Position numbers and translations under genes: made by a program
The notes under the pieces: model-generated
Databases searched by the model: none
What the model was told of the DNA's origin: nothing
What the model saw: only the letters and a program-made list of their open reading frames with translations
Shown: in pieces, positions 1-64,000 of the stretch
How positions within the stretch are numbered: the first letter of the stretch is position 1
Layout of the letters: the number at the start of each line of letters is the position of its first letter
DNA from: Bombella apis
GTDB lineage: Bacteria > Pseudomonadota > Alphaproteobacteria > Acetobacterales > Acetobacteraceae
Reading direction: 5' to 3'
DNA length: 64,000 nt
NCBI RefSeq assembly: GCF_018221685.1
Contig: NZ_JAGJTM010000004.1
Location: 186,001-250,000, forward strand

Positions 1-1
1 G

Positions 2-442
2 CAGACCGACCCGCTGACGGGCCAGCCCTGGCCGGCCATGCCTGCCCTTTTTGCAGATATGGCAGGGCGTGCTGCACGGGCGGCAGGTTACGAGGGGTTT
101 GTCCCACAATGCGGGCTTGTCAATCGGTATGCCGTCGGAGCGGGAATGGGGCTGCATCAGGATCGTGACGAACGTACCATGCAGGCCCCCGTCGTTTCGG
201 TCTCGCTGGGGCTTTCAGCCCTGTTCCTGTGGGGTGGTGCCCTGCGGGGTTCCCCCTGCCGCAAGGTGCCGCTGCATCATGGGGATGTGGTGGTCTGGGG
301 TGGCCCAAGCCGATGTCATTTTCATGGTGTGGCACCGATACGGGCCGCACCAGCCGTCGCCGGGCTGGACTGTCGGTACAACCTTACCTTCCGGGTGGTG
401 GACCGCCCCTTCAGCGGGACGGGGCTACATTATCCAGATTGA
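2..442 (+). CDS. alkB: AlkB-type DNA/RNA alkylation repair dioxygenase (5' end outside window)
   Basis: Fe(II)/2-oxoglutarate-dependent oxygenase that removes methyl groups from alkylated bases (AlkB family). The frame is open from the window edge, so the N-terminus is missing. Visible motifs are LHQDRDE, which supplies the first His and Asp of the iron-binding triad, CHFHG, which supplies the second His, and CRYNLTFR, whose two arginines bind 2-oxoglutarate. The stretch VSVSLGL and the HGDVVVWGG segment also match E. coli AlkB closely from memory. The last 32 bases overlap the 3' end of the convergent downstream gene. The catalytic core appears intact, so this should be a functional gene cut only by the window boundary. 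Confidence 0.93.
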   Translation, partial: QTDPLTGQPWPAMPALFADMAGRAARAAGYEGFVPQCGLVNRYAVGAGMGLHQDRDERTMQAPVVSVSLGLSALFLWGGALRGSPCRKVPLHHGDVVVWGGPSRCHFHGVAPIRAAPAVAGLDCRYNLTFRVVDRPFSGTGLHYPD

Positions 443-1094
443 TGAGGCTTGTTGCAGGCTGGAACCGCCGGGGAGAATGGGCGGCCTTGTCCATGTTGTT
501 TTCTTCTGCCGTTACGGGGGGCACGTGTGTAAAGCTCAGCTTTACCGTGACGGCCCGGTTGTGCAGGAAGACATTCCCGACTGTTTCATCCTGTGCCCGG
601 CTGATGCCATGGGCAGGCTGGGTCCCCCGCCATGGAACGATGAGACGGGATGACCAGGCGTCTTCACTGGACACGGCATCAGGCTGGTCGGTCTGCTCAT
701 CCGAGAAATAGGGCGTCAGCTGGCTGTCGGAGAAACAGGCATGGCCCATGTAGGCAGCTACGGCCTCCCGGTAGGGGCGGGCGCCATGATGGCGGGGCAT
801 GTAAAATCCGTTCCATCTGGAGTCGTATCGGCACGCCTTGGCCCGCCAGAGATCGTCCTGCCCTTTTTCCATGCTGCACTGCACACGGACATGCAGCGAG
901 TCGTCACTGCCTGTGGAGGCATAGGTGAGAGGTGTACTGGCCAGCGTCTGGCAGGGAAGGGTGGGAATGAGAAGAGCCGGTGCTGCAGGGCGCTTGTCCA
1001 CAGGGAGAGGATCACCCGGCTCTGCCCGGGCGGTGGACACGACCGCCATCATGGTGGCGGCAAGCAGAAGAGCGGGCATGTGATGGAGTGTCAT
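411..1094 (-). CDS. secreted protein of unknown function
   Basis: About 227 residues beginning MTLHHMPALLLAATMMAVVSTARA, a clear Sec signal peptide with an A-x-A cleavage site, so the product is periplasmic or outer-membrane associated. The mature part has four cysteines but no motif I recognise. An in-frame GTG at 1115 would add seven residues; neither start has a good ribosome binding site, and I chose the ATG because it places the signal peptide correctly. The gene converges with alkB and overlaps its 3' end. No function is assigned. Confidence 0.6.
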   Translation of the reverse strand: MTLHHMPALLLAATMMAVVSTARAEPGDPLPVDKRPAAPALLIPTLPCQTLASTPLTYASTGSDDSLHVRVQCSMEKGQDDLWRAKACRYDSRWNGFYMPRHHGARPYREAVAAYMGHACFSDSQLTPYFSDEQTDQPDAVSSEDAWSSRLIVPWRGTQPAHGISRAQDETVGNVFLHNRAVTVKLSFTHVPPVTAEENNMDKAAHSPRRFQPATSLINLDNVAPSR

Positions 1095-1182
1095 GAGGCA
1101 AGGATACCGCAGCACGGGGAGAAAAAGGACTCACGATATCGTATGAGCTGTGGTGTGTTCAGGCAAGCGGTTCCAGCAACCA

Positions 1183-2559
1183 TCAGCAGGCCGGGACGTT
1201 GACAGCCAGACCGCCCAGGGCGGTTTCCTTGTAACGGTGGTTCATGTCACGTCCGGTTTCGGCCATGGTCTTGATGACATGGTCCAGCGAGACATAATGC
1301 GCCCCGCTGTCATCACTCATGGCCAGAGATGAAGCATTGATGGCCTTGACGGCTCCAAAGGCGTTTCTCTCGATGCAGGGGATCTGCACAAGCCCGGCCA
1401 CCGGGTCGCATGTCATGCCCAGATGGTGTTCCATGGCGATTTCCGCAGCATGTTCGCACTGTTCCGGCGTACCACCCAGGGCGGCCGTCAGCCCTGCTGC
1501 TGCCATGGATGACGCCACGCCGACCTCGCCCTGGCAGCCTACTTCCGCCCCGGAAATGGAGGCATTGAGCTTGAACAGCCCGCCAATGGCTGCTGCTGTC
1601 AGGAGGAAGGTCCGCAGCCCGTTGGTCGTATATTCGGGGCAGAAGTCCCGATAATAGCGCATGACAGCCGGGATGACGCCCGCAGCGCCATTCGTGGGGG
1701 CGGTCACGACCCGTCCACCAGCAGCATTTTCCTCGTTGACGGCAATGGCGAAGAGGCTGATCCAGTTCATCACGCCATGGGGGGACGGGGCAGCATTGGT
1801 CTTGGCCTGGAGGCGTGCATACAGTTTGGCCGCCCGTCGCTGGACTTTCAGGGGACCGGGCAGGGTGTCTGTATTGTGCAGCCCGGCTTCAATACAGGCC
1901 AGCATCGTGTCGGCAATCCTGTCCATGCCGCGTTCCACGTCCCAGAGAGGGCGGGTGGCGGTCTCGTTGGCCATCATGATGCTGGCAATATCGGTGTTCT
2001 GTCGTTTTGTGTGGGCGAGGAGGTCTGCACCACTGCGGAAAGGGAAGGGGACATCCGGCAGGGAGTAGGACATCGTCCGTGCCTGTTCCTCTGGTGTAAT
2101 GAATCCCCCGCCAACGGAGCAGAAACGCTGGCGGGTTATCAGCGTGCCATCCCGCCCGAAGGCTTCAAACTGCATGGTGTTGGGATGGATGGGCGGGATG
2201 GTGGCCGTGTCCAGGCAGATGTCGGTCTGATAATCAAAGGAAAAGCTCGTGCCATTGAGGTTCAGCAGATGCGTGCTTTCAATGTGCTGGACCAGCTTTT
2301 TTGCTGCGTCAGGGTCGACATGTTCCGGTGTTTCGCCAGCAAGGCCAAGCAGGACGGCCTTTATGGTGCCGTGTCCTTCGGCTGTCAGGGCCAGGGAGCC
2401 ATAAAGGGTGACGACAATGCGGGCCGGACTTTTTTCCAGCGGGCCGTCAGGCAGGTCCGCCAGGACATCGGCAAAGCGTTGTGCCGCCCGCATGGGGCCG
2501 ACCGTATGGGACGATGAGGGACCGATCCCGATCTTGAACAGGTCAAACAGGCTGAGCAT
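1183..2559 (-). CDS. sdaA: L-serine ammonia-lyase (iron-sulfur L-serine dehydratase)
   Basis: Converts L-serine to pyruvate and ammonia using a [4Fe-4S] cluster. The 458 residues match the single-chain SdaA/SdaB type: an N-terminal beta domain beginning with the GIGPSSSHTVGPM signature, followed by the catalytic alpha domain with TAPTNGAAGVIPAV. Probable cluster ligands are Cys342 (GCQGEVG), Cys384 and Cys395 (TCDPVAGLVQIPC). Length and motif order are normal for the family. About 190 bases separate it from the next gene upstream, and these contain an AT-rich stretch likely to hold its promoter. It would feed serine carbon into pyruvate. Confidence 0.95.
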   Translation of the reverse strand: MLSLFDLFKIGIGPSSSHTVGPMRAAQRFADVLADLPDGPLEKSPARIVVTLYGSLALTAEGHGTIKAVLLGLAGETPEHVDPDAAKKLVQHIESTHLLNLNGTSFSFDYQTDICLDTATIPPIHPNTMQFEAFGRDGTLITRQRFCSVGGGFITPEEQARTMSYSLPDVPFPFRSGADLLAHTKRQNTDIASIMMANETATRPLWDVERGMDRIADTMLACIEAGLHNTDTLPGPLKVQRRAAKLYARLQAKTNAAPSPHGVMNWISLFAIAVNEENAAGGRVVTAPTNGAAGVIPAVMRYYRDFCPEYTTNGLRTFLLTAAAIGGLFKLNASISGAEVGCQGEVGVASSMAAAGLTAALGGTPEQCEHAAEIAMEHHLGMTCDPVAGLVQIPCIERNAFGAVKAINASSLAMSDDSGAHYVSLDHVIKTMAETGRDMNHRYKETALGGLAVNVPAC

Positions 2560-2641
2560 GGAAACGGACCCTCATTGCGTAAGACACTCCATCTTTATGG
2601 GATAGAATTGTGCCGGAGATAAGCCTTAAAAAATAAATTAT

Positions 2642-2665
2642 TCTGATTATGAAATAAATATCAGA
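2642..2665. promoter_or_regulatory. inverted repeat in the AT-rich upstream region of sdaA
   Basis: TCTGAT and ATCAGA form perfect 6-base arms around a 12-base A/T-rich spacer, inside the most AT-rich part of the sdaA upstream region. Position and composition suit an operator or promoter, but arms this short can arise by chance. Confidence 0.25.
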
Positions 2666-2751
2666 CGCTGTTATGAAGGAAACTGTCCGGGGTGCCTGCC
2701 ATGCACACAGGGTCACGGCAGGAGGGTCTTTCCATGGCCTTGATGGCAGGC

Positions 2752-3609
2752 TCATCCGGCGCCGGGATGGGTCCAGATATGCTCCAGTGCGGCCCGGCAC
2801 TGGGTGATCAGGGCAGAGAGGTCGCCTTCATAGAGGCTGTCCGGCACGTCGGAAGAGAAAATCTCCACGGCACAGGCGCCCCGGAATCCGGCATCCCATG
2901 TGGCGTGGAGAAGCTCATGGAGGGGGATGCATCCTTTGCCGGGTATGCGCCTGTCTGCGGCGGAACGTGGCGTGCGCCAGTCGCTTATCTGTACGACATT
3001 GATGAGTGCCCCTGCACGGTGGATGGCGGCACAGGCCTCTGGCTGCTGCCAGATGTTCCAGTAATCCAGACACAGCCCCAGAGCGGGATGGTCCACGGTC
3101 TTGATGATGTCCAGAGCCTGATCGATGGTCCAGATGGCCGTCTCGTAATTGATGGAGGTCGGGTTCAGTGGCTCCAGTGAGAGGGTGATGCCCAGTTCCG
3201 CTGCCAGAGGGCAGAGGCGGCGCAGGGCATCAATCGTGCGGGTGATGCACCCTAGAACATCGCCATTCTCAGGGGCCCCGGTATTGACGACAAACGGCAC
3301 CCCCTGGGTGTAGGGAGCGTAACGGCGCATGCTTTCTTCCAGCCGGGCAAGGCGGCGCCCAGGCTCCTGGGGGTAGGGCATCATTTTGCTGGCCCCAAAG
3401 GTACGGACGGCAGGCTGGAAGGAGCTGACCTTCAGGCCGCTTGTTTTCAGCAGCGCCATCTGTTCGTCCACCCGCTGCGGATCCAGCTTGCTTTCACACA
3501 GCTCAACTGTCTCCACGCCCAAGGCGGCATAGCGCTGGATGTCTTCCTCAAAGGGCCATGGCTGGGTTGTGAATTCGTTCATTCCGAAGGCGAAGGGGAA
3601 ACCACTCAT
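2752..3609 (-). CDS. sugar phosphate isomerase/epimerase (AP-endonuclease-2-type TIM barrel)
   Basis: A 285-residue protein of the xylose-isomerase-like TIM-barrel superfamily. Supporting segments are LGVETVELCESKL near the N-terminus, ITLSLEPLNP (metal-binding Glu strand), LGLCLDYWNIWQ (Asp), NVVQISDWR (probable His-substituted strand) and the C-terminal AVEIFSSDV. These suggest a metal-dependent isomerase or epimerase acting on a small sugar or hydroxy-keto acid; hydroxypyruvate isomerase and IolE-like enzymes are in the same fold class. The start overlaps the stop of the upstream hydrolase by four bases (ATGA), so the two are translationally coupled and probably serve one pathway. The substrate cannot be deduced. 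Confidence 0.75.
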   Translation of the reverse strand: MSGFPFAFGMNEFTTQPWPFEEDIQRYAALGVETVELCESKLDPQRVDEQMALLKTSGLKVSSFQPAVRTFGASKMMPYPQEPGRRLARLEESMRRYAPYTQGVPFVVNTGAPENGDVLGCITRTIDALRRLCPLAAELGITLSLEPLNPTSINYETAIWTIDQALDIIKTVDHPALGLCLDYWNIWQQPEACAAIHRAGALINVVQISDWRTPRSAADRRIPGKGCIPLHELLHATWDAGFRGACAVEIFSSDVPDSLYEGDLSALITQCRAALEHIWTHPGAG

Positions 3610-4427
3610 GCTGCTGCTCCTTCTTTCATGAAGGTGAGAACCGTCTGATTGAATTTTTCCGTCTCATCGAGAAAGACCATGTGGGAGCTGTTTTCAAACT
3701 CCACGGCCTGACAGTGCGGCATGTGCTCGGCGACCCAGCGGGGCCCCGCAGCCGGAAGAACCTTGTCTTTGCCGGCAATCATCATCAGGCAGGGCAGGTC
3801 AAGATGGGGCAGGACGTCTCGCCAGTCCTGGGTCGTGTGGTCGGCCATCATGAGAGAGGCTGCCTGGCTGGGACATTTGGCCATTTCTTCCAGAAGCATG
3901 GCCTTTTCGTCTTCGGGAAGACTGGTGCTGAGGCAGTCCGAGAGGTTCTGCCTGTCGAAAGCGGACCGGTTGAAAACCAGCTGCTGCTGGAGGAAGGTCA
4001 GCCCGGCCCCATCGTAGCAGGTGGCGTGGCCCAGCTTCCAGTCCGGGGCGAAGAACTGCTTTGGTGTCTGCTGCACGAAGATGGCGCTGCGGAGCCGGTG
4101 CCGGCCGAACAGCTCCAGATAGGACCATATGATGGGGGAGCCGATGGACCAGCCCAGCACGGTGGCGTCTTCAATCTCCAGTGCTTCCAGCAGGTCCCGG
4201 AGGTCTGCTGCCAGACGGGCGATACGGTAGCCGTGGTCCGGTTTCCCGGATTCACCATGCCCTCGCAGGTCCAGCGTGATGACACGATACTGTTTTGCGA
4301 ATGACCCGACATTGCGGTGGAAGAAGCGGCTGGAAAAGGTCCAGCCATGGATCATGACCAGGGGGCGTCCCTGGCCGTGATCCTCGTAATGCAGTTTCAC
4401 ATGGTCGCTGGTGGTGATGTAGGGCAC
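3606..4427 (-). CDS. alpha/beta-fold hydrolase
   Basis: Alpha/beta hydrolase related to non-haem chloroperoxidase-like esterases. Visible are the oxyanion segment VMIHGWTFSS, the LDLRGHGESG motif, the nucleophile elbow VLGWSIGSPI (Ser in G-x-S-x-G), the acid region MMIAGKDKVLP and a C-terminal His in ENSSHMVFLDE. I chose the GTG at 4427 because AGGGAGA lies just upstream and the product then starts PYITTSDHVKLHY, as family members do. An ATG at 4523 overlapping the phoR stop would add a 32-residue Pro-rich extension. It is the fourth gene of the phoU-phoB-phoR transcription unit and overlaps the next gene. Substrate unknown. Confidence 0.8.
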   Translation of the reverse strand: MPYITTSDHVKLHYEDHGQGRPLVMIHGWTFSSRFFHRNVGSFAKQYRVITLDLRGHGESGKPDHGYRIARLAADLRDLLEALEIEDATVLGWSIGSPIIWSYLELFGRHRLRSAIFVQQTPKQFFAPDWKLGHATCYDGAGLTFLQQQLVFNRSAFDRQNLSDCLSTSLPEDEKAMLLEEMAKCPSQAASLMMADHTTQDWRDVLPHLDLPCLMMIAGKDKVLPAAGPRWVAEHMPHCQAVEFENSSHMVFLDETEKFNQTVLTFMKEGAAA

Positions 4428-4519
4428 GCAGGGTCTCCCTGTTTCATGGGCCTGTGCAGGCGGTTGCTGCCTTGTCTTCCAACTTGGGGCTGGCCAGCGT
4501 CCGTCTGCAAGGGGGGCTG

Positions 4520-5779
4520 TCATTTTCCTGCTGTCTGGTCCTGTGGGAGTGGGGCGGCCGGGAGCCAGACGTGGCAGGTTGTTCCCTGCCCAACCGTGCT
4601 GGTGAAGTGCAGTTGCCCACCATGTCTCTCCAGAATCTGTCGGACGATGGCCAGCCCCAGCCCCGTACCCTGTCCGGCCTCCGCATGGCTGGAGTCGGAT
4701 GGCGGCGTGATGCGGTAGAAGCGTTCTGTAAGGCGGGGGAGATGGTGGGCGGCAATGCCAGGGCCGTTATCTTCCACCGTGATCAGGAGTCCCGGCAGGG
4801 AGGAGGTCGGTCCTTCGGCCGGGGTGGCCCGTCTGGCGTGAAGGCGGACGTGCAGGGTCCGTTCCGGCATTGTGCCGTACCGGATGGCATTTTCGATGAG
4901 ATTGAGGAGAACCTGCACCATTTCATCCCGGTTGGCCAGCAGGGTCAGGCTGTCTTCCTGCGTTACGGTCAGCCTGCGGCTGTCGTGCTGGAAACGTGGG
5001 GTGACTTCGCCCAGCACAAGGGCGAACAGTTCTTCTGCTTCCAGCTCTTCCCGGGGGTGGTGGTGGCCTTTCATCTCAAGCTGGGACAGATAGAGCAGCC
5101 GGTCGATCAGCCGCTGCATCCGTGTTGCCTGCTGGCTCATGATCTCCAGATACAGGGTGCGGGATGTCTGATCGGTCTGGTCGCCTCCCTCTTTCATCAG
5201 GTCGATGAAGCCGGTGAGGGAGGCCAGAGGTGTGCGGAGCTCGTGGCTGGCGTGGGCCACGAAGTCGGCTCTCATGCGGTCTACAGCCTGAATGAGACTG
5301 CGGTCATGCAGCAGGACGAGGACAAGGCTGTTCCGTCCTGCTGCACCGGGCAGTCTGCGCATGGCGAGATGGACGGAGCATTTTACGGGGACATCCAGCC
5401 TGATGGTGGTTGAACAGGGTGCAGGAAGGCCATCATCCATTGGGGGAGCATGAAGGGCGCTATGCAGGGTGCTGTGTGCCGTGGGGTGGCGAAGGAGCGC
5501 CCCGAGGCTGTTGCCATAATGGGTCCGTGCCGCCTCGTTGCAGGCCATGATCTGTCCGACGGAGCCGAGAATGAGGGCCATGCCCGGGATGGTATCTACC
5601 AGCAGGGTGGCCTCATGGAAGGGCAGAACGCTGCCCGGGGGTGGGGCAGATGGTCTGGGGCTGTCGGGGCGGGTGGTGCCGTGGGGGCGCCGGGACAGGT
5701 GCCAGACCATGGCCCAGCCCGTCAGGGCAAGGCAGGCACAGATTGCCGTGATGATCTCTGGCAGGAGCGGAGAGGCCAT
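4520..5779 (-). CDS. phoR: phosphate regulon sensor histidine kinase PhoR
   Basis: Membrane-anchored histidine kinase, 419 residues: one N-terminal transmembrane segment (about residues 8-28), a PAS-like sensing region, the H-box HASHELRTPLASL with the phosphorylated His, then ATP-binding boxes NLIENAIRYG (N), VEDNGPGIA (G1), LTERFYR (F) and GTGLGLAIVRQIL (G2). It is expected to phosphorylate the adjacent PhoB when phosphate is scarce. It starts eight bases after the phoB stop in the same transcription unit. The single membrane span without a periplasmic domain fits PhoR, which senses through PhoU and the phosphate transporter rather than binding phosphate itself. Confidence 0.9.
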   Translation of the reverse strand: MASPLLPEIITAICACLALTGWAMVWHLSRRPHGTTRPDSPRPSAPPPGSVLPFHEATLLVDTIPGMALILGSVGQIMACNEAARTHYGNSLGALLRHPTAHSTLHSALHAPPMDDGLPAPCSTTIRLDVPVKCSVHLAMRRLPGAAGRNSLVLVLLHDRSLIQAVDRMRADFVAHASHELRTPLASLTGFIDLMKEGGDQTDQTSRTLYLEIMSQQATRMQRLIDRLLYLSQLEMKGHHHPREELEAEELFALVLGEVTPRFQHDSRRLTVTQEDSLTLLANRDEMVQVLLNLIENAIRYGTMPERTLHVRLHARRATPAEGPTSSLPGLLITVEDNGPGIAAHHLPRLTERFYRITPPSDSSHAEAGQGTGLGLAIVRQILERHGGQLHFTSTVGQGTTCHVWLPAAPLPQDQTAGK

Positions 5780-5787
5780 GAGGCGGA

Positions 5788-6519
5788 TCAGCCGGAGGAT
5801 GGGCCGTGCTGGCTGATGGTGCCATCATCCAGCGCATAACCGGCGGCCCGTACGGTCCTGATGAGGTCGGCTTCCCCCGTTTCATTCAGCGCCTTGCGGA
5901 GGCGGCGGATATGAACGTCCACCGTGCGTATCTCCACATGGACGTTGGGGCCCCACAGACGTTCCAGCAGGGTTTCCCGGGAGAAGACCTTGCGGGGATG
6001 GTGGATGAAGAGTTCCAGCAGGCGGTATTCGGTTGGCCCCAGGGCGATGGGACGCCCGGCCCGTTTGACCTGATGATTCTCCGGTTCCAGCGTAAGGGGG
6101 CCGAATGTCACGATGTCCTGTACGGGGCGTGTGCGGCGAAGCAGGGCCCGCAGGCGGGCATCCAGCCTGTCGGTACTGCATGGTTTGGTCAGATAGTCAT
6201 CAGCGCCGTTGTCCAGCCCGGCGATGACATCCTGCTCGTCCGTCCGGGCCGTGAGGAAGAGGACGGGCAGGTCCTTCAGCCCCGGTTTCTGCCGGATGAT
6301 GCGGCAGAGTTCCAGCCCGGAGAGACCGGGCATCATCCAGTCCAGCAGGGCGACGTCCGGTCGTTCTGTTTCGAGGAAGGCCAGTGCCTGTTCGCCATCC
6401 ATGACGGTGCTGACCTGATAGCCCCGCTGCCTCAGGCTGTGTTCCAGAAGGACCCGCAGGGTGGGTTCATCCTCCACGACAAGAACAGAGCCTTTCTGGG
6501 GGCTGGCAGGGGGTTTCAT
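5788..6519 (-). CDS. phoB: phosphate regulon response regulator PhoB
   Basis: OmpR/PhoB-class response regulator, 243 residues. The receiver domain (about 10-125) has the acidic pair in VVEDEPTLR, the phosphoacceptor Asp in VALLDWMMPGLSG, Thr in LFLTAR and Lys in LTKPCS. The C-terminal winged helix (about 140-235) has LGPTEYRLLELFIHHP and VDVHIRRLRKAL, the DNA-recognition segment. Its start overlaps the phoU stop by four bases (ATGA). Phosphorylated PhoB would bind Pho boxes such as the one at 7383-7400 upstream of this operon. Confidence 0.93.
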   Translation of the reverse strand: MKPPASPQKGSVLVVEDEPTLRVLLEHSLRQRGYQVSTVMDGEQALAFLETERPDVALLDWMMPGLSGLELCRIIRQKPGLKDLPVLFLTARTDEQDVIAGLDNGADDYLTKPCSTDRLDARLRALLRRTRPVQDIVTFGPLTLEPENHQVKRAGRPIALGPTEYRLLELFIHHPRKVFSRETLLERLWGPNVHVEIRTVDVHIRRLRKALNETGEADLIRTVRAAGYALDDGTISQHGPSSG

Positions 6520-7244
6520 GGGCTGGGGGACTCCTGTCCGGGTGGGAGTGGCTGGCTGTCATGGCCATGCGGGCGGGTCGGGGGCAACGTAGCCCCCGTG
6601 ACCATGAAGACCACACGTTCGGCCATGTTGGTGGTGTGGTCGCCGATCCGTTCCAGATTCCTGATGATGAAAAGCAGGGAGATATGGAGGCGGATGGTAT
6701 GGGGATGACGGGTCATCTGTTCCAGGGAATCTGCCGTCATGGCTTCACAGTATTTGTCCACGAGCTGGTCGGCGGCCCAGATGGCATGGGCGGCATTGGC
6801 ATCCTTGTGGGCCAGGGCATCCATGATGCGGCGGAGATGCTCCAGCACCAGCCGTCCCATTTCGCTCAGGGCGAGGCGGGCGGGGCGGGGAAGGGGCTGT
6901 TCCATCTGGCTGAGACGCCGGGCGATGGAGCTGGCATAATCGCCCATGCGTTCCAGGGCGCCAGCCATGGGGATGCAGGCGACGATCTCCCGCAGATCTG
7001 CCGCCATGGGGCTGCGCAGGGCCAGCAGACGGATGGCGAGTGTTTCCACCTTTTGTTCCAGTGCATCCACTTCATCATCCTGCCGTGCTGCCTGAAGGGC
7101 TGTCCGGCCATCATTCTCGGCAATGCCTGCAAGGATGAGGGAGAGCTGATGCTCTACCAGTCCCCCCATCTGCTCCATCAGGGACCGTAAATGGAGCAGC
7201 TCATCTTCATAACGCTGCACGATATGCTGCTTCTGGCGCATCAT
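6516..7244 (-). CDS. phoU: phosphate signalling protein PhoU
   Basis: Three-helix-bundle repeat protein that connects phosphate transport to PhoR activity. The 242-residue product starts MMRQKQHIVQRYEDELLHL and carries the two PhoU repeats, with acidic metal-binding clusters such as ERMGDYA and ERIGDHTTN. I use the ATG at 7244, which has GGGGA eight bases upstream; an upstream in-frame start at 7319 would add 25 unrelated residues. It is the first gene of phoU-phoB-phoR-hydrolase-isomerase. No pstSCAB phosphate transporter genes are in the window, although phoU usually follows pstB. Confidence 0.93.
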   Translation of the reverse strand: MMRQKQHIVQRYEDELLHLRSLMEQMGGLVEHQLSLILAGIAENDGRTALQAARQDDEVDALEQKVETLAIRLLALRSPMAADLREIVACIPMAGALERMGDYASSIARRLSQMEQPLPRPARLALSEMGRLVLEHLRRIMDALAHKDANAAHAIWAADQLVDKYCEAMTADSLEQMTRHPHTIRLHISLLFIIRNLERIGDHTTNMAERVVFMVTGATLPPTRPHGHDSQPLPPGQESPSP

Positions 7245-7382
7245 GTGTCTGTCCCCTTTCAGGCGGGCTAACCTACCGTAATTCACGGGGAGCGGAAACA
7301 GCACCGCCAATTGGGGCACAAGCGGCGGAAGAGTAGGGTTTTTGCCGGGTTCAGGAGAGGTTTCAGCTCTCTTTTACGGAGA

Positions 7383-7400
7383 TGTCATGAATATTTCATG
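7383..7400 (+). promoter_or_regulatory. Pho-box-like direct repeat
   Basis: TGTCATG-AATA-TTTCATG: two 7-base repeats that match at 6 of 7 positions, separated by four A/T bases. This has the 7+4+7 layout of enterobacterial Pho boxes. It lies about 140 bases upstream of phoU and 67 bases upstream of the divergent esterase gene, so it could serve either. The core also forms an inverted repeat (CATGAA/TTCATG, 7386-7400), so a different regulator is possible. Confidence 0.4.
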
Positions 7401-7466
7401 TTTCCGCACGGTGGGGGGTGCAGGTAGGGTTTCCGTGTCGTCGTCAGAAGGAAAAGAGGCCGATAG

Positions 7467-8381
7467 ATGAGCACCCGCTGCCAGTTTCTGCAAGGCTGTT
7501 CCGCTCTTTCCCTGGCGGTCTCTGCGGGAGGGGGCAGGCGTGGTCTGGCCCGAGGGACATGCCCTGTGAAGGCCATGCTGCATGATGAGTCTGGCTTTTA
7601 TCCTCTCTGGCCGGAGGTTGGTACCATGGAGCAGCCCCGTGTTGCGCGGGGAGGGCGTGTTTACGGTATTCATGTGCCGGGTCTGCATGTCATGCGGCCC
7701 GTCCATCCGAATGGATCGGCTGTCATCATCGCAGCAGGTGGTGGTTATGGGCATATTGCCGTAGGGCATGAAGCCTTGCCTGCGGCCCGGTGGCTGGTCT
7801 CGTTGGGTGTGACTGTTGCCATTCTTCTGTATCGTCTGCCAGGCGAGGGATGGGCTGAAGGCATGGAGGCCCCACTGGCGGATGCCAGACAGGCCCTGCA
7901 TCTGTTACGGTCCGGGCAGGTTGGTGGAAGTGGTAATGTGCGGCGTGTGGGTTTCATGGGTTTTTCTGCCGGGGGGCACCTGCTGGGTCTGACAGCTTTG
8001 CAGGACCATGATGCGCCACCGGCCCTGCTGATGCTGCTTTATCCGGTTGTCAGTGTTGCGCCTCCTTTTACCGGGAGTCGTACCAGTCGGGTGTGTCTGG
8101 GGGATAATCCGACAGTGGAACGGGCTGTCCGCTGGTCTCTGCCATCGCATGTCCGGGATGATGCGCCGCCTTTGTTCATGGCTCATGCGCTGGATGACCC
8201 GATCGTGTCACCTGAGCAGGAGACGTTGCTGTTGCAGGCCTATCAGCGTCATGGGCGACCTTGTGAAGACCACCGTTTTGCAACTGGGGGTCATGGCTTT
8301 GGTCTGGGGCGCAGGAATGGATCAACAGGGCAGTGGCCCATTCTGGCCGAATTCTGGATGAGACGGCAGGGGTTCCTGTGA
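7467..8381 (+). CDS. alpha/beta hydrolase (esterase/lipase, BD-FAE-like) with degraded Tat signal
   Basis: About 304 residues. The oxyanion-hole segment IIAAGGGYGHIA, nucleophile elbow MGFSAGGHLLG, acid in AHALDDPIV and base in ATGGHGFGL form a complete hydrolase triad of the esterase/lipase (acetyl-esterase-like) group. The N-terminus STRCQFLQGCSALSLA looks like a twin-arginine signal whose second Arg codon has become TGC (Cys), with a short hydrophobic stretch behind it. Homologues with this start normally read S-T-R-R-x-F-L, so export may be lost. It is divergent from phoU and shares the region with the Pho-box-like repeat. Natural substrate unknown. Confidence 0.75.
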   Translation: MSTRCQFLQGCSALSLAVSAGGGRRGLARGTCPVKAMLHDESGFYPLWPEVGTMEQPRVARGGRVYGIHVPGLHVMRPVHPNGSAVIIAAGGGYGHIAVGHEALPAARWLVSLGVTVAILLYRLPGEGWAEGMEAPLADARQALHLLRSGQVGGSGNVRRVGFMGFSAGGHLLGLTALQDHDAPPALLMLLYPVVSVAPPFTGSRTSRVCLGDNPTVERAVRWSLPSHVRDDAPPLFMAHALDDPIVSPEQETLLLQAYQRHGRPCEDHRFATGGHGFGLGRRNGSTGQWPILAEFWMRRQGFL

Positions 8382-9049
8382 ACAGCCATACCGTCCCGTT
8401 GGGGCTGGTGACATTCCTGCGCAGGGTTTCGAATTTGTGCTGCCGTTATCTGTGGGGAGGGAATGGCGTTGCTTTCTTCACGGGGGCCGGCAGCCTCATC
8501 GGGAATCGTATGATTTTTGTCCGTAGTGGCCCCCGTGCAGGATTCGGGTGGCTGTTGGCAACATTGACCAGCTGGCGTCAGGAGAGACTGAATCGCTTCG
8601 GGCCGATGGTTCAGAAGACTGTATGTGGAGACTTTTGGGGTGTTGAAGAGGAGAGCATGACAATGGTCTGCTGTTTCTTCATCTTTTTCATGAGCGTTTA
8701 TGAACAGTCATATAGATTAAAATTCATTAATTGTAGGGTGTGATGCGGGTCTGTTTATTGGATGTTCTAAGGAATTTTAGCAAAATTTTTCATAATTTAA
8801 CTTTAAATTTTGCATTTTAATTTTAATTATTAAAATAAAATGTATATAAATATAAAAATATTATCAAAATGTTAAAAAAAATACAAAGTAAAATTATGAA
8901 ATAAATTGTGTACTTAAAGTTATTCTAAAGTTAAACGGGAGGAATTTATCATTTTTCTGTTGACTATACTTCGTGAATATGGATTTATGACCTCGGAAGA
9001 CGCATATGGGGCTTCCAACTCCTTAATAGAAAGTGTGTGGAGACTTGAC
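8382..9049. other. 668-base gap, strongly AT-rich between about 8740 and 8960
   Basis: No gene could be supported here. One plus-strand frame (8333-8743) is open but lacks a start signal, domain or coding character. From about 8740 the sequence turns into runs of A and T quite unlike the GC-rich surroundings, ending just before the double-glycine peptide gene. It probably carries that gene's promoter and may mark the edge of acquired DNA. Confidence 0.6.
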
Positions 9050-9394
9050 ATGAGAGCTCTCAGCAACCGCGAGCTGGACAGCGTTTCTGGTGGTTTTGGT
9101 CTGGGCAACCTGATTGGTGGTCTGGTTGGTGGTCTTGGTGGCGGCGCACAGAACCCGCTGGCCGCTCTGGCCCCGGCTGCCAATACCAATACGATCCCGG
9201 CCGTTAGCTACCCGCAGGGGGCTGCTGCTCCTGCTGCCGGTTTCAATCTTGGTGGTCTTGGGCAGCTGCTGTCTCCTATCCAGAGCTTTACCTCTGCTTT
9301 TAGCAATTTCCTGCAGCATCCTCTGCGTACGATCCTGTCTCTTGTAGGGACGGGCATTCAGCAGGCTGTGAACTTCGTCACACGTCTGATCTGA
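9050..9394 (+). CDS. double-glycine leader (bacteriocin-type) peptide precursor
   Basis: A 114-residue product whose first 15 residues, MRALSNRELDSVSGG, match the double-glycine leader consensus (L-x-x-x-E-L-x-x-V-S-G-G) of class II bacteriocins and other peptides processed by C39-peptidase ABC transporters. Cleavage after GG would release about 99 residues, with a Gly-rich hydrophobic N-terminal part (LGNLIGGLVGGLGGG) and an amphipathic C-terminal part (FSNFLQHPLRTILSLVG). I chose the ATG at 9050 because GGAG lies eight bases upstream; the frame also runs back to 8960. No peptidase transporter or immunity gene is in the window, so export machinery must lie elsewhere. Bacteriocin activity is inference. 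Confidence 0.65.
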   Translation: MRALSNRELDSVSGGFGLGNLIGGLVGGLGGGAQNPLAALAPAANTNTIPAVSYPQGAAAPAAGFNLGGLGQLLSPIQSFTSAFSNFLQHPLRTILSLVGTGIQQAVNFVTRLI

Positions 9395-9460
9395 TCCCTG
9401 TCATCCCGCAAGGGATGGCCGTGGGTAGGGTCTCTGTCCAGTCAGGGCAGGCTCTCTGTG

Positions 9461-9498
9461 AGGGGATGGTCCGTATGGGCCATCCCCTTATGTGTTTT
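9461..9498 (+). terminator. stem-loop terminator after the double-glycine peptide
   Basis: GGGGATGGTCC (9462-9472) pairs with GGGCCATCCCC (9477-9487) around a GTAT loop, with one wobble pair, followed by a T-rich stretch. It lies about 70 bases after the peptide stop and just before the convergent Hint-domain gene. Confidence 0.65.
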
Positions 9499-9508
9499 CA
9501 GTGGGTTG

Positions 9509-11068
9509 TCAGGCAAGAGCATAGGGGCCTGCACTGAGTATCTCGAGCTTCAGCAGGCAGCCATTCTGCTGTTTCATGTCAGGCAGTGGCAGATGGGCTG
9601 CCCCGGTGGTCCAGCGGCATGGAACAGGCTCTGTAACATCCCATCCTGTGTTCGGGGCGGCTGTCAGGTGTGATGTCAGGGGGATGTCGGTTCCATCAGG
9701 CTGAACGAGCGTTATCTCGCCGACAAGAACGCCCAGGGTTCGTCTGTCATCCACGAAAGGGCCAATCTGTCTGTCCGGCCGGCTTGTCCGGGACTTGATG
9801 GTGAGAAAGGATGGACTGTTTTTCAGCCAGAACAGGTAGTGTCCGCCATTGCGCTGATACAGGGCGAGTTCGGTCCCCTGTGGGTCCAGCAGGGTCAGGG
9901 CCGGGTCGTCTGTGGTGGCTGGTCTGGCGGTTTCCGGTGGGAATCCCAGCCGGGTTGCCCGCTCTGCCAGTGCAGCATGCAGGGGCTCGACAAAGGCCCG
10001 ATCCACGTTCAGCGGGGCGGCGGCGTCCTGTTGCCAGTCTTTGGGGCGGGAGTGGAAGGACGCTGGGGAGGGAATGGACAGGGCTGCTTCAGGCGTCGTG
10101 AAACTGTGGCGGTTGCCCGTGTCCAGATATGTTTCGGACAGGACACCATTGGCACTGATGATGCGATGCTCATAGGTCTCGATGTGGTAAATGTCGTAGC
10201 TGTCCCGTTCTTCCCGCAGGATCGTTCTGCCATTGACGAGCATACGGGCGGGAATGAAGCTGCCTTTCAGCAGCAGGCAGTGCTCTTCGGTAATGTAGAG
10301 GTCACGGAAGGGGCAGTTCTCCCCGAATGTGTGGCGTCTGATGCGTATTGGCCAGTCGTCAGACGAGGTGGGTGTGACGGATTTCCAGCCACTCCAGCGG
10401 AGATGTTCGATGTGTTTGTGACCATTCCGGAAGACATGGATGGCATCACCGGCCCTCAGCTCCTCAATGGGTCTGGGGCCCTGGGGGGTGTCTATCAATG
10501 TGCCTGCGAGGTAGCAGACAACATCCGCACTGGTTTGTGGTGGTGCCGGAGGTGTGAACGGGGACCAGCGTCCATCCTGCGGGAGGCCATATGGATTGCC
10601 GGGAATGAAGATGTTTGCATGGACCGTGCTGTAGAAGCTGTAATCCTCGTTCATCTGGATGATGGTCTGGTTGGCCGAGGCATCGTAGCGCTGCCGTGTT
10701 GTCGTTCTGGATGTCGTCTGGCCGGAAAATGTGAACTGGAATGTGAAGCCGGATGGTGGTGGGCTGACCAGATGGAGGTCCAGGGAAAGATTGGTCTGGA
10801 GGGAGGCGCTGCTCAGCCCTCCGTAATCAAGAGCAAGCTGTCCACCTGTTCCGGGGTCTATGGTCAGGGAATGGGGGGCAGCCATGAGAGAAGAGCTGAC
10901 GGTGCCATTCCATGATGCCGGTGAGATGACCAGTGACCCTCCCTGAAAGGCGAAAAACGTATCCTCCTGTGGCAACGACAGGTTGTCAGGCATGAAAAGC
11001 GTGGTGTTGATGACAGCTTTACGGGATTGGGGAGTGTACGTGATGGTCTGGTTCTGTGCGACAATCAT
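9509..11068 (-). CDS. Hint-domain-containing exported-type protein
   Basis: 519 residues. The first 180 residues are Ser/Thr/Gly-rich and beta-strand-like. A Hint (hedgehog/intein, Hint_2-type) domain follows, starting at Cys185 in CYLAGTLIDTPQGPRPIEEL, continuing through YITEEHCLLLKG, and ending near IISANGVLSETYLDTGNR. A C-terminal region of about 190 residues has no motif I know. Proteins of this architecture are abundant in acetic acid bacteria; Hint domains can self-cleave, but the role of this group is not known to me. It lies between the double-glycine peptide and a truncated autotransporter. No signal peptide is visible. Confidence 0.75.
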   Translation of the reverse strand: MIVAQNQTITYTPQSRKAVINTTLFMPDNLSLPQEDTFFAFQGGSLVISPASWNGTVSSSLMAAPHSLTIDPGTGGQLALDYGGLSSASLQTNLSLDLHLVSPPPSGFTFQFTFSGQTTSRTTTRQRYDASANQTIIQMNEDYSFYSTVHANIFIPGNPYGLPQDGRWSPFTPPAPPQTSADVVCYLAGTLIDTPQGPRPIEELRAGDAIHVFRNGHKHIEHLRWSGWKSVTPTSSDDWPIRIRRHTFGENCPFRDLYITEEHCLLLKGSFIPARMLVNGRTILREERDSYDIYHIETYEHRIISANGVLSETYLDTGNRHSFTTPEAALSIPSPASFHSRPKDWQQDAAAPLNVDRAFVEPLHAALAERATRLGFPPETARPATTDDPALTLLDPQGTELALYQRNGGHYLFWLKNSPSFLTIKSRTSRPDRQIGPFVDDRRTLGVLVGEITLVQPDGTDIPLTSHLTAAPNTGWDVTEPVPCRWTTGAAHLPLPDMKQQNGCLLKLEILSAGPYALA

Positions 11069-11251
11069 GAGCAGCTATCTTGGGCGGTATCCGGTTTTTT
11101 CGTGGAAACCGTCTGAAGATAGGGGCTGTTCCCTTATCAGAGATTAAGCCAGTCCTTCATAATTACCTGCACAGGTCCAGTCTGTTACGGTCTGTTCTGT
11201 ACTGTGGGCAGGCGTATCCCCAGGGGGCAGCTGGTAGGAGCCACACCCAAC

Positions 11252-11285
11252 AAAAAGGGCGGACCATGGTGGTCCGCCCTTTTCT
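11252..11285 (-). terminator. bidirectional-type terminator after the autotransporter
   Basis: AAAAGGGCGGACCA (11253-11266) and TGGTCCGCCCTTTT (11270-11283) form a long near-perfect stem with a TGG loop, A-rich on one side and T-rich on the other. It can stop transcripts from both sides and sits 25 bases beyond the autotransporter stop. Confidence 0.85.
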
Positions 11286-11309
11286 GTCTGCGATACCGGA
11301 GATACGGGA

Positions 11310-13375
11310 TCAGAACTTCATCTTGAAGGTTCCCGTTGCACCGCTTTCGGTCGACTGGTTGCCGTACTGGCCAATGTAGGACAGATCCAGATCAATACGA
11401 TCAGTCAGGCGGGCCGTCATGCCAGCATTCACGACAGCCGCATTGCTGGAGAGCAGAACACCGGCGACGTCCATGTCGCTGGGCCCGCCTGTTGTGGTAA
11501 AGGCCTCATGCTGGCGGGACCCCAGGCGACCGAAGCCATGGCGGTAGGCTGCCGTGAGGTGCGGCATGAAGATCGTCCGGCCGATATTCAGCGTCGTGGC
11601 GGCACGGAAACCGAAGGTTGAGAAGGTGACCCCCGTATCCGTCCCACGGCTGCGCAGGGCGGCCTCGTTGCCATGCTCATGATAGCTGTTGGTCTGCATG
11701 TTCACATACGCCACGTTCATGAACGGCTCGAAGACGCCGCGCCCGGTGCGCATCTTGTAGCCCAGTTCAGCGAATGTCTGTGCAGTTCCACCCAGATAGC
11801 CACTGCTGAGGCGCCCGCCATAATCACCAACGGCGACATGCCGACGGGTGTTGATGACATTCCAGCTATAGGCAGCGCCCAGTCGTAGGTTCAGGCGGCC
11901 CCAGTGTGTCCCGGCATAGGCCCCAACAGTGATGTTGTTGCTGTTGCCGGAGGAGGAGCGCCCCCGCTGGATGTTGAACTGGGAGTGACCATAGGACAGC
12001 AGCCCGCCGACACGCCAGTTGCTGCGGTTGATCGGCGCATCCGCCCCCATGATGAACCCGGCCGTGTTGTGGTGCATGAGGGCAGCATTGCCATCTCCGC
12101 TGTTATGACCGAGGGCTCCGTAAGCCTGCCCCCACAGGACAGCATGGTCGGAATAGCAGGCGCCATTCTTTTTATGCGTCTTCAGGTCATAGAGGCTCTG
12201 GCCATTATGGCCATAATCGCAGTCGCTGTTTGCCAGACGGTCCATCACCGCATTGCGGATGTAGAAGCTGTCCTGAATCAGCGCCGTACGGATGGAGGCG
12301 TGCAGCTCACCGGAGAGATTGTCCAGCGCCCGCCGTGCCTGGTCCCGTGTCAGGCCTGTCATGGCCTGGCTGAGCGCCGAGCTGGGAGCGAGATGGTCCA
12401 GCCCCTGGCCGGTGGTAATCTGGTTGCGGGTTTCACCTACCGTGCTGAACGAGCTGGCATTGCGGCGCAGGACGATGTCAACAGCATCGGCACTGTAGGC
12501 AAAGGCTGGGTCCAGATAGGCATACTGGGGTGCCAGATTGCTCGACAGTTTTTCGTCAAACTGGCCGTTGACACCGCCGGATGCCGTCAGGACACGGTAA
12601 GCCTGCCCATATGTCAGGCCCGCGCCTGCATTCTTCAGCTGGAGGTCCAGAGTCCCGCCCTGCAGATAAGCCGTGCCCGTGACAGCCAGACGGTCTGAGG
12701 TGAGTTCATGGAACCCGTTGCCTTTTGCCGTGTCAATGGTCCGGCCCGTCGTATCGCTCGTCCCGCGGATCCGCAGGACAGAGCCCTTGGCCATGGTCAG
12801 GTTACCACTGACATGCAGGGTGGAGAGCGCATCAGAGCCGATCGCACCGGGGGCGACCGTAGCACCGGAGACAGCCTGGGTTGAGCTGACGGTGCCGGTA
12901 CCACGCAGGGTTGCGCCATTGCCGACGGAAACCGGGCTGGAACCATTACGACCATCCACTTCCAGAGTTGCCTGGTTCTGGATCATCGTCGGGCCTGAAT
13001 AGGTGCTGTCACCTGTCAGGATTTCCGTCCCGCCATCGATGGTCAGGCCACCATTGCCGGAAAGAGACCCGGCGTAGGTGTCACTGGCCTTTGTCAGGAT
13101 GAGCGTGCCATCCAGCGTGCCGTTGCTGTTTCCTGCGAGGGACCCGGCGGAGGCATTGTTGCTGGTGACGGTCAGGTTCTGGCCATCATGGGTGAGGGTA
13201 CCGCCGATGGTGCTGTTGTCGAGTGTCAGGGACCCGTTGCCCGTATTGGTGACAGCACCATCCGTTTTGTTGCCCCCGGCGAGGGTCATGACGCCGCTGT
13301 TTGTTGCGGAGGCCTGAGACCCGCCCGTGGCGCTGAAGGTGGCATTGGCAGCGTTTGTGATGGTCCCTGCGGAAC
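11310..13375 (-). pseudogene. autotransporter, 5'-truncated (passenger part plus beta-barrel)
   Basis: Type V secretion protein fragment. The C-terminal 280 residues are an autotransporter beta-barrel ending in FKMKF, with typical strands such as AVLWGQAYGALG and FEPFMNVAYVNM. Upstream is a Gly/Ser/Thr-rich passenger with passenger-associated repeats (TYAGSLSGNGGLTIDGG, STYSGPTMIQNQATLEVDG). The coding character starts abruptly at about 13375 with SAGTITNAANATF. There is no signal peptide and no convincing start codon; the frame runs on into AT-rich DNA encoding implausible sequence. The first in-frame ATG (13289) is inside a repeat. The barrel looks intact, but a protein without a Sec signal cannot reach it, so I call it a remnant. 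Confidence 0.7.
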
Positions 13376-13819
13376 AACTTGTTGGGATAAGTAATTTTAT
13401 GGTGTATGCAATATGTGGTTGTGGTGAGGAAGTTTTTGTAAAATTAGCATTGAAGAGAATATAAACATTTGCAATTGAAAATTTATTTTATAATTATCCT
13501 TAATTAATTATTCAAGAATGGTTTTTCATGGCTATTTTTCGTTATTTGTAAGTCGTATCGAGCAGAGCGACCCGGCACTCGGCCTCATGGGTTCTTCTGT
13601 GCGTTTTTCCACGGAGACTCCATCATTCTACAGAGATAGTATTTTGATACCAGCAGGAAGGCAGTCAGAGATCATGCCGACTGCAGGTTATGATGTAGGT
13701 GGAATGTTTGTCTTTTTCATGGCTTTCCTGAACCATGTTTTGGAAAATTGGCCTTGTGTCGGGGAGAGCCGAATGGAGGCCGGAGCATGTTGGTGTTTGC
13801 AGGCGTCCCGGGCAGGGGG
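13376..13819. other. 444-base region without a supported gene, AT-rich at its left end
   Basis: The junction with the autotransporter fragment is sharp: GC-rich repeat coding sequence gives way at about 13376 to A/T-rich DNA extending to about 13520, followed by sequence of average composition. A short inverted repeat AACAA-C-TTGTT (13373-13383) straddles the junction. The plus-strand frame 13518-14000 runs antisense into the LysR gene and has no domain. I see no gene. Confidence 0.5.
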
Positions 13820-14707
13820 TCAGGGCAAGCTGGTCTGCAACCAGGTTTCTTCGGCTCTGTTCAGGGGGGTGTTGCGGCGGACAGCGAGTGAAATGGTGAT
13901 GCGGATGGTCGGGTCCTGCAACGGGCAGCAGTACAGCCCGTCATTCTGGGCCGGATTGTGGAAGGCCGCCGGAATGATGGTGACGCCGACACCCGCCTGA
14001 ACCATGGTCAGCAGGAGGGTTGTGTCACCCGTGCGCCCGGTGACATGGGGCGCGGCCCCGTGACTGGCAAAGGCTTCCGAGATGAAACGGTTTATCTTGA
14101 AGTTCTCATTCATGAGGACGATCTTCTCATCCAGAATGTCCGTGAAGGAGCAGCTCTCCCGGCCTGCGAGCCGGTGTGAGTCGGCCATCAGCAGGCAGAG
14201 TTCTGCCTCTGCAAAGGGGATGGTGCGCAGCTGCCTGTTCTGGACAGGCCCTATGAGGGCGGCGATGTTCGTGTGATGGCCGAGAAGCTGGGCCACCAGC
14301 CTGTCGGAGGGATGTTCCTCGATGTTCAGCACGACATCGGGATAGAGGCTGCAGAACTGCCGGATGATGGGACGGAAGTAGATCGCCCCCAATATGGGTG
14401 GGAGTGCCAGATGGACCGTCCCCTTCAGGGGGCCTGAATCATCCGCCATCGCCCGGTGAAGATTCTGTTCGGCCTCAAGCAGACGTTCAGCATGAAGAAA
14501 GAAGGTCTTGCCCTTTTCCGTCAGGGTGATGGTCTTGTGGGACCGCTCGAAAAGGCGGACGTCCAGTTTGTTTTCCAGAGAGCGGATGCCCATGCTCAGG
14601 GAAGGCTGGCTGATGTGCAGCTGGTCACTCGCACGGCTGAAGCTGCCCTGTGTGGCAACGGCCATGAAGTAGTGGAGTTCCCGGAGAGTCAGTTGGGGGT
14701 ATGGCAT
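13820..14707 (-). CDS. LysR-family transcriptional regulator
   Basis: About 295 residues starting MPYPQLTLRELHYFMAVATQ. The N-terminal winged helix-turn-helix shows GSFSRASDQLHISQPSLSMGI, ELENKL-like SLENKLDVRLFERS and TLTEKGKTF, all standard for LysR regulators; the remainder is the effector-binding fold (PLKGTVHLALPPILG; GVGVTIIPAAF). An ATG 14 codons upstream would add a short Tyr-rich extension; neither start has an obvious ribosome binding site. It is divergent from the decarboxylase gene, the usual arrangement of a LysR regulator with its target, and a T-N11-A palindrome lies between them. The inducer cannot be read from sequence. Confidence 0.9.
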   Translation of the reverse strand: MPYPQLTLRELHYFMAVATQGSFSRASDQLHISQPSLSMGIRSLENKLDVRLFERSHKTITLTEKGKTFFLHAERLLEAEQNLHRAMADDSGPLKGTVHLALPPILGAIYFRPIIRQFCSLYPDVVLNIEEHPSDRLVAQLLGHHTNIAALIGPVQNRQLRTIPFAEAELCLLMADSHRLAGRESCSFTDILDEKIVLMNENFKINRFISEAFASHGAAPHVTGRTGDTTLLLTMVQAGVGVTIIPAAFHNPAQNDGLYCCPLQDPTIRITISLAVRRNTPLNRAEETWLQTSLP

Positions 14708-14717
14708 AGGGAAAAGG

Positions 14718-14732
14718 CTATAGTCTGTATAG
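14718..14732. promoter_or_regulatory. LysR-type T-N11-A operator candidate
   Basis: CTATA-GTCTG-TATAG is a perfect inverted repeat with 5-base arms and fits the T-N11-A rule of LysR binding sites (T14719, A14731). It lies 11 bases upstream of the regulator's chosen start and about 90 bases upstream of the divergent decarboxylase. Confidence 0.55.
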
Positions 14733-14781
14733 AAATATAATATTATCATATTGAAGATGGGCTGGATAGGCTTTCCTCAGA

Positions 14782-14799
14782 GGCACGGACTGACGTGCC
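14782..14799 (+). promoter_or_regulatory. inverted repeat in the 5' leader of the decarboxylase gene
   Basis: GGCACG-GACTGA-CGTGCC, perfect 6-base arms around a 6-base spacer, ends just before the ribosome binding site (GAAAGGA) and start at 14820. It could be an operator half of the LysR region or an mRNA hairpin affecting translation. No direct evidence for either. Confidence 0.35.
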
Positions 14800-14819
14800 A
14801 ATGATGAAAGGAACGTACG

Positions 14820-16457
14820 ATGGCAAAGGTTGTCGATTATCTTCTGGACCAGCTCTCCCGGCTGGGTGTGGAGCATGTCTTCGGTGTCCCGGGTGACTAT
14901 GCCTTCCCGATTAATGACGCCATCACGGCCAGGGCGGACATGCGCTGGATTGGTTGCTCCAATGAACTGAATGCCGCCTATGCGGCCGATGGCTACGCCC
15001 GCATACGGGGGATTGCGGCCCTGAACACGACCTATGGCGTTGGCGAGCTGAGTGCCATGAACGGCGTTGCCGGGGCATATGCGGAGCATCTGCCGGTCAT
15101 CCATCTGGTTGGCCTGCCCAAGCGGGCCGTGCTGGATGAAAAGCGGCTTGTGCATCATACCCTGGGCAACGGGCAGACCACGGCCTTTTATGATGCTGCC
15201 GGTCATGTCGTCTGTGCCCGTACCATTCTGGATGGCCAGAACTGCGTGCAGGAGCTGGAACGTGTTCTGGCCACGCTGCGCCGGGAGCGGCGGCCGGTCT
15301 ATATTGGCATCCCGTTCGATGCAGCTCATGATGATGTGGTCATGCCTGATGGTGACATGGCTCTTCCGGAAGTGCGGAGCGGGAAACAGGCCGCCATCGT
15401 GGCACGGCGCATCATGGCCGAGCTGGAGCGCAGCACGTCTCCCTGTGTCCTGCCGGGTATCCTGACGGCCCGGTTTGGCTGCCGGGAGGCGATGAGACGG
15501 TTCCTCAGCCGGTCCGGTCTGCCCCATGCCACCATGTTCATGGACAAGGGCGTGGTGGATGAACAGGCTGAAGGGTTTGTGGGGATGTATGGCGGGCATC
15601 TCGTGCAGGAAGATGTCGCCGACTTTGTGGAGCAGGCCGATCTCGTCCTGACGCTGGGTGCTGAAATGACGGATTTCAACACCGGGCTTTTCACCCAGAA
15701 GCTGGACCCGGAACGCATCATCAGTGTCATGGCGCATGAGGTGCGCTTTGGTGATGGTGCCGTTCATGCCGTTGATCTGGCCGATGTGATCGAAGCCTTG
15801 GCCGATCTGGCCGATACCGTATCCTGCCCCGCCGGTCCCGGCTATCTGGGGATGGAACTGCCCCCTCGGCAGGCTGACGAAGGGGATGCTGGGGTGATCA
15901 GAACCCATACCTTCTATGCCGCCATACGGGATCATCTCCGGGCTGGGGATATCGTCGTGAGTGAGACGGGGACGGTCGCCATGGGCATGGGCTTCATCCG
16001 TCTGCCTGAAGGGGTCGACTATGAGGAGCAGAGCCTGTGGGGGTCCATCGGCTGGGCCACGCCGGCGGCGTTCGGCATGGCCATCGCAGCCCCTCACAAG
16101 CGGATCATCCTGCTGACCGGTGAAGGGTCACATCAGCTGACGGTACAGGCTCTCGGTGAGTTTGCCCGTTTTGACTGTCATCCGCTCATCCTTGTCCTGA
16201 ACAATGATGGCTATCTGATCGAGCGTCTGCTCTGTGATGACGGGGAACGTTATTACAATGACATTGCCAGCTGGGATTACACGGCTCTGGCCCGTGGGTT
16301 CGGCGGCAAGGACTGGCAGTGCGAGCGCATCAGCACACCCAGGGCTCTGCGTCAGGCTCTGGACGCTGTCAGGCCGGGGCAGGGTACCTATCTGGAGGTC
16401 GCCGCACCCCGCTATGATGCTCCCGTCATGGCCGAGGCTCTGGGCGAGATGCAGTAA
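14820..16457 (+). CDS. ThDP-dependent 2-keto-acid decarboxylase (pyruvate/indolepyruvate decarboxylase type)
   Basis: 545 residues, full length for the PDC/IPDC family, which decarboxylates 2-keto acids to aldehydes. Conserved are Asp26 in VPGDYAFP, the cofactor-activating Glu49 in SNELNAAYAADGYAR, the catalytic pair His112-His113 in VHHTLGNG, and the ThDP/Mg motif GEGS (434-437) through NNDGY (461-465). However, the second catalytic Glu (Glu473 of Zymomonas PDC), normally in T-x-Q-E, is Ala444 here (LTVQALGEF). That Glu supports protonation of the intermediate, so activity may be low or altered. It is divergently paired with a LysR regulator. Acetic acid bacteria use such enzymes to make acetaldehyde, but the substrate here is open. 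Confidence 0.85.
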   Translation: MAKVVDYLLDQLSRLGVEHVFGVPGDYAFPINDAITARADMRWIGCSNELNAAYAADGYARIRGIAALNTTYGVGELSAMNGVAGAYAEHLPVIHLVGLPKRAVLDEKRLVHHTLGNGQTTAFYDAAGHVVCARTILDGQNCVQELERVLATLRRERRPVYIGIPFDAAHDDVVMPDGDMALPEVRSGKQAAIVARRIMAELERSTSPCVLPGILTARFGCREAMRRFLSRSGLPHATMFMDKGVVDEQAEGFVGMYGGHLVQEDVADFVEQADLVLTLGAEMTDFNTGLFTQKLDPERIISVMAHEVRFGDGAVHAVDLADVIEALADLADTVSCPAGPGYLGMELPPRQADEGDAGVIRTHTFYAAIRDHLRAGDIVVSETGTVAMGMGFIRLPEGVDYEEQSLWGSIGWATPAAFGMAIAAPHKRIILLTGEGSHQLTVQALGEFARFDCHPLILVLNNDGYLIERLLCDDGERYYNDIASWDYTALARGFGGKDWQCERISTPRALRQALDAVRPGQGTYLEVAAPRYDAPVMAEALGEMQ

Positions 16458-16584
16458 GGTCTCGTTCTGAAACCGGGTGGGCAGGCGCACTCCGTGTCTG
16501 CCCACCAAGGGGAAGAATGGTACGTCAGGATGATGTCCAAGAGATGCCTGTCAGGCCGATTGTTCAGAGTTTTCATGAAATGTC

Positions 16585-16660
16585 TGGCGTCCCGTACGGG
16601 ATTCGAACCCGTGTTGCCGCCGTGAGAGGGCGGTGTCCTAGGCCTCTAGACGAACGGGAC
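16585..16660 (-). tRNA. tRNA-Glu (anticodon CUC)
   Basis: Read on the minus strand, the 76 bases fold into a standard cloverleaf. The acceptor arm GTCCCGT pairs with ACGGGAC, the anticodon stem CCGCC pairs with GGCGG around the loop CTCTCAC (anticodon CTC), and the T arm carries GGTTCGAATCC. The discriminator G and a genomically encoded CCA follow. It lies between the decarboxylase and the HIT gene. Confidence 0.96.
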
Positions 16661-16715
16661 TAAAGGCGTGAGCCCTCTCTAGAGGGAACGGCGGGGAAGT
16701 GCAAGAGGGAAAGAT

Positions 16716-16785
16716 ACCTTTTGTAAAAAAAGGTTTTCCAACCAGTCCCGAAAGGGGGGGGAAGCCGCCCAGAGGCAGCTTCCCC
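16716..16785 (-). terminator. two hairpins downstream of the HIT gene
   Basis: GGGGAAGC (16758-16765) pairs with GCTTCCCC (16778-16785), with further pairing inside the loop. About 20 bases further on, ACCTTTT and AAAAGGT (16716-16735) form a second stem with a U-rich strand in the minus-strand transcript. Together they probably end the his-HIT transcript before the tRNA gene. Confidence 0.55.
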
Positions 16786-16801
16786 GGATGGGGCGGTGCC
16801 G

Positions 16802-17182
16802 TTACTGGTCAGCCGCCAGGATGGGGCCGAGCGGGCGCCCACCCAGAAGATGGACGTGGAAGTGCGGCACTTCCTGTCCACTGTCACGACCCACATTGCT
16901 GATGAGGCGGAACCCGCTGGGGATGAGGGACTGCTCGGCAGAAATTTTGTCCACCAGTTTCCAGAAATCCAGAATCTCTTCATCGCTGGCACGGGAGATG
17001 AAGTCGTGCAGGTCCGTGTAGGCGCCACGGGGGATCACCAGAACATGGATCGGGGCGAGGGGAGAGATGTCGTAGAAAGCGAAAGAATGTTTGCTGTCAC
17101 AGACACGTTCAGCGGGAATCTCTCCCCGCAGTATCTTGGCGAAGACATTGTTGGGATCGTAAGCGGGGGTAGCGGTCGGCAT
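16802..17182 (-). CDS. HIT-family nucleotide hydrolase (HinT type)
   Basis: 126 residues of the histidine-triad superfamily, purine nucleoside phosphoramidase-type hydrolases. The N-terminal FAKILRGEIPAERV and HVLVIPRGAYTDL segments and the C-terminal triad HFHVHLLGG are present and complete. It follows hisE by 90 bases in the same direction, a neighbourhood widespread in alphaproteobacteria, and probably belongs to the histidine transcription unit. Confidence 0.92.
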   Translation of the reverse strand: MPTATPAYDPNNVFAKILRGEIPAERVCDSKHSFAFYDISPLAPIHVLVIPRGAYTDLHDFISRASDEEILDFWKLVDKISAEQSLIPSGFRLISNVGRDSGQEVPHFHVHLLGGRPLGPILAADQ

Positions 17183-17272
17183 AAGATGGGTTCCTCCTCT
17201 TCCTCCATGATTGGGGAGTGAGGTGGGGGGAAGTCAAGGGAGGGGGAGGCAACCCACCTATGAGCCGTGCCT

Positions 17273-17635
17273 TCAGAAGGCCGGTTTCGGCCGGGAGGCT
17301 TTTTCCTCGATGCCGCTCGTGCCTTCACGGCGTTCCAGCTCGGCCCAGACATCCGCCGGATCAATGCCCGCATCAACCCACATCACGATCAGATGATAGA
17401 GGACATCCGCACTTTCGCTGATGAGGCCCTGCCTGTCGCCCTTGATGGCCTCGATGACACATTCGACGGCTTCTTCGCCAAATTTCTGGGCAATCTTGCT
17501 CCGCCCCCGAGCCATGAGACGGGCCGAATGGCTGACGGATGGTGAGGCTCCCTTGCGGGCCAGAACCGTATGGTAAAGTCGTTCCAGAACCTCTTTGCGG
17601 CCTGTCTCACGGGAGGGGGTATTATTCTGGGCCAT
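17273..17635 (-). CDS. hisE: phosphoribosyl-ATP pyrophosphatase
   Basis: Second step of histidine biosynthesis: hydrolyses phosphoribosyl-ATP to phosphoribosyl-AMP and pyrophosphate. The 120-residue all-alpha MazG-like fold shows [18 protein letters not shown] and the metal-binding [15 protein letters not shown] prefer the ATG at 17635, preceded by AGGAAACAT; an ATG at 17656 would add seven residues. HisI is not fused to it and is not in the window. Confidence 0.93.
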
Positions 17636-17664
17636 ATGTTTCCTGTCCTTTGTCATGCCAGTCC

Positions 17665-18426
17665 CTAGCGGCCCAGCCTGACGGGCAGCCGGGCATCGTG
17701 CAGGGCCTGTTTGACCTCACCGATCCTGAACTGGCCGAAATGGAACACGCTGGCGGCCAGCAGACCGCTGGCACCCGCCCGGGCTCCTTCCACGAAATGG
17801 GCCAGTTCCCCCACACCACCGGAGGCGATGACGGGAACGGAAACACGTTTGCAGATGGTTCCCAGCAGATCAAGGTCAAAGCCGGACCGTGTACCGTCAC
17901 GGTCCATGCTGGTGAGCAGGATTTCTCCGGCTCCCCGTGTGGCCATCTGCTCGGCCCAGGCGACGGCATCCAGTCCGGTTGGTTCCCGTCCGCCCTTGGC
18001 GTAGACCTCCCATCCGCCATGGCCATCGGAGCGGGCATCTATCGCCACGACGATGCACTGGCTGCCAAACCGTTCCGCTGCTTCATTGATGAGCTCTGGC
18101 GTGCGGATGGCGGCGGAGTTGATGGCACACTTGTCGGCACCGCTCAGCAGAAGTCTGCGGATGTCCGCACAGCGTCGCACGCCACCACCAACGGTGAGGG
18201 GCAGGCGGACTTCGGCGGCGGTACGTTCGACAACGTCAAGAATGGTGTCCCGATTGTCCGAGCTGGCCGTGATGTCCAGAAAGGTCAGCTCGTCCGCTCC
18301 GGCGGCATCATAGAGGCGGGCCTGTTCCACCGGGTCTCCGGCGTCCCGCAGGGAGACGAAATTGACCCCTTTGACGACCCGCCCGTCATGGACGTCGAGA
18401 CAGGGGATGACACGTAGTTTCAGCAT
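17665..18426 (-). CDS. hisF: imidazole glycerol phosphate synthase, cyclase subunit
   Basis: TIM-barrel cyclase that, with the HisH glutaminase, converts PRFAR and ammonia to imidazole glycerol phosphate and AICAR. 253 residues, normal length. Visible are catalytic Asp in [15 protein letters not shown], the central [16 protein letters not shown], the second catalytic Asp in [17 protein letters not shown], and the phosphate-binding loop [15 protein letters not shown]. The start overlaps the HisA stop by seven bases. Confidence 0.96.
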
Positions 18427-19799
18427 GATCCCTCCAGTACGGACAGGGCTTCCGGCAGATTGATGCGGCCATCATACAGGGCGCGCCCCACGATCACGCC
18501 GGTGATGCCGGGTGTTTCATCGGCCGCCTGTCGCAAGGCCCGGAGATGGTCCAGCGTGCCCACGCCGCCGCTGGCGATGACGGGGATGGAGACATGGCGG
18601 GCCAGCTCGACCGTCTGATCAATGTCCAGACCTTCCAGCATGCCGTCCCGGGTGATCTCGGTGAAGATGATTCCGGCGACGCCTGCCTCTTCCATCCGGC
18701 GGGCGAGGTCGGTGGTGGTCAGCTCGGAGACTTCGGCCCAGCCTTCGGTGGCAACACGGCCCTGCCGGGCGTCGATCCCGGCGATCACGCGGCCCGGCCA
18801 GGCACGGGCGGCCTGCCGGACAAGGCCGGGGTCTTTCACGGCGGCGGAACCAAGGATGACCCGGCTGACACCGGCTTCCAGCCAGCGTTCAATGGCTTTC
18901 ATGTCCCGCAGCCCTCCGCCGAGCTGGACAGGAAGAGATGTGGTGGCGATGATATCCTCCACAGCCTTCACATTGGCCGACCGGCCCGCAAAGGCGCCGT
19001 CCAGATCGACAATGTGGAGGTGGCGGCACCCGGCCTGTTCGAACAGCTTGGCCTGGGCAGGAGGATTGTCGGAATAATGGGTGGCAGCATTCATGTCCCC
19101 CTGCCGCAGGCGGACACAGGCCCCGCCCTTGAGGTCGATGGCCGGGTAGAGGGTCAACGGTTTGCGGAGGGTTCCGCCCGGTGCGGGGCCATGGTGTGGC
19201 ACGGAGAGCGGTGTGCCGGCAGGCTGCCACTGCATGGCTCTTTCTTCAGGGACGAGGAGTTTTGAGAAGAATAGTCCGCGCACTGTCCGGTCTCCGATTC
19301 GTGCAAAATAGGGGTGTGTGCCCCAGTGGGTGAAGTTGAAGGAGGTGAGCAGGGTTATGGCGTCGTGCAGTGTTTCACGCACACGGCAGTCCAGTACCTT
19401 GGCGCCCCGGGTCAGTGCCCTGTTGATGATGGCCTCCATGAGGAGGGCGCCCAGACCTTTTCCCCGCTCGTAAGGAACGATGAAAAAGGCGGTGATGGTG
19501 GCGCTGGCACCGTATATTTCGGACCGGGACGTGGCATGAGCGAGAACAGCCGCCCCGCAGATGCTGCCATCCGGTGCCCGGACGATGAAGACGTCCCGGT
19601 CCGGTACCAGCAGGAGACCCTCGAAGAAACGCCTCAGGACGGCACTTTCAGGGGGCGTGTGCCAGTCGAACACGCCCTCGGCCAGAATGGCGGCCACGGT
19701 GCTTTCCATCAGGCTTTCGAGGTCATCCTCGCTGATGGTGTGGCCCAGCCGTTCGGCCCGGTAACTGTCTGGAGGCTGGTTCCATGGCCGTCCCTGCAT
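18420..19799 (-). CDS. hisA: GNAT acetyltransferase-HisA fusion (ProFAR isomerase)
   Basis: One open frame of about 459 residues. The N-terminal 195 residues are a GNAT N-acetyltransferase ([22 protein letters not shown] is split by nothing and carries the acetyl-CoA loop RGKGLGALL). The C-terminal 245 residues are HisA: catalytic Asp in [47 protein letters not shown] and [12 protein letters not shown] linker of about 30 residues joins them. The start at 19799 overlaps the hisH stop by one base (TGATG). An internal ATG at 19235 with a weak purine-rich site could also give a separate 271-residue HisA, so both a fusion and an independent HisA are possible. The GNAT substrate is unknown. Confidence 0.85.
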
Positions 19800-20443
19800 C
19801 AGCCAGGCTGCCATGTCAGGAAATTGCCCAGGATGGTCAGACCTACATCCTGGCTTTTTTCCACGTGGAACTGTGTGCCGCAGCGGTTGCCCCTGGCCAC
19901 GATGGCCGGAATGGTCATGCCGTAATCCGCCGTGGCGATGGTTTCTTCTGCCCGGGCGTCCACCAGGGCATAGGAATGGACAAAATAGCCGTGATTTCCC
20001 GGCTCAAGCCCTTCTGTCAGCGGATGGGCACCGGGTGTGAAAGAGAGAGTGTTCCACCCCATGTGCGGCAGCCGGAATCCCTGTCGGGTACTGTCATCCA
20101 TGGGAGCGATGTGGCCATCAATCCAGCCCAGCCCTTCCGTGCGGCCATGTTCCAGCCCGTACTGGGCCATGAGCTGCATCCCCACGCATATGCCGAGAAA
20201 GGGCGTGCCTTCTGCTGTTGCCTTTTCCAGCAGGGGGCGGAGAGCGCCCTCGTCCAGCCCTTTCGCACAGTCGGCAAAGGCACCCTGGCCAGGCAGGATG
20301 AGACGGTCGGCAGCAAGGATGTCAGCCTCGTTGCGGGAGATGGCGATGTCGGCTTCCAGCCCTCGCAGGGCTGCGGCCCTTCGTGCTGCCTGTGCAGCAG
20401 AAGCCAGGTTGCCGCCATTGTAGTCGATTACAACAACACGCAT
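19799..20443 (-). CDS. hisH: imidazole glycerol phosphate synthase, glutamine amidotransferase subunit
   Basis: Class I glutamine amidotransferase that supplies ammonia to HisF. About 214 residues starting MRVVVIDYNGGN. The nucleophile Cys is in FLGICVGMQLM, the His-x-Glu pair in TQFHVEKSQ, and the oxyanion segment is LPGQGAFADC. A methionine two codons upstream is also possible. Second gene of the his unit; its stop overlaps the downstream start. Confidence 0.95.
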   Translation of the reverse strand: MRVVVIDYNGGNLASAAQAARRAAALRGLEADIAISRNEADILAADRLILPGQGAFADCAKGLDEGALRPLLEKATAEGTPFLGICVGMQLMAQYGLEHGRTEGLGWIDGHIAPMDDSTRQGFRLPHMGWNTLSFTPGAHPLTEGLEPGNHGYFVHSYALVDARAEETIATADYGMTIPAIVARGNRCGTQFHVEKSQDVGLTILGNFLTWQPG

Positions 20444-20525
20444 GAACACTCTCCATACTGCAAGCTGCCCGGTCCTGTTTCAGGCAGGTGGGGGAGACAA
20501 ATCAAGGAAAAACCGTGAGGGAGCT

Positions 20526-21128
20526 TTACAGCACCCCTTTGGTGGATGGAATCTGCCCGGCGCTGCGGGGGTCGCGGGAGAGCGCCATGCGCAGGGCCCG
20601 GGCGAAGGATTTGAAGGCACTTTCGGCAATGTGGTGGGCATTGGTTCCGGCACGGCCATTCATGTGCACGGTGATGCGGGCGGACATGCAGAGAGCACGG
20701 AAAAACTCTTCCACCATTTCCGTGGCCATGGCGCCGATCATCTCACGGGGGAAGGTGATGTTCCAGGCCAGGAAGGGACGGCCTGAAATGTCCACGACCG
20801 CTTCACAGAGCGCTTCATCCAGAGGGACAAGGGCAGAGCCGAAACGTTCGATGCCCCGCTTGTCGCCGATGGCCTTGTGGAGGGCCTCTCCCAGCGTGAT
20901 GCCCACATCCTCGATGGTGTGGTGGTCATCAATATGGAGGTCGCCTTTCACCTGTACGGTGAGGTCCAGCCCGCCATGCCGGGCCAGGGCATCCAGCATG
21001 TGGTCGAAGAAGCCAATGCCTGTCTGGATGCTGTTCTTCCCGTGTCCGTCAATGGCGAGGGAAAGGGTGATGTCGGTCTCGCCTGTCTGGCGATTCAATG
21101 TGGCGGTTCGTGATGTCTGAGTCGTCAT
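20526..21128 (-). CDS. hisB: imidazoleglycerol-phosphate dehydratase
   Basis: Monofunctional HisB (200 residues) dehydrating imidazole glycerol phosphate. The Mn-binding histidine repeats are clear: GFFDHMLDALARHG, DLHIDDHHTIEDVG, and the second-half NGRAGTNAHHIAESAFKSFARAL. There is no phosphatase domain, as is usual outside enterobacteria. First gene of the hisB-hisH-hisA-hisF-hisE-HIT run; its promoter must lie in the 111 bases shared with the divergent nitroreductase. Confidence 0.96.
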   Translation of the reverse strand: MTTQTSRTATLNRQTGETDITLSLAIDGHGKNSIQTGIGFFDHMLDALARHGGLDLTVQVKGDLHIDDHHTIEDVGITLGEALHKAIGDKRGIERFGSALVPLDEALCEAVVDISGRPFLAWNITFPREMIGAMATEMVEEFFRALCMSARITVHMNGRAGTNAHHIAESAFKSFARALRMALSRDPRSAGQIPSTKGVL

Positions 21129-21239
21129 GTCTTTCTGCTATACCAATATGGGCTGCTTTCCAAACTTGCTTATTGTGACGCTGTGGGTGAGACTGTCCAG
21201 TTAACAGACCATGACAAGATTTTCAGGAGAGCCGTCATC

Positions 21240-21857
21240 ATGGCGCAGGCTTCATCTGTTTCCCCGCTTGATGTGTTGCTGGAGCGTTCCTCGACAGGCG
21301 ATCTGGTCGCTCCGGCTCCGCAGGGAGAGGTGCTGGCCCGCATCCTCTCCGCCGGGCTGAGGGCTCCGGATCATGGGCATCTCTGCCCGTGGCGGTATGT
21401 GGTGATTGCTGGCGATGCCCGCCCGGCCTTTGCCGGACATGTTGTTGCCGCCGTGGCCCGGCAGGAGCCTGATGCCCCGGAGAAGAAGCGTGAGAAGCGG
21501 CGCAGGCGTTTTTCCGAGACGCCGATGGTCATTGCACTGGGGATGCATCTCCGGCCGGAGCACAAGGTTCCCGTCATGGAGCAGGAAATGGCTGTGGCCG
21601 CCGGGGCCATGAATGTCCTCAATGCCCTGCACATGGAAGGATTCGGAGGGGTATGGATCAGCGGGAGGTTCTGTGAGGACCGGTCCCTGCTCAGCCAGCT
21701 GGGGCTGGAGGCCCCGCACCGGCTTGCGGGGTTCCTGCTTGTCGGTACGCCAGAAAAGCCGGAACGGGCCCATGTCCGCCCGGATGTGGGTGATCATGTG
21801 GCTTTCTGGGATGGGCAGACACCTGTCACGTTCGGTGCGGATGACAGGCAACGCTGA
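21240..21857 (+). CDS. nitroreductase-family FMN oxidoreductase (YdjA-like)
   Basis: About 205 residues. ILSAGLRAPDHGHLCPWRYVVIAG is the family's FMN-binding and substrate-pocket segment (shown here from about residue 35), and the C-terminal half has GGVWISGRFCED and LAGFLLVGTP. Single-domain NAD(P)H-dependent nitroreductases of this compact type reduce quinone or nitro compounds in vitro; the physiological substrate is uncertain. The ATG at 21240 is chosen for the AGGAGA nine bases upstream. Confidence 0.85.
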   Translation: MAQASSVSPLDVLLERSSTGDLVAPAPQGEVLARILSAGLRAPDHGHLCPWRYVVIAGDARPAFAGHVVAAVARQEPDAPEKKREKRRRRFSETPMVIALGMHLRPEHKVPVMEQEMAVAAGAMNVLNALHMEGFGGVWISGRFCEDRSLLSQLGLEAPHRLAGFLLVGTPEKPERAHVRPDVGDHVAFWDGQTPVTFGADDRQR

Positions 21858-21939
21858 GGACGGAGACGGGCTGCTTGCCGGGGCATGCCTGGTAGGTTAA
21901 AGCCGTGACCAGGGAGAACTGGGGGACAGGGGCTGCATC

Positions 21940-23205
21940 ATGACACGACATGGTAATGATCATCAGGCAGAGGGGCCAGAGCGGAAGGGGGGGGCCGCCT
22001 GTGATGTGGTGGTCGCTGGTGGTGGTCCTGCCGGTCTGGCAGCCGCCCTGTCTTTTGCCCGGGAAGGCTGGCAGGTGAGCGTGGTGGAAAAAGTTCCCTG
22101 CAGCGTGCTGGAGGCTCCGTCCTTCGATGGGCGGGAAATTGCCCTGACCCACCATACCGTGCATTGGCTGAAACAGCATGGCGTTTGGGACGAGATTCCG
22201 GCAGAGGCCATCTGCCCCCTTGATGTCGCCCGGGTAGAGAGTGGCAGTCTGGGCGGCCCTCCTCTCATTTTCCATGCGCCGGATGGGGGAGGGGCTGCCT
22301 CGTCCGATGCGGGGCCAGAAGGGGAACCGCTGGGCTTCCTGGTGGCCAATCATCTCATCCGTCGTGCCCTTCATCGTGTCGTGAGCCGGACAGAGGGCAT
22401 CACCCTGCTCTGCCGGACAGGCGTGACAGGGTATCAGACCGGGCGGGATGTCATGCAGGTCCGGCTGTCGGATGGGCGGGCCATGCAGGCCCGTCTTCTG
22501 GTCGGGGCGGATGGCCGCTTCTCCCAGATACGGGAGCTGGCCGGGATCGGGGCCATCGTGCATGATTTCGGCATGAGCATCCTTGTCTGCCGGATGCGGC
22601 ACCTTACACCGCATGACAATACGGCCCTGCAATGGTTTGATGAACGCCAGACGATCGCCCTCCTGCCGGTCGCCCCGGATGGGGGTATGGGCGATATTTC
22701 GTCTCTGGTGCTGACCCTGCCGCCGGATGATATTGCCCGACTTCGTGTAGCGGCCCCGGATGATTTCAATGCCGAGATCACCCGTCGGACGGATGAACGG
22801 CTCGGCCTCCTGCGGGTGATGAGCGACCGTATCACCTACCCGCTCAAGGCCGTCTATGCCCATCGCTTTCAGGCTCCCCGTGTGGCCCTGATTGGTGATG
22901 CTGCCGTGGGTATGCACCCCATTACGGCACATGGTTTCAATTTCGGCATCCGGGGGCAGGAAACACTGGTGCAGGAGTTGAGCGCTGGACCTGGGGACCC
23001 GGGTGATGCGGCGTCGCTCCAGCGTTTTGAGCGGCGACATCGCAAGGCAACTTTCCCGCTCTTTACGGCGACCAATGCCATTGCTGTGGCCTACACCCGG
23101 GATGACGGACCATTCCCTCTGGCCCGCCGGGCCGGACTTATGCTGGCCAACCGTCTGGCCCCTTTCAAGAAGGCCGTGACACGGATGCTGATGGACCCCG
23201 TGTGA
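21940..23205 (+). CDS. UbiH/UbiF/VisC-family FAD-dependent hydroxylase (ubiquinone biosynthesis)
   Basis: 421-residue flavoprotein monooxygenase of the ubiquinone hydroxylase family. The FAD dinucleotide fold VVVAGGGPAGLAAALSFA, the family-specific FDGREIALTH, the second FAD motif LLVGADGRFSQIR and the ALIGDAAVGMHPITAHGFNFGI segment are all present. It probably adds one of the ring hydroxyls of ubiquinone, the electron carrier that acetic acid bacteria rely on for their membrane dehydrogenases. Which ring position cannot be decided from sequence. The nitroreductase ends 82 bases upstream. Confidence 0.85.
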   Translation: MTRHGNDHQAEGPERKGGAACDVVVAGGGPAGLAAALSFAREGWQVSVVEKVPCSVLEAPSFDGREIALTHHTVHWLKQHGVWDEIPAEAICPLDVARVESGSLGGPPLIFHAPDGGGAASSDAGPEGEPLGFLVANHLIRRALHRVVSRTEGITLLCRTGVTGYQTGRDVMQVRLSDGRAMQARLLVGADGRFSQIRELAGIGAIVHDFGMSILVCRMRHLTPHDNTALQWFDERQTIALLPVAPDGGMGDISSLVLTLPPDDIARLRVAAPDDFNAEITRRTDERLGLLRVMSDRITYPLKAVYAHRFQAPRVALIGDAAVGMHPITAHGFNFGIRGQETLVQELSAGPGDPGDAASLQRFERRHRKATFPLFTATNAIAVAYTRDDGPFPLARRAGLMLANRLAPFKKAVTRMLMDPV

Positions 23206-23230
23206 GGTTCATGCCTGTTCAGGGGATCAG

Positions 23231-23259
23231 ATTCCCTCTGTGGGAATGGTTTATTTTTA
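23231..23259 (+). terminator. rho-independent terminator after the UbiH-type gene
   Basis: ATTCCC-TCTGT-GGGAAT hairpin followed by GGTTTATTTTTAATT, a T-rich tail, 25 bases after the stop codon at 23205. Confidence 0.7.
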
Positions 23260-23442
23260 ATTAACAAAATGACTTGCCTGATATGGCTTTCCACGGTGAT
23301 ACTGGTCGTGGGAGTAATCCGGTGAAGGAAGCTGTCCCATATGACAATGTGGGATGAACGGATCGGGACAGCCCAGTGTATCTGATTGTCAGGTTCCAGA
23401 AGCTGGCAGTTGCGTCATGTGTGGAGTACAGGGTGGGTTGTG

Positions 23443-25050
23443 ATGTATGACGTCCTTATTATTGGTGCGGGATTTGCTGGACTGACACTGGCCTATCAGC
23501 TCAGGAAAAAGTCCAGTGACCTGCGCATTGCCATTGTGCATGATTCTTCCTTTCCCCTCGATGACATATCAGACAAGGTCGGTGAGTCCTTCAATGAAAT
23601 AGGGGCTGTTTATTTTGATCAGATGCTCGGGCTGAAGGAATTCATGAAGGAGCGTTACCCGCGGAAGCTGGGAATGCGTTTTTTCAAGATCAATGAATCA
23701 TCCTATCAGGAAATGGGTTACAATAATTTCACTCCCAACCATGCCTTTCATTTCGAGCGTGGGAAGCTTGAGAATGATCTTTTTGACCTTGTCAAAGACA
23801 AGGTGGATTTTTACCTGAACCATAAATATCTTGATTTCGAAACGGTTGATGGTGAAAAGCACGTTCATGTTCTGGACAGGAATGATAAAAGTTCCAGAAC
23901 GTTGAAAGCGCACTGGCTTGTTGATGCTGCCGGGCTGAAGAAGCTGCTGGCCCGTAAATTCGACCTCACACACAGGTTGCCACTCAACCATTCGTCTGTC
24001 TGGTTCCGGGTTGGGGGTGGTGTCAATGTGGATGATTTTCTGCCACTGACCAGCGACAACCCTTTCACGACGGAGAATCGGTCATGGAGCTCCATTCATC
24101 TGGAAGGTGTAGGATACTGGGTATGGATCCTGCGTCTTTCCGAGAACGTGACAAGTGTCGGCATCATTTTTGATGAGAACATGTACGAGTTCCAGGATCT
24201 CGCCACATGGGAGAAGACAAAGCTCTGGTTGAGAGACAATGTCCGGGTCCTGATGGATTATCTTGATGAGGAACAGTTTCCCATCATGGACTTCAGGATC
24301 TTGAGGCGGTTTGCTACCCAGTCTGATTATTGGGTGAGTGATGAGCGCTGGGCTCTGGTGGGGGATGCCTACGGAATATGGGACCCCTACTATTCCAATG
24401 GATTTGACCTGATTGGCATGCAGAATACGATCCTGACAGAGCTGATCCTCGCAGAACGTGCTGGCCAGGAGATCCATCAGCGCATTCAGGGGGCCAACCG
24501 GTTCATAAGCGATGTCATGAGGGGGTTTGCCGCCACCTTCACGGATTTCTACTCACGGAAAGACCGCTGGTACTACATCTGTTCAAAATATAACGTCGAC
24601 ATGGCCGTCTATTTCCCGATATTGGCCACCATCGTGCATAACTCCTTGGAGTCCATGTTTGTGGATGAAGACCCGGTATTCCGGGACAGGGTCCTGTTTT
24701 ATCTTGAGGAGGGTGGAGGTATCTATTTTCAGCTGATCCAGCTCCTGGCGTCTGACGAGTTCAAGAACAATGGGGTGGACGGGTACGATTACATGCCGCT
24801 CAATGCGGATACATATCATGCCTTCGTCCCGGAAATGGATATCCCCTATCATGAGAAAGAGCGGGTATTTCCCATTCTGGAAAAGAACTGCAATCTGCTC
24901 TGGTGCGTTTTCCATTATCTGAAATCAGGCCGCAACTATATGGATTTCATAAAGAACGGGGCCTATTTTGCCATTACGGAACAGACGGACCCCGAGCGTT
25001 ACAGGGATAACCCGGACCAGCTGGAAGCTGATCTGTTCCATTCTGCCTGA
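23443..25050 (+). CDS. FAD-dependent halogenase-like monooxygenase
   Basis: About 535 residues starting MYDVLIIGAGFAGLTLAYQL (FAD-binding GxGxxG). KVGESFNEIGAVYF corresponds to the GES segment of flavin-dependent halogenases; GYWVWILRLSENVTSVGII resembles their W-x-W-x-I region, with the second Trp replaced; LVGDAYGIWDPYYSNGFDL corresponds to their GDAAG-x-x-DP motif. The C-terminal 200 residues are long and rich in aromatic and acidic residues. No NRPS, PKS or tailoring genes flank it. Its codons are visibly AT-richer than its neighbours', which suggests acquisition by transfer. It could be a halogenase or a related hydroxylase. Substrate unknown. Confidence 0.65.
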   Translation: MYDVLIIGAGFAGLTLAYQLRKKSSDLRIAIVHDSSFPLDDISDKVGESFNEIGAVYFDQMLGLKEFMKERYPRKLGMRFFKINESSYQEMGYNNFTPNHAFHFERGKLENDLFDLVKDKVDFYLNHKYLDFETVDGEKHVHVLDRNDKSSRTLKAHWLVDAAGLKKLLARKFDLTHRLPLNHSSVWFRVGGGVNVDDFLPLTSDNPFTTENRSWSSIHLEGVGYWVWILRLSENVTSVGIIFDENMYEFQDLATWEKTKLWLRDNVRVLMDYLDEEQFPIMDFRILRRFATQSDYWVSDERWALVGDAYGIWDPYYSNGFDLIGMQNTILTELILAERAGQEIHQRIQGANRFISDVMRGFAATFTDFYSRKDRWYYICSKYNVDMAVYFPILATIVHNSLESMFVDEDPVFRDRVLFYLEEGGGIYFQLIQLLASDEFKNNGVDGYDYMPLNADTYHAFVPEMDIPYHEKERVFPILEKNCNLLWCVFHYLKSGRNYMDFIKNGAYFAITEQTDPERYRDNPDQLEADLFHSA

Positions 25051-25055
25051 GGATA

Positions 25056-25817
25056 TTACGGTCTGGCTGGGATGGCGTGGGCCTGGAGGAACCGCTCCAG
25101 TTCCACGTCTCCTGCTGTGGCCTTTATGCGGCATGAGCTGGCGAGCCGGGGGACGGTTCTGTCCGTTTCCGGTGGAGAGACCAGCCTGACGGGCACTTCC
25201 AGGGAGCGGGCGAGCAGACGCGTCCGGCCTGCATCATGGCGGCTGCCATAAAGACCATCCCCGATGATGGGCGTGCCCAGTGCGGCGCAATGGACACGGG
25301 CCTGGTGGGTCCGTCCTGTATGGAGGGTCAGCTCCAGCAGGCTGGATGTTCCGTCACTGGCCAGAACACGCCATGATGTCTGGGCCAGACGGCCCTGGTC
25401 AGTCTGGGAAGGGTGTACTGTTTCGGGCATGGGGTCGGAGACCATTTTCCATCCCTGCCGGATTGAGGAAACACGTCGCAGCAGGGTTGTGAGAGTGCCC
25501 TGCTGTCTGGTGGGATGTCCTTCAACCAGTGCCCAGTACCGTTTGATGGTTTCATGTGTGGCAAAGGCCTTCTGTGCAGCAACAAGGGCTGATTTGCGTC
25601 GGGCTATGAGAAGGCACCCTGCCGTATCAGCATCCAGCCGGTGGACCAGCCACGGGCCGCCCCGCTTCTGGGGGAGCAGACGGCTCTCGACACTGTCCTG
25701 GACTTTGGGGCCGGGATGGGCGGCAAGTCCTGCCGGCTTGTTGATGACGACAAAATGACGGTCCTCCCAGAGGAGGGGCAGCTCCTTTCCGGGCTGGAAG
25801 AGGGGAGGGGGCGCCAC
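25056..25817 (-). CDS. RluA-family pseudouridine synthase
   Basis: 253 residues with the RluA-family catalytic motif HRLDADTAGCLLIAR (Asp nucleophile), the FVVINKPAGLAAHPG segment, KRYWALVEG and HTGRTHQARVH. There is no N-terminal S4 domain, so it is the short type (RluA/TruC-like) modifying rRNA or tRNA uridines. It begins three bases after the ftsK stop and converges with the halogenase-like gene. Confidence 0.88.
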   Translation of the reverse strand: MAPPPLFQPGKELPLLWEDRHFVVINKPAGLAAHPGPKVQDSVESRLLPQKRGGPWLVHRLDADTAGCLLIARRKSALVAAQKAFATHETIKRYWALVEGHPTRQQGTLTTLLRRVSSIRQGWKMVSDPMPETVHPSQTDQGRLAQTSWRVLASDGTSSLLELTLHTGRTHQARVHCAALGTPIIGDGLYGSRHDAGRTRLLARSLEVPVRLVSPPETDRTVPRLASSCRIKATAGDVELERFLQAHAIPARP

Positions 25818-25820
25818 GGG

Positions 25821-28800
25821 TCAGTCCTCGTCATCAGGATCGTGCCGGTCCAGCCCCAGAGAGGCCTTTGTTGCCAGAACATCCCGTTTTCCCACATGGT
25901 TGGCAGCGCTGATGATACCTTCTCTCTCCATCTGGTCGATGATGTTGGCAGCCCTGTTATAGCCTATGCGGAGATGGCGCTGCACGAAGCTGGTGGATGC
26001 CCTCTGGGCCCGGACGACAAGTTCCGTTGCCTGTTCATAAAGGGCACTGTCCTGATCTTCATCAGAACCTTTGCCGCCCCCTTTGCCGCTGGAGGATGCA
26101 TCTTCCTCTTCCTGTTCGTCAGCCAGCACCTCGGTGTTGTAGACAGGAGAGCCTTTGGAGCGCAGGTCGGCCACCACGGCTTCGACCTCTTCATCACTGA
26201 TGAACGGCCCATGCACACGGGTGATGCGGGCACCACCCTGCATGAAGAGCATGTCACCCCGGCCAAGAAGCTGTTCGGCCCCCTGCTCACCCAGAATGGT
26301 GCGGCTGTCGTATTTGTTGGTGACCTGGAAGGAAATGCGGGTTGGGAAGTTGGCCTTGATCGTTCCGGTGATCACATCAACAGAAGGACGCTGCGTGGCC
26401 ATGATGACATGCACGCCAGCGGCACGGGCTTTCTGGGCCAGACGCAGCACGGAAGCTTCAATCTCTTTACCGGCCACCATCATCAGGTCAGCCATCTCAT
26501 CAATGACGATGACGATGTAGGGGAGGTGTTCCAATGGCAGGCGATGTTCGTCAAAAACGGGGCGGCCCGTTTCCGGGTCGTAGCCTGTCTGGATGCGGCG
26601 GGTAGGTGTTTCACCGGAGGCTTTCAGGTGGCGTATCCGGTCATTGTAACTGCTGATATTCCGCACACCATGATCCGCCATCAGGCGATAACGGCGGTCC
26701 ATTTCCTGTACGGCCCATTTCAGAGCACTGACAGCCTTGGGTGGTTCGGTCACCACCGGGGTCATCAGATGCGGGATGCCGTCATAGATGGACAGCTCCA
26801 GAATCTTCGGGTCGATCATGATGAGGCGGCAGTCTTCCGGGCTGAGCCGGTAGAGCAGCGAGAGGATCATGGCGTTGATCCCGACTGACTTGCCGGACCC
26901 GGTCGTTCCGGCCACGAGCAGATGCGGCATCCGTGCCAGATCGGCCATGATGGGCTCCCCGGCAATGTCCTTGCCAAGGGCCAGTGGCAGCTTGCTGCGG
27001 TTTTCTTTCCAGGCCGGTGAGAGCAGAAGCTCAGGGAAATAGACTGTCTCACGGGTCTTGTTGGGGACCTCAATCCCGATGACATTCCGGCCCGGCACTG
27101 TGGCGATGCGGACGCTCAGCACGGCAAGGGTGCGGGCGATGTCATCAGCCAGTCCGATCACCCGGGAGGAGCGCACGCCAGGGGCTGGCTCCAGCTCATA
27201 GAGTGTGACGACTGGCCCGGCCCGGTAATCGGTAATGGTTCCCTGTACGCCGTAATCATCCAGCACTTTTTCCAGCATCTGGGCATTGGCCTGGAGAGCC
27301 TCTTCGGAAGGACCAGTTTCGTTCTGGTCTGGCAGCGGGTTGAGCAGGCCAATGGAAGGTGGCAGCCAGGCGGAAGGGGCTGTCATGCCGGGCAGTGGTC
27401 CCAGAGCCATACCGGGTGGTGGCGGAACAGGGCGTGGTGGCATGACAGATGCCCCGCCCGGTTGCATGGAGCCTTCATGGGCCGGAGCCCCGTTCATGCC
27501 GACTGCATGATCCGTAGCTGCCTGCATGGTGGGAGCAGCATTGTAGGCTGTTTCTTCTACCATGCCGGAAGAGCCCGACCCGGCACCAGTCGCCGGGCTG
27601 GTGGCGGCCATGAAGCGCTTCAGGAAGCCGGGCTGCTGTGCCGGACCGGAAAGTTCCTGTGGCTGGATATCCAGGGGGGCGCCGGAGATGTCGTCATGGG
27701 TCTCTTCCGCATGGCGGCGCTGGACCGTGCTTGTCCGCCCGGGGTCGTGGCGGATATGGGCCAGCATACGGGCATAGGGATTGTCGGCTTCGTCTTCCGG
27801 CTGTGTGGCCTGAAGGGCGTCTTCTTCCTGGACAGGGACCGGGTCAGGCCGGGGAGGGGGTTGTGTCTGGGCGGAAGAGGGCTTCTGCCAGGGGGCCGCC
27901 CCCTGCTGCATGGGGGACCATGGCGTGGTGCCGGTGGGGGCTGGTGCTGTCCGCTCTGCCTGTCGGCTGAGGTTGCGCATGATGAAACCGGATGGAAGAG
28001 GGGCATTTCCCATGGCCGGGCGTCCATGGCGGATGGGACCGCCAGAGCCTGAAGGATAAGCGACATGCCGTTCTGCCTCGGGGGTTGCTCTGCGGGAGCG
28101 GAGCAGGGCCCTGACAGGGAGGCGCACCAGGGCGCTGAGGCCGCGGCCAACGGAGCGCCACTCCCGCCCCTGCAGCCCCATGGACAGGGGACAGAAGACG
28201 GCCAGTATGGCAAGGCTGATCAGGATGGAGAGAATGCCCCCCATGCTGCCAGTTTCACCCGAGACAAGATTCAACAGCTTCTGGGCAAAGAAAACGCCGG
28301 TTTCCCCTCCCAGCCCGCTGCTGGTGGGCCAGGCAATGCCCAGCCCGGGAACGGTCAGCTGTAACAGGCCGATCGTCATTGCGGCGGCCGGACAGAACAG
28401 TGCCGCAGCTACGAGGCGGAGCAGAGGCAGGCCAAGATGGTGATGGCGCAGGAGCTGCCACGTCCATGCCAGCAGGACGAGGACAGGGACAATGCCTGCC
28501 AGGCCGAGCAGCTGCATCAGCCCATCGGCAATGGTGGCTCCGAAACGTCCGAGCAGATTGGTCGGTTCAGTGCCTGTGGCGGTGTTGAAGGAGGGATCAT
28601 GCGGGTTGAAGCTGAAAAGGGAAGCCGCAATCGCCAGTGCCATGATGAGGAGAATGACAGCCAGTATTTCCATCATCCGTGCCGAGAGGATGCGGGAAAA
28701 GGGGGAGTCATGCCATGCGGGAATGTCCAGGGTGTCGTCCGCCATGTCATGCCCGGGAAATGGGTCAACGGTGCTGGCATGGCTGTGCCGTGAGGCAGGC

Positions 28801-28844
28801 AGGATGGCACGCAGCTTGGCGGGAAGGCGGAAGCGGGAAAGCAC
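25821..28844 (-). CDS. ftsK: DNA translocase FtsK
   Basis: About 1007 residues. The membrane-anchoring N-terminus has four or so hydrophobic spans (about 55-260), followed by a long low-complexity linker rich in Pro, Gln and Met (about 270-500). The RecA-like motor carries Walker A GTTGSGKSVG, Walker B IVIVIDEMADLM and HVIMATQRPSVDVITG. The gamma winged helix (STSFVQRHLRIGYNRAANIID) recognises KOPS-type sequences. It clears chromosomes from the division septum and activates XerCD at dif. A GTG start at 28844 with AGAGGA upstream is chosen; the ATG at 28745 would drop 33 residues. Confidence 0.95.
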   Translation of the reverse strand: MLSRFRLPAKLRAILPASRHSHASTVDPFPGHDMADDTLDIPAWHDSPFSRILSARMMEILAVILLIMALAIAASLFSFNPHDPSFNTATGTEPTNLLGRFGATIADGLMQLLGLAGIVPVLVLLAWTWQLLRHHHLGLPLLRLVAAALFCPAAAMTIGLLQLTVPGLGIAWPTSSGLGGETGVFFAQKLLNLVSGETGSMGGILSILISLAILAVFCPLSMGLQGREWRSVGRGLSALVRLPVRALLRSRRATPEAERHVAYPSGSGGPIRHGRPAMGNAPLPSGFIMRNLSRQAERTAPAPTGTTPWSPMQQGAAPWQKPSSAQTQPPPRPDPVPVQEEDALQATQPEDEADNPYARMLAHIRHDPGRTSTVQRRHAEETHDDISGAPLDIQPQELSGPAQQPGFLKRFMAATSPATGAGSGSSGMVEETAYNAAPTMQAATDHAVGMNGAPAHEGSMQPGGASVMPPRPVPPPPGMALGPLPGMTAPSAWLPPSIGLLNPLPDQNETGPSEEALQANAQMLEKVLDDYGVQGTITDYRAGPVVTLYELEPAPGVRSSRVIGLADDIARTLAVLSVRIATVPGRNVIGIEVPNKTRETVYFPELLLSPAWKENRSKLPLALGKDIAGEPIMADLARMPHLLVAGTTGSGKSVGINAMILSLLYRLSPEDCRLIMIDPKILELSIYDGIPHLMTPVVTEPPKAVSALKWAVQEMDRRYRLMADHGVRNISSYNDRIRHLKASGETPTRRIQTGYDPETGRPVFDEHRLPLEHLPYIVIVIDEMADLMMVAGKEIEASVLRLAQKARAAGVHVIMATQRPSVDVITGTIKANFPTRISFQVTNKYDSRTILGEQGAEQLLGRGDMLFMQGGARITRVHGPFISDEEVEAVVADLRSKGSPVYNTEVLADEQEEEDASSSGKGGGKGSDEDQDSALYEQATELVVRAQRASTSFVQRHLRIGYNRAANIIDQMEREGIISAANHVGKRDVLATKASLGLDRHDPDDED

Positions 28845-28941
28845 AGGGGCAGATCCTCTGGCGGGTCAGGAAGGCATGATCGGCCCGCAATATAGCCTGT
28901 CCGGACTGATTCTGGAAAGCGGAACCACCCGTTCGCCCGGA

Positions 28942-29589
28942 TCAGGGCACAGGGCGGCTGCCTTTGACACTGCCATCATGGCGCCAGACATGCAGCGTGG
29001 CAGCGCCGAAACTGCGCTGTGCCAGCAGTTCTGGCGGGGGAGCCGCAAGGCTGGGCAGGAGATGGGCATGGAAGGGCTGGAAGGGCTCTTCAGGGTCCCG
29101 GCCATCATTCTGGAGGGGCGTGGTTTCCGTTTCTGCAACAATCAGGGCTCCGTCAGCCACCCAGCCTGCACGCCACAATGTGCGCAGGCCCTTCTGCACC
29201 AGCCCTTTGTGATAGGGAGGGTCGAGAAAAATGAGCGTATGAGGCTGAGGCGCCTTGGGGGGATGGGTTACGTCACAATGGCGCAGGCGGGCACGGTCCG
29301 CCATGCCGCAGCTGCGGAGATTGGCCTGGAGGGAGGCAATGCCGGGACGGCTTCCTTCCATGAAGGTGGCAAACCGTGCCCCACGGGAGAGGGCCTCCAG
29401 CCCCAGGGCACCCGTACCGGCGAAGGCATCCAGTACCAGCGCTTTTTCCAGCTCATCCCGGCCAAACCAGGGAGCATGCATGAGCATGTCAAAGAGGGTC
29501 TGCCGGGCGCGCTGGGCTGTCGGGCGGGTGGTCATCCCTGCGGGGACCTGAAGGCGACGGTTGCGGGCTGTACCGGCAATGATCCTCAT
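28942..29589 (-). CDS. rsmD: 16S rRNA (guanine(966)-N(2))-methyltransferase
   Basis: 215-residue Rossmann-fold methyltransferase: MRIIAGTARNRRL at the start, SAM-binding VLDAFAGTGALGLEALSRGA, and the DPPY catalytic motif in IFLDPPYHKGL. It methylates G966 of 16S rRNA in the 30S subunit. It starts four bases after the upstream pseudouridine synthase, so the two rRNA-modifying enzymes are co-transcribed. Confidence 0.93.
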   Translation of the reverse strand: MRIIAGTARNRRLQVPAGMTTRPTAQRARQTLFDMLMHAPWFGRDELEKALVLDAFAGTGALGLEALSRGARFATFMEGSRPGIASLQANLRSCGMADRARLRHCDVTHPPKAPQPHTLIFLDPPYHKGLVQKGLRTLWRAGWVADGALIVAETETTPLQNDGRDPEEPFQPFHAHLLPSLAAPPPELLAQRSFGAATLHVWRHDGSVKGSRPVP

Positions 29590-29593
29590 GGTG

Positions 29594-30373
29594 TCAGGAC
29601 CGTGTCCTGCCGGTCCTGCCGGACTTCAGGCCCGGAATCTGCTCCAGCAGGGTCTTGTGCGAGACCTCTTCCAGCTCATGGGGTTTGAGAGTGCCAAGGC
29701 TGAAGGGGCCGTAGGAGAGGCGGATGAGGCGGCTGACATGGAGGTTCATGCCCATCATGACCTTACGGATTTCGCGGTTCTTGCCCTCCCGCAGGCTGAC
29801 GGTCAGCCATGAATTGTCCCCTTTGGAGGAATCCAGCGTTGCCTCGATGGGACCATACTGCACACCATCCAGCACACAGCCTTTTGCAAGCTCTTTCAGC
29901 CGCCGTTCATCCACAAGACCGAAAACACGGACACGGTAACGGCGGATCCACTGGCGGGAGGGTAGTTCCAGCTCACGGGCCAGGCCGCCATCATTGGTCA
30001 GCAGCAGCAGTCCCTCGGAGTTCAGGTCCAGCCGTCCCACGCTGACAACACGGGGCATGGCGGCGGGCAGGGAGTCGAAAACCGTGCGGCGTTCTTCCGG
30101 GTCGTGATGGGTCGTGACCAGCCCGGCGGGCTTGTGATAGCGCCAGAGGCGGGTCCGCTGGGGTGGGTCCACGGGCTTGCCATCCACGCAGACAACATCA
30201 CCCGGCTGGATGAAAGTGGCTGGATGGGTGACCGGGCTGCCACCAAGGGTGATGCGGCCTTCCCCTATCATCCGTTCGATGTCACGGCGGCTGGCCACCC
30301 CGCGGCGGGCCAGAGCCTTGGCAATGCGTTCACCACGCTGTGTTTCGGAGGAAGGGGATGCAACATCTTTCAT
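29594..30373 (-). CDS. RsuA/RluB/RluE-type rRNA pseudouridine synthase
   Basis: 259 residues: an N-terminal S4 RNA-binding domain (RIAKALARRGVASRRDIERMI), then the RsuA-family catalytic core with SVGRLDLNSEGLLLLTNDG, whose Asp is the nucleophile, and REGKNREIRKVM. The closest functional class is RluB, which modifies 23S rRNA, but assignment within the family is uncertain. Divergent from tadA and upstream of rsmD, an order common in alphaproteobacteria. Confidence 0.9.
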   Translation of the reverse strand: MKDVASPSSETQRGERIAKALARRGVASRRDIERMIGEGRITLGGSPVTHPATFIQPGDVVCVDGKPVDPPQRTRLWRYHKPAGLVTTHHDPEERRTVFDSLPAAMPRVVSVGRLDLNSEGLLLLTNDGGLARELELPSRQWIRRYRVRVFGLVDERRLKELAKGCVLDGVQYGPIEATLDSSKGDNSWLTVSLREGKNREIRKVMMGMNLHVSRLIRLSYGPFSLGTLKPHELEEVSHKTLLEQIPGLKSGRTGRTRS

Positions 30374-30484
30374 AACCTGCGGACATACAGTGTCCGGCCT
30401 TTCCTTGGCAATCCATTTACGGCTCTATAAAGCAGTCAGGGAGGGATTTTGTGGTTGGTTTTCCAGTATCAGGGGTGCGTGTGC

Positions 30485-30964
30485 ATGTCTTTTCCCGCCG
30501 TCATGACAACACAGCAGGCCATGCAGCAGGCCCTGGCCCTGGCGGATGAGGCTGCCCGCATGGGGGAGGTGCCTGTCGGGGCCGTAGTGCTGAATGGGCA
30601 GGGGCATGTTCTGGCCATGGCCCGCAACCATGTCGAGGATCATCACGATGCCAGCGCTCATGCCGAGCTGCTGGCCATGAGGCAGGCAGCACGCCATTGT
30701 GGCACGGCCCGGCTGGAAGGCTGCACGCTGGTCGTGACGCTGGAACCCTGCCCGATGTGTGCTGCGGCCATCACCCATTTCCGGCTCAGTCGCGTGATCT
30801 ATGGCGCTTACGACCCCAAGGGGGGTGGGGTGGACCATGGGCCCCGTCTTTTTGCCCGGCCGGGCTGCCTGCACCGGCCCGGGGAGATCATCAGTGGTGT
30901 GCGGGAACGTGAGGCCGGAGCGCAGCTTCGGCGTTTCTTCCGGGTGCTGCGGCAGAGGGACTGA
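30485..30964 (+). CDS. tadA: tRNA-specific adenosine deaminase
   Basis: Zinc-dependent deaminase converting A34 of tRNA-Arg(ACG) to inosine. About 159 residues with the zinc/proton-shuttle motif ASAHAELLAMR (His-Ala-Glu) and the cysteine pair EPCPMCAAAI. An ATG at 30503 could be used instead. The last 30 residues, with LRRFFRVLRQRD, are typical of the family. It converges with azlD, the two stops being adjacent. Confidence 0.94.
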   Translation: MSFPAVMTTQQAMQQALALADEAARMGEVPVGAVVLNGQGHVLAMARNHVEDHHDASAHAELLAMRQAARHCGTARLEGCTLVVTLEPCPMCAAAITHFRLSRVIYGAYDPKGGGVDHGPRLFARPGCLHRPGEIISGVREREAGAQLRRFFRVLRQRD

Positions 30965-31267
30965 TTACCCCAGCACGGCCCGGAGCAGCCCCGTCGTGAT
31001 GATTCCGCAGAGCATGGTGGGCAGGAGGGAGAAACGTGTGGCGGCCAGAATGGTGGCGAACAGTCCCAGAATGTCCGCCGGGCGGCCTGTGGCGAAGTCC
31101 GGGGCAATGACGGCTACCAGCACGCAGCCGGGCACGATGTCCATGATGGCCTGCATGCGGGGCGAGAGGCAGCGGCCTGCGAGCAGCAGATAGCCGCTGA
31201 TGCGTGTCAGGTACGTCACCAGAGCCATGACGATAATGGCCAGCAGGGCAGGGAGATGGAGGATCAT
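30965..31267 (-). CDS. azlD: AzlD-family branched-chain amino acid export subunit
   Basis: A 100-residue membrane protein with about four hydrophobic segments (LPALLAIIVMALVTYLTRIS at the start). It overlaps the azlC stop by four bases (ATGA). AzlC and AzlD together form exporters of branched-chain amino acids. Size and pairing support the call more than any motif does. Confidence 0.82.
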   Translation of the reverse strand: MILHLPALLAIIVMALVTYLTRISGYLLLAGRCLSPRMQAIMDIVPGCVLVAVIAPDFATGRPADILGLFATILAATRFSLLPTMLCGIITTGLLRAVLG

Positions 31268-31983
31268 GCGCCCCTCACCACCAGCAGGGCCGTGATGATT
31301 CCGGCCAGCGTTCCAGCCGGGACATACCAGGCTCCGGGCAGCAGGTGATAGACCAGCACGGCAACGCCAAGGCTGACACACCATGGCAGGGCATTGCGGG
31401 CCCCTTTCCACATGCCCTTCAGCAGCATGATGAAGACGGCGGGAAAGGCCATGTCCACGCCGTAGCGGGTCATGTCACCCAGCAGGTTGCCTGTATAGCC
31501 GCCCATAAAGGTGAAAATGAGCCAGCAGAGATACAGGCAGACCGTGATGCCGCCATAGAAGCCGGTGCTGAAGCGGCATCCCGGCCTGTCATGCAGGTCA
31601 GCCAGCGTGAGCGCCCAGACCTCGTCACACATGAAGAAGAGCAGCAGAAAGATCTTCCAGCGAGGCAGGTGGCGCAGATGCGGGGCCAGCGTTGCCCCCA
31701 TGAGAATGTGGCGGCTGTTGATGAGGAAGGTCACCCCGGCCAGCAGCAGGATGGCAGGGGGAATGGACCAGAGGCCGACAGCGGCGAATTCTGACCCACC
31801 AGCAAAGTTGAGGCCTGTCAGCAGGGGAACTTCCACAATGGAGAACCCTTTCTGTACGGCTCTGCTGCCCAGAAGGAGGCCGAACGGCACGAAGGCGATG
31901 AGCAGCGGCAGGGATGTCTTCATGCCCCGGAGAAATTCCGGCCAGAATGTGCCCTGCCTGATGGGGGGGGATGTGGTCTGCAT
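31264..31983 (-). CDS. azlC: AzlC-family branched-chain amino acid exporter
   Basis: About 239 residues and seven hydrophobic spans. LPLLIAFVPFGLLLG, FAGGSEFAAVGLW and FLINSRHILMGATLAPHL are characteristic AzlC segments. It forms the large subunit of the two-component exporter with AzlD. Two starts are possible (32049 and 31983); the shorter one gives the usual AzlC N-terminus. Divergent from htrA. Confidence 0.88.
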   Translation of the reverse strand: MQTTSPPIRQGTFWPEFLRGMKTSLPLLIAFVPFGLLLGSRAVQKGFSIVEVPLLTGLNFAGGSEFAAVGLWSIPPAILLLAGVTFLINSRHILMGATLAPHLRHLPRWKIFLLLFFMCDEVWALTLADLHDRPGCRFSTGFYGGITVCLYLCWLIFTFMGGYTGNLLGDMTRYGVDMAFPAVFIMLLKGMWKGARNALPWCVSLGVAVLVYHLLPGAWYVPAGTLAGIITALLVVRGA

Positions 31984-32173
31984 GGTGCCTGTTGTAAAAT
32001 CATGCCGCCCTGTCAGCAAGAGCCTTGGGAAAGGGCCGGAGAGGGACATGGCTGGCCATGCCTTACATTTCTTTTATGTGGCACTTGCTTGCAGAGCGGC
32101 CTGCCCTGTTCCTATCTAGTAGGACAGTTCCAGTTGATAAGAGTTTAACATCTAGCGTCAGGAAATCTCTGCG

Positions 32174-33718
32174 ATGAAATCGCCTTCCCGTCTGTCTCTG
32201 GCATGCATGGCCATGCTGCCCGTGTTGGGTCTGGCCAGCCTTCCGCTGCCTGCCGTGGCCCAGAATGCTCCCATCCGTCCGCAGATGTCGGGCGGGCAGG
32301 GGATTCCCGACTTTGTGCAGATCGTAAAACAGGTCAAACCGGCAGTCGTGTCCATCACGGCCCATATCCGCGAGGGCGCTGATGATGAAGAAGGGGGACC
32401 ATCCGGAGGGAATGGCGGGCCGCAGGGGTTTTCATTCCCGTTCCCGTCCTTTCCCTTCCCGTTCCAGATGATGCCAGGTATGCCGTCCAACCGCATGGTG
32501 GAGGCTCGGGGGTCGGGTTTCATCATTTCGGCTGATGGCTACATCGTGACCAACAACCATGTCATCAATGGTGCCACGAAGGTCAGCGTGAAGCTGGATG
32601 ACGGGACGACCATGCCAGCAAAGGTCATCGGTCATGACGCCAAGACGGACATTGCCCTGCTGCGTGTGAAGGCCGACCATCTGCCTTATGTCGAGCTGGG
32701 CAATTCCGACGACGTGCAGCCGGGGCAGTGGGTCGTGGCCGTCGGCAATCCGTACGGTCTGGGCGGTACGGTGACGGCGGGCATCATTTCCGCTCTGGGG
32801 CGTGACCTCCATTCCGGTGCCTATAACGACTTCATACAGGTGGATGCGCCCATCAATCACGGCAACTCCGGTGGCCCGCTCATCACGCTGGATGGCAAGG
32901 TGATTGGTGTCAATTCCATGATCATGTCGCCCAATGGTGGCGGGTCCATCGGGATTGGTTTTGCCATTCCGTCCGCCACGGTGCGCTCGGTGGTGGATCA
33001 GCTGCGGGCTACTGGCCATGTGGTGCGTGGCTTCATCGGTGTGGAGACGCAGGACATCACCCCGACCATGGCCCGTGCTCTTGGGCTGGTCAGCAGCGAC
33101 CATCCCGGTGCCCCGTCCCATGGGGCGCTGGTGGCCAATCTCATCAAGGGAGGACCGGCAGACAGGGCCGGGCTGAAGAGTGGCGATGTGGTCCTGTCGC
33201 TGGATGGTCACGATGTCCGCAGTGCGCACGACCTCGCCGTGAAGGTCGTGTCCATGGCGCCGGGTTCCAAGGGGACATTTACCGTGCTGCGGGATGGCAA
33301 GACGGTGTCCCTGACCGTTACGGTCGGCAATCAGGCCCGCAGCGGGCAGGAAGGGGCCGGTACGGATGGCAGCACGGCAGAAGCGCCGTCTGGCAAGCTC
33401 GGGCTGGCTCTTGGCGTGCTCACGCCCAAGATCCGTCAGGAGCTGGGGCTGGATGACAGCGTGCAGGGCTGTGTTGTGGCCGATGTGGGGCAGGGCAGCC
33501 CTGCCGACCATGCGGGCATCCGTCCCGGGGACATCATCGTGGCGGTAGGCAACCAGATGACAGCCAATCCCCATGCCGTGGTCGCGCTGGTGCAGAAGGC
33601 GCTCAGGCAGCATCAGCCTCCGCTGCTGCGGATCCTGCGGGATGGCCAGCAGCTCTTTGTGGCCGTTTCTCCGGATGGTTCGGGGGATGGTGATGAAGAT
33701 GGCGAGGACAGCCAGTAA
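32174..33718 (+). CDS. periplasmic serine endoprotease of the Do/HtrA family
   Basis: 514 residues: Sec signal peptide (about 1-29, cleavage near AVAQ), trypsin-like domain with the triad His129 (TNNHVING), Asp159 (DAKTDIALL) and Ser232 (NHGNSGGPL), then two PDZ domains (about 280-385 and 400-495). A Phe/Pro/Gly-rich insert of about 30 residues sits before the protease core. It degrades or refolds damaged periplasmic proteins. AGGAAATC lies upstream of the start. Monocistronic by its neighbours. Confidence 0.94.
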   Translation: MKSPSRLSLACMAMLPVLGLASLPLPAVAQNAPIRPQMSGGQGIPDFVQIVKQVKPAVVSITAHIREGADDEEGGPSGGNGGPQGFSFPFPSFPFPFQMMPGMPSNRMVEARGSGFIISADGYIVTNNHVINGATKVSVKLDDGTTMPAKVIGHDAKTDIALLRVKADHLPYVELGNSDDVQPGQWVVAVGNPYGLGGTVTAGIISALGRDLHSGAYNDFIQVDAPINHGNSGGPLITLDGKVIGVNSMIMSPNGGGSIGIGFAIPSATVRSVVDQLRATGHVVRGFIGVETQDITPTMARALGLVSSDHPGAPSHGALVANLIKGGPADRAGLKSGDVVLSLDGHDVRSAHDLAVKVVSMAPGSKGTFTVLRDGKTVSLTVTVGNQARSGQEGAGTDGSTAEAPSGKLGLALGVLTPKIRQELGLDDSVQGCVVADVGQGSPADHAGIRPGDIIVAVGNQMTANPHAVVALVQKALRQHQPPLLRILRDGQQLFVAVSPDGSGDGDEDGEDSQ

Positions 33719-33760
33719 GATACCGGCCCGGTTTCTGCTGTCTTTCTGAGACTGTCGTGC

Positions 33761-33797
33761 AAATCCTGCTCTTCCGTAACGGGAAGGGCAGGATTTT
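33761..33797. terminator. terminator between htrA and the threonine aldolase gene
   Basis: AAATCCTGC (33761-33769) pairs with GCAGGATTT (33788-33796), continued inwards by CTTCC/GGAAG, with an A-rich and a T-rich side. It is about 43 bases after the htrA stop and can serve both converging genes. Confidence 0.75.
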
Positions 33798-33965
33798 CCG
33801 TATGGTCTGCTCCAGTCCCGGCAGCGGGGACCATTTACCAGAATGGATGGCCATGTGGCCCTCTGGCTGGACTTCCCGTAAATCCAGCGACCCAGTGCCG
33901 TGATGGCCTGTCAGGGCGCTGCTGCTTCCGGGCTCCGGTTCATGGTCGTGCTGTCTGGCGGCCTG

Positions 33966-35030
33966 TCAGCTGATGAGACTTTCCAGCAGGGCATCCACAT
34001 CTTCAGGGCGTGTGTAGAAGCTGGTGACAAACCGGACCAGCTGCCCCGGGACTCCTTGGGGAGTGGGGTAGGTGTAGAATGCGTAGCCCTCGGAGTGGAG
34101 CTGCTTTACCTGTGCTTCTGGCAGGACAGCAAAGATTTCGTTGCTCTCCGTGGCAAAGGGCAGGTTTACGGCAGGGTGTTTGTACAGCCCGTGGCGCAGA
34201 CGCTGGCACATGGCATTGGCGTGGCGGCAGTTTCCCAGCCAGAGGCCGTCATGCAGCAGGGCCAGAAGCTGGGCTGAGAGAAACCGCTGTTTGGACCATA
34301 GATGCCCTCCCCGTTTGATGCGGCGGGTCATGGTATCCACCATTGGGCGGGTCCGGTCATTGAGGAAGAAGACAATGGCTTCAGCGGCCATGGCTCCTGC
34401 CTTGGTGCCGCCAAAGCTCAGGACATCGATGCCCGCCTTCCAGGTGGTGTCGGCGGGGCTGCATTCCAGATGGGCAATGGCATTGCCCAGTCGGGCACCG
34501 TCCATGTGAACGGTCAGCCCGTGGTCATGGGCACTTTCCGACAGGGCGGCAATGGTCTCGCAGGAATAGGTCGTACCCCATTCCGTGGCCTGTGTCAGGG
34601 AGAGGGCCGTAAAAGGGGGGGCCAGAACACCCTTGCTGCGGTTCAGCTGGAGAGTGGGGGGCAGACTGGCCGGGTCCATCCGTCCCTCTGGAGAGGGAAG
34701 GCCGACCAGCTTGGCCCCCTGCATGAAGAATTCCGGCGCACCACCTTCCTCGGTGTTGATGTGGGCGCTCTGGTCGCAGAGGACACTGCCATAGGGTGGC
34801 ACCATGGCCGAGAGGGCCAGTGAATTGGCCGCCGTCCCTGTCGTGACGGGGAAAACGGCAACTTCTGCCTCGAAGACATCTCCGAAACGCTGGTTCAGGG
34901 CCAGGGAAAGATCGTCGTGACCGTAGGAAGGAACATTGCCGGTATTGGCTTCAGCGATGGCCTGCATGACAGCCGGGCAGGCAGGGGTCACATTATCGCT
35001 GGCAAAATTCTTGCGTAGATCGTCACGCAC
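33966..35030 (-). CDS. low-specificity L-threonine aldolase
   Basis: PLP-dependent beta-eliminating lyase-like aldolase cleaving threonine to glycine and acetaldehyde. 354 residues, normal length. The N-terminal FASDNVTPACPAVMQAI, GTAANSLALSAM, the HMDGARLGNA segment (Asp-Ala-x-Arg) and the PLP lysine in LSFGGTKAGAMAAE are all present. The start is a GTG at 35030 preceded by AAGGA. Together with sdaA it gives the cell two amino acid routes to C2/C3 units. Confidence 0.9.
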   Translation of the reverse strand: MRDDLRKNFASDNVTPACPAVMQAIAEANTGNVPSYGHDDLSLALNQRFGDVFEAEVAVFPVTTGTAANSLALSAMVPPYGSVLCDQSAHINTEEGGAPEFFMQGAKLVGLPSPEGRMDPASLPPTLQLNRSKGVLAPPFTALSLTQATEWGTTYSCETIAALSESAHDHGLTVHMDGARLGNAIAHLECSPADTTWKAGIDVLSFGGTKAGAMAAEAIVFFLNDRTRPMVDTMTRRIKRGGHLWSKQRFLSAQLLALLHDGLWLGNCRHANAMCQRLRHGLYKHPAVNLPFATESNEIFAVLPEAQVKQLHSEGYAFYTYPTPQGVPGQLVRFVTSFYTRPEDVDALLESLIS

Positions 35031-35170
35031 GGGGTGAGTTCCTTCGTCTTTGGCTGGAGAGGCTGTCCATTTCCGTTTTCCAGTCTCTAGCGGAAAGATC
35101 GGGTCTTGTCATGTCTTGTCCAATGGGCATAGAGAGGCGGGAATACGGGTTTGGCAGAGGGTTACTGAGC

Positions 35171-36082
35171 ATGACGGCAGCATCCAGCGTACACGCAGAT
35201 GGCGGGGCGGCACTGATTGATGGCAAGGCCATGGCCGCCAGCATGACGGCCGGGATCCGGGAGCAGGTTGAACATCTGGTCGAGCAGGGGCATGAGCTGC
35301 CCGGTCTGGCCGTTGTTCTGGTTGGCAATGACCCGGCCTCGGAGGTGTATGTCAAGAACAAGGCGATCCAGACACATCGGGCGGGGATGAAGTCTTTCAT
35401 GCAGATGATGCCGGAAAGCACTTCGCAGGAGGAGCTTCTGGCCCTGATCGAGGAGCTGAATGCCAATCCCAAGGTGGACGGGATTCTCGTCCAGCTGCCG
35501 CTGCCACCGCAGATTGATGCTGCTGCCGTGACCAACGCCATCCATCCTGACAAGGACGTGGATGGTCTGGGTGAGGTCAATACGGGCCGTCTGGCGCTGG
35601 GAATGGAGAATGGCATCGTGCCCTGCACACCGCTGGGCTGTCTCAAGCTGTTGCAGTCCGTCCATGAGGACATGACCGGGATGCATGCGGTTGTCATCGG
35701 TGCCTCCAATCTGGTTGGCAAGCCGATGGCGCAGCTTCTTCTCCGGGCCAACTGTACGGTCACGGTGGCGCACATCCATACCCGCAATATCGAGGCATTG
35801 GCCCGGGAGGCGGACATTCTCGTTGTGGCTACCGGCAAGGCGGGGCTGGTGAAGGGAAGCTGGATCAAACCCGGTGCCACGGTCATTGATGTGGGCATCA
35901 CCCGTGTGCAGACCCCGGAGGGCAAGAGCCGTCTCGTCGGGGATGTGGTGTTTGAGGAGGCAAGCCAGATTGCCGGGCATATCACGCCTGTTCCGGGTGG
36001 GGTCGGGCCGATGACCATTGCTTGCCTGCTGCACAATACCTTTCAGGCAGCGAGTCGTCGCAGGGCTTCTTCAGAGGGCTGA
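35171..36082 (+). CDS. folD: bifunctional methylenetetrahydrofolate dehydrogenase/cyclohydrolase
   Basis: Interconverts methylene-, methenyl- and formyl-THF. About 303 residues: ASEVYVKNKAIQTHRAGM carries the catalytic Lys, DGILVQLPLP is the folate site signature, and VVIGASNLVGKPMAQLLL is the NADP-binding loop; PVPGGVGPMTIACLL closes the fold. The ATG at 35171 has AGAGGG upstream; the frame is open to 35111. The gene is divergent from the threonine aldolase, whose product glycine feeds the same one-carbon pool. Confidence 0.95.
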   Translation: MTAASSVHADGGAALIDGKAMAASMTAGIREQVEHLVEQGHELPGLAVVLVGNDPASEVYVKNKAIQTHRAGMKSFMQMMPESTSQEELLALIEELNANPKVDGILVQLPLPPQIDAAAVTNAIHPDKDVDGLGEVNTGRLALGMENGIVPCTPLGCLKLLQSVHEDMTGMHAVVIGASNLVGKPMAQLLLRANCTVTVAHIHTRNIEALAREADILVVATGKAGLVKGSWIKPGATVIDVGITRVQTPEGKSRLVGDVVFEEASQIAGHITPVPGGVGPMTIACLLHNTFQAASRRRASSEG

Positions 36083-36166
36083 ACAGGTTCTGCTGGCCTG
36101 GCTGCCGCATGGTCTTTTCGCCCTGCGCAAGGCAGCCATGGCTGGGCAGATGATGGCACTGTCGTG

Positions 36167-36185
36167 GCAATTGCCCAACAATTGC
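36167..36185. promoter_or_regulatory. inverted repeat upstream of the efflux operon (1)
   Basis: GCAATTG-CCCAA-CAATTGC: perfect 7-base arms with a 5-base spacer in the folD-emrA gap. It could be a regulator site or the base of a weak hairpin; it has no T tract behind it. Confidence 0.35.
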
Positions 36186-36228
36186 TTGATTGTTCCACAT
36201 GGATGGGATATCGCCTGTTCATGCACAG

Positions 36229-36246
36229 AATGACCGACTGGTCATT
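36229..36246. promoter_or_regulatory. TetR-type operator candidate upstream of emrA
   Basis: AATGACC-GACT-GGTCATT is a perfect 18-base inverted repeat with 7-base arms and a 4-base centre, the size and geometry typical of TetR-family operators. It lies about 90 bases before the emrA start, and the linked TetR gene at 39070-39714 is the obvious candidate to bind it. Confidence 0.55.
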
Positions 36247-36338
36247 TTTCTCCCACAGCATTGCTGGTCCCATCATGCCACGAGGTTTCTGGCCGGGCAG
36301 GACGGGGGACGGATGATTTTCATATTCCAGAGGTGACC

Positions 36339-37454
36339 ATGGCACAGTCCGCTACACAGTCTGATACGCAGTCTGCCACACAGGGTGGACAGGAGCAGCA
36401 GGCGGGCAGGCCGTTCAGGGACCGTGGGGCACGGAAGCTCATTCTGGTCCTTATTCTGGTCATGGTCGTGCTGGGGATCGGGCTGTATCTCTTTTTCAAC
36501 CGGAACAAGGTCGAGACGGATGATGCCTATGTGACAGGCCGCAAGATTTCCATTGCGGCGCATGTCAGCGGGTATGTTTCCCGCCTGCTGGTGGATGACA
36601 ACCAGTTTGTGCACAAGGGTGATCTCCTCGTGCAGATTGATGGCCGGGACTATCTGGCACAACTGCATCGGGCTGAGGCTGCCGTGGCACAGGCCGAGGC
36701 GGACATGGTGTCCTACAACCTTTCTTACGCCGTGGCGCAGAAGAATTATCCCGGCCAGTTGATGGCTGCCCAGGGTGCCCTGAAAGAAGCCAAGGCCCGC
36801 CTCTTCCGGGCGCAGACGGATTATGTCCGGCAGCATCGTGTGGAACGTGCTGCTACGACCCAGCAGAATATCGACTATGCCCGTGCTGCGCTGGATGAGG
36901 CGACAGCCTCCGTTCTTCAGGCACAGGGGCAGCTGACACAGGCTGAGCCGGTGGATGCGAACATTGGCAATGCCTATGCCCATTACACACAGGCACAGGC
37001 CACGCTGAAATCAGCCCAGGCCGAGCTGGAGCTGGCCCGCCAGAATGTGGACTGGATGGACATCCGGGCCCCACGGGATGGCTGGGTGTCGCAGCGTACG
37101 GTGGAGCAGGGCAATTTCGTGCAGACAGGGCAGGAGATGTTCTCCATCGTGGCCAGGGATGTCTGGATCGTCGCCAATTACAAGGAGACCCAGCTTGCCC
37201 ACATGCGGCCGGGCCAGAAGGCCGAGATTGAGGTGGATGCTTACCCCCAGCTGCATCTGAAGGGCCATGTGGACACCATACAGAAGGGGTCCGGTGAATC
37301 TTTCAGCGCTTTTCCGCCTGAGAATGCAACGGGGAACTTCGTGAAGACCGTGCAGCGCATTCCCGTGAAAATCCTGATCGACAGCGGGCTTGATGATGAA
37401 CGGCCCCTTTCCCTGGGCATGTCGGTCGAGCCAACCGTCCATGTGGATGAGTGA
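36339..37454 (+). CDS. emrA: EmrA/HlyD-type membrane fusion protein of an efflux pump
   Basis: Periplasmic adaptor, about 371 residues: short cytoplasmic N-terminus rich in Gln and Ser/Thr, one membrane anchor (LILVLILVMVVLGIGLYLFF), a biotinyl-lipoyl half (ETDDAYVTGRKISIAAHVSGYV), a long alpha-helical hairpin (about 100-215) and the second barrel half (IRAPRDGWVSQRTVEQG). It links the inner-membrane transporter EmrB with an outer-membrane channel. ATG at 36339 has AGAGGTGACC directly upstream. It ends eight bases before emrB. Confidence 0.92.
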   Translation: MAQSATQSDTQSATQGGQEQQAGRPFRDRGARKLILVLILVMVVLGIGLYLFFNRNKVETDDAYVTGRKISIAAHVSGYVSRLLVDDNQFVHKGDLLVQIDGRDYLAQLHRAEAAVAQAEADMVSYNLSYAVAQKNYPGQLMAAQGALKEAKARLFRAQTDYVRQHRVERAATTQQNIDYARAALDEATASVLQAQGQLTQAEPVDANIGNAYAHYTQAQATLKSAQAELELARQNVDWMDIRAPRDGWVSQRTVEQGNFVQTGQEMFSIVARDVWIVANYKETQLAHMRPGQKAEIEVDAYPQLHLKGHVDTIQKGSGESFSAFPPENATGNFVKTVQRIPVKILIDSGLDDERPLSLGMSVEPTVHVDE

Positions 37455-37462
37455 GGCCGGCG

Positions 37463-39040
37463 ATGGCTGACACATCGACAGAGGAGCATCACAACTGGAA
37501 GCCCAGGCACAACCCTTGGCTTGTGGCGGTTGTCGTGACGCTGGCAGCCTTCATGGAAGTGCTGGATACCACAATTGTCAACGTGGCTCTGCCGCATATC
37601 GCAGGTTCGCTGGGCAGCTCTTACGATGATGCCACATGGGCGCTGACCTCCTACCTCGTGGCCAATGGGATCGTGCTGACGATCTCGAGCTGGTTGGCGA
37701 AGCGGTTTGGAAGGAAACGGTATTTCCTCATCTGCGTGGCGATGTTCACCATGTCCTCCTTCCTCTGCGGTCTCTCCACCTCTCTGCCAATGCTGGTAAT
37801 TTTCCGCCTGATGCAGGGTTTTTTTGGCGGTGGATTGCAGCCGGTGCAGCAGGCCATCATTCTGGACATTTTCCCGCCAGAGAAACGTGGCGCAGCCTTC
37901 GGTCTGACGGCCCTGGCCATCGTGGTGGGGCCGGTTCTGGGGCCGCTGGTAGGAGGATGGCTCACGGACACCTATTCATGGCGATGGATTTTTTACGTCA
38001 ACGTGCCCTTCGGCATCATGACGGTCATGGCCGTGATTGCACTGGTGGAAGACCCGCCATGGGTGAAGGCCGTGAAGGAGAGGGTGGATGTTGTCGGCAT
38101 CAGTCTGATCTCGCTGGGTCTTGGCTGCCTGGAGATCATGGCGGACCGTGGTGAGGATGACGACTGGTTCGGCTCGTCTTTCATCACGACCATGGCCATT
38201 ATCGGGGGGCTGTGCACTCTTGGGGCCATCATCTGGCTGCTCAAGGCCAAGAATCCTCTTCTGCGGCTCAGCGTGCTGAAGGATCGCAATTTTGCCCTCG
38301 GAACATTCATGATCGGGGCTGTGGGTGTGCTGCTCTATGCGTCCGCCGTGATTGTGCCGCAGTTCGCCCAGCAGGTGCAGGGTTACACGGCCACCATTGC
38401 AGGGCAGCTCATGGCACCGGGTGGCATGGCTGTGATGGTGCTGATTCCCTTTGTGGGAATGCTGATGAAGCATGTGCAGGTCCGGTATCTCATCGGGCTG
38501 GGTTTCTTCTTCATGGCCCTGTCCTGCTTCTTCGCAGCCACGCTCTATTCCGATGTGGACTTCTGGTATCTGGTACTTTGCCGCATGAGACAGACAGCCC
38601 CACTGGCTTTTCTGTTCGTGCCCATTTCCACCATTGCCTATGCGACCTTGCCGAGGGAGCTGAACGGCGATGCTTCGGCCCTGTTCAGTATGGTAAGGAA
38701 CTATTTCGGGTCACAGGCCATTTCGCTCTCTACAGCGGCGTTGACGGAAATGCGTCAGGTTCAGCAGACGGATGTGTCCTCACACGCCATTGCCTCACGG
38801 CCAGAGTTCCGAAACTATCTTTTCCATGTCCAGCAGCTGGCGGAAGCGCATGGTCTGGCCCCGCTGCGTGCGCATGCTTTTGCCGTTGCCCATATGTATC
38901 AGGAGTTTCTGCGGCAGGTGGCCATGCTGGCCTATAATCAGCTCTTCAATGTCCTGGGGATCATGGCTCTCTGTATCGTGCCGTTCTGCTTCCTCATGTC
39001 CCCGATGAAGGGCGGTGGCCAGGGGGGAGGTGGCCATTGA
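37463..39040 (+). CDS. emrB: DHA2-family multidrug MFS transporter EmrB
   Basis: About 525 residues with 14 predicted membrane segments, the DHA2 pattern. VTLAAFMEVLDTTIVNVALPHIAGSL is the family's motif D1 region (partly shown), WLAKRFGRKRYF is motif A and ALAIVVGPVLGPLVGGWLTD is motif C of proton antiporters. A GTG overlapping the emrA stop could also initiate; the ATG at 37463 has GAGG upstream. It pumps lipophilic drugs or weak acids out through EmrA and the outer-membrane factor at 39837. Confidence 0.93.
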   Translation: MADTSTEEHHNWKPRHNPWLVAVVVTLAAFMEVLDTTIVNVALPHIAGSLGSSYDDATWALTSYLVANGIVLTISSWLAKRFGRKRYFLICVAMFTMSSFLCGLSTSLPMLVIFRLMQGFFGGGLQPVQQAIILDIFPPEKRGAAFGLTALAIVVGPVLGPLVGGWLTDTYSWRWIFYVNVPFGIMTVMAVIALVEDPPWVKAVKERVDVVGISLISLGLGCLEIMADRGEDDDWFGSSFITTMAIIGGLCTLGAIIWLLKAKNPLLRLSVLKDRNFALGTFMIGAVGVLLYASAVIVPQFAQQVQGYTATIAGQLMAPGGMAVMVLIPFVGMLMKHVQVRYLIGLGFFFMALSCFFAATLYSDVDFWYLVLCRMRQTAPLAFLFVPISTIAYATLPRELNGDASALFSMVRNYFGSQAISLSTAALTEMRQVQQTDVSSHAIASRPEFRNYLFHVQQLAEAHGLAPLRAHAFAVAHMYQEFLRQVAMLAYNQLFNVLGIMALCIVPFCFLMSPMKGGGQGGGGH

Positions 39041-39069
39041 AAGCGGAGCAGCCCCGCCGGATGATTGTT

Positions 39070-39714
39070 TCAGGGAGCGTACATCCTGAGAAAACTTTCC
39101 GCCACCATGGTAGCCACGCCGTCTATGCTGTTCTGGCTGGTGTCCACGGGCAGGGAGAGGCGGCACCGGTGGATGATACGGGTCTGGCACATCGTGAGAA
39201 ACTGCTCGGCAGCAAGGTCGATGTCAGAAATGACCAGTTGGCCGCCTGCATGTTTTTCTGCAAACCAGTCGGCAAGGCCGGTCAGTGTCCGGGAGACACC
39301 GTAATGCCAGAGCGTGTCTGCCAGATTGGGGAACTCGTTGGCCTCTGCCACGACGATGCGGTAGAGGCCTATGGCCTCCGGGTCGATCATCAGGGTGATG
39401 ATGGTGGCTGCTGCCTGCCTGAGGGCCGTGCGCAGGTCAGGCTGAGGCGCCCGGGATACGGATTTCAGCGTGTTGAGGCGTGTGCGGCTGCGTTCTTCGA
39501 AAAAAGCCGTGAACAGATCAGCCTTGTTCTCGAAATGGTTGTAGAGCGACCCTTTGGAGACACCTGCCAGATGAGCGATCTGCGACATGGAGGTTCGCTC
39601 ATAGCCCTGTTGGAGGAAAAGCTGTCCAGCACTCTGGAGGATCTGCTCGCATTTGCGGGAAGCCGCTTTGCTGTTGCGGGGCGGACAGGGGGCCGGGTGT
39701 TCGGTCTGGGTCAT
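39070..39714 (-). CDS. TetR/AcrR-family transcriptional regulator
   Basis: About 214 residues starting MTQTEHPAPCPPRN. The helix-turn-helix region ILQSAGQLFLQQGYERTSMSQIAHLAGVSKGSLYNHF is textbook TetR (quoted in parts: QGYERTSMSQIA, GVSKGSLYNHFENKADLF). The C-terminal ligand domain resembles AcrR-type efflux repressors. It lies between emrB and the outer-membrane factor gene, facing the other way, and would repress the efflux genes until a substrate binds. ATGs further upstream (39774, 39753) would give Pro/Gln-rich extensions. Confidence 0.9.
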   Translation of the reverse strand: MTQTEHPAPCPPRNSKAASRKCEQILQSAGQLFLQQGYERTSMSQIAHLAGVSKGSLYNHFENKADLFTAFFEERSRTRLNTLKSVSRAPQPDLRTALRQAAATIITLMIDPEAIGLYRIVVAEANEFPNLADTLWHYGVSRTLTGLADWFAEKHAGGQLVISDIDLAAEQFLTMCQTRIIHRCRLSLPVDTSQNSIDGVATMVAESFLRMYAP

Positions 39715-39836
39715 CGTTTTGTGGAAGGGTTGCTCCTGCGTATGGAGGGGCATGATAGGCTGCTGGGGCGGCATGGTCCATATGGGCGATCTGTTTCTGG
39801 CCCGTTTTATGTTGATAATTCTACAGGAGCTTCACA

Positions 39837-41525
39837 GTGAAAGACGCTCATTTGTTCCGTTCCGTCCGTAAGGGAGTGGGAAACCTGTCTTCACGCGGTT
39901 TCAGCTGGCAGCTTCTGTCTGGGGTGGCTCTGCTGGGGCTGGGGGGGTGCCTTATGGTCGGCCCTAAATATCATCAGCCGAAGGATTGGGCCCCGCCGCA
40001 TTATGACCTGCATAATGGTAGCAACCAGCCGTCCGGCAAGGGGGCATCTGCTAAAGGAAATGGCCCTCATGGGGCCAATGCAGCGCCGGAGGACAGAACC
40101 AGTAAACAGGCCTCTCCCGCTTCTGTCGTGACAGAGCTGCCCATGGCGGATGCCTGGTGGAAGAGTTTTCACGACCCTGAGCTGACATCTCTGGAAGACC
40201 GTGTGGCCACGCAGAACCTGTCTTTCCTTCTGGCTACACAGAATCTGGCGCAGAGCCGGGCCCAGATGATCATTGCCGGGGCGGAGCGGTTCCCCAGTCT
40301 TTCAGCGTACGGAACCTATGTGCGCTCGCAGCACAGCTCCAAGCAGCTTCAGGAAATCTTCAAGCGTGTAGGCAAGGGGTTCCCAGACCTGCCAGCGCAG
40401 GAGGCCAATTTTCTTCAGGGCTCCCAAGAGGCCCAGGTCCCGCTGCTGAACCAGTGGCAGGACAAGATTGATGCAACCTATGAGATCGATCTCTGGGGGC
40501 GTGTGGCCTACCAGTATCAGGCGGCAAAATATCTGATGAAGATGAGCGAGGAGGAACGGCGCAGCATTCTCATTGCCCGTCAGGCCGACATGGCCCGTGA
40601 TTATCTCCAGCTGCGGGGTGATCAGAAACGTCAGCGCATTCTGGCAGATAGCCATGCCACCGTGCAGAATCTGCTTTCGTTGGCGCAGAGCCGCTATAAG
40701 AGCGGGCTGGTTACGGAGCTGGATGTGGACAGCATGAAGGCCCGTCTTCATGGAATTGAGGCCCAGCAGGCCAATCTGGATGAGACGGTGGCGCGGGAGC
40801 AGAATGCCATAGCCCTGTTATTGGGCATGCCACCGCAAAGCCTGAATGAGGAGCTTGGACAGACGGCGGGTGTGCCGACTGTTCCCCCCTTCGTTCCGGC
40901 TGGTCTGCCATCGGAACTGGCCCATCGTCGCCCGGATATCCGGGAGGCGGAAGAGCATCTGCGGGAAACGGTAGCAGAAGTTGGTGAGGCCACAGCGGAT
41001 TTCTATCCCAAGGTGACCGTGACGGCAGATTTCGGGTTCCAGACCCTGTCTTTCCGGGACCTTGGGTTCTGGAATGCCCGTGCCTGGAATGTCGGGCCCA
41101 GCATCTCTCTCCCCATTTTCCAGGGCGGGCGGCTTTATGGTCAGCTTCGTCTGAAAAAGGCAGCACAGCGTGCTGCAGCCGTGGAATATCGGCAGACGGT
41201 TCTTCAGGCCTGGAATGAGGTGGATAATGCCTTGCAGGCCTATCATGATGAGCAGATTCATCATGAAGGATTGGCAAAGACCGTGGATGACGAGAAGCGG
41301 GCTCTGTCTCTGGCAACCAGCCAGTATCGGGCTGGTCTGGCGACTTACCTGTCCGTTCTGGAAGCGCAGGAGAAACTGCAGGAAGCCCAGCTTGATCTGG
41401 CTGCCAGTGACAGTGCGTTCGCAACGGATCTTGCCCGTCTCTACAATGCGTTGGGTGGGGGCTGGTCTGATACCCTGCCTGATAAGGAGCAGGTCAGCCA
41501 GGCAGCGCAGCCAACGACACACTGA
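39837..41525 (+). CDS. outer-membrane efflux lipoprotein (NodT/OprM type)
   Basis: 562 residues. The signal peptide ends in the lipobox LLGLGGC followed by LMVGPKYHQP, the usual start of the mature RND/EmrAB outer-membrane factor. Two OEP domains (about 130-330 and 350-550) are recognisable from LATQNLAQSRAQ, EIDLWGRVAYQYQAAKY, SRYKSGLVTELDV and SQYRAGLATYLSV. An unusual low-complexity segment of about 55 residues rich in Gly, Ser, Lys and Asn sits after the lipobox. Starts with GTG; AGGAG is upstream. It completes the emrA-emrB pump. Confidence 0.93.
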   Translation: MKDAHLFRSVRKGVGNLSSRGFSWQLLSGVALLGLGGCLMVGPKYHQPKDWAPPHYDLHNGSNQPSGKGASAKGNGPHGANAAPEDRTSKQASPASVVTELPMADAWWKSFHDPELTSLEDRVATQNLSFLLATQNLAQSRAQMIIAGAERFPSLSAYGTYVRSQHSSKQLQEIFKRVGKGFPDLPAQEANFLQGSQEAQVPLLNQWQDKIDATYEIDLWGRVAYQYQAAKYLMKMSEEERRSILIARQADMARDYLQLRGDQKRQRILADSHATVQNLLSLAQSRYKSGLVTELDVDSMKARLHGIEAQQANLDETVAREQNAIALLLGMPPQSLNEELGQTAGVPTVPPFVPAGLPSELAHRRPDIREAEEHLRETVAEVGEATADFYPKVTVTADFGFQTLSFRDLGFWNARAWNVGPSISLPIFQGGRLYGQLRLKKAAQRAAAVEYRQTVLQAWNEVDNALQAYHDEQIHHEGLAKTVDDEKRALSLATSQYRAGLATYLSVLEAQEKLQEAQLDLAASDSAFATDLARLYNALGGGWSDTLPDKEQVSQAAQPTTH

Positions 41526-41673
41526 AAAAGGGCGGGGAAACAGCCATGCAGGCGGGGAGGTTGTGCTGGCCTGCCAGCAGTGGCTGTGCATGGTTTTTTC
41601 CTCATGATCCTGCGACTCCACGGTCTTGCTGATGAGACTCGCTGTCAAGGGGAGCCATCTCTTGCCCACAGAG

Positions 41674-41771
41674 TTTTCCACAGGTGCGAGGGCGCAGAAA
41701 ATGGCCACCTTCACTGTATTGTGTGAGTGATTATCCACACCTCTTTTCGGGGGTGTGGACTACGTGGATAC
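41674..41771. other. cluster of DnaA-box-like sequences
   Basis: Within about 100 bases lie a perfect TTATCCACA (41731-41739), TTTTCCACA (41674-41682, one mismatch), and on the other strand TGTGGACTA (41754-41762) and CGTGGATAC (41763-41771), each two mismatches from the consensus. The two central copies are halves of an inverted repeat TCCACACC/GGTGTGGA (41734-41741, 41752-41759). The region is non-coding, between the efflux lipoprotein and YfdX genes. It may bind DnaA; origin function is speculation. Confidence 0.35.
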
Positions 41772-41805
41772 CTTGTTGTGGGGCAGGATCAGGGGGGATG
41801 AATAC

Positions 41806-41841
41806 AAGAAAACCGGCATGAATACATGCCGGTTTTCTTTT
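41806..41841. terminator. strong bidirectional terminator
   Basis: AAGAAAACCGGCATG (41806-41820), loop AATA, CATGCCGGTTTTCTT (41825-41839): a perfect 15-base-pair stem with A-rich and T-rich flanks between the convergent efflux lipoprotein and yfdX-like genes. Confidence 0.92.
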
Positions 41842-41878
41842 GGGGCAATCCCGTCTCCAGCAGAAACAGGAGAAAGCC

Positions 41879-42607
41879 TTATTTGGTTTTCTGGGCTGCA
41901 GCAGTGGCTTCGGTCACGACATTTTCGGAGACGAAGACCAGCGTGTTCAGGGCATCGTTCAGGGCCACGTTGGCAGCCTGGGGATTGTGACCCTGTGCAA
42001 AGATCAGGGCACGGTTCACAAAACCCTGGAGCTGGTTCAGCGGAGCCAGAGCAATGATGAAGTCGATGTCCTGCCCGACGAGTTGAAGGGTCTGGGCGGC
42101 CTGATCGGTCTGTCCGGCCTTCAGCTGGGCATTAGCCGTTGCCACGGCACTCTTTTTGCTGGGTTCCAGCATGTCTGTTGCGATGACCTCACCCCCGACC
42201 GGGACCCAGTCCGTCGGACCGTTCTGGGGTGTGTGGCTGCTGGAGACAGGATGCTGGGGAGCGGGGTGCAGGTCGGCTTCGGCGGCTGTGAACTGTTCAC
42301 GGGCCTTGGCGGCTGCCTGGAGGTGGGGCACGGCAGCGTTGAGAGCCGGCAGGGCCTGCTCGCTCTGCCCGGCTGCGAGAAACTGCTGGGCCTGCACGAT
42401 GTTCGCCATGGCCTTCTGGCCGTGTTCGGAGAGATGATGGAAGGCGCGATGCTCTTTTTTGCGCACGCTTTTCACATGCTTGCTGGAGACGGCGGCAGGG
42501 GCATTGTTGCTGGCCGGTGCGGCATCATCGGCGAAAGCGGATGTGGTCAGGGCGCCCAGGCCGAAAAGGGAAAGGGCCAGGCCCTTGTGCAGTGTATTGA
42601 AGCGCAT
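41879..42607 (-). CDS. YfdX-family periplasmic protein
   Basis: 242 residues with a Sec signal peptide ending SAFADD. The mature part is helical, with EHRAFHHLSEHGQKAMANIVQAQQFL early, WVPVGGEV in the middle and QLVGQDIDFIIALAPLNQ later, all typical of the YfdX family, linked in enterobacteria to acid and envelope stress. I chose the ATG at 42607 (AAGGA eight bases upstream) over two upstream ATGs. Function in this organism is inferred from the family only. Confidence 0.8.
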   Translation of the reverse strand: MRFNTLHKGLALSLFGLGALTTSAFADDAAPASNNAPAAVSSKHVKSVRKKEHRAFHHLSEHGQKAMANIVQAQQFLAAGQSEQALPALNAAVPHLQAAAKAREQFTAAEADLHPAPQHPVSSSHTPQNGPTDWVPVGGEVIATDMLEPSKKSAVATANAQLKAGQTDQAAQTLQLVGQDIDFIIALAPLNQLQGFVNRALIFAQGHNPQAANVALNDALNTLVFVSENVVTEATAAAQKTK

Positions 42608-42751
42608 GGAAATATCCTTGTTCATAGGATGGAGGATGCCCTCCCATGCAGATGGTTGCAGCCCTCTGCGCAGGATGCAGGTCATCCCGATCACAGTGAT
42701 AACAGCTTAAAAACAGCTCATGTGCAACTGTTATGATCGGGCTGAAAATTC

Positions 42752-44308
42752 TCAGAAAATCTCGATATGGCTTTTGAAGCCAAGCAGAGCCGCATCCCGG
42801 AGATTGCCCTGGCCATTGGGGCGGAAGAAATATTCCAGCAGTGGCTGAAAAATGACACCCCGATAGACATGGATGGCGTAGTTGACTTCAAACACTGCGG
42901 CATGACGCTGTACGCCAGTTGCATGGTCCGGGAGGCGGCTGAACTGCTGTGTGTCCAGCATCATCGTCTCGGTGGCCTGCACACCGGGGGCAATTTTCTC
43001 GTAGGTGAAGGAAAGACCAAACGTGTCAAAGGGGCGGGAGCGGAAAATTCCACGGTCTATGAGAGCCCCATAGGCTTCCCATTCCCGCAGGGCGATCCGT
43101 TTATCATTATAGAGGAACCCTCCCAGCAGCGTGATGCCCCGTTTGCTGCTGTGGTAATGGTTCAGGATATGCTGGTCGGCCATGAACCAGGCGCCGTAAC
43201 CGTCATGCCGTGTGCGGGGTCTGCCATGGGTCAGGGCGTAGGGACGTCCCTGCTCATCAAGATAATTGTCGGGGCTGGGGGCGGTCATCATCACGCCGCC
43301 GATCTTGTAATGCCCGGGATGGTTTTTGCCGAAGAGGGGCTCCCATCCCATTTCAAAGGGGAGGCGGAACCCGTTGATGTTGCCGCCATTGAACTTGAAG
43401 CCGGTACGGTGCTGCTCGTTCTTGTAGATGCCGTTTTCTCCGGCATAGAGGCCGCTCTGTATATAGAGGAAGCGGGAGGGACGGACCCGGATGCGCCCAG
43501 CCCAGACAGCTGCAGGATAACCGCTGACAAAGCTGCTGTCCGTGGCGGCCTTGGGCCGTCCGCAGATGCTGCCATTCTGGAAGTTGCAGAAGAGGGGGCT
43601 GTTCTGGAAGTCCGACATTTCCGCCATGCGGCCGGCAGCGATGGCAAGGCGGCCATTGAACAGGTCTTCTTCACCATAGGCCATGACGAGATGGACAACC
43701 ACATTGCCGCCACCGCCGTAATCTTCCGATGCATGGTTCAGCCAGTCACCAAACATGCGGTTGGCTGTTGTTCCATAGCGGCCGACAACAATGCTGTGTG
43801 TGGAAAAACCCCGCAGCCCGATGAGCTGTTCCCAGTTTATGTTGAGTGAGGCGGCATATTGCCCGGCATTGCTGGCGCCCTGTTTGTAGGGTGCGAAATG
43901 CTGGGAGTTGGGATAGTTTTTCTTGGGCGGCGTGATGGCCCCGGCAAATTCATTCGTGTTGTCGAGGAGGAGGGCAATGCCCCGTTTGCGCAGCCAGTCC
44001 GTCATGCCAAAGCCATGGGGAAAGAGGGCCTCCGGCCTGCCAAAGGGAGGAACCGAGGTCGTATAGCCGCCATGGGCAGGCAGGGGGGTATCAACCCGGA
44101 GCAGGGGTTCGTTACCGACGATTTCATCAAGTACCTGTGCCTGCGCACCGGGGGTGGCGAAGCAGAAGAGGGCGACTGGCAGCAGCCAGGAGCAGTGCCT
44201 GGCCAGCTTTTTGAGAAAAACTGATGAATAACGGCGTAGTTCTTTTAGAGAAATGGGTACGTTCTGCCGTATGGGGCAAGAGAATATGGCAGGCATAATA
44301 GTCCCCAT
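42752..44308 (-). CDS. carbohydrate-selective porin, OprB family
   Basis: 518 residues: a long N-terminal region containing a signal peptide (WLLPVALFCFATPGAQAQ), then a 16-strand-type beta-barrel. Family marks are RGIALLLDNTNEFAG, ALNINWEQLIGLRGFSTHS-like segments, RLAIAAGRMAEMSDF, and the final YFFRPNGQGNLRDAALLG. The terminal aromatic (IEIF) fits outer-membrane insertion. OprB proteins admit glucose and related sugars to the periplasmic oxidases of acetic acid bacteria. The start is uncertain; an ATG at 44296 is equally possible. Confidence 0.88.
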   Translation of the reverse strand: MGTIMPAIFSCPIRQNVPISLKELRRYSSVFLKKLARHCSWLLPVALFCFATPGAQAQVLDEIVGNEPLLRVDTPLPAHGGYTTSVPPFGRPEALFPHGFGMTDWLRKRGIALLLDNTNEFAGAITPPKKNYPNSQHFAPYKQGASNAGQYAASLNINWEQLIGLRGFSTHSIVVGRYGTTANRMFGDWLNHASEDYGGGGNVVVHLVMAYGEEDLFNGRLAIAAGRMAEMSDFQNSPLFCNFQNGSICGRPKAATDSSFVSGYPAAVWAGRIRVRPSRFLYIQSGLYAGENGIYKNEQHRTGFKFNGGNINGFRLPFEMGWEPLFGKNHPGHYKIGGVMMTAPSPDNYLDEQGRPYALTHGRPRTRHDGYGAWFMADQHILNHYHSSKRGITLLGGFLYNDKRIALREWEAYGALIDRGIFRSRPFDTFGLSFTYEKIAPGVQATETMMLDTQQFSRLPDHATGVQRHAAVFEVNYAIHVYRGVIFQPLLEYFFRPNGQGNLRDAALLGFKSHIEIF

Positions 44309-44508
44309 TTCTATAAAAAGAACCCTGACGGTACGAAATTGCCCCCAAGAAAGAGCGCATTGTTGCGGAATCTGTTAAAGAAGTTTGGGTAAAACTTCAA
44401 AGTCTATCTTCCACCTCTGGATATTTTTCAGTCTGACCTGCTGTCTGGACGGGACTGCCATGAAGTAACCTCTTTTCACGCCTCTGGGAGTGTGGGAAAA
44501 GCGGGGCC

Positions 44509-45867
44509 ATGAGTACCCATATGGAAACCCATACCATTCACCCCGTTCCTCAGGCGCATCGTCACGGGCGGGTAGCGGACCTGTTCTCGGTCTGGTTCAG
44601 TGCCAACATGACATTGCTGACGGTTGTTACCGGGGCTCTGGGGCCAGCCGTATTCGGGCTGTCGCTCATCTGGTCCGTTTTGGCGCTGGTGCTGGGTAAT
44701 GTGGTGGGGGCTGTCTTCATGGCGCTCCATGCGGCACAGGGCCCGCGTCTGGGTGTGCCCCAGATGGTGCAGAGTCGGGGGCAGTTTGGCGTTTATGGGT
44801 CGGTGCCGATCATCCTGCTGGTCGTGCTCATGTATATCGGTTTTGCTGCTTCCAACTGTGTCGTGGGGGGAGAAGCCCTGGCGCATGTGCTGCCTGTCTT
44901 CCAGGGCAGCAGGGGGGTCTGGCTCATTGCGGTGCTGACACTTCTGCCCTGCATGATGGGGTACAGGGCCATCCATGTCTGTTCCCGTCTGGCCAGCTGG
45001 ATTTCCATTGTGGCGGTCATTTACGCCATCGGTTGTGGGCTGGGCGGGTTTTCCCGCACATTGCTGGCAGACATGCACGGCACGGTAGCCGGATTCTTCG
45101 GAGCCTTTTCCGTTTCGGCTCTCTGGCAGATCGCCTATGCCCCTTATGTTTCCGATTCTTCCCGGTATCTGCCGGATGAGGCCGGGTCCGGCCGGCAGGC
45201 CTTCTGGGCGACCTATGGGGGAACTGTCATCGGGGCTGTTCTGCCCATGGTGCTGGGGAGCCTGCTGTCACTGAGCTATCCGTCCCTGCCGTTGGCTGGA
45301 GCGCTCTCCCTGACGGGCGGCCATATGGGCAATATCGTTCTTCTGGTGCTGGCACTGGCCATTCCGCTGGCCAATGCCATGAGTGTCTATTGTGGAGCGT
45401 TGTGCAGCCTTACTCTGGTGCAGACCTTTTGGCCGTCGTGGCGTGCCGGCCTGTGGGGGCGGCTGGTCATGACGGTTCTTCTGCTGGGGGCGGCCCTGGT
45501 CATGAGCCTTGGCATGGTTGGTGACTTCCTGAAGGCATACACGTCGTTTCTGGATGTACTGATGGCAGTGCTCGTGCCGTGGACGGCAATCAATCTGTGC
45601 GATTATTACCTGCTGCGCCATGGCGAGTATGATGTCATGGCCTTTTTCAGGGCGGATGGTGGACCGTATGGGCGGTTCAATCTGCCGGTCGTATTGATTT
45701 ATCTCCTGGGTGTGCTGGTTGAACTGCCTTTCATGAAGACCGGCCCGTATACAGGGCCGCTTGTGGAAGCCCTGCATGGAGTGGATATTTCATGGATTGT
45801 CAGTCTGCTGGTGACGGCCGTCGTGTATTACCTCTGGGTGAGACGATGTGACGGGGTGAGAGCCTGA
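44509..45867 (+). CDS. NCS1-family cytosine/purine permease
   Basis: 452 residues and 12 membrane segments. Family features: DLFSVWFSANMTLLTVVTGA in span 1, PQMVQSRGQFGVYGS in span 2-3 (equivalent to the QxxSRxxFGxxG motif), SDSSRYLPDE after span 6 and VPWTAINLCDYYLL near span 10. It imports a nucleobase or related compound with protons or sodium. The exact substrate is not readable. It is divergent from oprB; an outer-membrane protein gene follows about 200 bases later in the same direction. Confidence 0.9.
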   Translation: MSTHMETHTIHPVPQAHRHGRVADLFSVWFSANMTLLTVVTGALGPAVFGLSLIWSVLALVLGNVVGAVFMALHAAQGPRLGVPQMVQSRGQFGVYGSVPIILLVVLMYIGFAASNCVVGGEALAHVLPVFQGSRGVWLIAVLTLLPCMMGYRAIHVCSRLASWISIVAVIYAIGCGLGGFSRTLLADMHGTVAGFFGAFSVSALWQIAYAPYVSDSSRYLPDEAGSGRQAFWATYGGTVIGAVLPMVLGSLLSLSYPSLPLAGALSLTGGHMGNIVLLVLALAIPLANAMSVYCGALCSLTLVQTFWPSWRAGLWGRLVMTVLLLGAALVMSLGMVGDFLKAYTSFLDVLMAVLVPWTAINLCDYYLLRHGEYDVMAFFRADGGPYGRFNLPVVLIYLLGVLVELPFMKTGPYTGPLVEALHGVDISWIVSLLVTAVVYYLWVRRCDGVRA

Positions 45868-46069
45868 GCTTTACCTGGTCGTATGAGGGGTTTCATTGGG
45901 GTCTGATGTAAGCTGTACTGACAGGGTACTATTATATTTGTAATTGATCTGACTTGTTAAAAGAGAACCGATCCTTCTATACAGGCAGAAGCCGTTTTAG
46001 ACTGGCCATCCCTGTGGGGGTGGCAGGGGACGTGATGCAGCTCTTTTGTTGACGGCCGGGCCCTGCGTC

Positions 46070-47014
46070 ATGTCTGCTCTGTGGGGAAGGCTCTGCATGC
46101 TGTGGCTGAGGAGGGTGAGATCACCGGGTGGGCTGCTGGTGCTGGGTGGCATGGTCGTGTTCTGGCTGCTGTCGTCTGCTTCGGCAGAAGCATCGGACAT
46201 CACGTTTGCCGTCATTGGTCCGCATGAATATGACCTGCCAGTGGATTTCAAGCCTTTCAATGTATTCGTCCAGTATGGTGACGGGAATGCAGCAGGAAAT
46301 TATTATGATGGGCAAGGGGCCAGAAAGCCGGAACGGGGCAGCCATACATGGTCTGGCCTGAGCAAATACGTCCATTTCTGGACGTTTGATTCCATTCCTC
46401 ATGTCGGTTTTGCCTATGAAGTCATCCAGACGGAAAGTTACCGTCTGGCGGATGGCACAAATTATGGTGGATTGGGGCCGACCATCACAGGGCCTGCGGT
46501 GTGGTTCAAACCGAATGAACACAGCACGTTCGGTATCCAGACCTTCATGCAGACACCCAGCGCCACCCGGAAAGTCCTGAACCCGCAATACTGGTCCAAT
46601 CTTTCAAGCTTCATGTTTGATTATGAGTGGAAACATTTCAGTTTCGGTGGAGACCTCGGGGCTGTGGTGGCTTCGACCATGCATGTCAGAGGGGAACATT
46701 CCTATCATCCGGGGACGGCCTTTCACAGCAATCTGCGTTTCAGTTGGAAAGCCAGCCGCAGGTGGGAGCCATTTTTCTCCATGGACTGGCAGAACAATGC
46801 CGGCTGGCATGACAACACGCTGGGGCGCTCCGTGGCGGACAGCAGCAGCCGGGAGGTTACGCTGGGCGTGGGATTGATGTGGAACATCAATCCCCGGCTT
46901 AACATCACGACCCGCTATGCTCATTCGGTGGACGGACGTTATGTACCGGAGACCAACGCTTATTATTTCAAGCTGGTTTATCTGTTTGAGGGGGCCCTGT
47001 TCTCACATTACTGA
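46070..47014 (+). CDS. outer-membrane beta-barrel protein of unknown substrate
   Basis: About 314 residues. The signal peptide (VLGGMVVFWLLSSASAEA) is followed by alternating aromatic/hydrophobic strands and ends LVYLFEGALFSHY. The mature start (LPVDFKPFNVFVQYGDG) and WFKPNEHSTFGIQTF resemble the transporter-type outer-membrane family once called MetA-pathway phenol degradation proteins; a Tsx-like nucleoside channel is an alternative. Following the nucleobase permease in the same direction would suit a nucleoside channel, but that is inference. ATG at 46070 is preferred to a TTG at 46046. Confidence 0.6.
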   Translation: MSALWGRLCMLWLRRVRSPGGLLVLGGMVVFWLLSSASAEASDITFAVIGPHEYDLPVDFKPFNVFVQYGDGNAAGNYYDGQGARKPERGSHTWSGLSKYVHFWTFDSIPHVGFAYEVIQTESYRLADGTNYGGLGPTITGPAVWFKPNEHSTFGIQTFMQTPSATRKVLNPQYWSNLSSFMFDYEWKHFSFGGDLGAVVASTMHVRGEHSYHPGTAFHSNLRFSWKASRRWEPFFSMDWQNNAGWHDNTLGRSVADSSSREVTLGVGLMWNINPRLNITTRYAHSVDGRYVPETNAYYFKLVYLFEGALFSHY

Positions 47015-47090
47015 CCGTCTGGCAGGTGGTAGAGATTTTTTCCCCGGAGCGCTGTAAGAGGGGAGCGGTCTCGACAGCCATAAAAGGACG

Positions 47091-48263
47091 ATGATGACGG
47101 CAACATGCAGACATCGGTTTCTGACGCCGGAAACGGGCGGCCCCTGCCTTCTGCTGGTCATGGCGCTGGCAGGTTTCATCCTGGCCAATTCACCATGGCG
47201 GTCTTTTTATGCGCTGCTGGCCAAGCCTCTGGGACCTGTCCCGTTGGGGGATGGCCTGTCACCCTTCTGCCTGCCCAGCGTTGCAGAGCTGGTTACCATT
47301 GGGCCGATGACGCTGTTTTTCCTCACCATTTCGCTTGAGCTGAAAAAGGAACTGACAGCCGGACACCTTGCAGAATTTCGCCAATGTCTTCTGCCCTGTC
47401 TTTCTGCTCTGGGAGGTGTGGTTGTTCCAGCAGGGCTGTATGCGCTGATCGCTGCACCTGACCCTGCCCTGCGGTCAGGCTGGGCCATTCCCGTTGCAAC
47501 GGATGCAGCTTTTACGCTGCCTGTACTGTTGGCGCTGGGGCGGCGTGTTTCGGAAGGAGGGCGGGTCTGGCTGATGGCACTGGCCATTTTTGATGATGTG
47601 CTGGGCATTTTCATCATCGCCCTCTTTTATGGTGGAACACCGCATGCCATGCCGCTTTTCGGTACGGTCATCCTTGTGGGCATGATGGCCTGTGCCGGCT
47701 GGCGGGGTGTCCGTTGCCTGTGGTTTTATGGCATTGGCGGGGGGCTTCTGTGGATTTGCCTGAAGGAAGCGGGGCTGCATCCCACATTGACGGGTGTCGT
47801 GGTGGGGCTCTGCCTGCCGACCGCCCGGCATGATGGCCCGTCTCCTCTGGAGCGTGTGGAGCATGGTCTGGCGCCGTGGGTCACATGGGGGGTGTTGCCG
47901 CTGTTCGGTTTTGTCATGGTGGGTGTGCCGTTGGCTGATACGTCTCTCACGAGCCTTGATCTGCGTCTGATCGTGGCTGTTGTGGTGGGGCTGGTATTGG
48001 GCAAGACGGCCGGAATTTTCGGCATGACGTGGCTTGCCATACGGTGCCGCCTGGCTTCTCTTCCGGCCCGGACATCATGGCCGATGCTTTTTGGTCTGTG
48101 CCTGCTCTGTGGGTTGGGTTTTACCGTCAGTCTTTTCATGGCTTCGCTGGCCTTTCCTGCTTCGGGCCTGCTCATATCCAGTAAGATCGGTATTTTTCTC
48201 GGCTCTTTCATGGCCGTGGCCAGTGGCTGGTTCTGGTTGAGATGCGTGGTGAAAGAGACGTGA
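47091..48263 (+). CDS. nhaA: Na+/H+ antiporter NhaA
   Basis: 390 residues and about 12 membrane spans. GPMTLFFLTISLELKKEL corresponds to span 2, IPVATDAAFTLPVLLALG to the ATDIAFA region of span 4, and ALAIFDDVLGIFIIALFY carries the Asp-Asp pair that binds sodium and protons. TVSLFMASLAF near the end matches span 11. It exports sodium in exchange for protons at the inner membrane and helps pH balance in an acid-producing cell. Confidence 0.93.
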   Translation: MMTATCRHRFLTPETGGPCLLLVMALAGFILANSPWRSFYALLAKPLGPVPLGDGLSPFCLPSVAELVTIGPMTLFFLTISLELKKELTAGHLAEFRQCLLPCLSALGGVVVPAGLYALIAAPDPALRSGWAIPVATDAAFTLPVLLALGRRVSEGGRVWLMALAIFDDVLGIFIIALFYGGTPHAMPLFGTVILVGMMACAGWRGVRCLWFYGIGGGLLWICLKEAGLHPTLTGVVVGLCLPTARHDGPSPLERVEHGLAPWVTWGVLPLFGFVMVGVPLADTSLTSLDLRLIVAVVVGLVLGKTAGIFGMTWLAIRCRLASLPARTSWPMLFGLCLLCGLGFTVSLFMASLAFPASGLLISSKIGIFLGSFMAVASGWFWLRCVVKET

Positions 48264-48343
48264 AGCTCTATCTACTCGACAGTTCTGCCGTGCCTCTGTA
48301 TGGGGGCGGGCGTGTGCTGATGATCGGATAGAGGAACTCACTG

Positions 48344-49135
48344 ATGAGCCATGAGCGGACAGACCGGCCGGATGCCCTTCATGACCCGGCCTGTGATGGA
48401 ACGACACATGCCGGAGTGGCCAGCCCGACCGGTAGGGAACGTGGCTATGCAGCCCGGAAAAAGCGCCGTGTGTCTGCTCCGCTGACACCGTCCGGCAGGC
48501 CGGTTCTGGAGCCTCCGGGTGGGCAGAAAAAGGTGCTGCTTCACTCCTGCTGTGCCCCCTGCTCTGGTGAGGTGATGGAGGCGATGACGGAATCAGGCAT
48601 CGACTACACCATCTTCTTCTATAATCCGAACATCCATCCAGAGCGGGAATATCTTCTGCGCAAGGAAGAGAATGTCCGGTTTGCCGAGGCACACAACATC
48701 CCGTTCGTTGATGCCGATTATGACAGGGACAACTGGTTTGAGCGGGCCAAGGGCATGGAATGGGAGCCGGAGCGTGGCATACGCTGCACGATGTGCTTCG
48801 ACATGCGTTTTGAGCGCACGGCCCTGTATGCGCATGAGCACGGGTTTCCTGTCATGACGAGTTCTCTGGGCATTTCACGCTGGAAGAACATGGCCCAGAT
48901 CAATGATTGTGGTGCCCGGGCCGTGGCGCCCTATGATGGGTTGTCCTACTGGGATTTCAACTGGCGCAAGGGGGGAGGCTCTGCCCGCATGATCGAGATC
49001 AGCAAGCGGGAGAGATTCTACAAACAGGAATATTGTGGCTGTGCCTATTCCTTGCGGGATACGAACAATTTCCGGCGTTCAAAAGGGCGGCCCGCCATCG
49101 TGCTGGGAGAGGAATTCTACGGCGAAGAAGACTAG
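48344..49135 (+). CDS. queH: epoxyqueuosine reductase QueH
   Basis: Final step of queuosine tRNA modification in organisms lacking QueG. 263 residues with the QueH signatures: SCCAPC at residues 67-72, [12 protein letters not shown], the second metal/cluster pair RCTMCFDMR, and EYCGCAYS near the end. About 60 residues before the first cysteine pair are rich in Arg and Pro, longer than usual for the family; a downstream start is possible. ATG at 48344 is not preceded by a strong ribosome site. Confidence 0.92.
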
Positions 49136-49178
49136 ACCTTTTCCTGCCCGGGGAGCACCCTGAAGGCAGGAGGGACGT

Positions 49179-50342
49179 ATGAAAATTGCCATTGTCTGTG
49201 ATTCCTTCAAGGAAAGTCTGGCCCCACTTGAGGTGGCTGAGGAGATAAAAGCAGGTTTCTCCCGCGTGTTTCCTGAAGCATCGTATGTCTGCCTGCCTAT
49301 GGCAGATGGTGGAGAGGGAACAGTGGAAGCCCTCGTGCAGGGTACGGATGGTAAACTGGTGCATTGTTCTGTCACGGGGCCGCTGGGGATGCCGGTTCCT
49401 GCTTTTTTCGGCATCAGCGGTGATGGGCAGACGGCGATCATCGAGATGGCAGCAGCGGCGGGCCTTCCCCTGCTCCAGCCAGAAGAGCGTGATCCCTTGC
49501 GGACGACCACTTATGGAGTTGGGCAGCTCGTTCTTGCCGCTCTGGAACATGGGTGCCGACATGTCATTCTCGGCCTGGGGGGCAGTGCTACCAATGATGG
49601 AGGGGCCGGGTTTGCGCAGGCTCTCGGGGCCCGCCTGCTCGATCAGCAGGGGCAGGAGCTGCCGCCTGGTGGTGGGGCTCTGGCCAGGCTGGCGGATGTG
49701 GACCTTTCCGGTCTGGACAGGCGCCTGTCTGACATCACGCTGGAAGGGGCCTGTGATGTGACCAGCCCTCTGACAGGGCCGCAGGGGGCCTCGCATGTTT
49801 TTGGTCCCCAAAAAGGGGCTGGACGAGAGGATGTGATTCTTCTGGATGATGCCTTGGCGCATTATGCCCGTATCCTGGCCCTTCGGTGTGGGAAGGATGT
49901 GGCGGCTGTGCCCGGGGCCGGTGCTGCGGGGGGATTGGGCGCGGGGCTTCTGGCTTTTACGAAGGCACGGCTGCGGCCAGGTGTGGAGATTGTTGCAGAC
50001 CAGCTTCAGCTGGCTGCCCGTTTCAGGGATGTGGACCTTGTCATCACCGGGGAGGGCCGGATGGATGGCCAGAGTGCCCAGGGCAAGGCTCCCATGGGGG
50101 TTGCTCAGGTTGCCAGAGCCCAGGGGCGGCCTGTCATTGCCATTGTCGGTTCTACGGGAGAGGGTGTGGACAGGATGCATCAGGTGGGCATTGATGCTTT
50201 CTTTGATACGGTTCCCCGTCCCGAGGCGTTGCCGGTCGTGCTGGCGCAGGCCCGTGAGAATGTCCGTCGTACAGCAGAGAATGTCGCCGCTGCGATACGG
50301 ACAGGGATGGAGATGGGACGGAACCTGTCGGGATCATCTTGA
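49179..50342 (+). CDS. glycerate kinase (GlxK/GarK type)
   Basis: Phosphorylates glycerate with ATP (glycerate 2-kinase family I). 387 residues, normal length. MKIAIVCDSFKESLAP at the start, PMADGGEGTVEAL (substrate loop), GLGGSATNDGGAGFAQALGA (ATP loop) and VITGEGRMDGQSAQGKAP (second signature) are present. It starts 43 bases after queH with AGGAGGGACGT upstream. It suggests use of glycerate; no other glycerate or glyoxylate gene is adjacent, although the TIM-barrel isomerase at 2752 could be related. Confidence 0.94.
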   Translation: MKIAIVCDSFKESLAPLEVAEEIKAGFSRVFPEASYVCLPMADGGEGTVEALVQGTDGKLVHCSVTGPLGMPVPAFFGISGDGQTAIIEMAAAAGLPLLQPEERDPLRTTTYGVGQLVLAALEHGCRHVILGLGGSATNDGGAGFAQALGARLLDQQGQELPPGGGALARLADVDLSGLDRRLSDITLEGACDVTSPLTGPQGASHVFGPQKGAGREDVILLDDALAHYARILALRCGKDVAAVPGAGAAGGLGAGLLAFTKARLRPGVEIVADQLQLAARFRDVDLVITGEGRMDGQSAQGKAPMGVAQVARAQGRPVIAIVGSTGEGVDRMHQVGIDAFFDTVPRPEALPVVLAQARENVRRTAENVAAAIRTGMEMGRNLSGSS

Positions 50343-50423
50343 AAGGTAACATAACTCTACCATATTTCTATGTTCGTCTACCCAGCAGGTCATGAATCAA
50401 GACATTGGAAACAAGCAGGTTTT

Positions 50424-52868
50424 ATGAAGCGTTATTCTGTTCGTCAGATCATGGTGAGCATGGGGGCAGGCCTTGGGCTGGTTGCCATGCTGGCGGCTCC
50501 TGCGCAGGGCATGGCCGCCAGTGCTGCTGACAAGGTGGATTCCGGGTCAGCCCCGGCGCACGCTGCGCCCGTCGGGACAGTTTCCCTGCCTCTGGGGCAG
50601 CCGGAAGGTGATTTTGGCTGGGCCGGTGTGTCGGGGGCATTGCGGACCCAGCTGGACCAGGACCAGACGACCTTGCGGACGGTTGGTGCCGCTCTGGGGG
50701 GGCTGAAGGGGCTGCCTGCCGGGCGGTTGCTGGATTCCTACACGCAGCAGGTGGCGAAGGTCCGCCAGCATGTGACGGACGGGATGGCGCAGATCCAGGC
50801 TTATGAGGGCTCCATCAATTCCCTGCTGAAGGTTCTTGGCGACAAGGCCGAGGATGGGGAGGATGCTTCCATCACCCGGCAGCGTGTCACGGCCCGCAAA
50901 ACCTCCATGGGGATCACGGCTCTTCTGGTGCGGATGCGTGTCTGTGATCTTCAGACCCGCCAGCTGGAAGGTCAGCTGGACGACCTGCTCCGCAAGGTCC
51001 AGCAGGGAGCGCTGGTACGGCATGTCGATTCTCCTCTGGGGGTCGGTTTCTGGCGGCGGGCCCTGTCGGATGGTTATGCGACATTCCGGGATATGGGGCA
51101 GGATGAGCCGAGGGCACTGGTTGGTGTTCTGGGTATTGGCTGCCTGGTCATGCTGTTTGGCTTCGTGCTGAGGCAGCTGGCGACCCGTGTTCTTGCTTCA
51201 GCCCGGGGGCAGGCGAGCTGGGGGGGCGTGATCCGCAGCCAGCGTGCCCTGGGGAGCGTGTTGGCCGGTGTCTTGTGTGGTCTGCTGGCGGAAATCCTCT
51301 GGCAGGGCTGGCAGCTTGTGGGTTTCGACAGTGATGGCGTGCCCGCCATGCAGGGCGCGTATCTGACACAGGCACTGCCGGTGTGTGGTTTCATCATCGG
51401 GGCCGGGGTGTCCCTCAAGCGCTGGCTTCTGGGCAGGGCGTGCCTGCCGTGCAGTCTGCTTCTCGGTGGAGGAATTTTGTTCTACGGAGCGTTGCGGACG
51501 GCCGAAGTCAGCCGCGATGTCGGTCCCGGGCTGGATGCCGTGCTGGAAGGAGCGTTTGCGCTTTCCACATCCATCCTGCTGTATCTGACGTGCCGCTCCA
51601 GCAAACGTGACCAGAAAAATGGGACGGCTCTGGGTGATGTGGAGGCAGGCAGTACGGGGCAGGATATTGGTGCCGTACTGATCCAGCATATTCCCCTGCA
51701 TGGTGTTTCTGCCCTGCTCATGGGGGTGACGGCCGTTGCCGTTCTGAGTGGTTATATCTCCTTTGCTTTCCTGCTGAATGACTGGGTGCTGACGCTGCTT
51801 TATGCCTTTGGGGCCGTCATGCTGCTCATGCAGGCGTGGCGGGACTTTTCACAGTTCCTCTTTTCGGCACAGAGCCGTCTTGGGCGGCTGTGGACCGAGC
51901 TGGAGCTGAGTGCCCGCCGTCTTGCGCAGATGGAGGTCATCACCACGGCGCTGGTTGGTCTCAGCCTTGTCATGGTATTCATTGCACTGTTGCAGGGCAG
52001 AAATGGTGTTTCCTTCATCGGGACATGGCGGCAGCTGGAGCATGTCTTTGGTGGGGGTATCCTGTTTGGTGTGCCCGTCTCGCCAAGGACGATAGTGGGG
52101 GCGGCCCTGCTGCTGGTGGGCGTTTATTACGCCATACGGTTTTTGCAACAGTGGCTGCAGACACGTCTGTTCCCGGTCACGTCCCTGGATAATGGGGCAC
52201 GGACATCCATCATCAGCATTCTGACTTATACATTGTGGATCGCTGCGGGGCTCAAGCTGTTGGCCATGATCGGCATTTCCGTACAGAATCTGACATGGGT
52301 TGTCAGTGCGCTGTCAGTGGGTGTGGGTTTCGGTCTCCAGTCCATCGTCAAAGACTTCATTTCTGGTCTGATCCTGCTGGCGGAACGTCCGGCCCAGGCT
52401 GGGGACAAGATCACCATCAGTGGCAATACGGGGGTGATTCAGCGTGTGAATGTGCGGGCAACGGATATCCGGCTGAGTGATGGAACGACACTCATTGTTC
52501 CCAACTCCCAGTTTATCACGGCGAATGTGCAGAATTACAGTGCGGGTCATAATCCGCTGAAGATGAGCCTTGTTTTCGCTGTACCGACCAATGTGAGTGT
52601 GGACAAGGTGAAGGCGCTTTTCATGCTTGTCGTGGCGGATCAGCCGGATGTTCTGAAGGACCCGGCCCCGCAGAGCTGGCTGGGTGACAAGGTGGGGGAT
52701 ACGGTTTCTGCGACGCTGGCGATCTATGTTGCACGGGGCACGAACAGTGATGCCGTGAGAACGGCTGTTATCTCCGGGGTGCTGGCACGTTTCAGCCAGG
52801 AAGGTATCAGCCTCATGGTGCCGCAGGTTTCTATGACGCTGCCATCTGATGATGGGTCCCAGACATGA
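50424..52868 (+). CDS. large MscS-family mechanosensitive channel
   Basis: About 814 residues: Sec signal peptide (to about residue 34), a helical periplasmic region (about 50-200), some ten membrane segments, then the MscS core. In the core, SALSVGVGFGLQSIVKDFISGLILLAERP is the pore helix and beta-domain entrance (given here in part), ITISGNTGVIQRVNVRATDIRL and LIVPNSQFITANVQN are the cytosolic beta domain. It opens when membrane tension rises after osmotic downshift. ATG at 50424 is chosen; the frame opens at 50370. Confidence 0.92.
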   Translation: MKRYSVRQIMVSMGAGLGLVAMLAAPAQGMAASAADKVDSGSAPAHAAPVGTVSLPLGQPEGDFGWAGVSGALRTQLDQDQTTLRTVGAALGGLKGLPAGRLLDSYTQQVAKVRQHVTDGMAQIQAYEGSINSLLKVLGDKAEDGEDASITRQRVTARKTSMGITALLVRMRVCDLQTRQLEGQLDDLLRKVQQGALVRHVDSPLGVGFWRRALSDGYATFRDMGQDEPRALVGVLGIGCLVMLFGFVLRQLATRVLASARGQASWGGVIRSQRALGSVLAGVLCGLLAEILWQGWQLVGFDSDGVPAMQGAYLTQALPVCGFIIGAGVSLKRWLLGRACLPCSLLLGGGILFYGALRTAEVSRDVGPGLDAVLEGAFALSTSILLYLTCRSSKRDQKNGTALGDVEAGSTGQDIGAVLIQHIPLHGVSALLMGVTAVAVLSGYISFAFLLNDWVLTLLYAFGAVMLLMQAWRDFSQFLFSAQSRLGRLWTELELSARRLAQMEVITTALVGLSLVMVFIALLQGRNGVSFIGTWRQLEHVFGGGILFGVPVSPRTIVGAALLLVGVYYAIRFLQQWLQTRLFPVTSLDNGARTSIISILTYTLWIAAGLKLLAMIGISVQNLTWVVSALSVGVGFGLQSIVKDFISGLILLAERPAQAGDKITISGNTGVIQRVNVRATDIRLSDGTTLIVPNSQFITANVQNYSAGHNPLKMSLVFAVPTNVSVDKVKALFMLVVADQPDVLKDPAPQSWLGDKVGDTVSATLAIYVARGTNSDAVRTAVISGVLARFSQEGISLMVPQVSMTLPSDDGSQT

Positions 52869-52869
52869 A

Positions 52870-52904
52870 AAAAAAAGCCAGGGTGACTGTCACCCTGGCT
52901 TTCC
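52870..52904 (-). terminator. terminator between the MscS-type channel and the small protein gene
   Basis: AAAGCCAGGGTGA (52874-52886) pairs perfectly with TCACCCTGGCTTT (52890-52902) around CTG. The nine A residues at 52868-52876 are a T tract in the minus-strand transcript, so it chiefly ends the small gene, but may also work from the plus strand. Confidence 0.85.
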
Positions 52905-52928
52905 ATGCCACTGTCGTGCAGGGAGGTT

Positions 52929-53093
52929 TTACTTGCCGTCGACGGAACGGGCAATTTCAGCCACGAGCTTGAGAAGGTAGGCACGGTCGATCTTGGTGTT
53001 CGGACCTTCGATGCGGACTACATCCTGCACCAGAGCGAAGATGAGGTCTTCGCGGGTCATGCTGCGGGCGATATTGTTTTCTTTCTGAGACAT
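52929..53093 (-). CDS. small protein of unknown function (54 residues)
   Basis: The product, starting MSQKENNIARSMTREDLIF, has no signal or membrane segment and looks like a compact helical domain with Lys/Arg and Asp/Glu in balance. ATG at 53093 has AGAGGA upstream; the frame extends back to 53126. It has its own terminator and a 210-base upstream gap, so it is an independent unit. I do not recognise a family; a short DNA-binding or regulatory role is conceivable. Confidence 0.6.
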   Translation of the reverse strand: MSQKENNIARSMTREDLIFALVQDVVRIEGPNTKIDRAYLLKLVAEIARSVDGK

Positions 53094-53306
53094 GCAGGTA
53101 AATCCTCTCATGTGGTGAATTGGCAACGCCGGGTAGACGGTACCGTGCCGGTATCCGTCCCAGCAATCTTTTAGCAGTTTTCATTGAGATAGGTCACGAG
53201 GTGTGGATGAAAAGATTGTAACCATAGTCATGGTACCGGTCTTCCATCTTTCCCGGGATTCTATTTTATTGGGGCCATACAGGCACCTTTTTGCTCAGGA
53301 TAGGTC

Positions 53307-54449
53307 ATGATAACGCGTTTCAGGAATTTCTTTGCTTCAGCCGAGGCTACGACCCGGGCTGCGGTCAGCCCGGTCCGGCCAGTACTGACCGCTCTGGCAG
53401 TGGGGCTTCTGCTTCTGGCCGCGGTATGGATCATCCATCCTTTCCTGCCCCCCATTCTCTGGGGGGCGACGATTTCTGTCACGCTCTGGCCGCTGGTTCA
53501 GCGGTTGCAGACCATATGCTTTGGCAGCCGGTCAGCGGCGGTCTTTTTTACCGTCCTGGCCGCCATGATCATCTTCTTCCTGCCTGCCGTGCTGGTGATC
53601 GTCATTTTTGCACGGCATGTTGATGCCGTGTCCCATTTCATTGGGATCCTGCCGACAATACAGCTGCCAGCAGCGCCCGCCTGGGTGGGGCGTATCCCTT
53701 ACGTTGGGGGCAATATCATTCCGTTCTGGGATCATCTGCGGGAAAACAGCCTGCCGGAGCTGCTGAAACAGGTCATCCCGTCGCCAGAGAAGATCCTGCA
53801 TGTCCTTCTGGCATCAGCGGGCAGCTTTGGGTCTCTTTTGCTGGAATTCGCTCTGACATTGATCGTCATGGTGCTGCTGCTGGGCCGGGCGGAGGGCATC
53901 ATCATGCTTCTGGACCGGATTGGTGGTCAGCTTGGCGGCAGAAAGGGACGTGCCCTGCTGAAGCAGGCCGAGATCACGACACGAGGTGTTGCTCTGGGTG
54001 TCACGCTGACAGCCATTCTTGAATCACTGTTCGGCTGGGTTGGCCTGATGGCCGCTGGTATGCCGATGGGCAGTGTCGTGGCGGCGGTCATGTTCATTTC
54101 CTGTGTTCTACAGTTCGGTGGGGCATGGGTGATGATTCTCAGCACCGTCTGGCTTTATTTTACGGCACCGTTGATGCACGCCATCATCATGCTGCTGTTT
54201 GCGCTTGTGGTGATTGCAGGAGACAATTTCCTTCAGCCGCTCATCATTCGCCGGTATGTGCGGATTTCTGTCATCGTTATCATGGTGGGCGCTTTTGGTG
54301 GGTTGTCCACACTTGGTTTTGCTGGTGTCTTCATCGGTCCAACCCTGCTTTATCTGACGGAGACGATGATTCGGGACTGGGCGGGCCTGCCTGCTGACGA
54401 TGAAAAGGCGGGTCAGGCTGATGCTTCAGCTGATGCCTCCGAGAGCTGA
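53307..54449 (+). CDS. AI-2E/PerM-family transporter
   Basis: 380 residues and eight membrane spans in the AI-2E (PerM) arrangement: two early spans (LLLAAVWIIHPFLPPILWGA), a long periplasmic loop (about 110-170), then ALTLIVMVLLLGRAEGI, GVALGVTLTAILESLFGW, LQFGGAWVMILSTVWLYF and VVIAGDNFLQPLII. Family members export small molecules or act as Na+/H+ antiporters. ATG at 53307 has AGGATAGGTC upstream. Monocistronic. Confidence 0.88.
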   Translation: MITRFRNFFASAEATTRAAVSPVRPVLTALAVGLLLLAAVWIIHPFLPPILWGATISVTLWPLVQRLQTICFGSRSAAVFFTVLAAMIIFFLPAVLVIVIFARHVDAVSHFIGILPTIQLPAAPAWVGRIPYVGGNIIPFWDHLRENSLPELLKQVIPSPEKILHVLLASAGSFGSLLLEFALTLIVMVLLLGRAEGIIMLLDRIGGQLGGRKGRALLKQAEITTRGVALGVTLTAILESLFGWVGLMAAGMPMGSVVAAVMFISCVLQFGGAWVMILSTVWLYFTAPLMHAIIMLLFALVVIAGDNFLQPLIIRRYVRISVIVIMVGAFGGLSTLGFAGVFIGPTLLYLTETMIRDWAGLPADDEKAGQADASADASES

Positions 54450-54481
54450 GCGTGTATCAGGCCGGCTTCCGCTGGGGGGTA

Positions 54482-56392
54482 TCACCTGCCAGTGGGAGCG
54501 ACCTGTTTCCAACGGTAGAGCGTGAGAAGACTCCCAGCCCAGAGGGCCAGACTGGCAAAGCTGAAGGCGATGGTCAGTTCTGCCGCAAGAGGGGTCTGCA
54601 CGGCTGTATGACGCATAAGCACGATTGTGACGGCTCCCGAAAGACAGAAGGCCGCAAGGGCCAGAATGATCCCGCGGCATAAGGCTCTGGGCAGCAGACA
54701 GTAGCTGACCAGTGTCAAGGCAATCAGCCCATGGTAGGCTAGGCTGGTCTGCTGGTATGAGTGTTCCATGTCTGGCGTTGAGACGCTGGACAGATGGGGG
54801 ATCGGTGTCAGATGGGTCATGAGGGGGCTGATGGCGATGATGCCGCACAGCCCCAGCAGGCAGCCCAGCAGTGTCCCTTCGCTCAGACGGCCCAGCCAGA
54901 GAGTGGCGGGTGTTTCCACGCAGGACGTCTGTCCCGGTTTCCTGCGGCGGTGGGTATTGAGCCAGAGCTGGTTGGCAGCATGGAAAAAACCGACGCCGCA
55001 CAGACCCAGTGCCACATAGAGCCAGCGGACAAATTCGCCGCCAAAACTCCCGAAATGCAAGGCGAGGCACCATGTCAGGATACGGCGGGCTGGTGTTTGC
55101 TGGCCGGGTAGATTCTGGCTGTCGATCAGGTGGCCTGTTTCGGGGGTCAGCAGGACAGCGCCACGATCCCGGCCAATGAGCGGGTTCTGGAGGTCTGTTC
55201 CTTCTGCCAGCAGATAAGACTGTCCTGCCGGAGGCAGGCTCCGCTCCCCATTGGCATTGTAGAGCGGGGCATGGAGGGCAAGGCGCTCGGCCTGACTGTC
55301 CGTGCCGTGAGGGGACAGGACATAATCCAGCGTGAGGGGATGAAAATCTGGTGCCAGTTCATGCAGGAAGGACAGGGCTTTTTCGGGGGGAAGAAGCGAT
55401 GATGCTGATGGCATCTCTCTGGCAGTTGCCTGCTGGATGCCGTCATGCCCCGAGGAGACAGGGTACAGTAGCGGCGAGAAGGCAAAAAGTGCCGTTGTCA
55501 GGGCGATGATGAGGTGGAAGGGAAGGGAGCAGAGGCCGAGAAGACTGTGGAGGTCGAGCCAGAGGCGGCGGCTGTGGCCCTGCAGGCGGACGCTCATGAG
55601 GTGGCGCCATATGCCGGGCAGAAGAAGAATGACACCGGAGAGTAGCGCCAGGCCGTAAAGGAGGCAAACGGTACCGACAAGAGGCATGGCCCAGTTTTCA
55701 GGCAGTGGCAGGCCCAGACGGCGGTGCAGCCCTCCGATGAACGTGGGAACAGGGGACAGGGTCAGCTGGTGAAGGGAGGGAGTATGAGAGGCAGGCAGGC
55801 TGATGAGAATATGGGATGCTGGCAGGCCGAGGGGCAACTCTGGCCCTGTCGGGATGCTGAGGGTGGCCGTATCTGATGTTTTGAGGCCGACCCTGTAATG
55901 GAGGCCGGGGAAGATGGAGGGTAGGTCTTCTGTCCGGGATGTGAGAATCTGGTCAAGCGTCGCGGGGATGTCTGCCAGTGGGAGGGCTCCATGGTCCGGC
56001 AGGGGCGGCTGGCTCCATTGTTGAAGAGGGGCGGCAAACAGGGTCATGGTTCCAGCCAGAAAGCTCATGGAAAGCAGAGTGCCGGTTGTAATGCCGATCC
56101 AGCCATGCAGGGCGCGGTACCGGATGGCCAGATGCTGGAGCTTTTGCCACGGGCCGAGGCCGATACACAGGGTCAGCCCCGTAATCCCGGCCAGACAGGC
56201 GCCCGTCATCAGCAGGCAGAAGCCCGTCATGCCATAAGGGCGGAAACAGGGGAGGGTTATGTCTGCCCAACAGGCCGCCATGATGAAAAGAGCTGCCAGC
56301 AGGCCACCGATGCCCAATCGCAGCCACAATACGGCAGAAGGATGGGGCTGTGGGGGAACCGGCCGCCTGTCCCTGCCTTGTGATCCCTTCAT
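54482..56392 (-). CDS. PepSY-associated membrane protein
   Basis: About 636 residues with multiple membrane segments. YRALHGWIGITTGTLLSMSFLAGTM is the PepSY-associated first span (quoted in part), RLWLDLHSLLGLCSLPFHL is the second conserved His/helix region, and LALHFGSFGGEFVRWLYVALGL is the third. These proteins occur with siderophore or haem systems and may reduce iron at the inner membrane. The start at 56392 overlaps the upstream stop by one base (TGATG). The frame continues upstream, but that part is antisense to nothing and lacks coding sense, so I discount it. Confidence 0.75.
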   Translation of the reverse strand: MKGSQGRDRRPVPPQPHPSAVLWLRLGIGGLLAALFIMAACWADITLPCFRPYGMTGFCLLMTGACLAGITGLTLCIGLGPWQKLQHLAIRYRALHGWIGITTGTLLSMSFLAGTMTLFAAPLQQWSQPPLPDHGALPLADIPATLDQILTSRTEDLPSIFPGLHYRVGLKTSDTATLSIPTGPELPLGLPASHILISLPASHTPSLHQLTLSPVPTFIGGLHRRLGLPLPENWAMPLVGTVCLLYGLALLSGVILLLPGIWRHLMSVRLQGHSRRLWLDLHSLLGLCSLPFHLIIALTTALFAFSPLLYPVSSGHDGIQQATAREMPSASSLLPPEKALSFLHELAPDFHPLTLDYVLSPHGTDSQAERLALHAPLYNANGERSLPPAGQSYLLAEGTDLQNPLIGRDRGAVLLTPETGHLIDSQNLPGQQTPARRILTWCLALHFGSFGGEFVRWLYVALGLCGVGFFHAANQLWLNTHRRRKPGQTSCVETPATLWLGRLSEGTLLGCLLGLCGIIAISPLMTHLTPIPHLSSVSTPDMEHSYQQTSLAYHGLIALTLVSYCLLPRALCRGIILALAAFCLSGAVTIVLMRHTAVQTPLAAELTIAFSFASLALWAGSLLTLYRWKQVAPTGR

Positions 56393-56691
56393 CAGGACGT
56401 ATGGGACTGGGTGGAAATGAGAATGGCCCAGAGGATGGGCATGATGCACAGCAGCACCATGCCAAGCCCACCAAGGCAGAAAAAAGCGGTTACGGCACCG
56501 AAGACATGAGCCCATAGCAGCCATGCCAGCCCGCTGGACAGGGCAAGGCCGACCACACCGGCAGTACGGCCCAGCTTCTCGGGTCCGGGCGTATTGCCGG
56601 GGAGCTGCATCCACAGGAGCACGGCCCACACGGCCCCGGCCAGAAGGCCGCCCCAGAAGAAAACGGGCTCAGACGCAGTCTCCAGTCTCAT
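56392..56691 (-). CDS. small membrane protein upstream of the PepSY gene
   Basis: 99 residues with three hydrophobic segments (FWGGLLAGAVWAVLLWMQL, VVGLALSSGLAWLLWAHVF, MVLLCIMPILWAILIS). It overlaps the PepSY start by one base, so it is cotranslated. Small membrane proteins such as DUF3649 and DUF3325 occupy this place next to PepSY proteins in many iron-regulated clusters, but I cannot match the family with confidence. Confidence 0.65.
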   Translation of the reverse strand: MRLETASEPVFFWGGLLAGAVWAVLLWMQLPGNTPGPEKLGRTAGVVGLALSSGLAWLLWAHVFGAVTAFFCLGGLGMVLLCIMPILWAILISTQSHTS

Positions 56692-56797
56692 GCTCCCTCC
56701 GGTTTCCCCGCATTCCGCCTGCTACAGGAAGGCTGGCAGGTGGATCATGCTCTGTAACGGGCCGGATTTTATGGGGAAGAGGGAAGAGACGTCAAAC

Positions 56798-56814
56798 CTG
56801 TATAATTTATACAG
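56798..56814. promoter_or_regulatory. perfect 17-base palindrome, operator candidate
   Basis: CTGTATAA-T-TTATACAG: 8-base arms around a single base. It contains TATAAT on the plus strand (56801-56806). On the minus strand it lies just upstream of TTGACG (56789-56794) and TAAAAT, a fair promoter for the small membrane protein/PepSY operon. A dimeric regulator, perhaps of metal supply, is likely; which one is unknown. Confidence 0.6.
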
Positions 56815-56830
56815 GATATAAGGAGTCCTG

Positions 56831-56905
56831 ATGTCAGGCTTCCATGCCGCACTGCCGCCGCTTCTTACTGCCGCCGGAAGGGGAGGCGTTTGCGCAGGCC
56901 GCTGA
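56831..56905 (+). CDS. very short ORF (24 codons) with ideal ribosome site
   Basis: ATG at 56831 is preceded by AAGGAG with a 5-base spacer and follows the palindrome at 56798 by 17 bases. The peptide MSGFHAALPPLLTAAGRGG ends after 24 residues. It may be a leader peptide or the start of a decayed gene; another frame (56844-57050) also stays open across this stretch. Confidence 0.25.
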   Translation: MSGFHAALPPLLTAAGRGGVCAGR

Positions 56906-56982
56906 GTGGTCCTGCTGCCGCAAAACCAACGAGCAGGGAAGCTGTGACGGTCAACTGAAAAAGAAAGTGATAGGAGGACGAC

Positions 56983-57036
56983 ATGATTCTGTTCTCCAAG
57001 GCGGGGGTGACGGATGTCATCCTCAGGCATCAGTAA
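56983..57036 (+). CDS. very short ORF (17 codons) with strong ribosome site
   Basis: AGGAGG, five bases, then ATG at 56983; the peptide MILFSKAGVTDVILRHQ ends at a TAA. Such a strong initiation signal is unlikely by chance, yet 17 residues are too few to assign. It may be a leader peptide or the intact 5' end of a decayed gene. Confidence 0.25.
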   Translation: MILFSKAGVTDVILRHQ

Positions 57037-57086
57037 TTAATTTTACGTAATAAAGGAATGGTTTTTTGGAGGCTTCTACAAAAAAT

Positions 57087-57191
57087 ATGAAAGGGTGCTG
57101 TTTTTGCTGCCTGTTCTGTGGAACGTACTGCTATGGGCAGGCCCTCTGGCAGGTAGGGGAGCGGGCCTGGAAGAAGAGGAAGCAGGGATGA
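57087..57191 (+). CDS. candidate cysteine-rich micropeptide coupled to the GNAT gene
   Basis: 34 residues starting MKGCCFCCLFCGTYC: six cysteines within the first 15 residues, followed by a basic tail (KKRKQG). Its stop overlaps the acetyltransferase start by four bases (ATGA). A GGAGG lies 14 bases before the ATG, rather far. The cysteines could bind a metal; equally this may be a chance frame. Confidence 0.2.
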   Translation: MKGCCFCCLFCGTYCYGQALWQVGERAWKKRKQG

Positions 57192-57700
57192 AGATTCGGC
57201 CAGCTGAAGACAGGGACATTGCCGCCATTACCGGGATATACAACCATGCTGTCAGTACGACGACAGCCATATGGAATGACAGGGTGGTGGACAGTGCCAA
57301 TCGTGCCGCCTGGCTGAAAGCCCACGATGAGGCAGGCCTTCCCGTGCTGGTGGCCGTTGATGACGGGGGTGGAGTGGCTGGTTATGCCACGTTCGGGCCA
57401 TGGCGTGCCTGGGATGGCTACCGTCATACCGTGGAACATTCCGTCTATGTTCACAAGGACAGGCAGAGGGCCGGGATCGGGAGGGCTCTGATGGTGGCTC
57501 TTCTGGAAGAGGCCCGCCAGCGGGGATATCATGCCATGGTTGCCGGGATTGAATCGGGCAATGTCGGCTCCATCCGACTGCATGAACAGCTGGGTTTTGC
57601 TGTGGTTGGGCAGTGTCGGCAGGTCGGCTGCAAGTTCGGGCGCTGGCTGGATTTGACCTTCATGCAGATTCTTCTTGATGATCGCTCCAGCCCGGGCTGA
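57188..57700 (+). CDS. GNAT N-acetyltransferase (phosphinothricin acetyltransferase-like)
   Basis: 170 residues starting MKIRPAEDRDIAAITGIYNHAV, the PAT-type opening. YRHTVEHSVYVHKDRQRAGIGRAL contains the acetyl-CoA loop RQRAGIGRAL, and MVAGIESGNVGSIRLHEQLGF is the C-terminal family motif (given in part as GIESGNVGSIRLHEQLGF). The PAT/YwnH group acetylates methionine sulfoximine-like or amino acid analogues. ATG at 57188 has AGGAAGCAGGG upstream; the longer frame from 57095 lacks such a site. Confidence 0.9.
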   Translation: MKIRPAEDRDIAAITGIYNHAVSTTTAIWNDRVVDSANRAAWLKAHDEAGLPVLVAVDDGGGVAGYATFGPWRAWDGYRHTVEHSVYVHKDRQRAGIGRALMVALLEEARQRGYHAMVAGIESGNVGSIRLHEQLGFAVVGQCRQVGCKFGRWLDLTFMQILLDDRSSPG

Positions 57701-57892
57701 AAGTCCTTCTCTGTCGGAATCTTGATTTGCACGGCAAAGCTGATGTGTGAATGTTAATTCATGTTCCGGTTGGGGAACAAAATGACAGCTTGCCGGGAAG
57801 GAGACGGTCATGGTGACAGGCTGGGCCTCCTTTGGCATCTGTGCCCTGCCGGTCTGTGACAAGTGTGGAATGATAGGGAGGTCCTGGGACTG

Positions 57893-58384
57893 ATGATGGT
57901 ACGATATGGGAAAGCCGGTCTTTATGGTGGGATGATGGCACTGGGCATGAGCTTAATGGCTGGAGCTGCCCAGGCAGAGGGCTTGGACCGTGTGTATGAG
58001 GTGCAGGCCCAGCTGTCTCCAACAGCCCTTGTGGCGGGCAACAGCACGCCAGTGGATGTGCTGAAGACCCAGATCGGCCCGAATATCCGGCAGGAACAGG
58101 ATGAGAAGACGGTTTCCATCGGTCAGGACAGCTACAGGCTGGACCAGTACCGCATGAGGGTGCGTCTGCGCCATGGTGCTGGTGGCGGGTATGATGATGG
58201 TACGGTAAGCTATGTGATCTCTGCCAACCTGAGCCGGAAGAACAGCGATCATGCGACGTCCATTTTCACGCGGGTGAGAGGCGTCCTGAAGATGCATGAT
58301 GGCCAGGCTGCGGCTGTTCTGCCAGCCAATCGTTATTTCAAGGGCACGGTGCAGGTTGGTGCCATTGCGGCGAAGCTGTTCTGA
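57893..58384 (+). CDS. secreted protein of unknown function (first of a pair)
   Basis: About 163 residues with a Sec signal peptide (GMMALGMSLMAGAAQAEG). The mature part is mixed alpha/beta, without cysteines, and ends QVGAIAAKLF. AGGGAGG precedes the start. The next gene begins about 20 bases after the stop and also encodes a secreted protein, so they are probably co-transcribed. No family recognised. Confidence 0.6.
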   Translation: MMVRYGKAGLYGGMMALGMSLMAGAAQAEGLDRVYEVQAQLSPTALVAGNSTPVDVLKTQIGPNIRQEQDEKTVSIGQDSYRLDQYRMRVRLRHGAGGGYDDGTVSYVISANLSRKNSDHATSIFTRVRGVLKMHDGQAAAVLPANRYFKGTVQVGAIAAKLF

Positions 58385-58404
58385 ACGTGAAGGGAGACTG
58401 GACC

Positions 58405-58761
58405 GTGTGGCGGTTTACGAAAGGCAGCATGGCCCTCCTGGCCTGTCTCATGGTTCCGGCTGGTGCCATGGCGGCTGGGCTGGCCCTGCCGGCTTCAGGA
58501 ATCAAGGCGCCGTACAGCCCGTTGGCCATTCCAACCCGGATGACGCCCCTTGAAGATTCCCTGGAAACCCTGCTGGACAGGCAATACCGTGTTGTTGCTG
58601 CCCATCAGGCCGGAGGGGAGGAGGTGCTGGTTCTGTTCCAGGGGGATATGCCGGACAGGGCTGGAAGTACGGTCCTGTGTGCCCTGACGATGCCCAATCC
58701 TGCCAGGGATCAGAATGTCGTGACATCACGTTGCTGGGCCCTGAACCACCCTGACCGGTAA
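58405..58761 (+). CDS. secreted protein of unknown function (second of a pair)
   Basis: About 118 residues starting at a GTG that has AGGGAGA nine bases upstream; a GTG at 58387 would add six. Signal peptide MALLACLMVPAGAMAAG. The mature part has two cysteines (TVLCALTM, SRCWALNH) that could form a disulfide. No family recognised. Confidence 0.55.
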   Translation: MWRFTKGSMALLACLMVPAGAMAAGLALPASGIKAPYSPLAIPTRMTPLEDSLETLLDRQYRVVAAHQAGGEEVLVLFQGDMPDRAGSTVLCALTMPNPARDQNVVTSRCWALNHPDR

Positions 58762-58902
58762 AACATGCCGTCATGCCTGTGCAAGAAAGCCGTTCTGCTG
58801 TGTGTACAGGTATGTTACTCATTCTGCGATGTCATGTGGTCCGTCATGCCTCATGTCTCTGCCCTCGGGTAGAGAAGACGGCTCAGGGAGGGAGCTATCT
58901 TT

Positions 58903-59343
58903 ATGGTTGATTCAGTTTACAGTCTGCTTGGTTATGAGGCGGAGGTGCGCCAGCTGGGGAAGAAGATCGGGCGTTTGTCCAAGCATGAGCTTTTTTCACA
59001 GGATCTGACAGCTTTCCCTACTGCACATCCACGGGTCGAGCCCCGGCATGAGGCTTTTTATCGTGAGATCGAGGCATCCCATCTCTTTTACCGGCAGATG
59101 GTCAGCTCGATGGAGCGGGAGTTTCATGCTCTTTGTGAGTGTTTTTCATCTGAGCGCTATTATGCGGTTGATGGTGACTTCAACCATCTGATGGTGAAAT
59201 TCAACGGTGATGCTGCCAACGATACGCTGGCCTCCATGCGGTTCATGAACCGTTTTATCCTCTGCCTGAAGAAGGGAGCACCCTTTGGGGAGGATGACAC
59301 GCATGTCCTGTTCGCCAATTACGGGCGGCTGGTGGTCCGCTAG
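58903..59343 (+). CDS. protein of unknown function (146 residues)
   Basis: A soluble, highly charged helical protein beginning MVDSVYSLLGYEAEVRQLG, with two cysteines and no signal or membrane segment. GGGAG lies eight bases before the ATG. The next gene starts 52 bases later. I do not recognise a family and assign no function. Confidence 0.6.
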   Translation: MVDSVYSLLGYEAEVRQLGKKIGRLSKHELFSQDLTAFPTAHPRVEPRHEAFYREIEASHLFYRQMVSSMEREFHALCECFSSERYYAVDGDFNHLMVKFNGDAANDTLASMRFMNRFILCLKKGAPFGEDDTHVLFANYGRLVVR

Positions 59344-59395
59344 GCGGCAGGGCTGCATTTTTTCTGGCAGAGTGGCGCATGGCAGGGAACCCAGC

Positions 59396-60013
59396 ATGAC
59401 CTTTGATCTCTACACCACGCTGTATATCGTGGCCATCATTGCCGAGGCCATGACGGCTGCCCTGCTGGCGGGCAAGCTGGAGATGGATCTTGTAGGGGTG
59501 TTCCTGTTGGGATGGATCACCGCCCTGGGGGGAGGGTCCATCCGGGATGTGCTGCTCAACCATTATCCATTGTCCTGGGTGCGGCACCCCAGTTACCCGC
59601 TCATTACCGGGTTTGCCGCCCTGGCCACCATCATGGTGGCCCAGCACATGCACAGGTTGCGCAAACTGTTCCTGTTTCTGGATGCAATTGGCCTTGTCGT
59701 CTTTACCGTTATGGGCTGCCAGGTAGCGATGACGGAACATCTTTCTGTGGTCTGTGTCATCATTTCTGGCATGATCACGGGATGTATGGGCGGCGTGCTG
59801 CGGGATATACTCTGCAATGACATTCCGCTGCTGTTCCGGTCCGAACTGTATGGCACGGTGTCTGTCAGTACGGGGGTCGTGTTTCTCTGCTGCTCCCATA
59901 TTGTGGACAACAGGAACATCGAGCTGCTGATCTCCATGATTTTTGGCATCAGTTTCCGTCTGCTCTCCATCCGCTACAACTGGACACTGCCACGCTTCAG
60001 TTATCGGTCCTGA
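59396..60013 (+). CDS. TRIC-channel-like UPF0126 membrane protein (YadS/YicG family)
   Basis: 205 residues in two repeats of three membrane spans each. The repeated glycine-rich motifs LGGGSIRDVLLN (repeat 1) and GCMGGVLRDILCN (repeat 2) are the family signature and place this with the bacterial TRIC-like potassium channels. ATG at 59396 has AGGGAACC upstream. It converges with ynfA. Confidence 0.88.
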   Translation: MTFDLYTTLYIVAIIAEAMTAALLAGKLEMDLVGVFLLGWITALGGGSIRDVLLNHYPLSWVRHPSYPLITGFAALATIMVAQHMHRLRKLFLFLDAIGLVVFTVMGCQVAMTEHLSVVCVIISGMITGCMGGVLRDILCNDIPLLFRSELYGTVSVSTGVVFLCCSHIVDNRNIELLISMIFGISFRLLSIRYNWTLPRFSYRS

Positions 60014-60022
60014 GGCAGGTGG

Positions 60023-60364
60023 TCAGGTCCGGCCATGGGGGGCCAGAAGAATGAGCAGGGCTCCCACCAGGCAGAGGGCAGCCCCTGCCATGTCCCATGC
60101 ATCCGGTGCCAGACCCTCCACGGCCCAGCCCCAAAAGAGGCTGGTGATGATATAGAGGCCGCCATACAGGGCATAGGCCCGCCCGGCATGGTCAGCCGGG
60201 CTGAATGTCAGCAGGATAGCGAACAGGCCGAGGCACAGCCCGCCGGGCAGGAGCCAGAGCGGGGACCGCCCCAGCCGCAGCCAGGCCCAGACAGAGAAAC
60301 AGCCTGCAATTTCAGCGAAGGCCGCCAGGCCGTAGAGCAGGCAGGCAATGAGAGCATGTGACAT
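60023..60364 (-). CDS. ynfA: YnfA/UPF0060-family small membrane protein
   Basis: 113 residues with four membrane spans, matching the UPF0060 pattern: [20 protein letters not shown], then [23 protein letters not shown] (given in part), and [14 protein letters not shown] at the end. YnfA resembles the small multidrug resistance exporters. ATG at 60364 has AGGA nine bases upstream. This is the last chromosomal gene before the prophage. Confidence 0.9.
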
Positions 60365-60457
60365 GGCCGATGGTCCTGACGTGATGACGCTATCTGTTCT
60401 GTAGCAGGTGAGACAGCTCACAGGCGAGGGCGGAGAGAGACGGTCTCTGCCTGGGGC

Positions 60458-60685
60458 TCAGGAATTATGTGAGGCTTCTTTCGCTGGGTGCCCTGGCTGG
60501 AGGTGATTTCTGGCCCAACCGACATTCAGTGCCAGCGTGGATATGCATCGGTATGGCAGTATCCAGCGGGAACCAGCCGCTGGCGGGCGGATGAACACGG
60601 TCATCAGATTGCAGAGGATGATGACCAGCGCCACGTAGTTCTGGAGACCATCGGGAAGGGTGGTGAAAAAGGAGCTGATATCCAT
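60458..60685 (-). CDS. small phage membrane protein
   Basis: 75 residues starting MDISSFFTTLPDGLQNYVAL with one clear membrane segment (NYVALVIILCNLMTVFI). GGAG lies nine bases upstream. Being the last gene of the lysis cassette and having one span, it could be a holin or accessory protein, but no family is recognised. Confidence 0.5.
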   Translation of the reverse strand: MDISSFFTTLPDGLQNYVALVIILCNLMTVFIRPPAAGSRWILPYRCISTLALNVGWARNHLQPGHPAKEASHNS

Positions 60686-60760
60686 TGGCGGTATCTCCGT
60701 GATGATAAGGCCGCAGAGAGGCGGTCATGGGATTGATGTATGATGAGATGGAAGCGTCAG

Positions 60761-61216
60761 TCAGGTCGCTGGGGTCTGCCGGAGGGCAGGGAGGGCTGCT
60801 GCGACCTGGGCCACCAGCCGTCCATAAGGGTTCTGGCCATTTTCGTAGTGGATGATGGCCTCCATCAGGCTGGCAAGCAGGGTGGCTGTAGGCGGGCCGA
60901 GGACTGTATCCGGCGTCACGCCAAGGACCTGCGCAACAGTATCAATGTAGCGTCGGGTATCGTTCTCGGCCGGAGGGGCCCATTGGCTGATGATGCAGGC
61001 GACGGTATCCAGCCTGTCCCGTACCATGTAACGGCAGAGCTGGTCCCGCAAGGCCATCAGGCCAGCTTCTGATGTGGAGAAGTGGGCAAAGCGGGGCGTG
61101 ATGCCTGGCTCCGCAGGCTCCAGCATTGCGCCGGGCTGATGGGCGAAGTTGAGGTTGCCCGGATTGTTGTTGCGGATGCCACGGGGTGGCCGGGTGGGTG
61201 TCTGGGGCATGGTCAT
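60761..61216 (-). CDS. phage structural protein P5-like
   Basis: 151 residues starting MTMPQTPTRPPRGIRNNNPGNL. GIRNNNPGNL is the hallmark of phage proteins annotated as structural protein P5, found in many prophage lysis regions and thought to act on peptidoglycan. Its start overlaps the upstream stop by one base (TGATG). Whether it is the endolysin of this phage is not settled by the sequence. Confidence 0.7.
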   Translation of the reverse strand: MTMPQTPTRPPRGIRNNNPGNLNFAHQPGAMLEPAEPGITPRFAHFSTSEAGLMALRDQLCRYMVRDRLDTVACIISQWAPPAENDTRRYIDTVAQVLGVTPDTVLGPPTATLLASLMEAIIHYENGQNPYGRLVAQVAAALPALRQTPAT

Positions 61217-61515
61217 CAGCCTCCGAAGAAATGGGGGTAGAGCGTGTGGATGAGTTGATAGAGCCCCACGGCGACTGCTCCGCCAACCGCACCGCCGCCT
61301 GTGATGGCGGCTGTAACAGTGCGTGACCGTAATGAATTGCTCTCCCGTATCTGTTCGCTCAGGGAGGCAATGCCAGCATGAAGTTCCAGCGCCAGATTAT
61401 CGATCTTGTTGCTGAGCTTTGTGAGGTCTTCATCATGACGGGCCTGTACTGCCTCCAGGGCGGCAATCCGCTCGTTGAGAGGGGTGATCCTGTCAGGAAG
61501 GTGTGTGGGCATCAT
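61216..61515 (-). CDS. phage holin-like/haemolysin-XhlA-like protein
   Basis: About 99 residues: a coiled coil (ERIAALEAVQARHDEDLTKL and following) and one C-terminal membrane segment (TVTAAITGGGAVGGAVAVGL), the layout of XhlA-type proteins that accompany holins. The start is at 61515 or 61512; a TTG at 61557 would place it inside the terminator. It is followed without gap by the P5-like gene. Confidence 0.6.
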   Translation of the reverse strand: MMPTHLPDRITPLNERIAALEAVQARHDEDLTKLSNKIDNLALELHAGIASLSEQIRESNSLRSRTVTAAITGGGAVGGAVAVGLYQLIHTLYPHFFGG

Positions 61516-61529
61516 GGGAGCAGTTCCAT

Positions 61530-61555
61530 AAAAAAAACCGCCTTGGCGGGCGGTC
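61530..61555 (-). terminator. intrinsic terminator inside the phage lysis region
   Basis: On the minus strand ACCGCC-CGCCAA-GGCGGT is followed by eight Ts (61537-61530). It sits between the o-spanin-like stop (61579) and the start of the holin-like gene, so it may limit transcription into the last lysis genes. Confidence 0.8.
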
Positions 61556-61578
61556 AATGTGGGGTGAGAGCGTGGTGG

Positions 61579-61812
61579 TCAGCTACAGATTTTTTGAATT
61601 TCATGGCGTTCATTTCCATAATCCAGAAGGAAGAGGGGCGTTTCCTTCAGGTCAGGATGGAGATGGAGCTCTCTGGCGACAGCTCGCTCTTCTTCTGGCG
61701 AATAATGGACAAGCGCCGGGCAAAGGGGACGAAAGGGAGGCTGGTTGCAGCCTGCCAGCAGGCACAAGGCCAGCCCTGCCAGTAGTCCCGCAGGCGGTGG
61801 AGCGGGGGCCAT
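61579..61812 (-). CDS. phage Rz1-like outer-membrane spanin lipoprotein (candidate)
   Basis: 77 residues with a lipoprotein signal (LLAGLALCLLAGC, lipobox Cys22), a short Pro-containing mature part and no membrane span. It overlaps the preceding gene by one base (TGATG). Short lipoproteins directly behind a small protein with one membrane anchor are typical o-spanins, which fuse inner and outer membranes during lysis. Function is inferred from layout. Confidence 0.55.
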   Translation of the reverse strand: MAPAPPPAGLLAGLALCLLAGCNQPPFRPLCPALVHYSPEEERAVARELHLHPDLKETPLFLLDYGNERHEIQKICS

Positions 61813-62045
61813 CAGAATTGTCCCTTTTCCAGTGTGTCCAGCAGCTGGGTGCGGGTCCGCAGGCCGTTGGTACGGGCTTCGAGCATGGTGCGGGCGGCCT
61901 TGCTTGTGGCCTGGGCTGTTGCCGCGTCCTGCTGGCTGGACCGGACCCGTGCGCTGTTGCGTCCAGCCCTGTTGGCATAGGCAATCAGCCCTCCCAGAAA
62001 GGCCAGCATGGTGAGGAGAAAACAGCCTGCAAAATAGGGATTCAT
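61812..62045 (-). CDS. phage Rz-like inner-membrane spanin (candidate)
   Basis: 77 residues: an N-terminal membrane anchor (FLLTMLAFLGGLIAYANRA) and a charged helical domain (TMLEARTNGLRTRTQLLD). It is short for an i-spanin, but the anchor-plus-helix layout and the overlapping lipoprotein gene downstream fit. ATG at 62045 has GAGAG upstream; a TTG at 62057 is possible. It follows the tail-assembly-like gene directly. Confidence 0.5.
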   Translation of the reverse strand: MNPYFAGCFLLTMLAFLGGLIAYANRAGRNSARVRSSQQDAATAQATSKAARTMLEARTNGLRTRTQLLDTLEKGQF

Positions 62046-62053
62046 GGGGGCTC

Positions 62054-62530
62054 TCAATCTGTTGGTCTTGCGGGTAACGTGGGGAGGGACGTTGGTGTGT
62101 CAGAACCATCCAGGATGGCTCTCAGTGTGCTGACACAGGCCCGCATTTTGGGGCCGAAGGTTTCGCCCATGGCGGTAGTCATGGCTGCCTGTTGCTGAAC
62201 CTGCAGCATCATGGCGGCGGCCTGGTCCCGCAGGGTGGTGGAGGGTGTTTTTCCCTGTGTGATGCCCCCCTTGGAGAGAACTGGATTTACAACAGGGCGG
62301 GCGTTCCAGTCCTCATCCGTGACATGCAGGCGGATGGCCCGGCTTCCCGCAGGCATGTGCGGTGTGACCTGCTGGAGCAGCTCTTCTTCCGTCAGGCTGT
62401 GGGCGGTTATGGTGCCATCGGCCTGTTTCCTGTCCTGCGTGAGGGGAATGATGGTCCAGCCACGGATGGGGACAGGCTCCATGGCGGCTCCTTCATCAAT
62501 TATGGCGAAATAGGCCATGTTCTGGGTCAT
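62054..62530 (-). CDS. phage tail-fibre-assembly-like protein
   Basis: 158 residues. MTQNMAYFAIIDEGAAMEP and WTIIPLTQDR, the DEDWNARPVVNPVLSK segment and the short helical tail suggest a tail-fibre chaperone or accessory protein. Its start overlaps the stop of the tail spike gene by four bases, the usual place of such chaperones. No definite family match. Confidence 0.45.
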   Translation of the reverse strand: MTQNMAYFAIIDEGAAMEPVPIRGWTIIPLTQDRKQADGTITAHSLTEEELLQQVTPHMPAGSRAIRLHVTDEDWNARPVVNPVLSKGGITQGKTPSTTLRDQAAAMMLQVQQQAAMTTAMGETFGPKMRACVSTLRAILDGSDTPTSLPTLPARPTD

Positions 62531-63999
62531 GACGAAAGCTCTCCAATGGCCATGACAGTAATGTCATCGGCCGGATCAATATTGGCACCTCCCAGTCCGA
62601 CCCAGAATTTTCCAACCGTGAAGCCGGTGCGGTCCGGTGGGGAGAGGGTTGAGGGGCCACCAACAATCATGTTGGTTCCGTTATGGAATGGCGGAACCAT
62701 TATCGACACGGTGTCGCTGGTGAAGGATTGCGGAAAGGTGACCCTGTCTCCATGGGCTGCCTTTATGGTGAAAACCTGCATCATGAGCGGTGCGCCGGAT
62801 GGGCTGCGTATGTTCAGCAGGACGTGGCCGTTCGGTGTGGTGATGGCCCCGTTCAGTGAGAGGGAAAAGACCCGGAAGATGTTGCCCTTGTTCAGGACAA
62901 TATCGCCGGAAACGGCTCCCGTGGTCTGGTTCCGTGCTGTCTGGAGGAAGAGGCCCGTATCATCGGTCGTGGCACCGATCTGCCTGCTCAGTGTACGGCC
63001 ATCATAGTCATAATGGCCTGATGCCACGATGTTGCTGCTTCGGGGGAGGGTATCCAGCAGTCCGCCCATGCCATCTGGCTGGCTGATGAAAGCTGTATCA
63101 GTCTGCCATGCCAGAGCCAGCAGGGGGCCGGCCATTGGTCCGGCTGCTACATTGCCGCTGATGAGGCCAGCAGCACCGACCGTTCCGCCAAGGCCTGTAC
63201 GGAGCGGGCCGGAGGTACCGGCCGTGTTGGCAAATATGTTGTTGCGGATGATGGCGCCAGTGGGCCTGTTGAGATAGATGGCCGTTCCCGGATTGGCAGT
63301 GGAGCCGATATCCTCAAAATGATTGCCTTCAATTTCGACAAACTGGCAGCTGTCCGAGACATAGGCGGCATAGACCGGGTTGCCCGTTCTGGCGGTTGAT
63401 CCATCACGGGATACAAGGTTGTTGCGGACCTGTACGCCATGAGCCGCCACGATGCCGATGGATCCACCCCCGTTGCGTCCGTGCGTATTGTTGTTGGAGA
63501 GGATGTTTCCCGTAATGAGGATGTTCCGCTGGATCAGCCCGTCTGCACTTTTCTGGTCTGTCGTCGTGATGCCAATGCCCCCGTCGGCATTGTCGTGGAC
63601 ATGATTGTTGGCGATCAGGATGTTCTCGTTGGCGGGCTGGTCGGAACTGTCGGCATAGACGCCGATCCCGTCATGGTTGCCGGAGACCGTATTACCTGTG
63701 GCCCCGCAGCGGCGGCAGCCCATGTAGAAGACGAAACCGCCATCGGTGTGACCGGTTGATAGGCTGTCCGTGAACCAGCAGTTGTCAGCCGACCAGATGA
63801 ACTGGGGGCTGTTGCCGCCATCCAGCAGCGTGACGTTGGTAATGAGGCTGTTGCTGATGAACCCCAGAGAAAGCGGCCAGTTGAAGGTGTTGCGGATCGT
63901 GATTCCGGAAATCAGCAGATTGTCGATCCGTGTTGGAAATGAAGGCATATCAGGCGTATTGTCTGTATGGCTCAGCGTGTTGGCGCATATGCCGCCACT
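62527..63999 (-). CDS. phage tail spike protein with parallel beta-helix (5' end outside window)
   Basis: At least 490 residues, open through the right edge. The first part is a right-handed parallel beta-helix of Asn/Gly/Ile-rich rungs (IANNHVHDNADGGIGITTTD, ILITGNILSNNNTHGRNG, IEGNHFEDIG, IIRNNIFANT), typical of tail spikes and polysaccharide lyases. A Gly/Thr-rich C-terminal domain of about 200 residues follows. It probably binds or cuts host surface polysaccharide. The N-terminal virion-binding part lies beyond the window. Confidence 0.75.
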   Translation of the reverse strand, partial: SGGICANTLSHTDNTPDMPSFPTRIDNLLISGITIRNTFNWPLSLGFISNSLITNVTLLDGGNSPQFIWSADNCWFTDSLSTGHTDGGFVFYMGCRRCGATGNTVSGNHDGIGVYADSSDQPANENILIANNHVHDNADGGIGITTTDQKSADGLIQRNILITGNILSNNNTHGRNGGGSIGIVAAHGVQVRNNLVSRDGSTARTGNPVYAAYVSDSCQFVEIEGNHFEDIGSTANPGTAIYLNRPTGAIIRNNIFANTAGTSGPLRTGLGGTVGAAGLISGNVAAGPMAGPLLALAWQTDTAFISQPDGMGGLLDTLPRSSNIVASGHYDYDGRTLSRQIGATTDDTGLFLQTARNQTTGAVSGDIVLNKGNIFRVFSLSLNGAITTPNGHVLLNIRSPSGAPLMMQVFTIKAAHGDRVTFPQSFTSDTVSIMVPPFHNGTNMIVGGPSTLSPPDRTGFTVGKFWVGLGGANIDPADDITVMAIGELSS

Positions 64000-64000
64000 T

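What the first reader, a model, noticed from the sequence alone, without database searches (positions are those of the whole stretch)
8382..13819. Island of exported proteins with AT-rich borders: double-glycine peptide, Hint protein, broken autotransporter
Three unusual surface or secreted-type genes sit side by side, bounded by sharp AT-rich stretches (about 8740-8960 and 13376-13520) in an otherwise GC-rich window. The peptide has a class II bacteriocin leader but no transporter or immunity gene nearby; the Hint protein could be a self-cleaving secreted factor. The combination suggests acquired competition or adhesion genes, but nothing shows that they work together.
Basis: partly seen in the sequence, partly recalled or inferred. 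Interest (0 to 1): 0.65.

Follow-up and report, generated by a model that had tools for sequence, protein, structure and literature searches.

The report
Exported double-glycine peptide in bee bacterium
A bacterium of the bee hive carries a small protein with a microcin-type export tag; no exporter lies beside it, but the matching three-part exporter sits elsewhere in the same genome and, in the related genomes examined, is present or absent together with such proteins, which points to a peptide-secretion system that an earlier bacteriocin scan of the genus did not report.

Summary
In detail: a 114-aa double-glycine (GG) peptide, a Hint_2 protein and a 5'-truncated autotransporter lie between the window's only two AT-rich stretches. 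The host is a Bombella species. In 11 genus genomes, GG-leader peptides were found in 7 of 7 with the exporter and 0 of 4 without. One genome keeps an intact exporter with no GG peptide beside it, so the island's peptides are its likely cargo. A relative lost both loci, leaving scars. The AT-rich borders are best read as the 5' zones of the peptide gene and of the autotransporter gene, not as insertion borders. The island recurs in 6 of 11 genomes; its coding GC is normal; in 5 of 6 carriers a tRNA-Glu copy (one degenerate) marks its left end. The autotransporter here is a ruin; the Hint protein is intact and under purifying selection. Export by the type I system is well supported, by inference. 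What the mature peptide does (antagonism or surface matrix) is open: no immunity gene was recognised at either locus. New member of a known kind; moderately interesting.

The parts
8740..8959 (+). AT-rich zone directly upstream of the peptide gene (GC 0.19); left 'border' of the finding
   Evidence: the 200 bp upstream of peptide A orthologues have GC 0.20-0.29 in 6 of 6 carriers
8960..8965 (+). TTGACT, -35-like hexamer within TGTTGACT, identical in 6 of 6 carriers (promoter role inferred)
8995..9016 (+). dyad GGAAG-N12-CTTCC, both arms identical in 6 of 6 carriers; 5'-UTR hairpin or operator (role unknown)
   Evidence: covariation is no better than in shuffles
9038..9045 (+). ribosome-binding site TGGAGACT
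9050..9394 (+). GG-leader peptide A, 114 aa; leader 9050-9094 (MRALSNRELDSVSGG), mature 99 aa 9095-9391
9509..11068 (-). Hint_2 protein, 519 aa; Hint domain residues 184-317 (10118-10519); Cys185 and T260-E-E-H263 invariant in 5 of 5 aligned
11310..13377 (-). 5'-truncated autotransporter: beta-barrel and last passenger stretch, no signal peptide; first in-frame start at 13289
13376..13520 (-). AT-rich zone; by position the former 5' zone of the autotransporter gene; right 'border' of the finding
   Evidence: by position and composition, no alignable sequence
13697..13749 (+). remnant of the 5' end of an isochorismatase-family gene that lies next to the autotransporter in B. mellum and B. favorum
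   Evidence: 75% over 53 bp, E 0.002; family of the intact gene:
16585..16660 (-). tRNA-Glu (ctc); near-identical tRNA-Glu (ttc) copies mark the left end of the island in relatives

Best explanation
Peptide A is a cargo of a type I (PCAT) secretion system that works in trans. It is made from its own AT-rich promoter as a 114-aa precursor. The C39 peptidase domain of the genome's single PCAT (contig C1, unlinked) recognises the 15-aa leader MRALSNRELDSVSGG and cuts after GG, and the 99-aa mature protein leaves the cell through PCAT-HlyD-TolC. The same exporter serves two larger glycine-zipper GG peptides beside it. SHOWN by sequence: leader, exporter genes, co-occurrence, purifying selection. 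INFERRED: cleavage, export, promoter. For the mature protein I commit to a role at the surface of the producer or of neighbouring cells: an N-terminal GxxxG-rich stretch and an amphipathic C-terminal helix suggest membrane insertion or self-assembly. Antagonism of neighbours in the manner of class II microcins or Caulobacter Cdz is the likeliest single function (about 0.45), a surface or matrix role like cyanobacterial EbfG next (about 0.35). The Hint protein is an intact, probably exported and self-cleaving neighbour whose link to the peptide is only statistical. The autotransporter in this genome is a dead remnant.
For: (1) One C39 PCAT in the genome (E 1.4e-36), with HlyD and TolC genes passing Pfam and two more GG peptides; Gln, Cys, His and Asp of the C39 site (motif recalled) are visible in 7 of 7 PCAT sequences, each an open frame. 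(2) A leader profile finds 24 GG peptides (22 at E<1e-5) in 7 of 11 genus genomes; the same 7 have the PCAT and the 4 without it have none; one-sided exact P 0.003, relatedness ignored; the ten leaders of the profile came from carriers, so leaders of another type would be missed. (3) In G118 the PCAT, HlyD and TolC genes are intact but no GG peptide was found beside them; apart from a weak His-rich hit (E 0.014) its only GG peptides are A and B of this island. (4) G032, placed among carriers by a four-protein tree, lacks the peptides, PCAT, HlyD and most of TolC but keeps about 97 bp of the TolC 3' end, and at the other locus lacks peptide A, Hint and barrel but keeps a 5' autotransporter piece and the isochorismatase gene: both were lost. 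(5) dN/dS of peptide A 0.12-0.38 over 10 pairs. (6) GxxxG in mature A: 6 observed, 2.4 in shuffles, P 0.011. (7) 19 of 20 GG peptide genes examined (of 24) have GC 0.19-0.38 in the 200 bp upstream, background mean 0.53, n=161 ORFs.
Against: No immunity gene was recognised at either locus (by inspection), which weakens the antagonism reading. Peptide A is below Pfam's and NCBIfam's bacteriocin cut-offs. Export was not observed. G032 has also lost other surface genes (most Hint copies broken, one autotransporter hit), so the double loss may be general decay of surface genes. Eleven related genomes are few independent events. AT-rich upstream DNA is not special to GG peptides: 6 of 161 background ORFs are as low as peptide A here, and autotransporter genes have it too. 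The AlphaFold model of the peptide is unusable (mean pLDDT 51).
Confidence: 0.68

Rival explanations
1. The peptides are surface or matrix proteins rather than toxins, like EbfG1-4 of Synechococcus elongatus, exported by a C39 PCAT and needed for biofilm.
For: No immunity gene recognised at either locus; sequence well kept: the last 13 residues are identical in 5 of 5 species aligned (the sixth carrier, G118, differs at two of them, both to Cys); neighbours are surface-type genes; the EbfG paper describes GG or GA motifs and a C39 peptidase needed for biofilm (PMC4997328, abstract and passages).
Against: Similarity to EbfG was not tested; the weak profile hits are mostly to bacteriocin families, and peptide B of relatives passes the TIGR03949 cut-off (22.3 against 21.5 bits).
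Confidence: 0.33
2. The block is a recently acquired competition island and its AT-rich borders are its insertion borders.
For: Clean site in G300 (L107 8897/8914); tRNA-Glu at the left end in B. intestini, B. favorum, B. pluederhausensis and G118, degenerate in B. mellum; a count shows it to be an extra copy in B. favorum and B. mellum, not counted in the other three.
Against: Coding GC 0.595 against 0.593; AT-rich zones recur as upstream zones; same order in 6 of 11 genomes; no integrase noticed by eye among the island's ORFs; synonymous divergence of Hint 1.3-1.9 in 9 of 10 species pairs (0.27 between B. intestini and B. favorum), so its presence is old within the genus.
Confidence: 0.2
3. 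Peptide A and Hint are leftovers of a decaying locus and do nothing in this genome.
For: The autotransporter and the isochorismatase gene beside them are ruined here and peptide B is absent.
Against: Both reading frames are intact, dN/dS well below 1, upstream hexamer, dyad and ribosome site fully kept, exporter intact.
Confidence: 0.1
4. The Hint protein is a working partner of the exporter or its peptides, for example a self-cleaving surface protein that anchors or releases them.
For: The island Hint orthologue is in the same 6 of 11 genomes as peptide A; a further Hint gene at the exporter locus is intact in 7 of 7 PCAT genomes (in G301 two copies, 46-49% identical), broken in G032 and absent from that place in G300 and G273 (G296 not read), with copper genes between it and the exporter.
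Against: PCAT-less genomes keep other intact Hint_2 paralogues; no GG leader on Hint; structure model unusable (mean pLDDT 47.6).
Confidence: 0.15

Closest known systems
Class II microcins with a double-glycine leader (colicin V / microcin V type)
   Same: 15-aa leader of the same plan (the ColV leader is recalled, not fetched), small mature protein, C39 PCAT + HlyD + TolC in the genome.
   Different: Exporter unlinked; no immunity gene recognised; not from Enterobacterales; peptide A below the curated bacteriocin cut-offs.
Cdz contact-dependent glycine-zipper system of Caulobacter crescentus (PMC5380434; abstract and passages)
   Same: Alphaproteobacterium; two small glycine-zipper proteins and a type I exporter: the C1/C2 pair at the Bombella exporter has GxxxG excess (16 against 10.0 and 17 against 8.5 in shuffles).
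   Different: No CdzI-like three-TM gene recognised; peptide A is unlinked and longer (114 aa against 86 and 84); no Cdz sequence was compared.
EbfG1-4 / PteB of Synechococcus elongatus (PMC4997328; abstract and passages)
   Same: Several GG or GA peptides and one C39 PCAT; the word 'immunity' does not occur in that text.
   Different: There the peptide genes lie beside one another and are required for biofilm; here one peptide lies apart and the role is untested.
Hint_2 domain proteins (PF13403)
   Same: Full-length profile match, invariant Cys and TxxH.
   Different: Function unknown; 2-7 matches per genome in 11 Bombella genomes, some of them fragments; auto-cleavage untested.

Membership tests
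GG-leader peptide exported by a PCAT type I system | 15-residue double-glycine leader | tested here: met
   MRALSNRELDSVSGG; leader profile E 1.8e-10 (this leader is one of the ten in the profile)
GG-leader peptide exported by a PCAT type I system | C39-peptidase ABC exporter with HlyD and TolC partners in the genome | tested here: met
   unlinked, contig C1
GG-leader peptide exported by a PCAT type I system | cleavage after GG and secretion | not testable with these tools
   needs C39 assay or mass spectrometry
Class II bacteriocin / microcin | cognate immunity gene close by | tested here: not met
   no conserved small ORF recognised at the island or exporter locus (by inspection); an unlinked immunity gene is not excluded
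Class II bacteriocin / microcin | curated family cut-off (Bacteriocin_IIc 27.1; TIGR03949 21.5 bits) | tested here: not met
   peptide A 15.2 and 18.7 bits; peptide B of relatives passes TIGR03949 at 22.3
Class II bacteriocin / microcin | antibacterial activity | not testable with these tools
   none
Cdz-like contact-dependent killing | glycine-zipper protein pair beside a type I exporter | tested here: met
   for C1/C2 at L016 5756-6172 and 6406-6816; not for peptide A, which is unlinked
Cdz-like contact-dependent killing | small three-TM immunity protein in the cluster | tested here: not met
   by inspection of ORFs; no TM predictor was run
Hint_2 protein | Pfam PF13403 with N-terminal Cys and TxxH block | tested here: met
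Hint_2 protein | self-cleavage at the Hint Cys | not testable with these tools
   none
Type V autotransporter | beta-barrel domain | tested here: met
   186.7 bits
Type V autotransporter | signal peptide and passenger | tested here: not met
   no in-frame start codon above 13289, stop at 13488-13490; 5' end present in B. favorum and B. mellum
tRNA-associated genomic island | tRNA copies at the ends, empty site | tested here: met
   in relatives; the left copy is missing in the window itself; clean site seen in G300 only
tRNA-associated genomic island | foreign composition and integrase | tested here: not met
   coding GC normal; no integrase noticed by eye among the island's ORFs

The most novel reading that the evidence does not exclude
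Bombella runs a dispersed secretion economy: one PCAT-HlyD-TolC exporter serves several GG peptides, some unlinked (a glycine-zipper pair beside it, peptides A and B in a tRNA-marked island), all under a shared AT-rich upstream design, and each locus carries its own self-cleaving Hint protein as a surface partner. Together they would form an antagonism or community-assembly system of a bee symbiont without classical immunity genes.
Probability: 0.15. Interest if true: 0.72.

Novelty: new member of a known kind. Interest (0 to 1): 0.46.

Why it matters
Bombella colonises beehives and is associated with protection of larvae (PMC9147383, abstract). That paper, a scan of 22 Bombella genomes with BAGEL4, reported 'No bacteriocins were found' (abstract and passages); whether the window's strain was among the 22 is not known. 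Here 7 of the 11 genus genomes searched hold a PCAT-HlyD-TolC exporter and two to four confident GG peptides each, several of them away from the exporter, where cluster-based mining would miss them. If exported, they are candidates for how these bacteria shape the hive microbiota or hold together in it, and they can be tested by simple deletions in a harmless organism. The finding also warns that AT-rich flanks can be promoter zones rather than marks of gene transfer.

Tried and rejected
Start at TTG 8960 for the peptide: rejected, the conserved upstream 'WRL' is the ribosome site. AT-rich stretches as insertion borders: rejected. The near-identical block at window 16574-16685 as a mobile repeat: it is a tRNA-Glu gene. 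G032 as a clean empty site: at first it looked exact (window 8381/13829), but a 5' autotransporter piece and the isochorismatase gene lie on the far side of its truncated PDC gene, so it is a loss with rearrangement. In G273, G296 and G301 the esterase neighbour was not found, so the island's site was not read there. DNA pattern for leaders: 24 matches, 12 in the reversed control; I kept 16 and dropped 8 as not leaders: four ScpB segments (G273, G296, G300, G301; the G300 one passes Pfam ScpB) and L052, L053, L055, L071. Covariation in the upstream dyad: no better than shuffles. 8-9 bp tRNA matches near both ends in the window (8392-8400, 13802-13810): chance level (E 1.3 and 0.33). Structure models: both too poor, so no fold search was made. 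PDB profile search with Hint: only de novo TIM barrels over 27-28 residues, treated as chance. Peptide A family-wide: 10 of 299 genomes at E<=0.01; the five outside the genus are weak (E 3.5e-5 to 0.0085), and only L006 of these showed GG leaders by the pattern. C39 hits in the family include short proteins that are not PCATs.

Literature searches behind the statement that nothing in print was found: Bombella + bacteriocin, 29 papers, 20 listed, one read in passages; Acetobacteraceae + double-glycine + bacteriocin: 0 papers; acetic acid bacteria + microcin: 4 papers, listing only; Hint domain + acetic acid bacteria: 1 paper, passages. Searches gave background listings. Only the open library was searched.
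Full report
WHAT IS THERE. The finding's coordinates hold three genes between an esterase-type gene (7467-8381) and a LysR gene (13820-14749): a small GG peptide (A), a Hint_2 protein and the 3' part of an autotransporter gene. The host is a Bombella species with a 2.04-Mb genome: the four named loci with relatives of the peptide are B. mellum, B. intestini, B. favorum and B. pluederhausensis, and the window is 91% identical to B. mellum DNA over 6.8 kb next to the island. The two AT-rich stretches are the only ones of their kind in the window, while the coding part between them has the window's own GC (0.595 against 0.593).

THE PEPTIDE AND ITS EXPORTER. The leader MRALSNRELDSVSGG follows the plan of class II microcin leaders (recalled). 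The genome has one C39-peptidase ABC transporter. It lies on another contig, C1:191157-193346, with an HlyD-type adaptor, a TolC-type channel and a divergent pair of longer GG peptides, C1 and C2. A profile built from ten leaders finds 24 GG peptides in the 11 genus genomes, 22 of them with E below 1e-5; all 24 lie in the seven genomes that have the PCAT, none in the four that lack it. The exact one-sided probability is 0.003, but the genomes are related, the independent events are few, and the leaders used came from carriers. In G118 the three exporter genes are intact and no GG peptide was found beside them; its only confident GG peptides are A and B in the island. This is the best argument that the exporter serves the island in trans. 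C39-domain matches are common in the family: 99 of 299 genomes, short non-PCAT proteins included.

LOSS IN A RELATIVE. G032 falls among carriers in a tree of four proteins from the exporter neighbourhood, rooted at midpoint; the split that parts it from G243, G301, G300 and G273 has support 85, other inner nodes are weak (31, 51). At the exporter locus it lacks both peptides, PCAT, HlyD and most of TolC, and keeps about 97 bp of the TolC end; its Hint gene there is broken. At the island locus it lacks peptide A, Hint and the barrel, but a 5' autotransporter piece with its upstream DNA (78.5% over 396 bp) and the isochorismatase gene survive on the far side of a truncated PDC gene. So both unlinked loci were lost in the same lineage. 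Against a strong reading: G032 has lost other surface genes too. G300 has a clean site without remnants, the esterase gene directly beside LysR, and the exporter loci of G300 and G273 lack exporter and Hint without scars. In G273, G296 and G301 the island site was not read, because the esterase neighbour was not found.

THE BORDERS. The 200 bp upstream of the start of A have GC 0.20-0.29 in 6 of 6 carriers, and 19 of the 20 GG peptide genes examined (of 24), including those at the exporter locus, have 0.19-0.38, against a background mean of 0.53 over 161 ORFs (D2 of G301, at 0.53, is the exception; 1 to 16 of the 161 background ORFs are as low as the others). TTGACT, a dyad GGAAG-N12-CTTCC and TGGAGACT are identical in all six carriers. 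The left border is therefore the promoter zone of A. Intact autotransporter genes have the same kind of zone: 0.13-0.23 in B. favorum, 0.17-0.22 in B. mellum. In the window such a zone abuts the autotransporter remnant directly, with the signal peptide and most of the passenger gone; a 53-bp remnant of the neighbouring isochorismatase gene follows at 13697-13749. The right border is thus best read as the orphaned 5' zone of the autotransporter. This last step rests on position and composition, not on alignable sequence.

THE ISLAND. In B. mellum the order is esterase, degenerate tRNA-Glu, A, Hint, autotransporter (reaching the contig end), and on another contig autotransporter 5' end, isochorismatase, LysR, PDC, tRNA-Glu(ctc); that the two contigs join inside the autotransporter is inferred. 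In B. intestini, B. favorum and B. pluederhausensis an intact tRNA-Glu(ttc) lies just left of A; G118's contig ends in one. B. favorum has three tRNA-Glu matches where G000, G032 and G300 have two; copies were not counted in the other three. This is the pattern of a tRNA-associated island, but no integrase was noticed and the window has lost the left copy. Peptide B, between Hint and autotransporter, is present in G170, G211, G243 and G118 and absent in the window and B. mellum; A and B match only over leader and first residues (hhalign, 29 columns). Family labels of the flanking genes (isochorismatase, TPP-enzyme/PDC, HIT, MatE, multicopper oxidase, CopB, S9 peptidase) pass Pfam.

SELECTION AND FORM. 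dN/dS (NG86, five species, 10 pairs) is 0.12-0.38 for A and 0.12-0.22 for Hint. Mature A has 6 GxxxG pairs (2.4 in shuffles, P 0.011), C1 16 (10.0, P 0.009), C2 17 (8.5, P below 0.001), B none. The C-terminal stretch of A is predicted helical in a low-confidence model and moderately amphipathic. The Hint protein has Cys185 and the T260-H263 block invariant in 5 of 5 sequences; reading these as catalytic rests on recalled Hint chemistry.

WHAT IT WORKS LIKE AND WHAT IT IS. By leader and exporter it is a PCAT-exported GG peptide. It works like a class II microcin or a Cdz/EbfG protein up to export; I do not file it as a bacteriocin, because no immunity gene was recognised and the curated cut-offs are not reached, although peptide B of relatives does reach one. 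A published scan reported no bacteriocins in 22 Bombella genomes.

Noticed in passing
L072 (G118:C27:31165-31187, -): A short His-rich GG peptide, MRVLQSSELDQVSGGHHHHHGGEQSGGEHHHHHHSFFHHLFSGIKFLFGWKSH, possibly metal-binding; weak leader score (E 0.014). The exporter locus of the genus lies among copper-resistance genes.
   Followed up: no
L020 (G118 peptide A): G118's peptide A has five Cys in its mature part, the other five carriers none; two of them replace residues of the otherwise identical C-terminal 13-mer.
   Followed up: no
L086 7209-8820: G301 has four GG peptides in a row beside its exporter, unlike those of other species; two share an FFPPE/YFPPD-x-EAMK-like repeat.
   Followed up: partly
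window 16585-16660; L013 9455-9530; L014 9452-9527; L015 9444-9519; G299:C7:179131-179197: tRNA-Glu copies mark the left end of the island in relatives (degenerate in B. mellum); in the window itself only the ctc gene on the right remains.
   Followed up: yes
G032: L105, L106, and Hint fragments on C12 and C21: Relative with decay of surface genes: exporter deleted, several Hint genes broken, one autotransporter hit, PDC truncated.
   Followed up: partly
L016 202-1947 and 2230-5669: A further Hint_2 gene accompanies the exporter locus in 7 of 7 exporter genomes, separated from it by copper-resistance genes, and is broken or absent in the three exporter-less loci read (G032, G300, G273).
   Followed up: partly
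window 23386-25050: Gene with lower third-position GC (0.61) than its neighbours; passes Pfam Trp_halogenase (39.6 bits); in G032 only a 90-aa ORF matches it in the stretch read (L106 18312-18584, near the stretch's end).
   Followed up: partly
L015 7191-8969: In B. pluederhausensis a 592-aa ORF with a GmrSD restriction N-terminal domain (108.8 bits) lies between the esterase and the peptide.
   Followed up: partly
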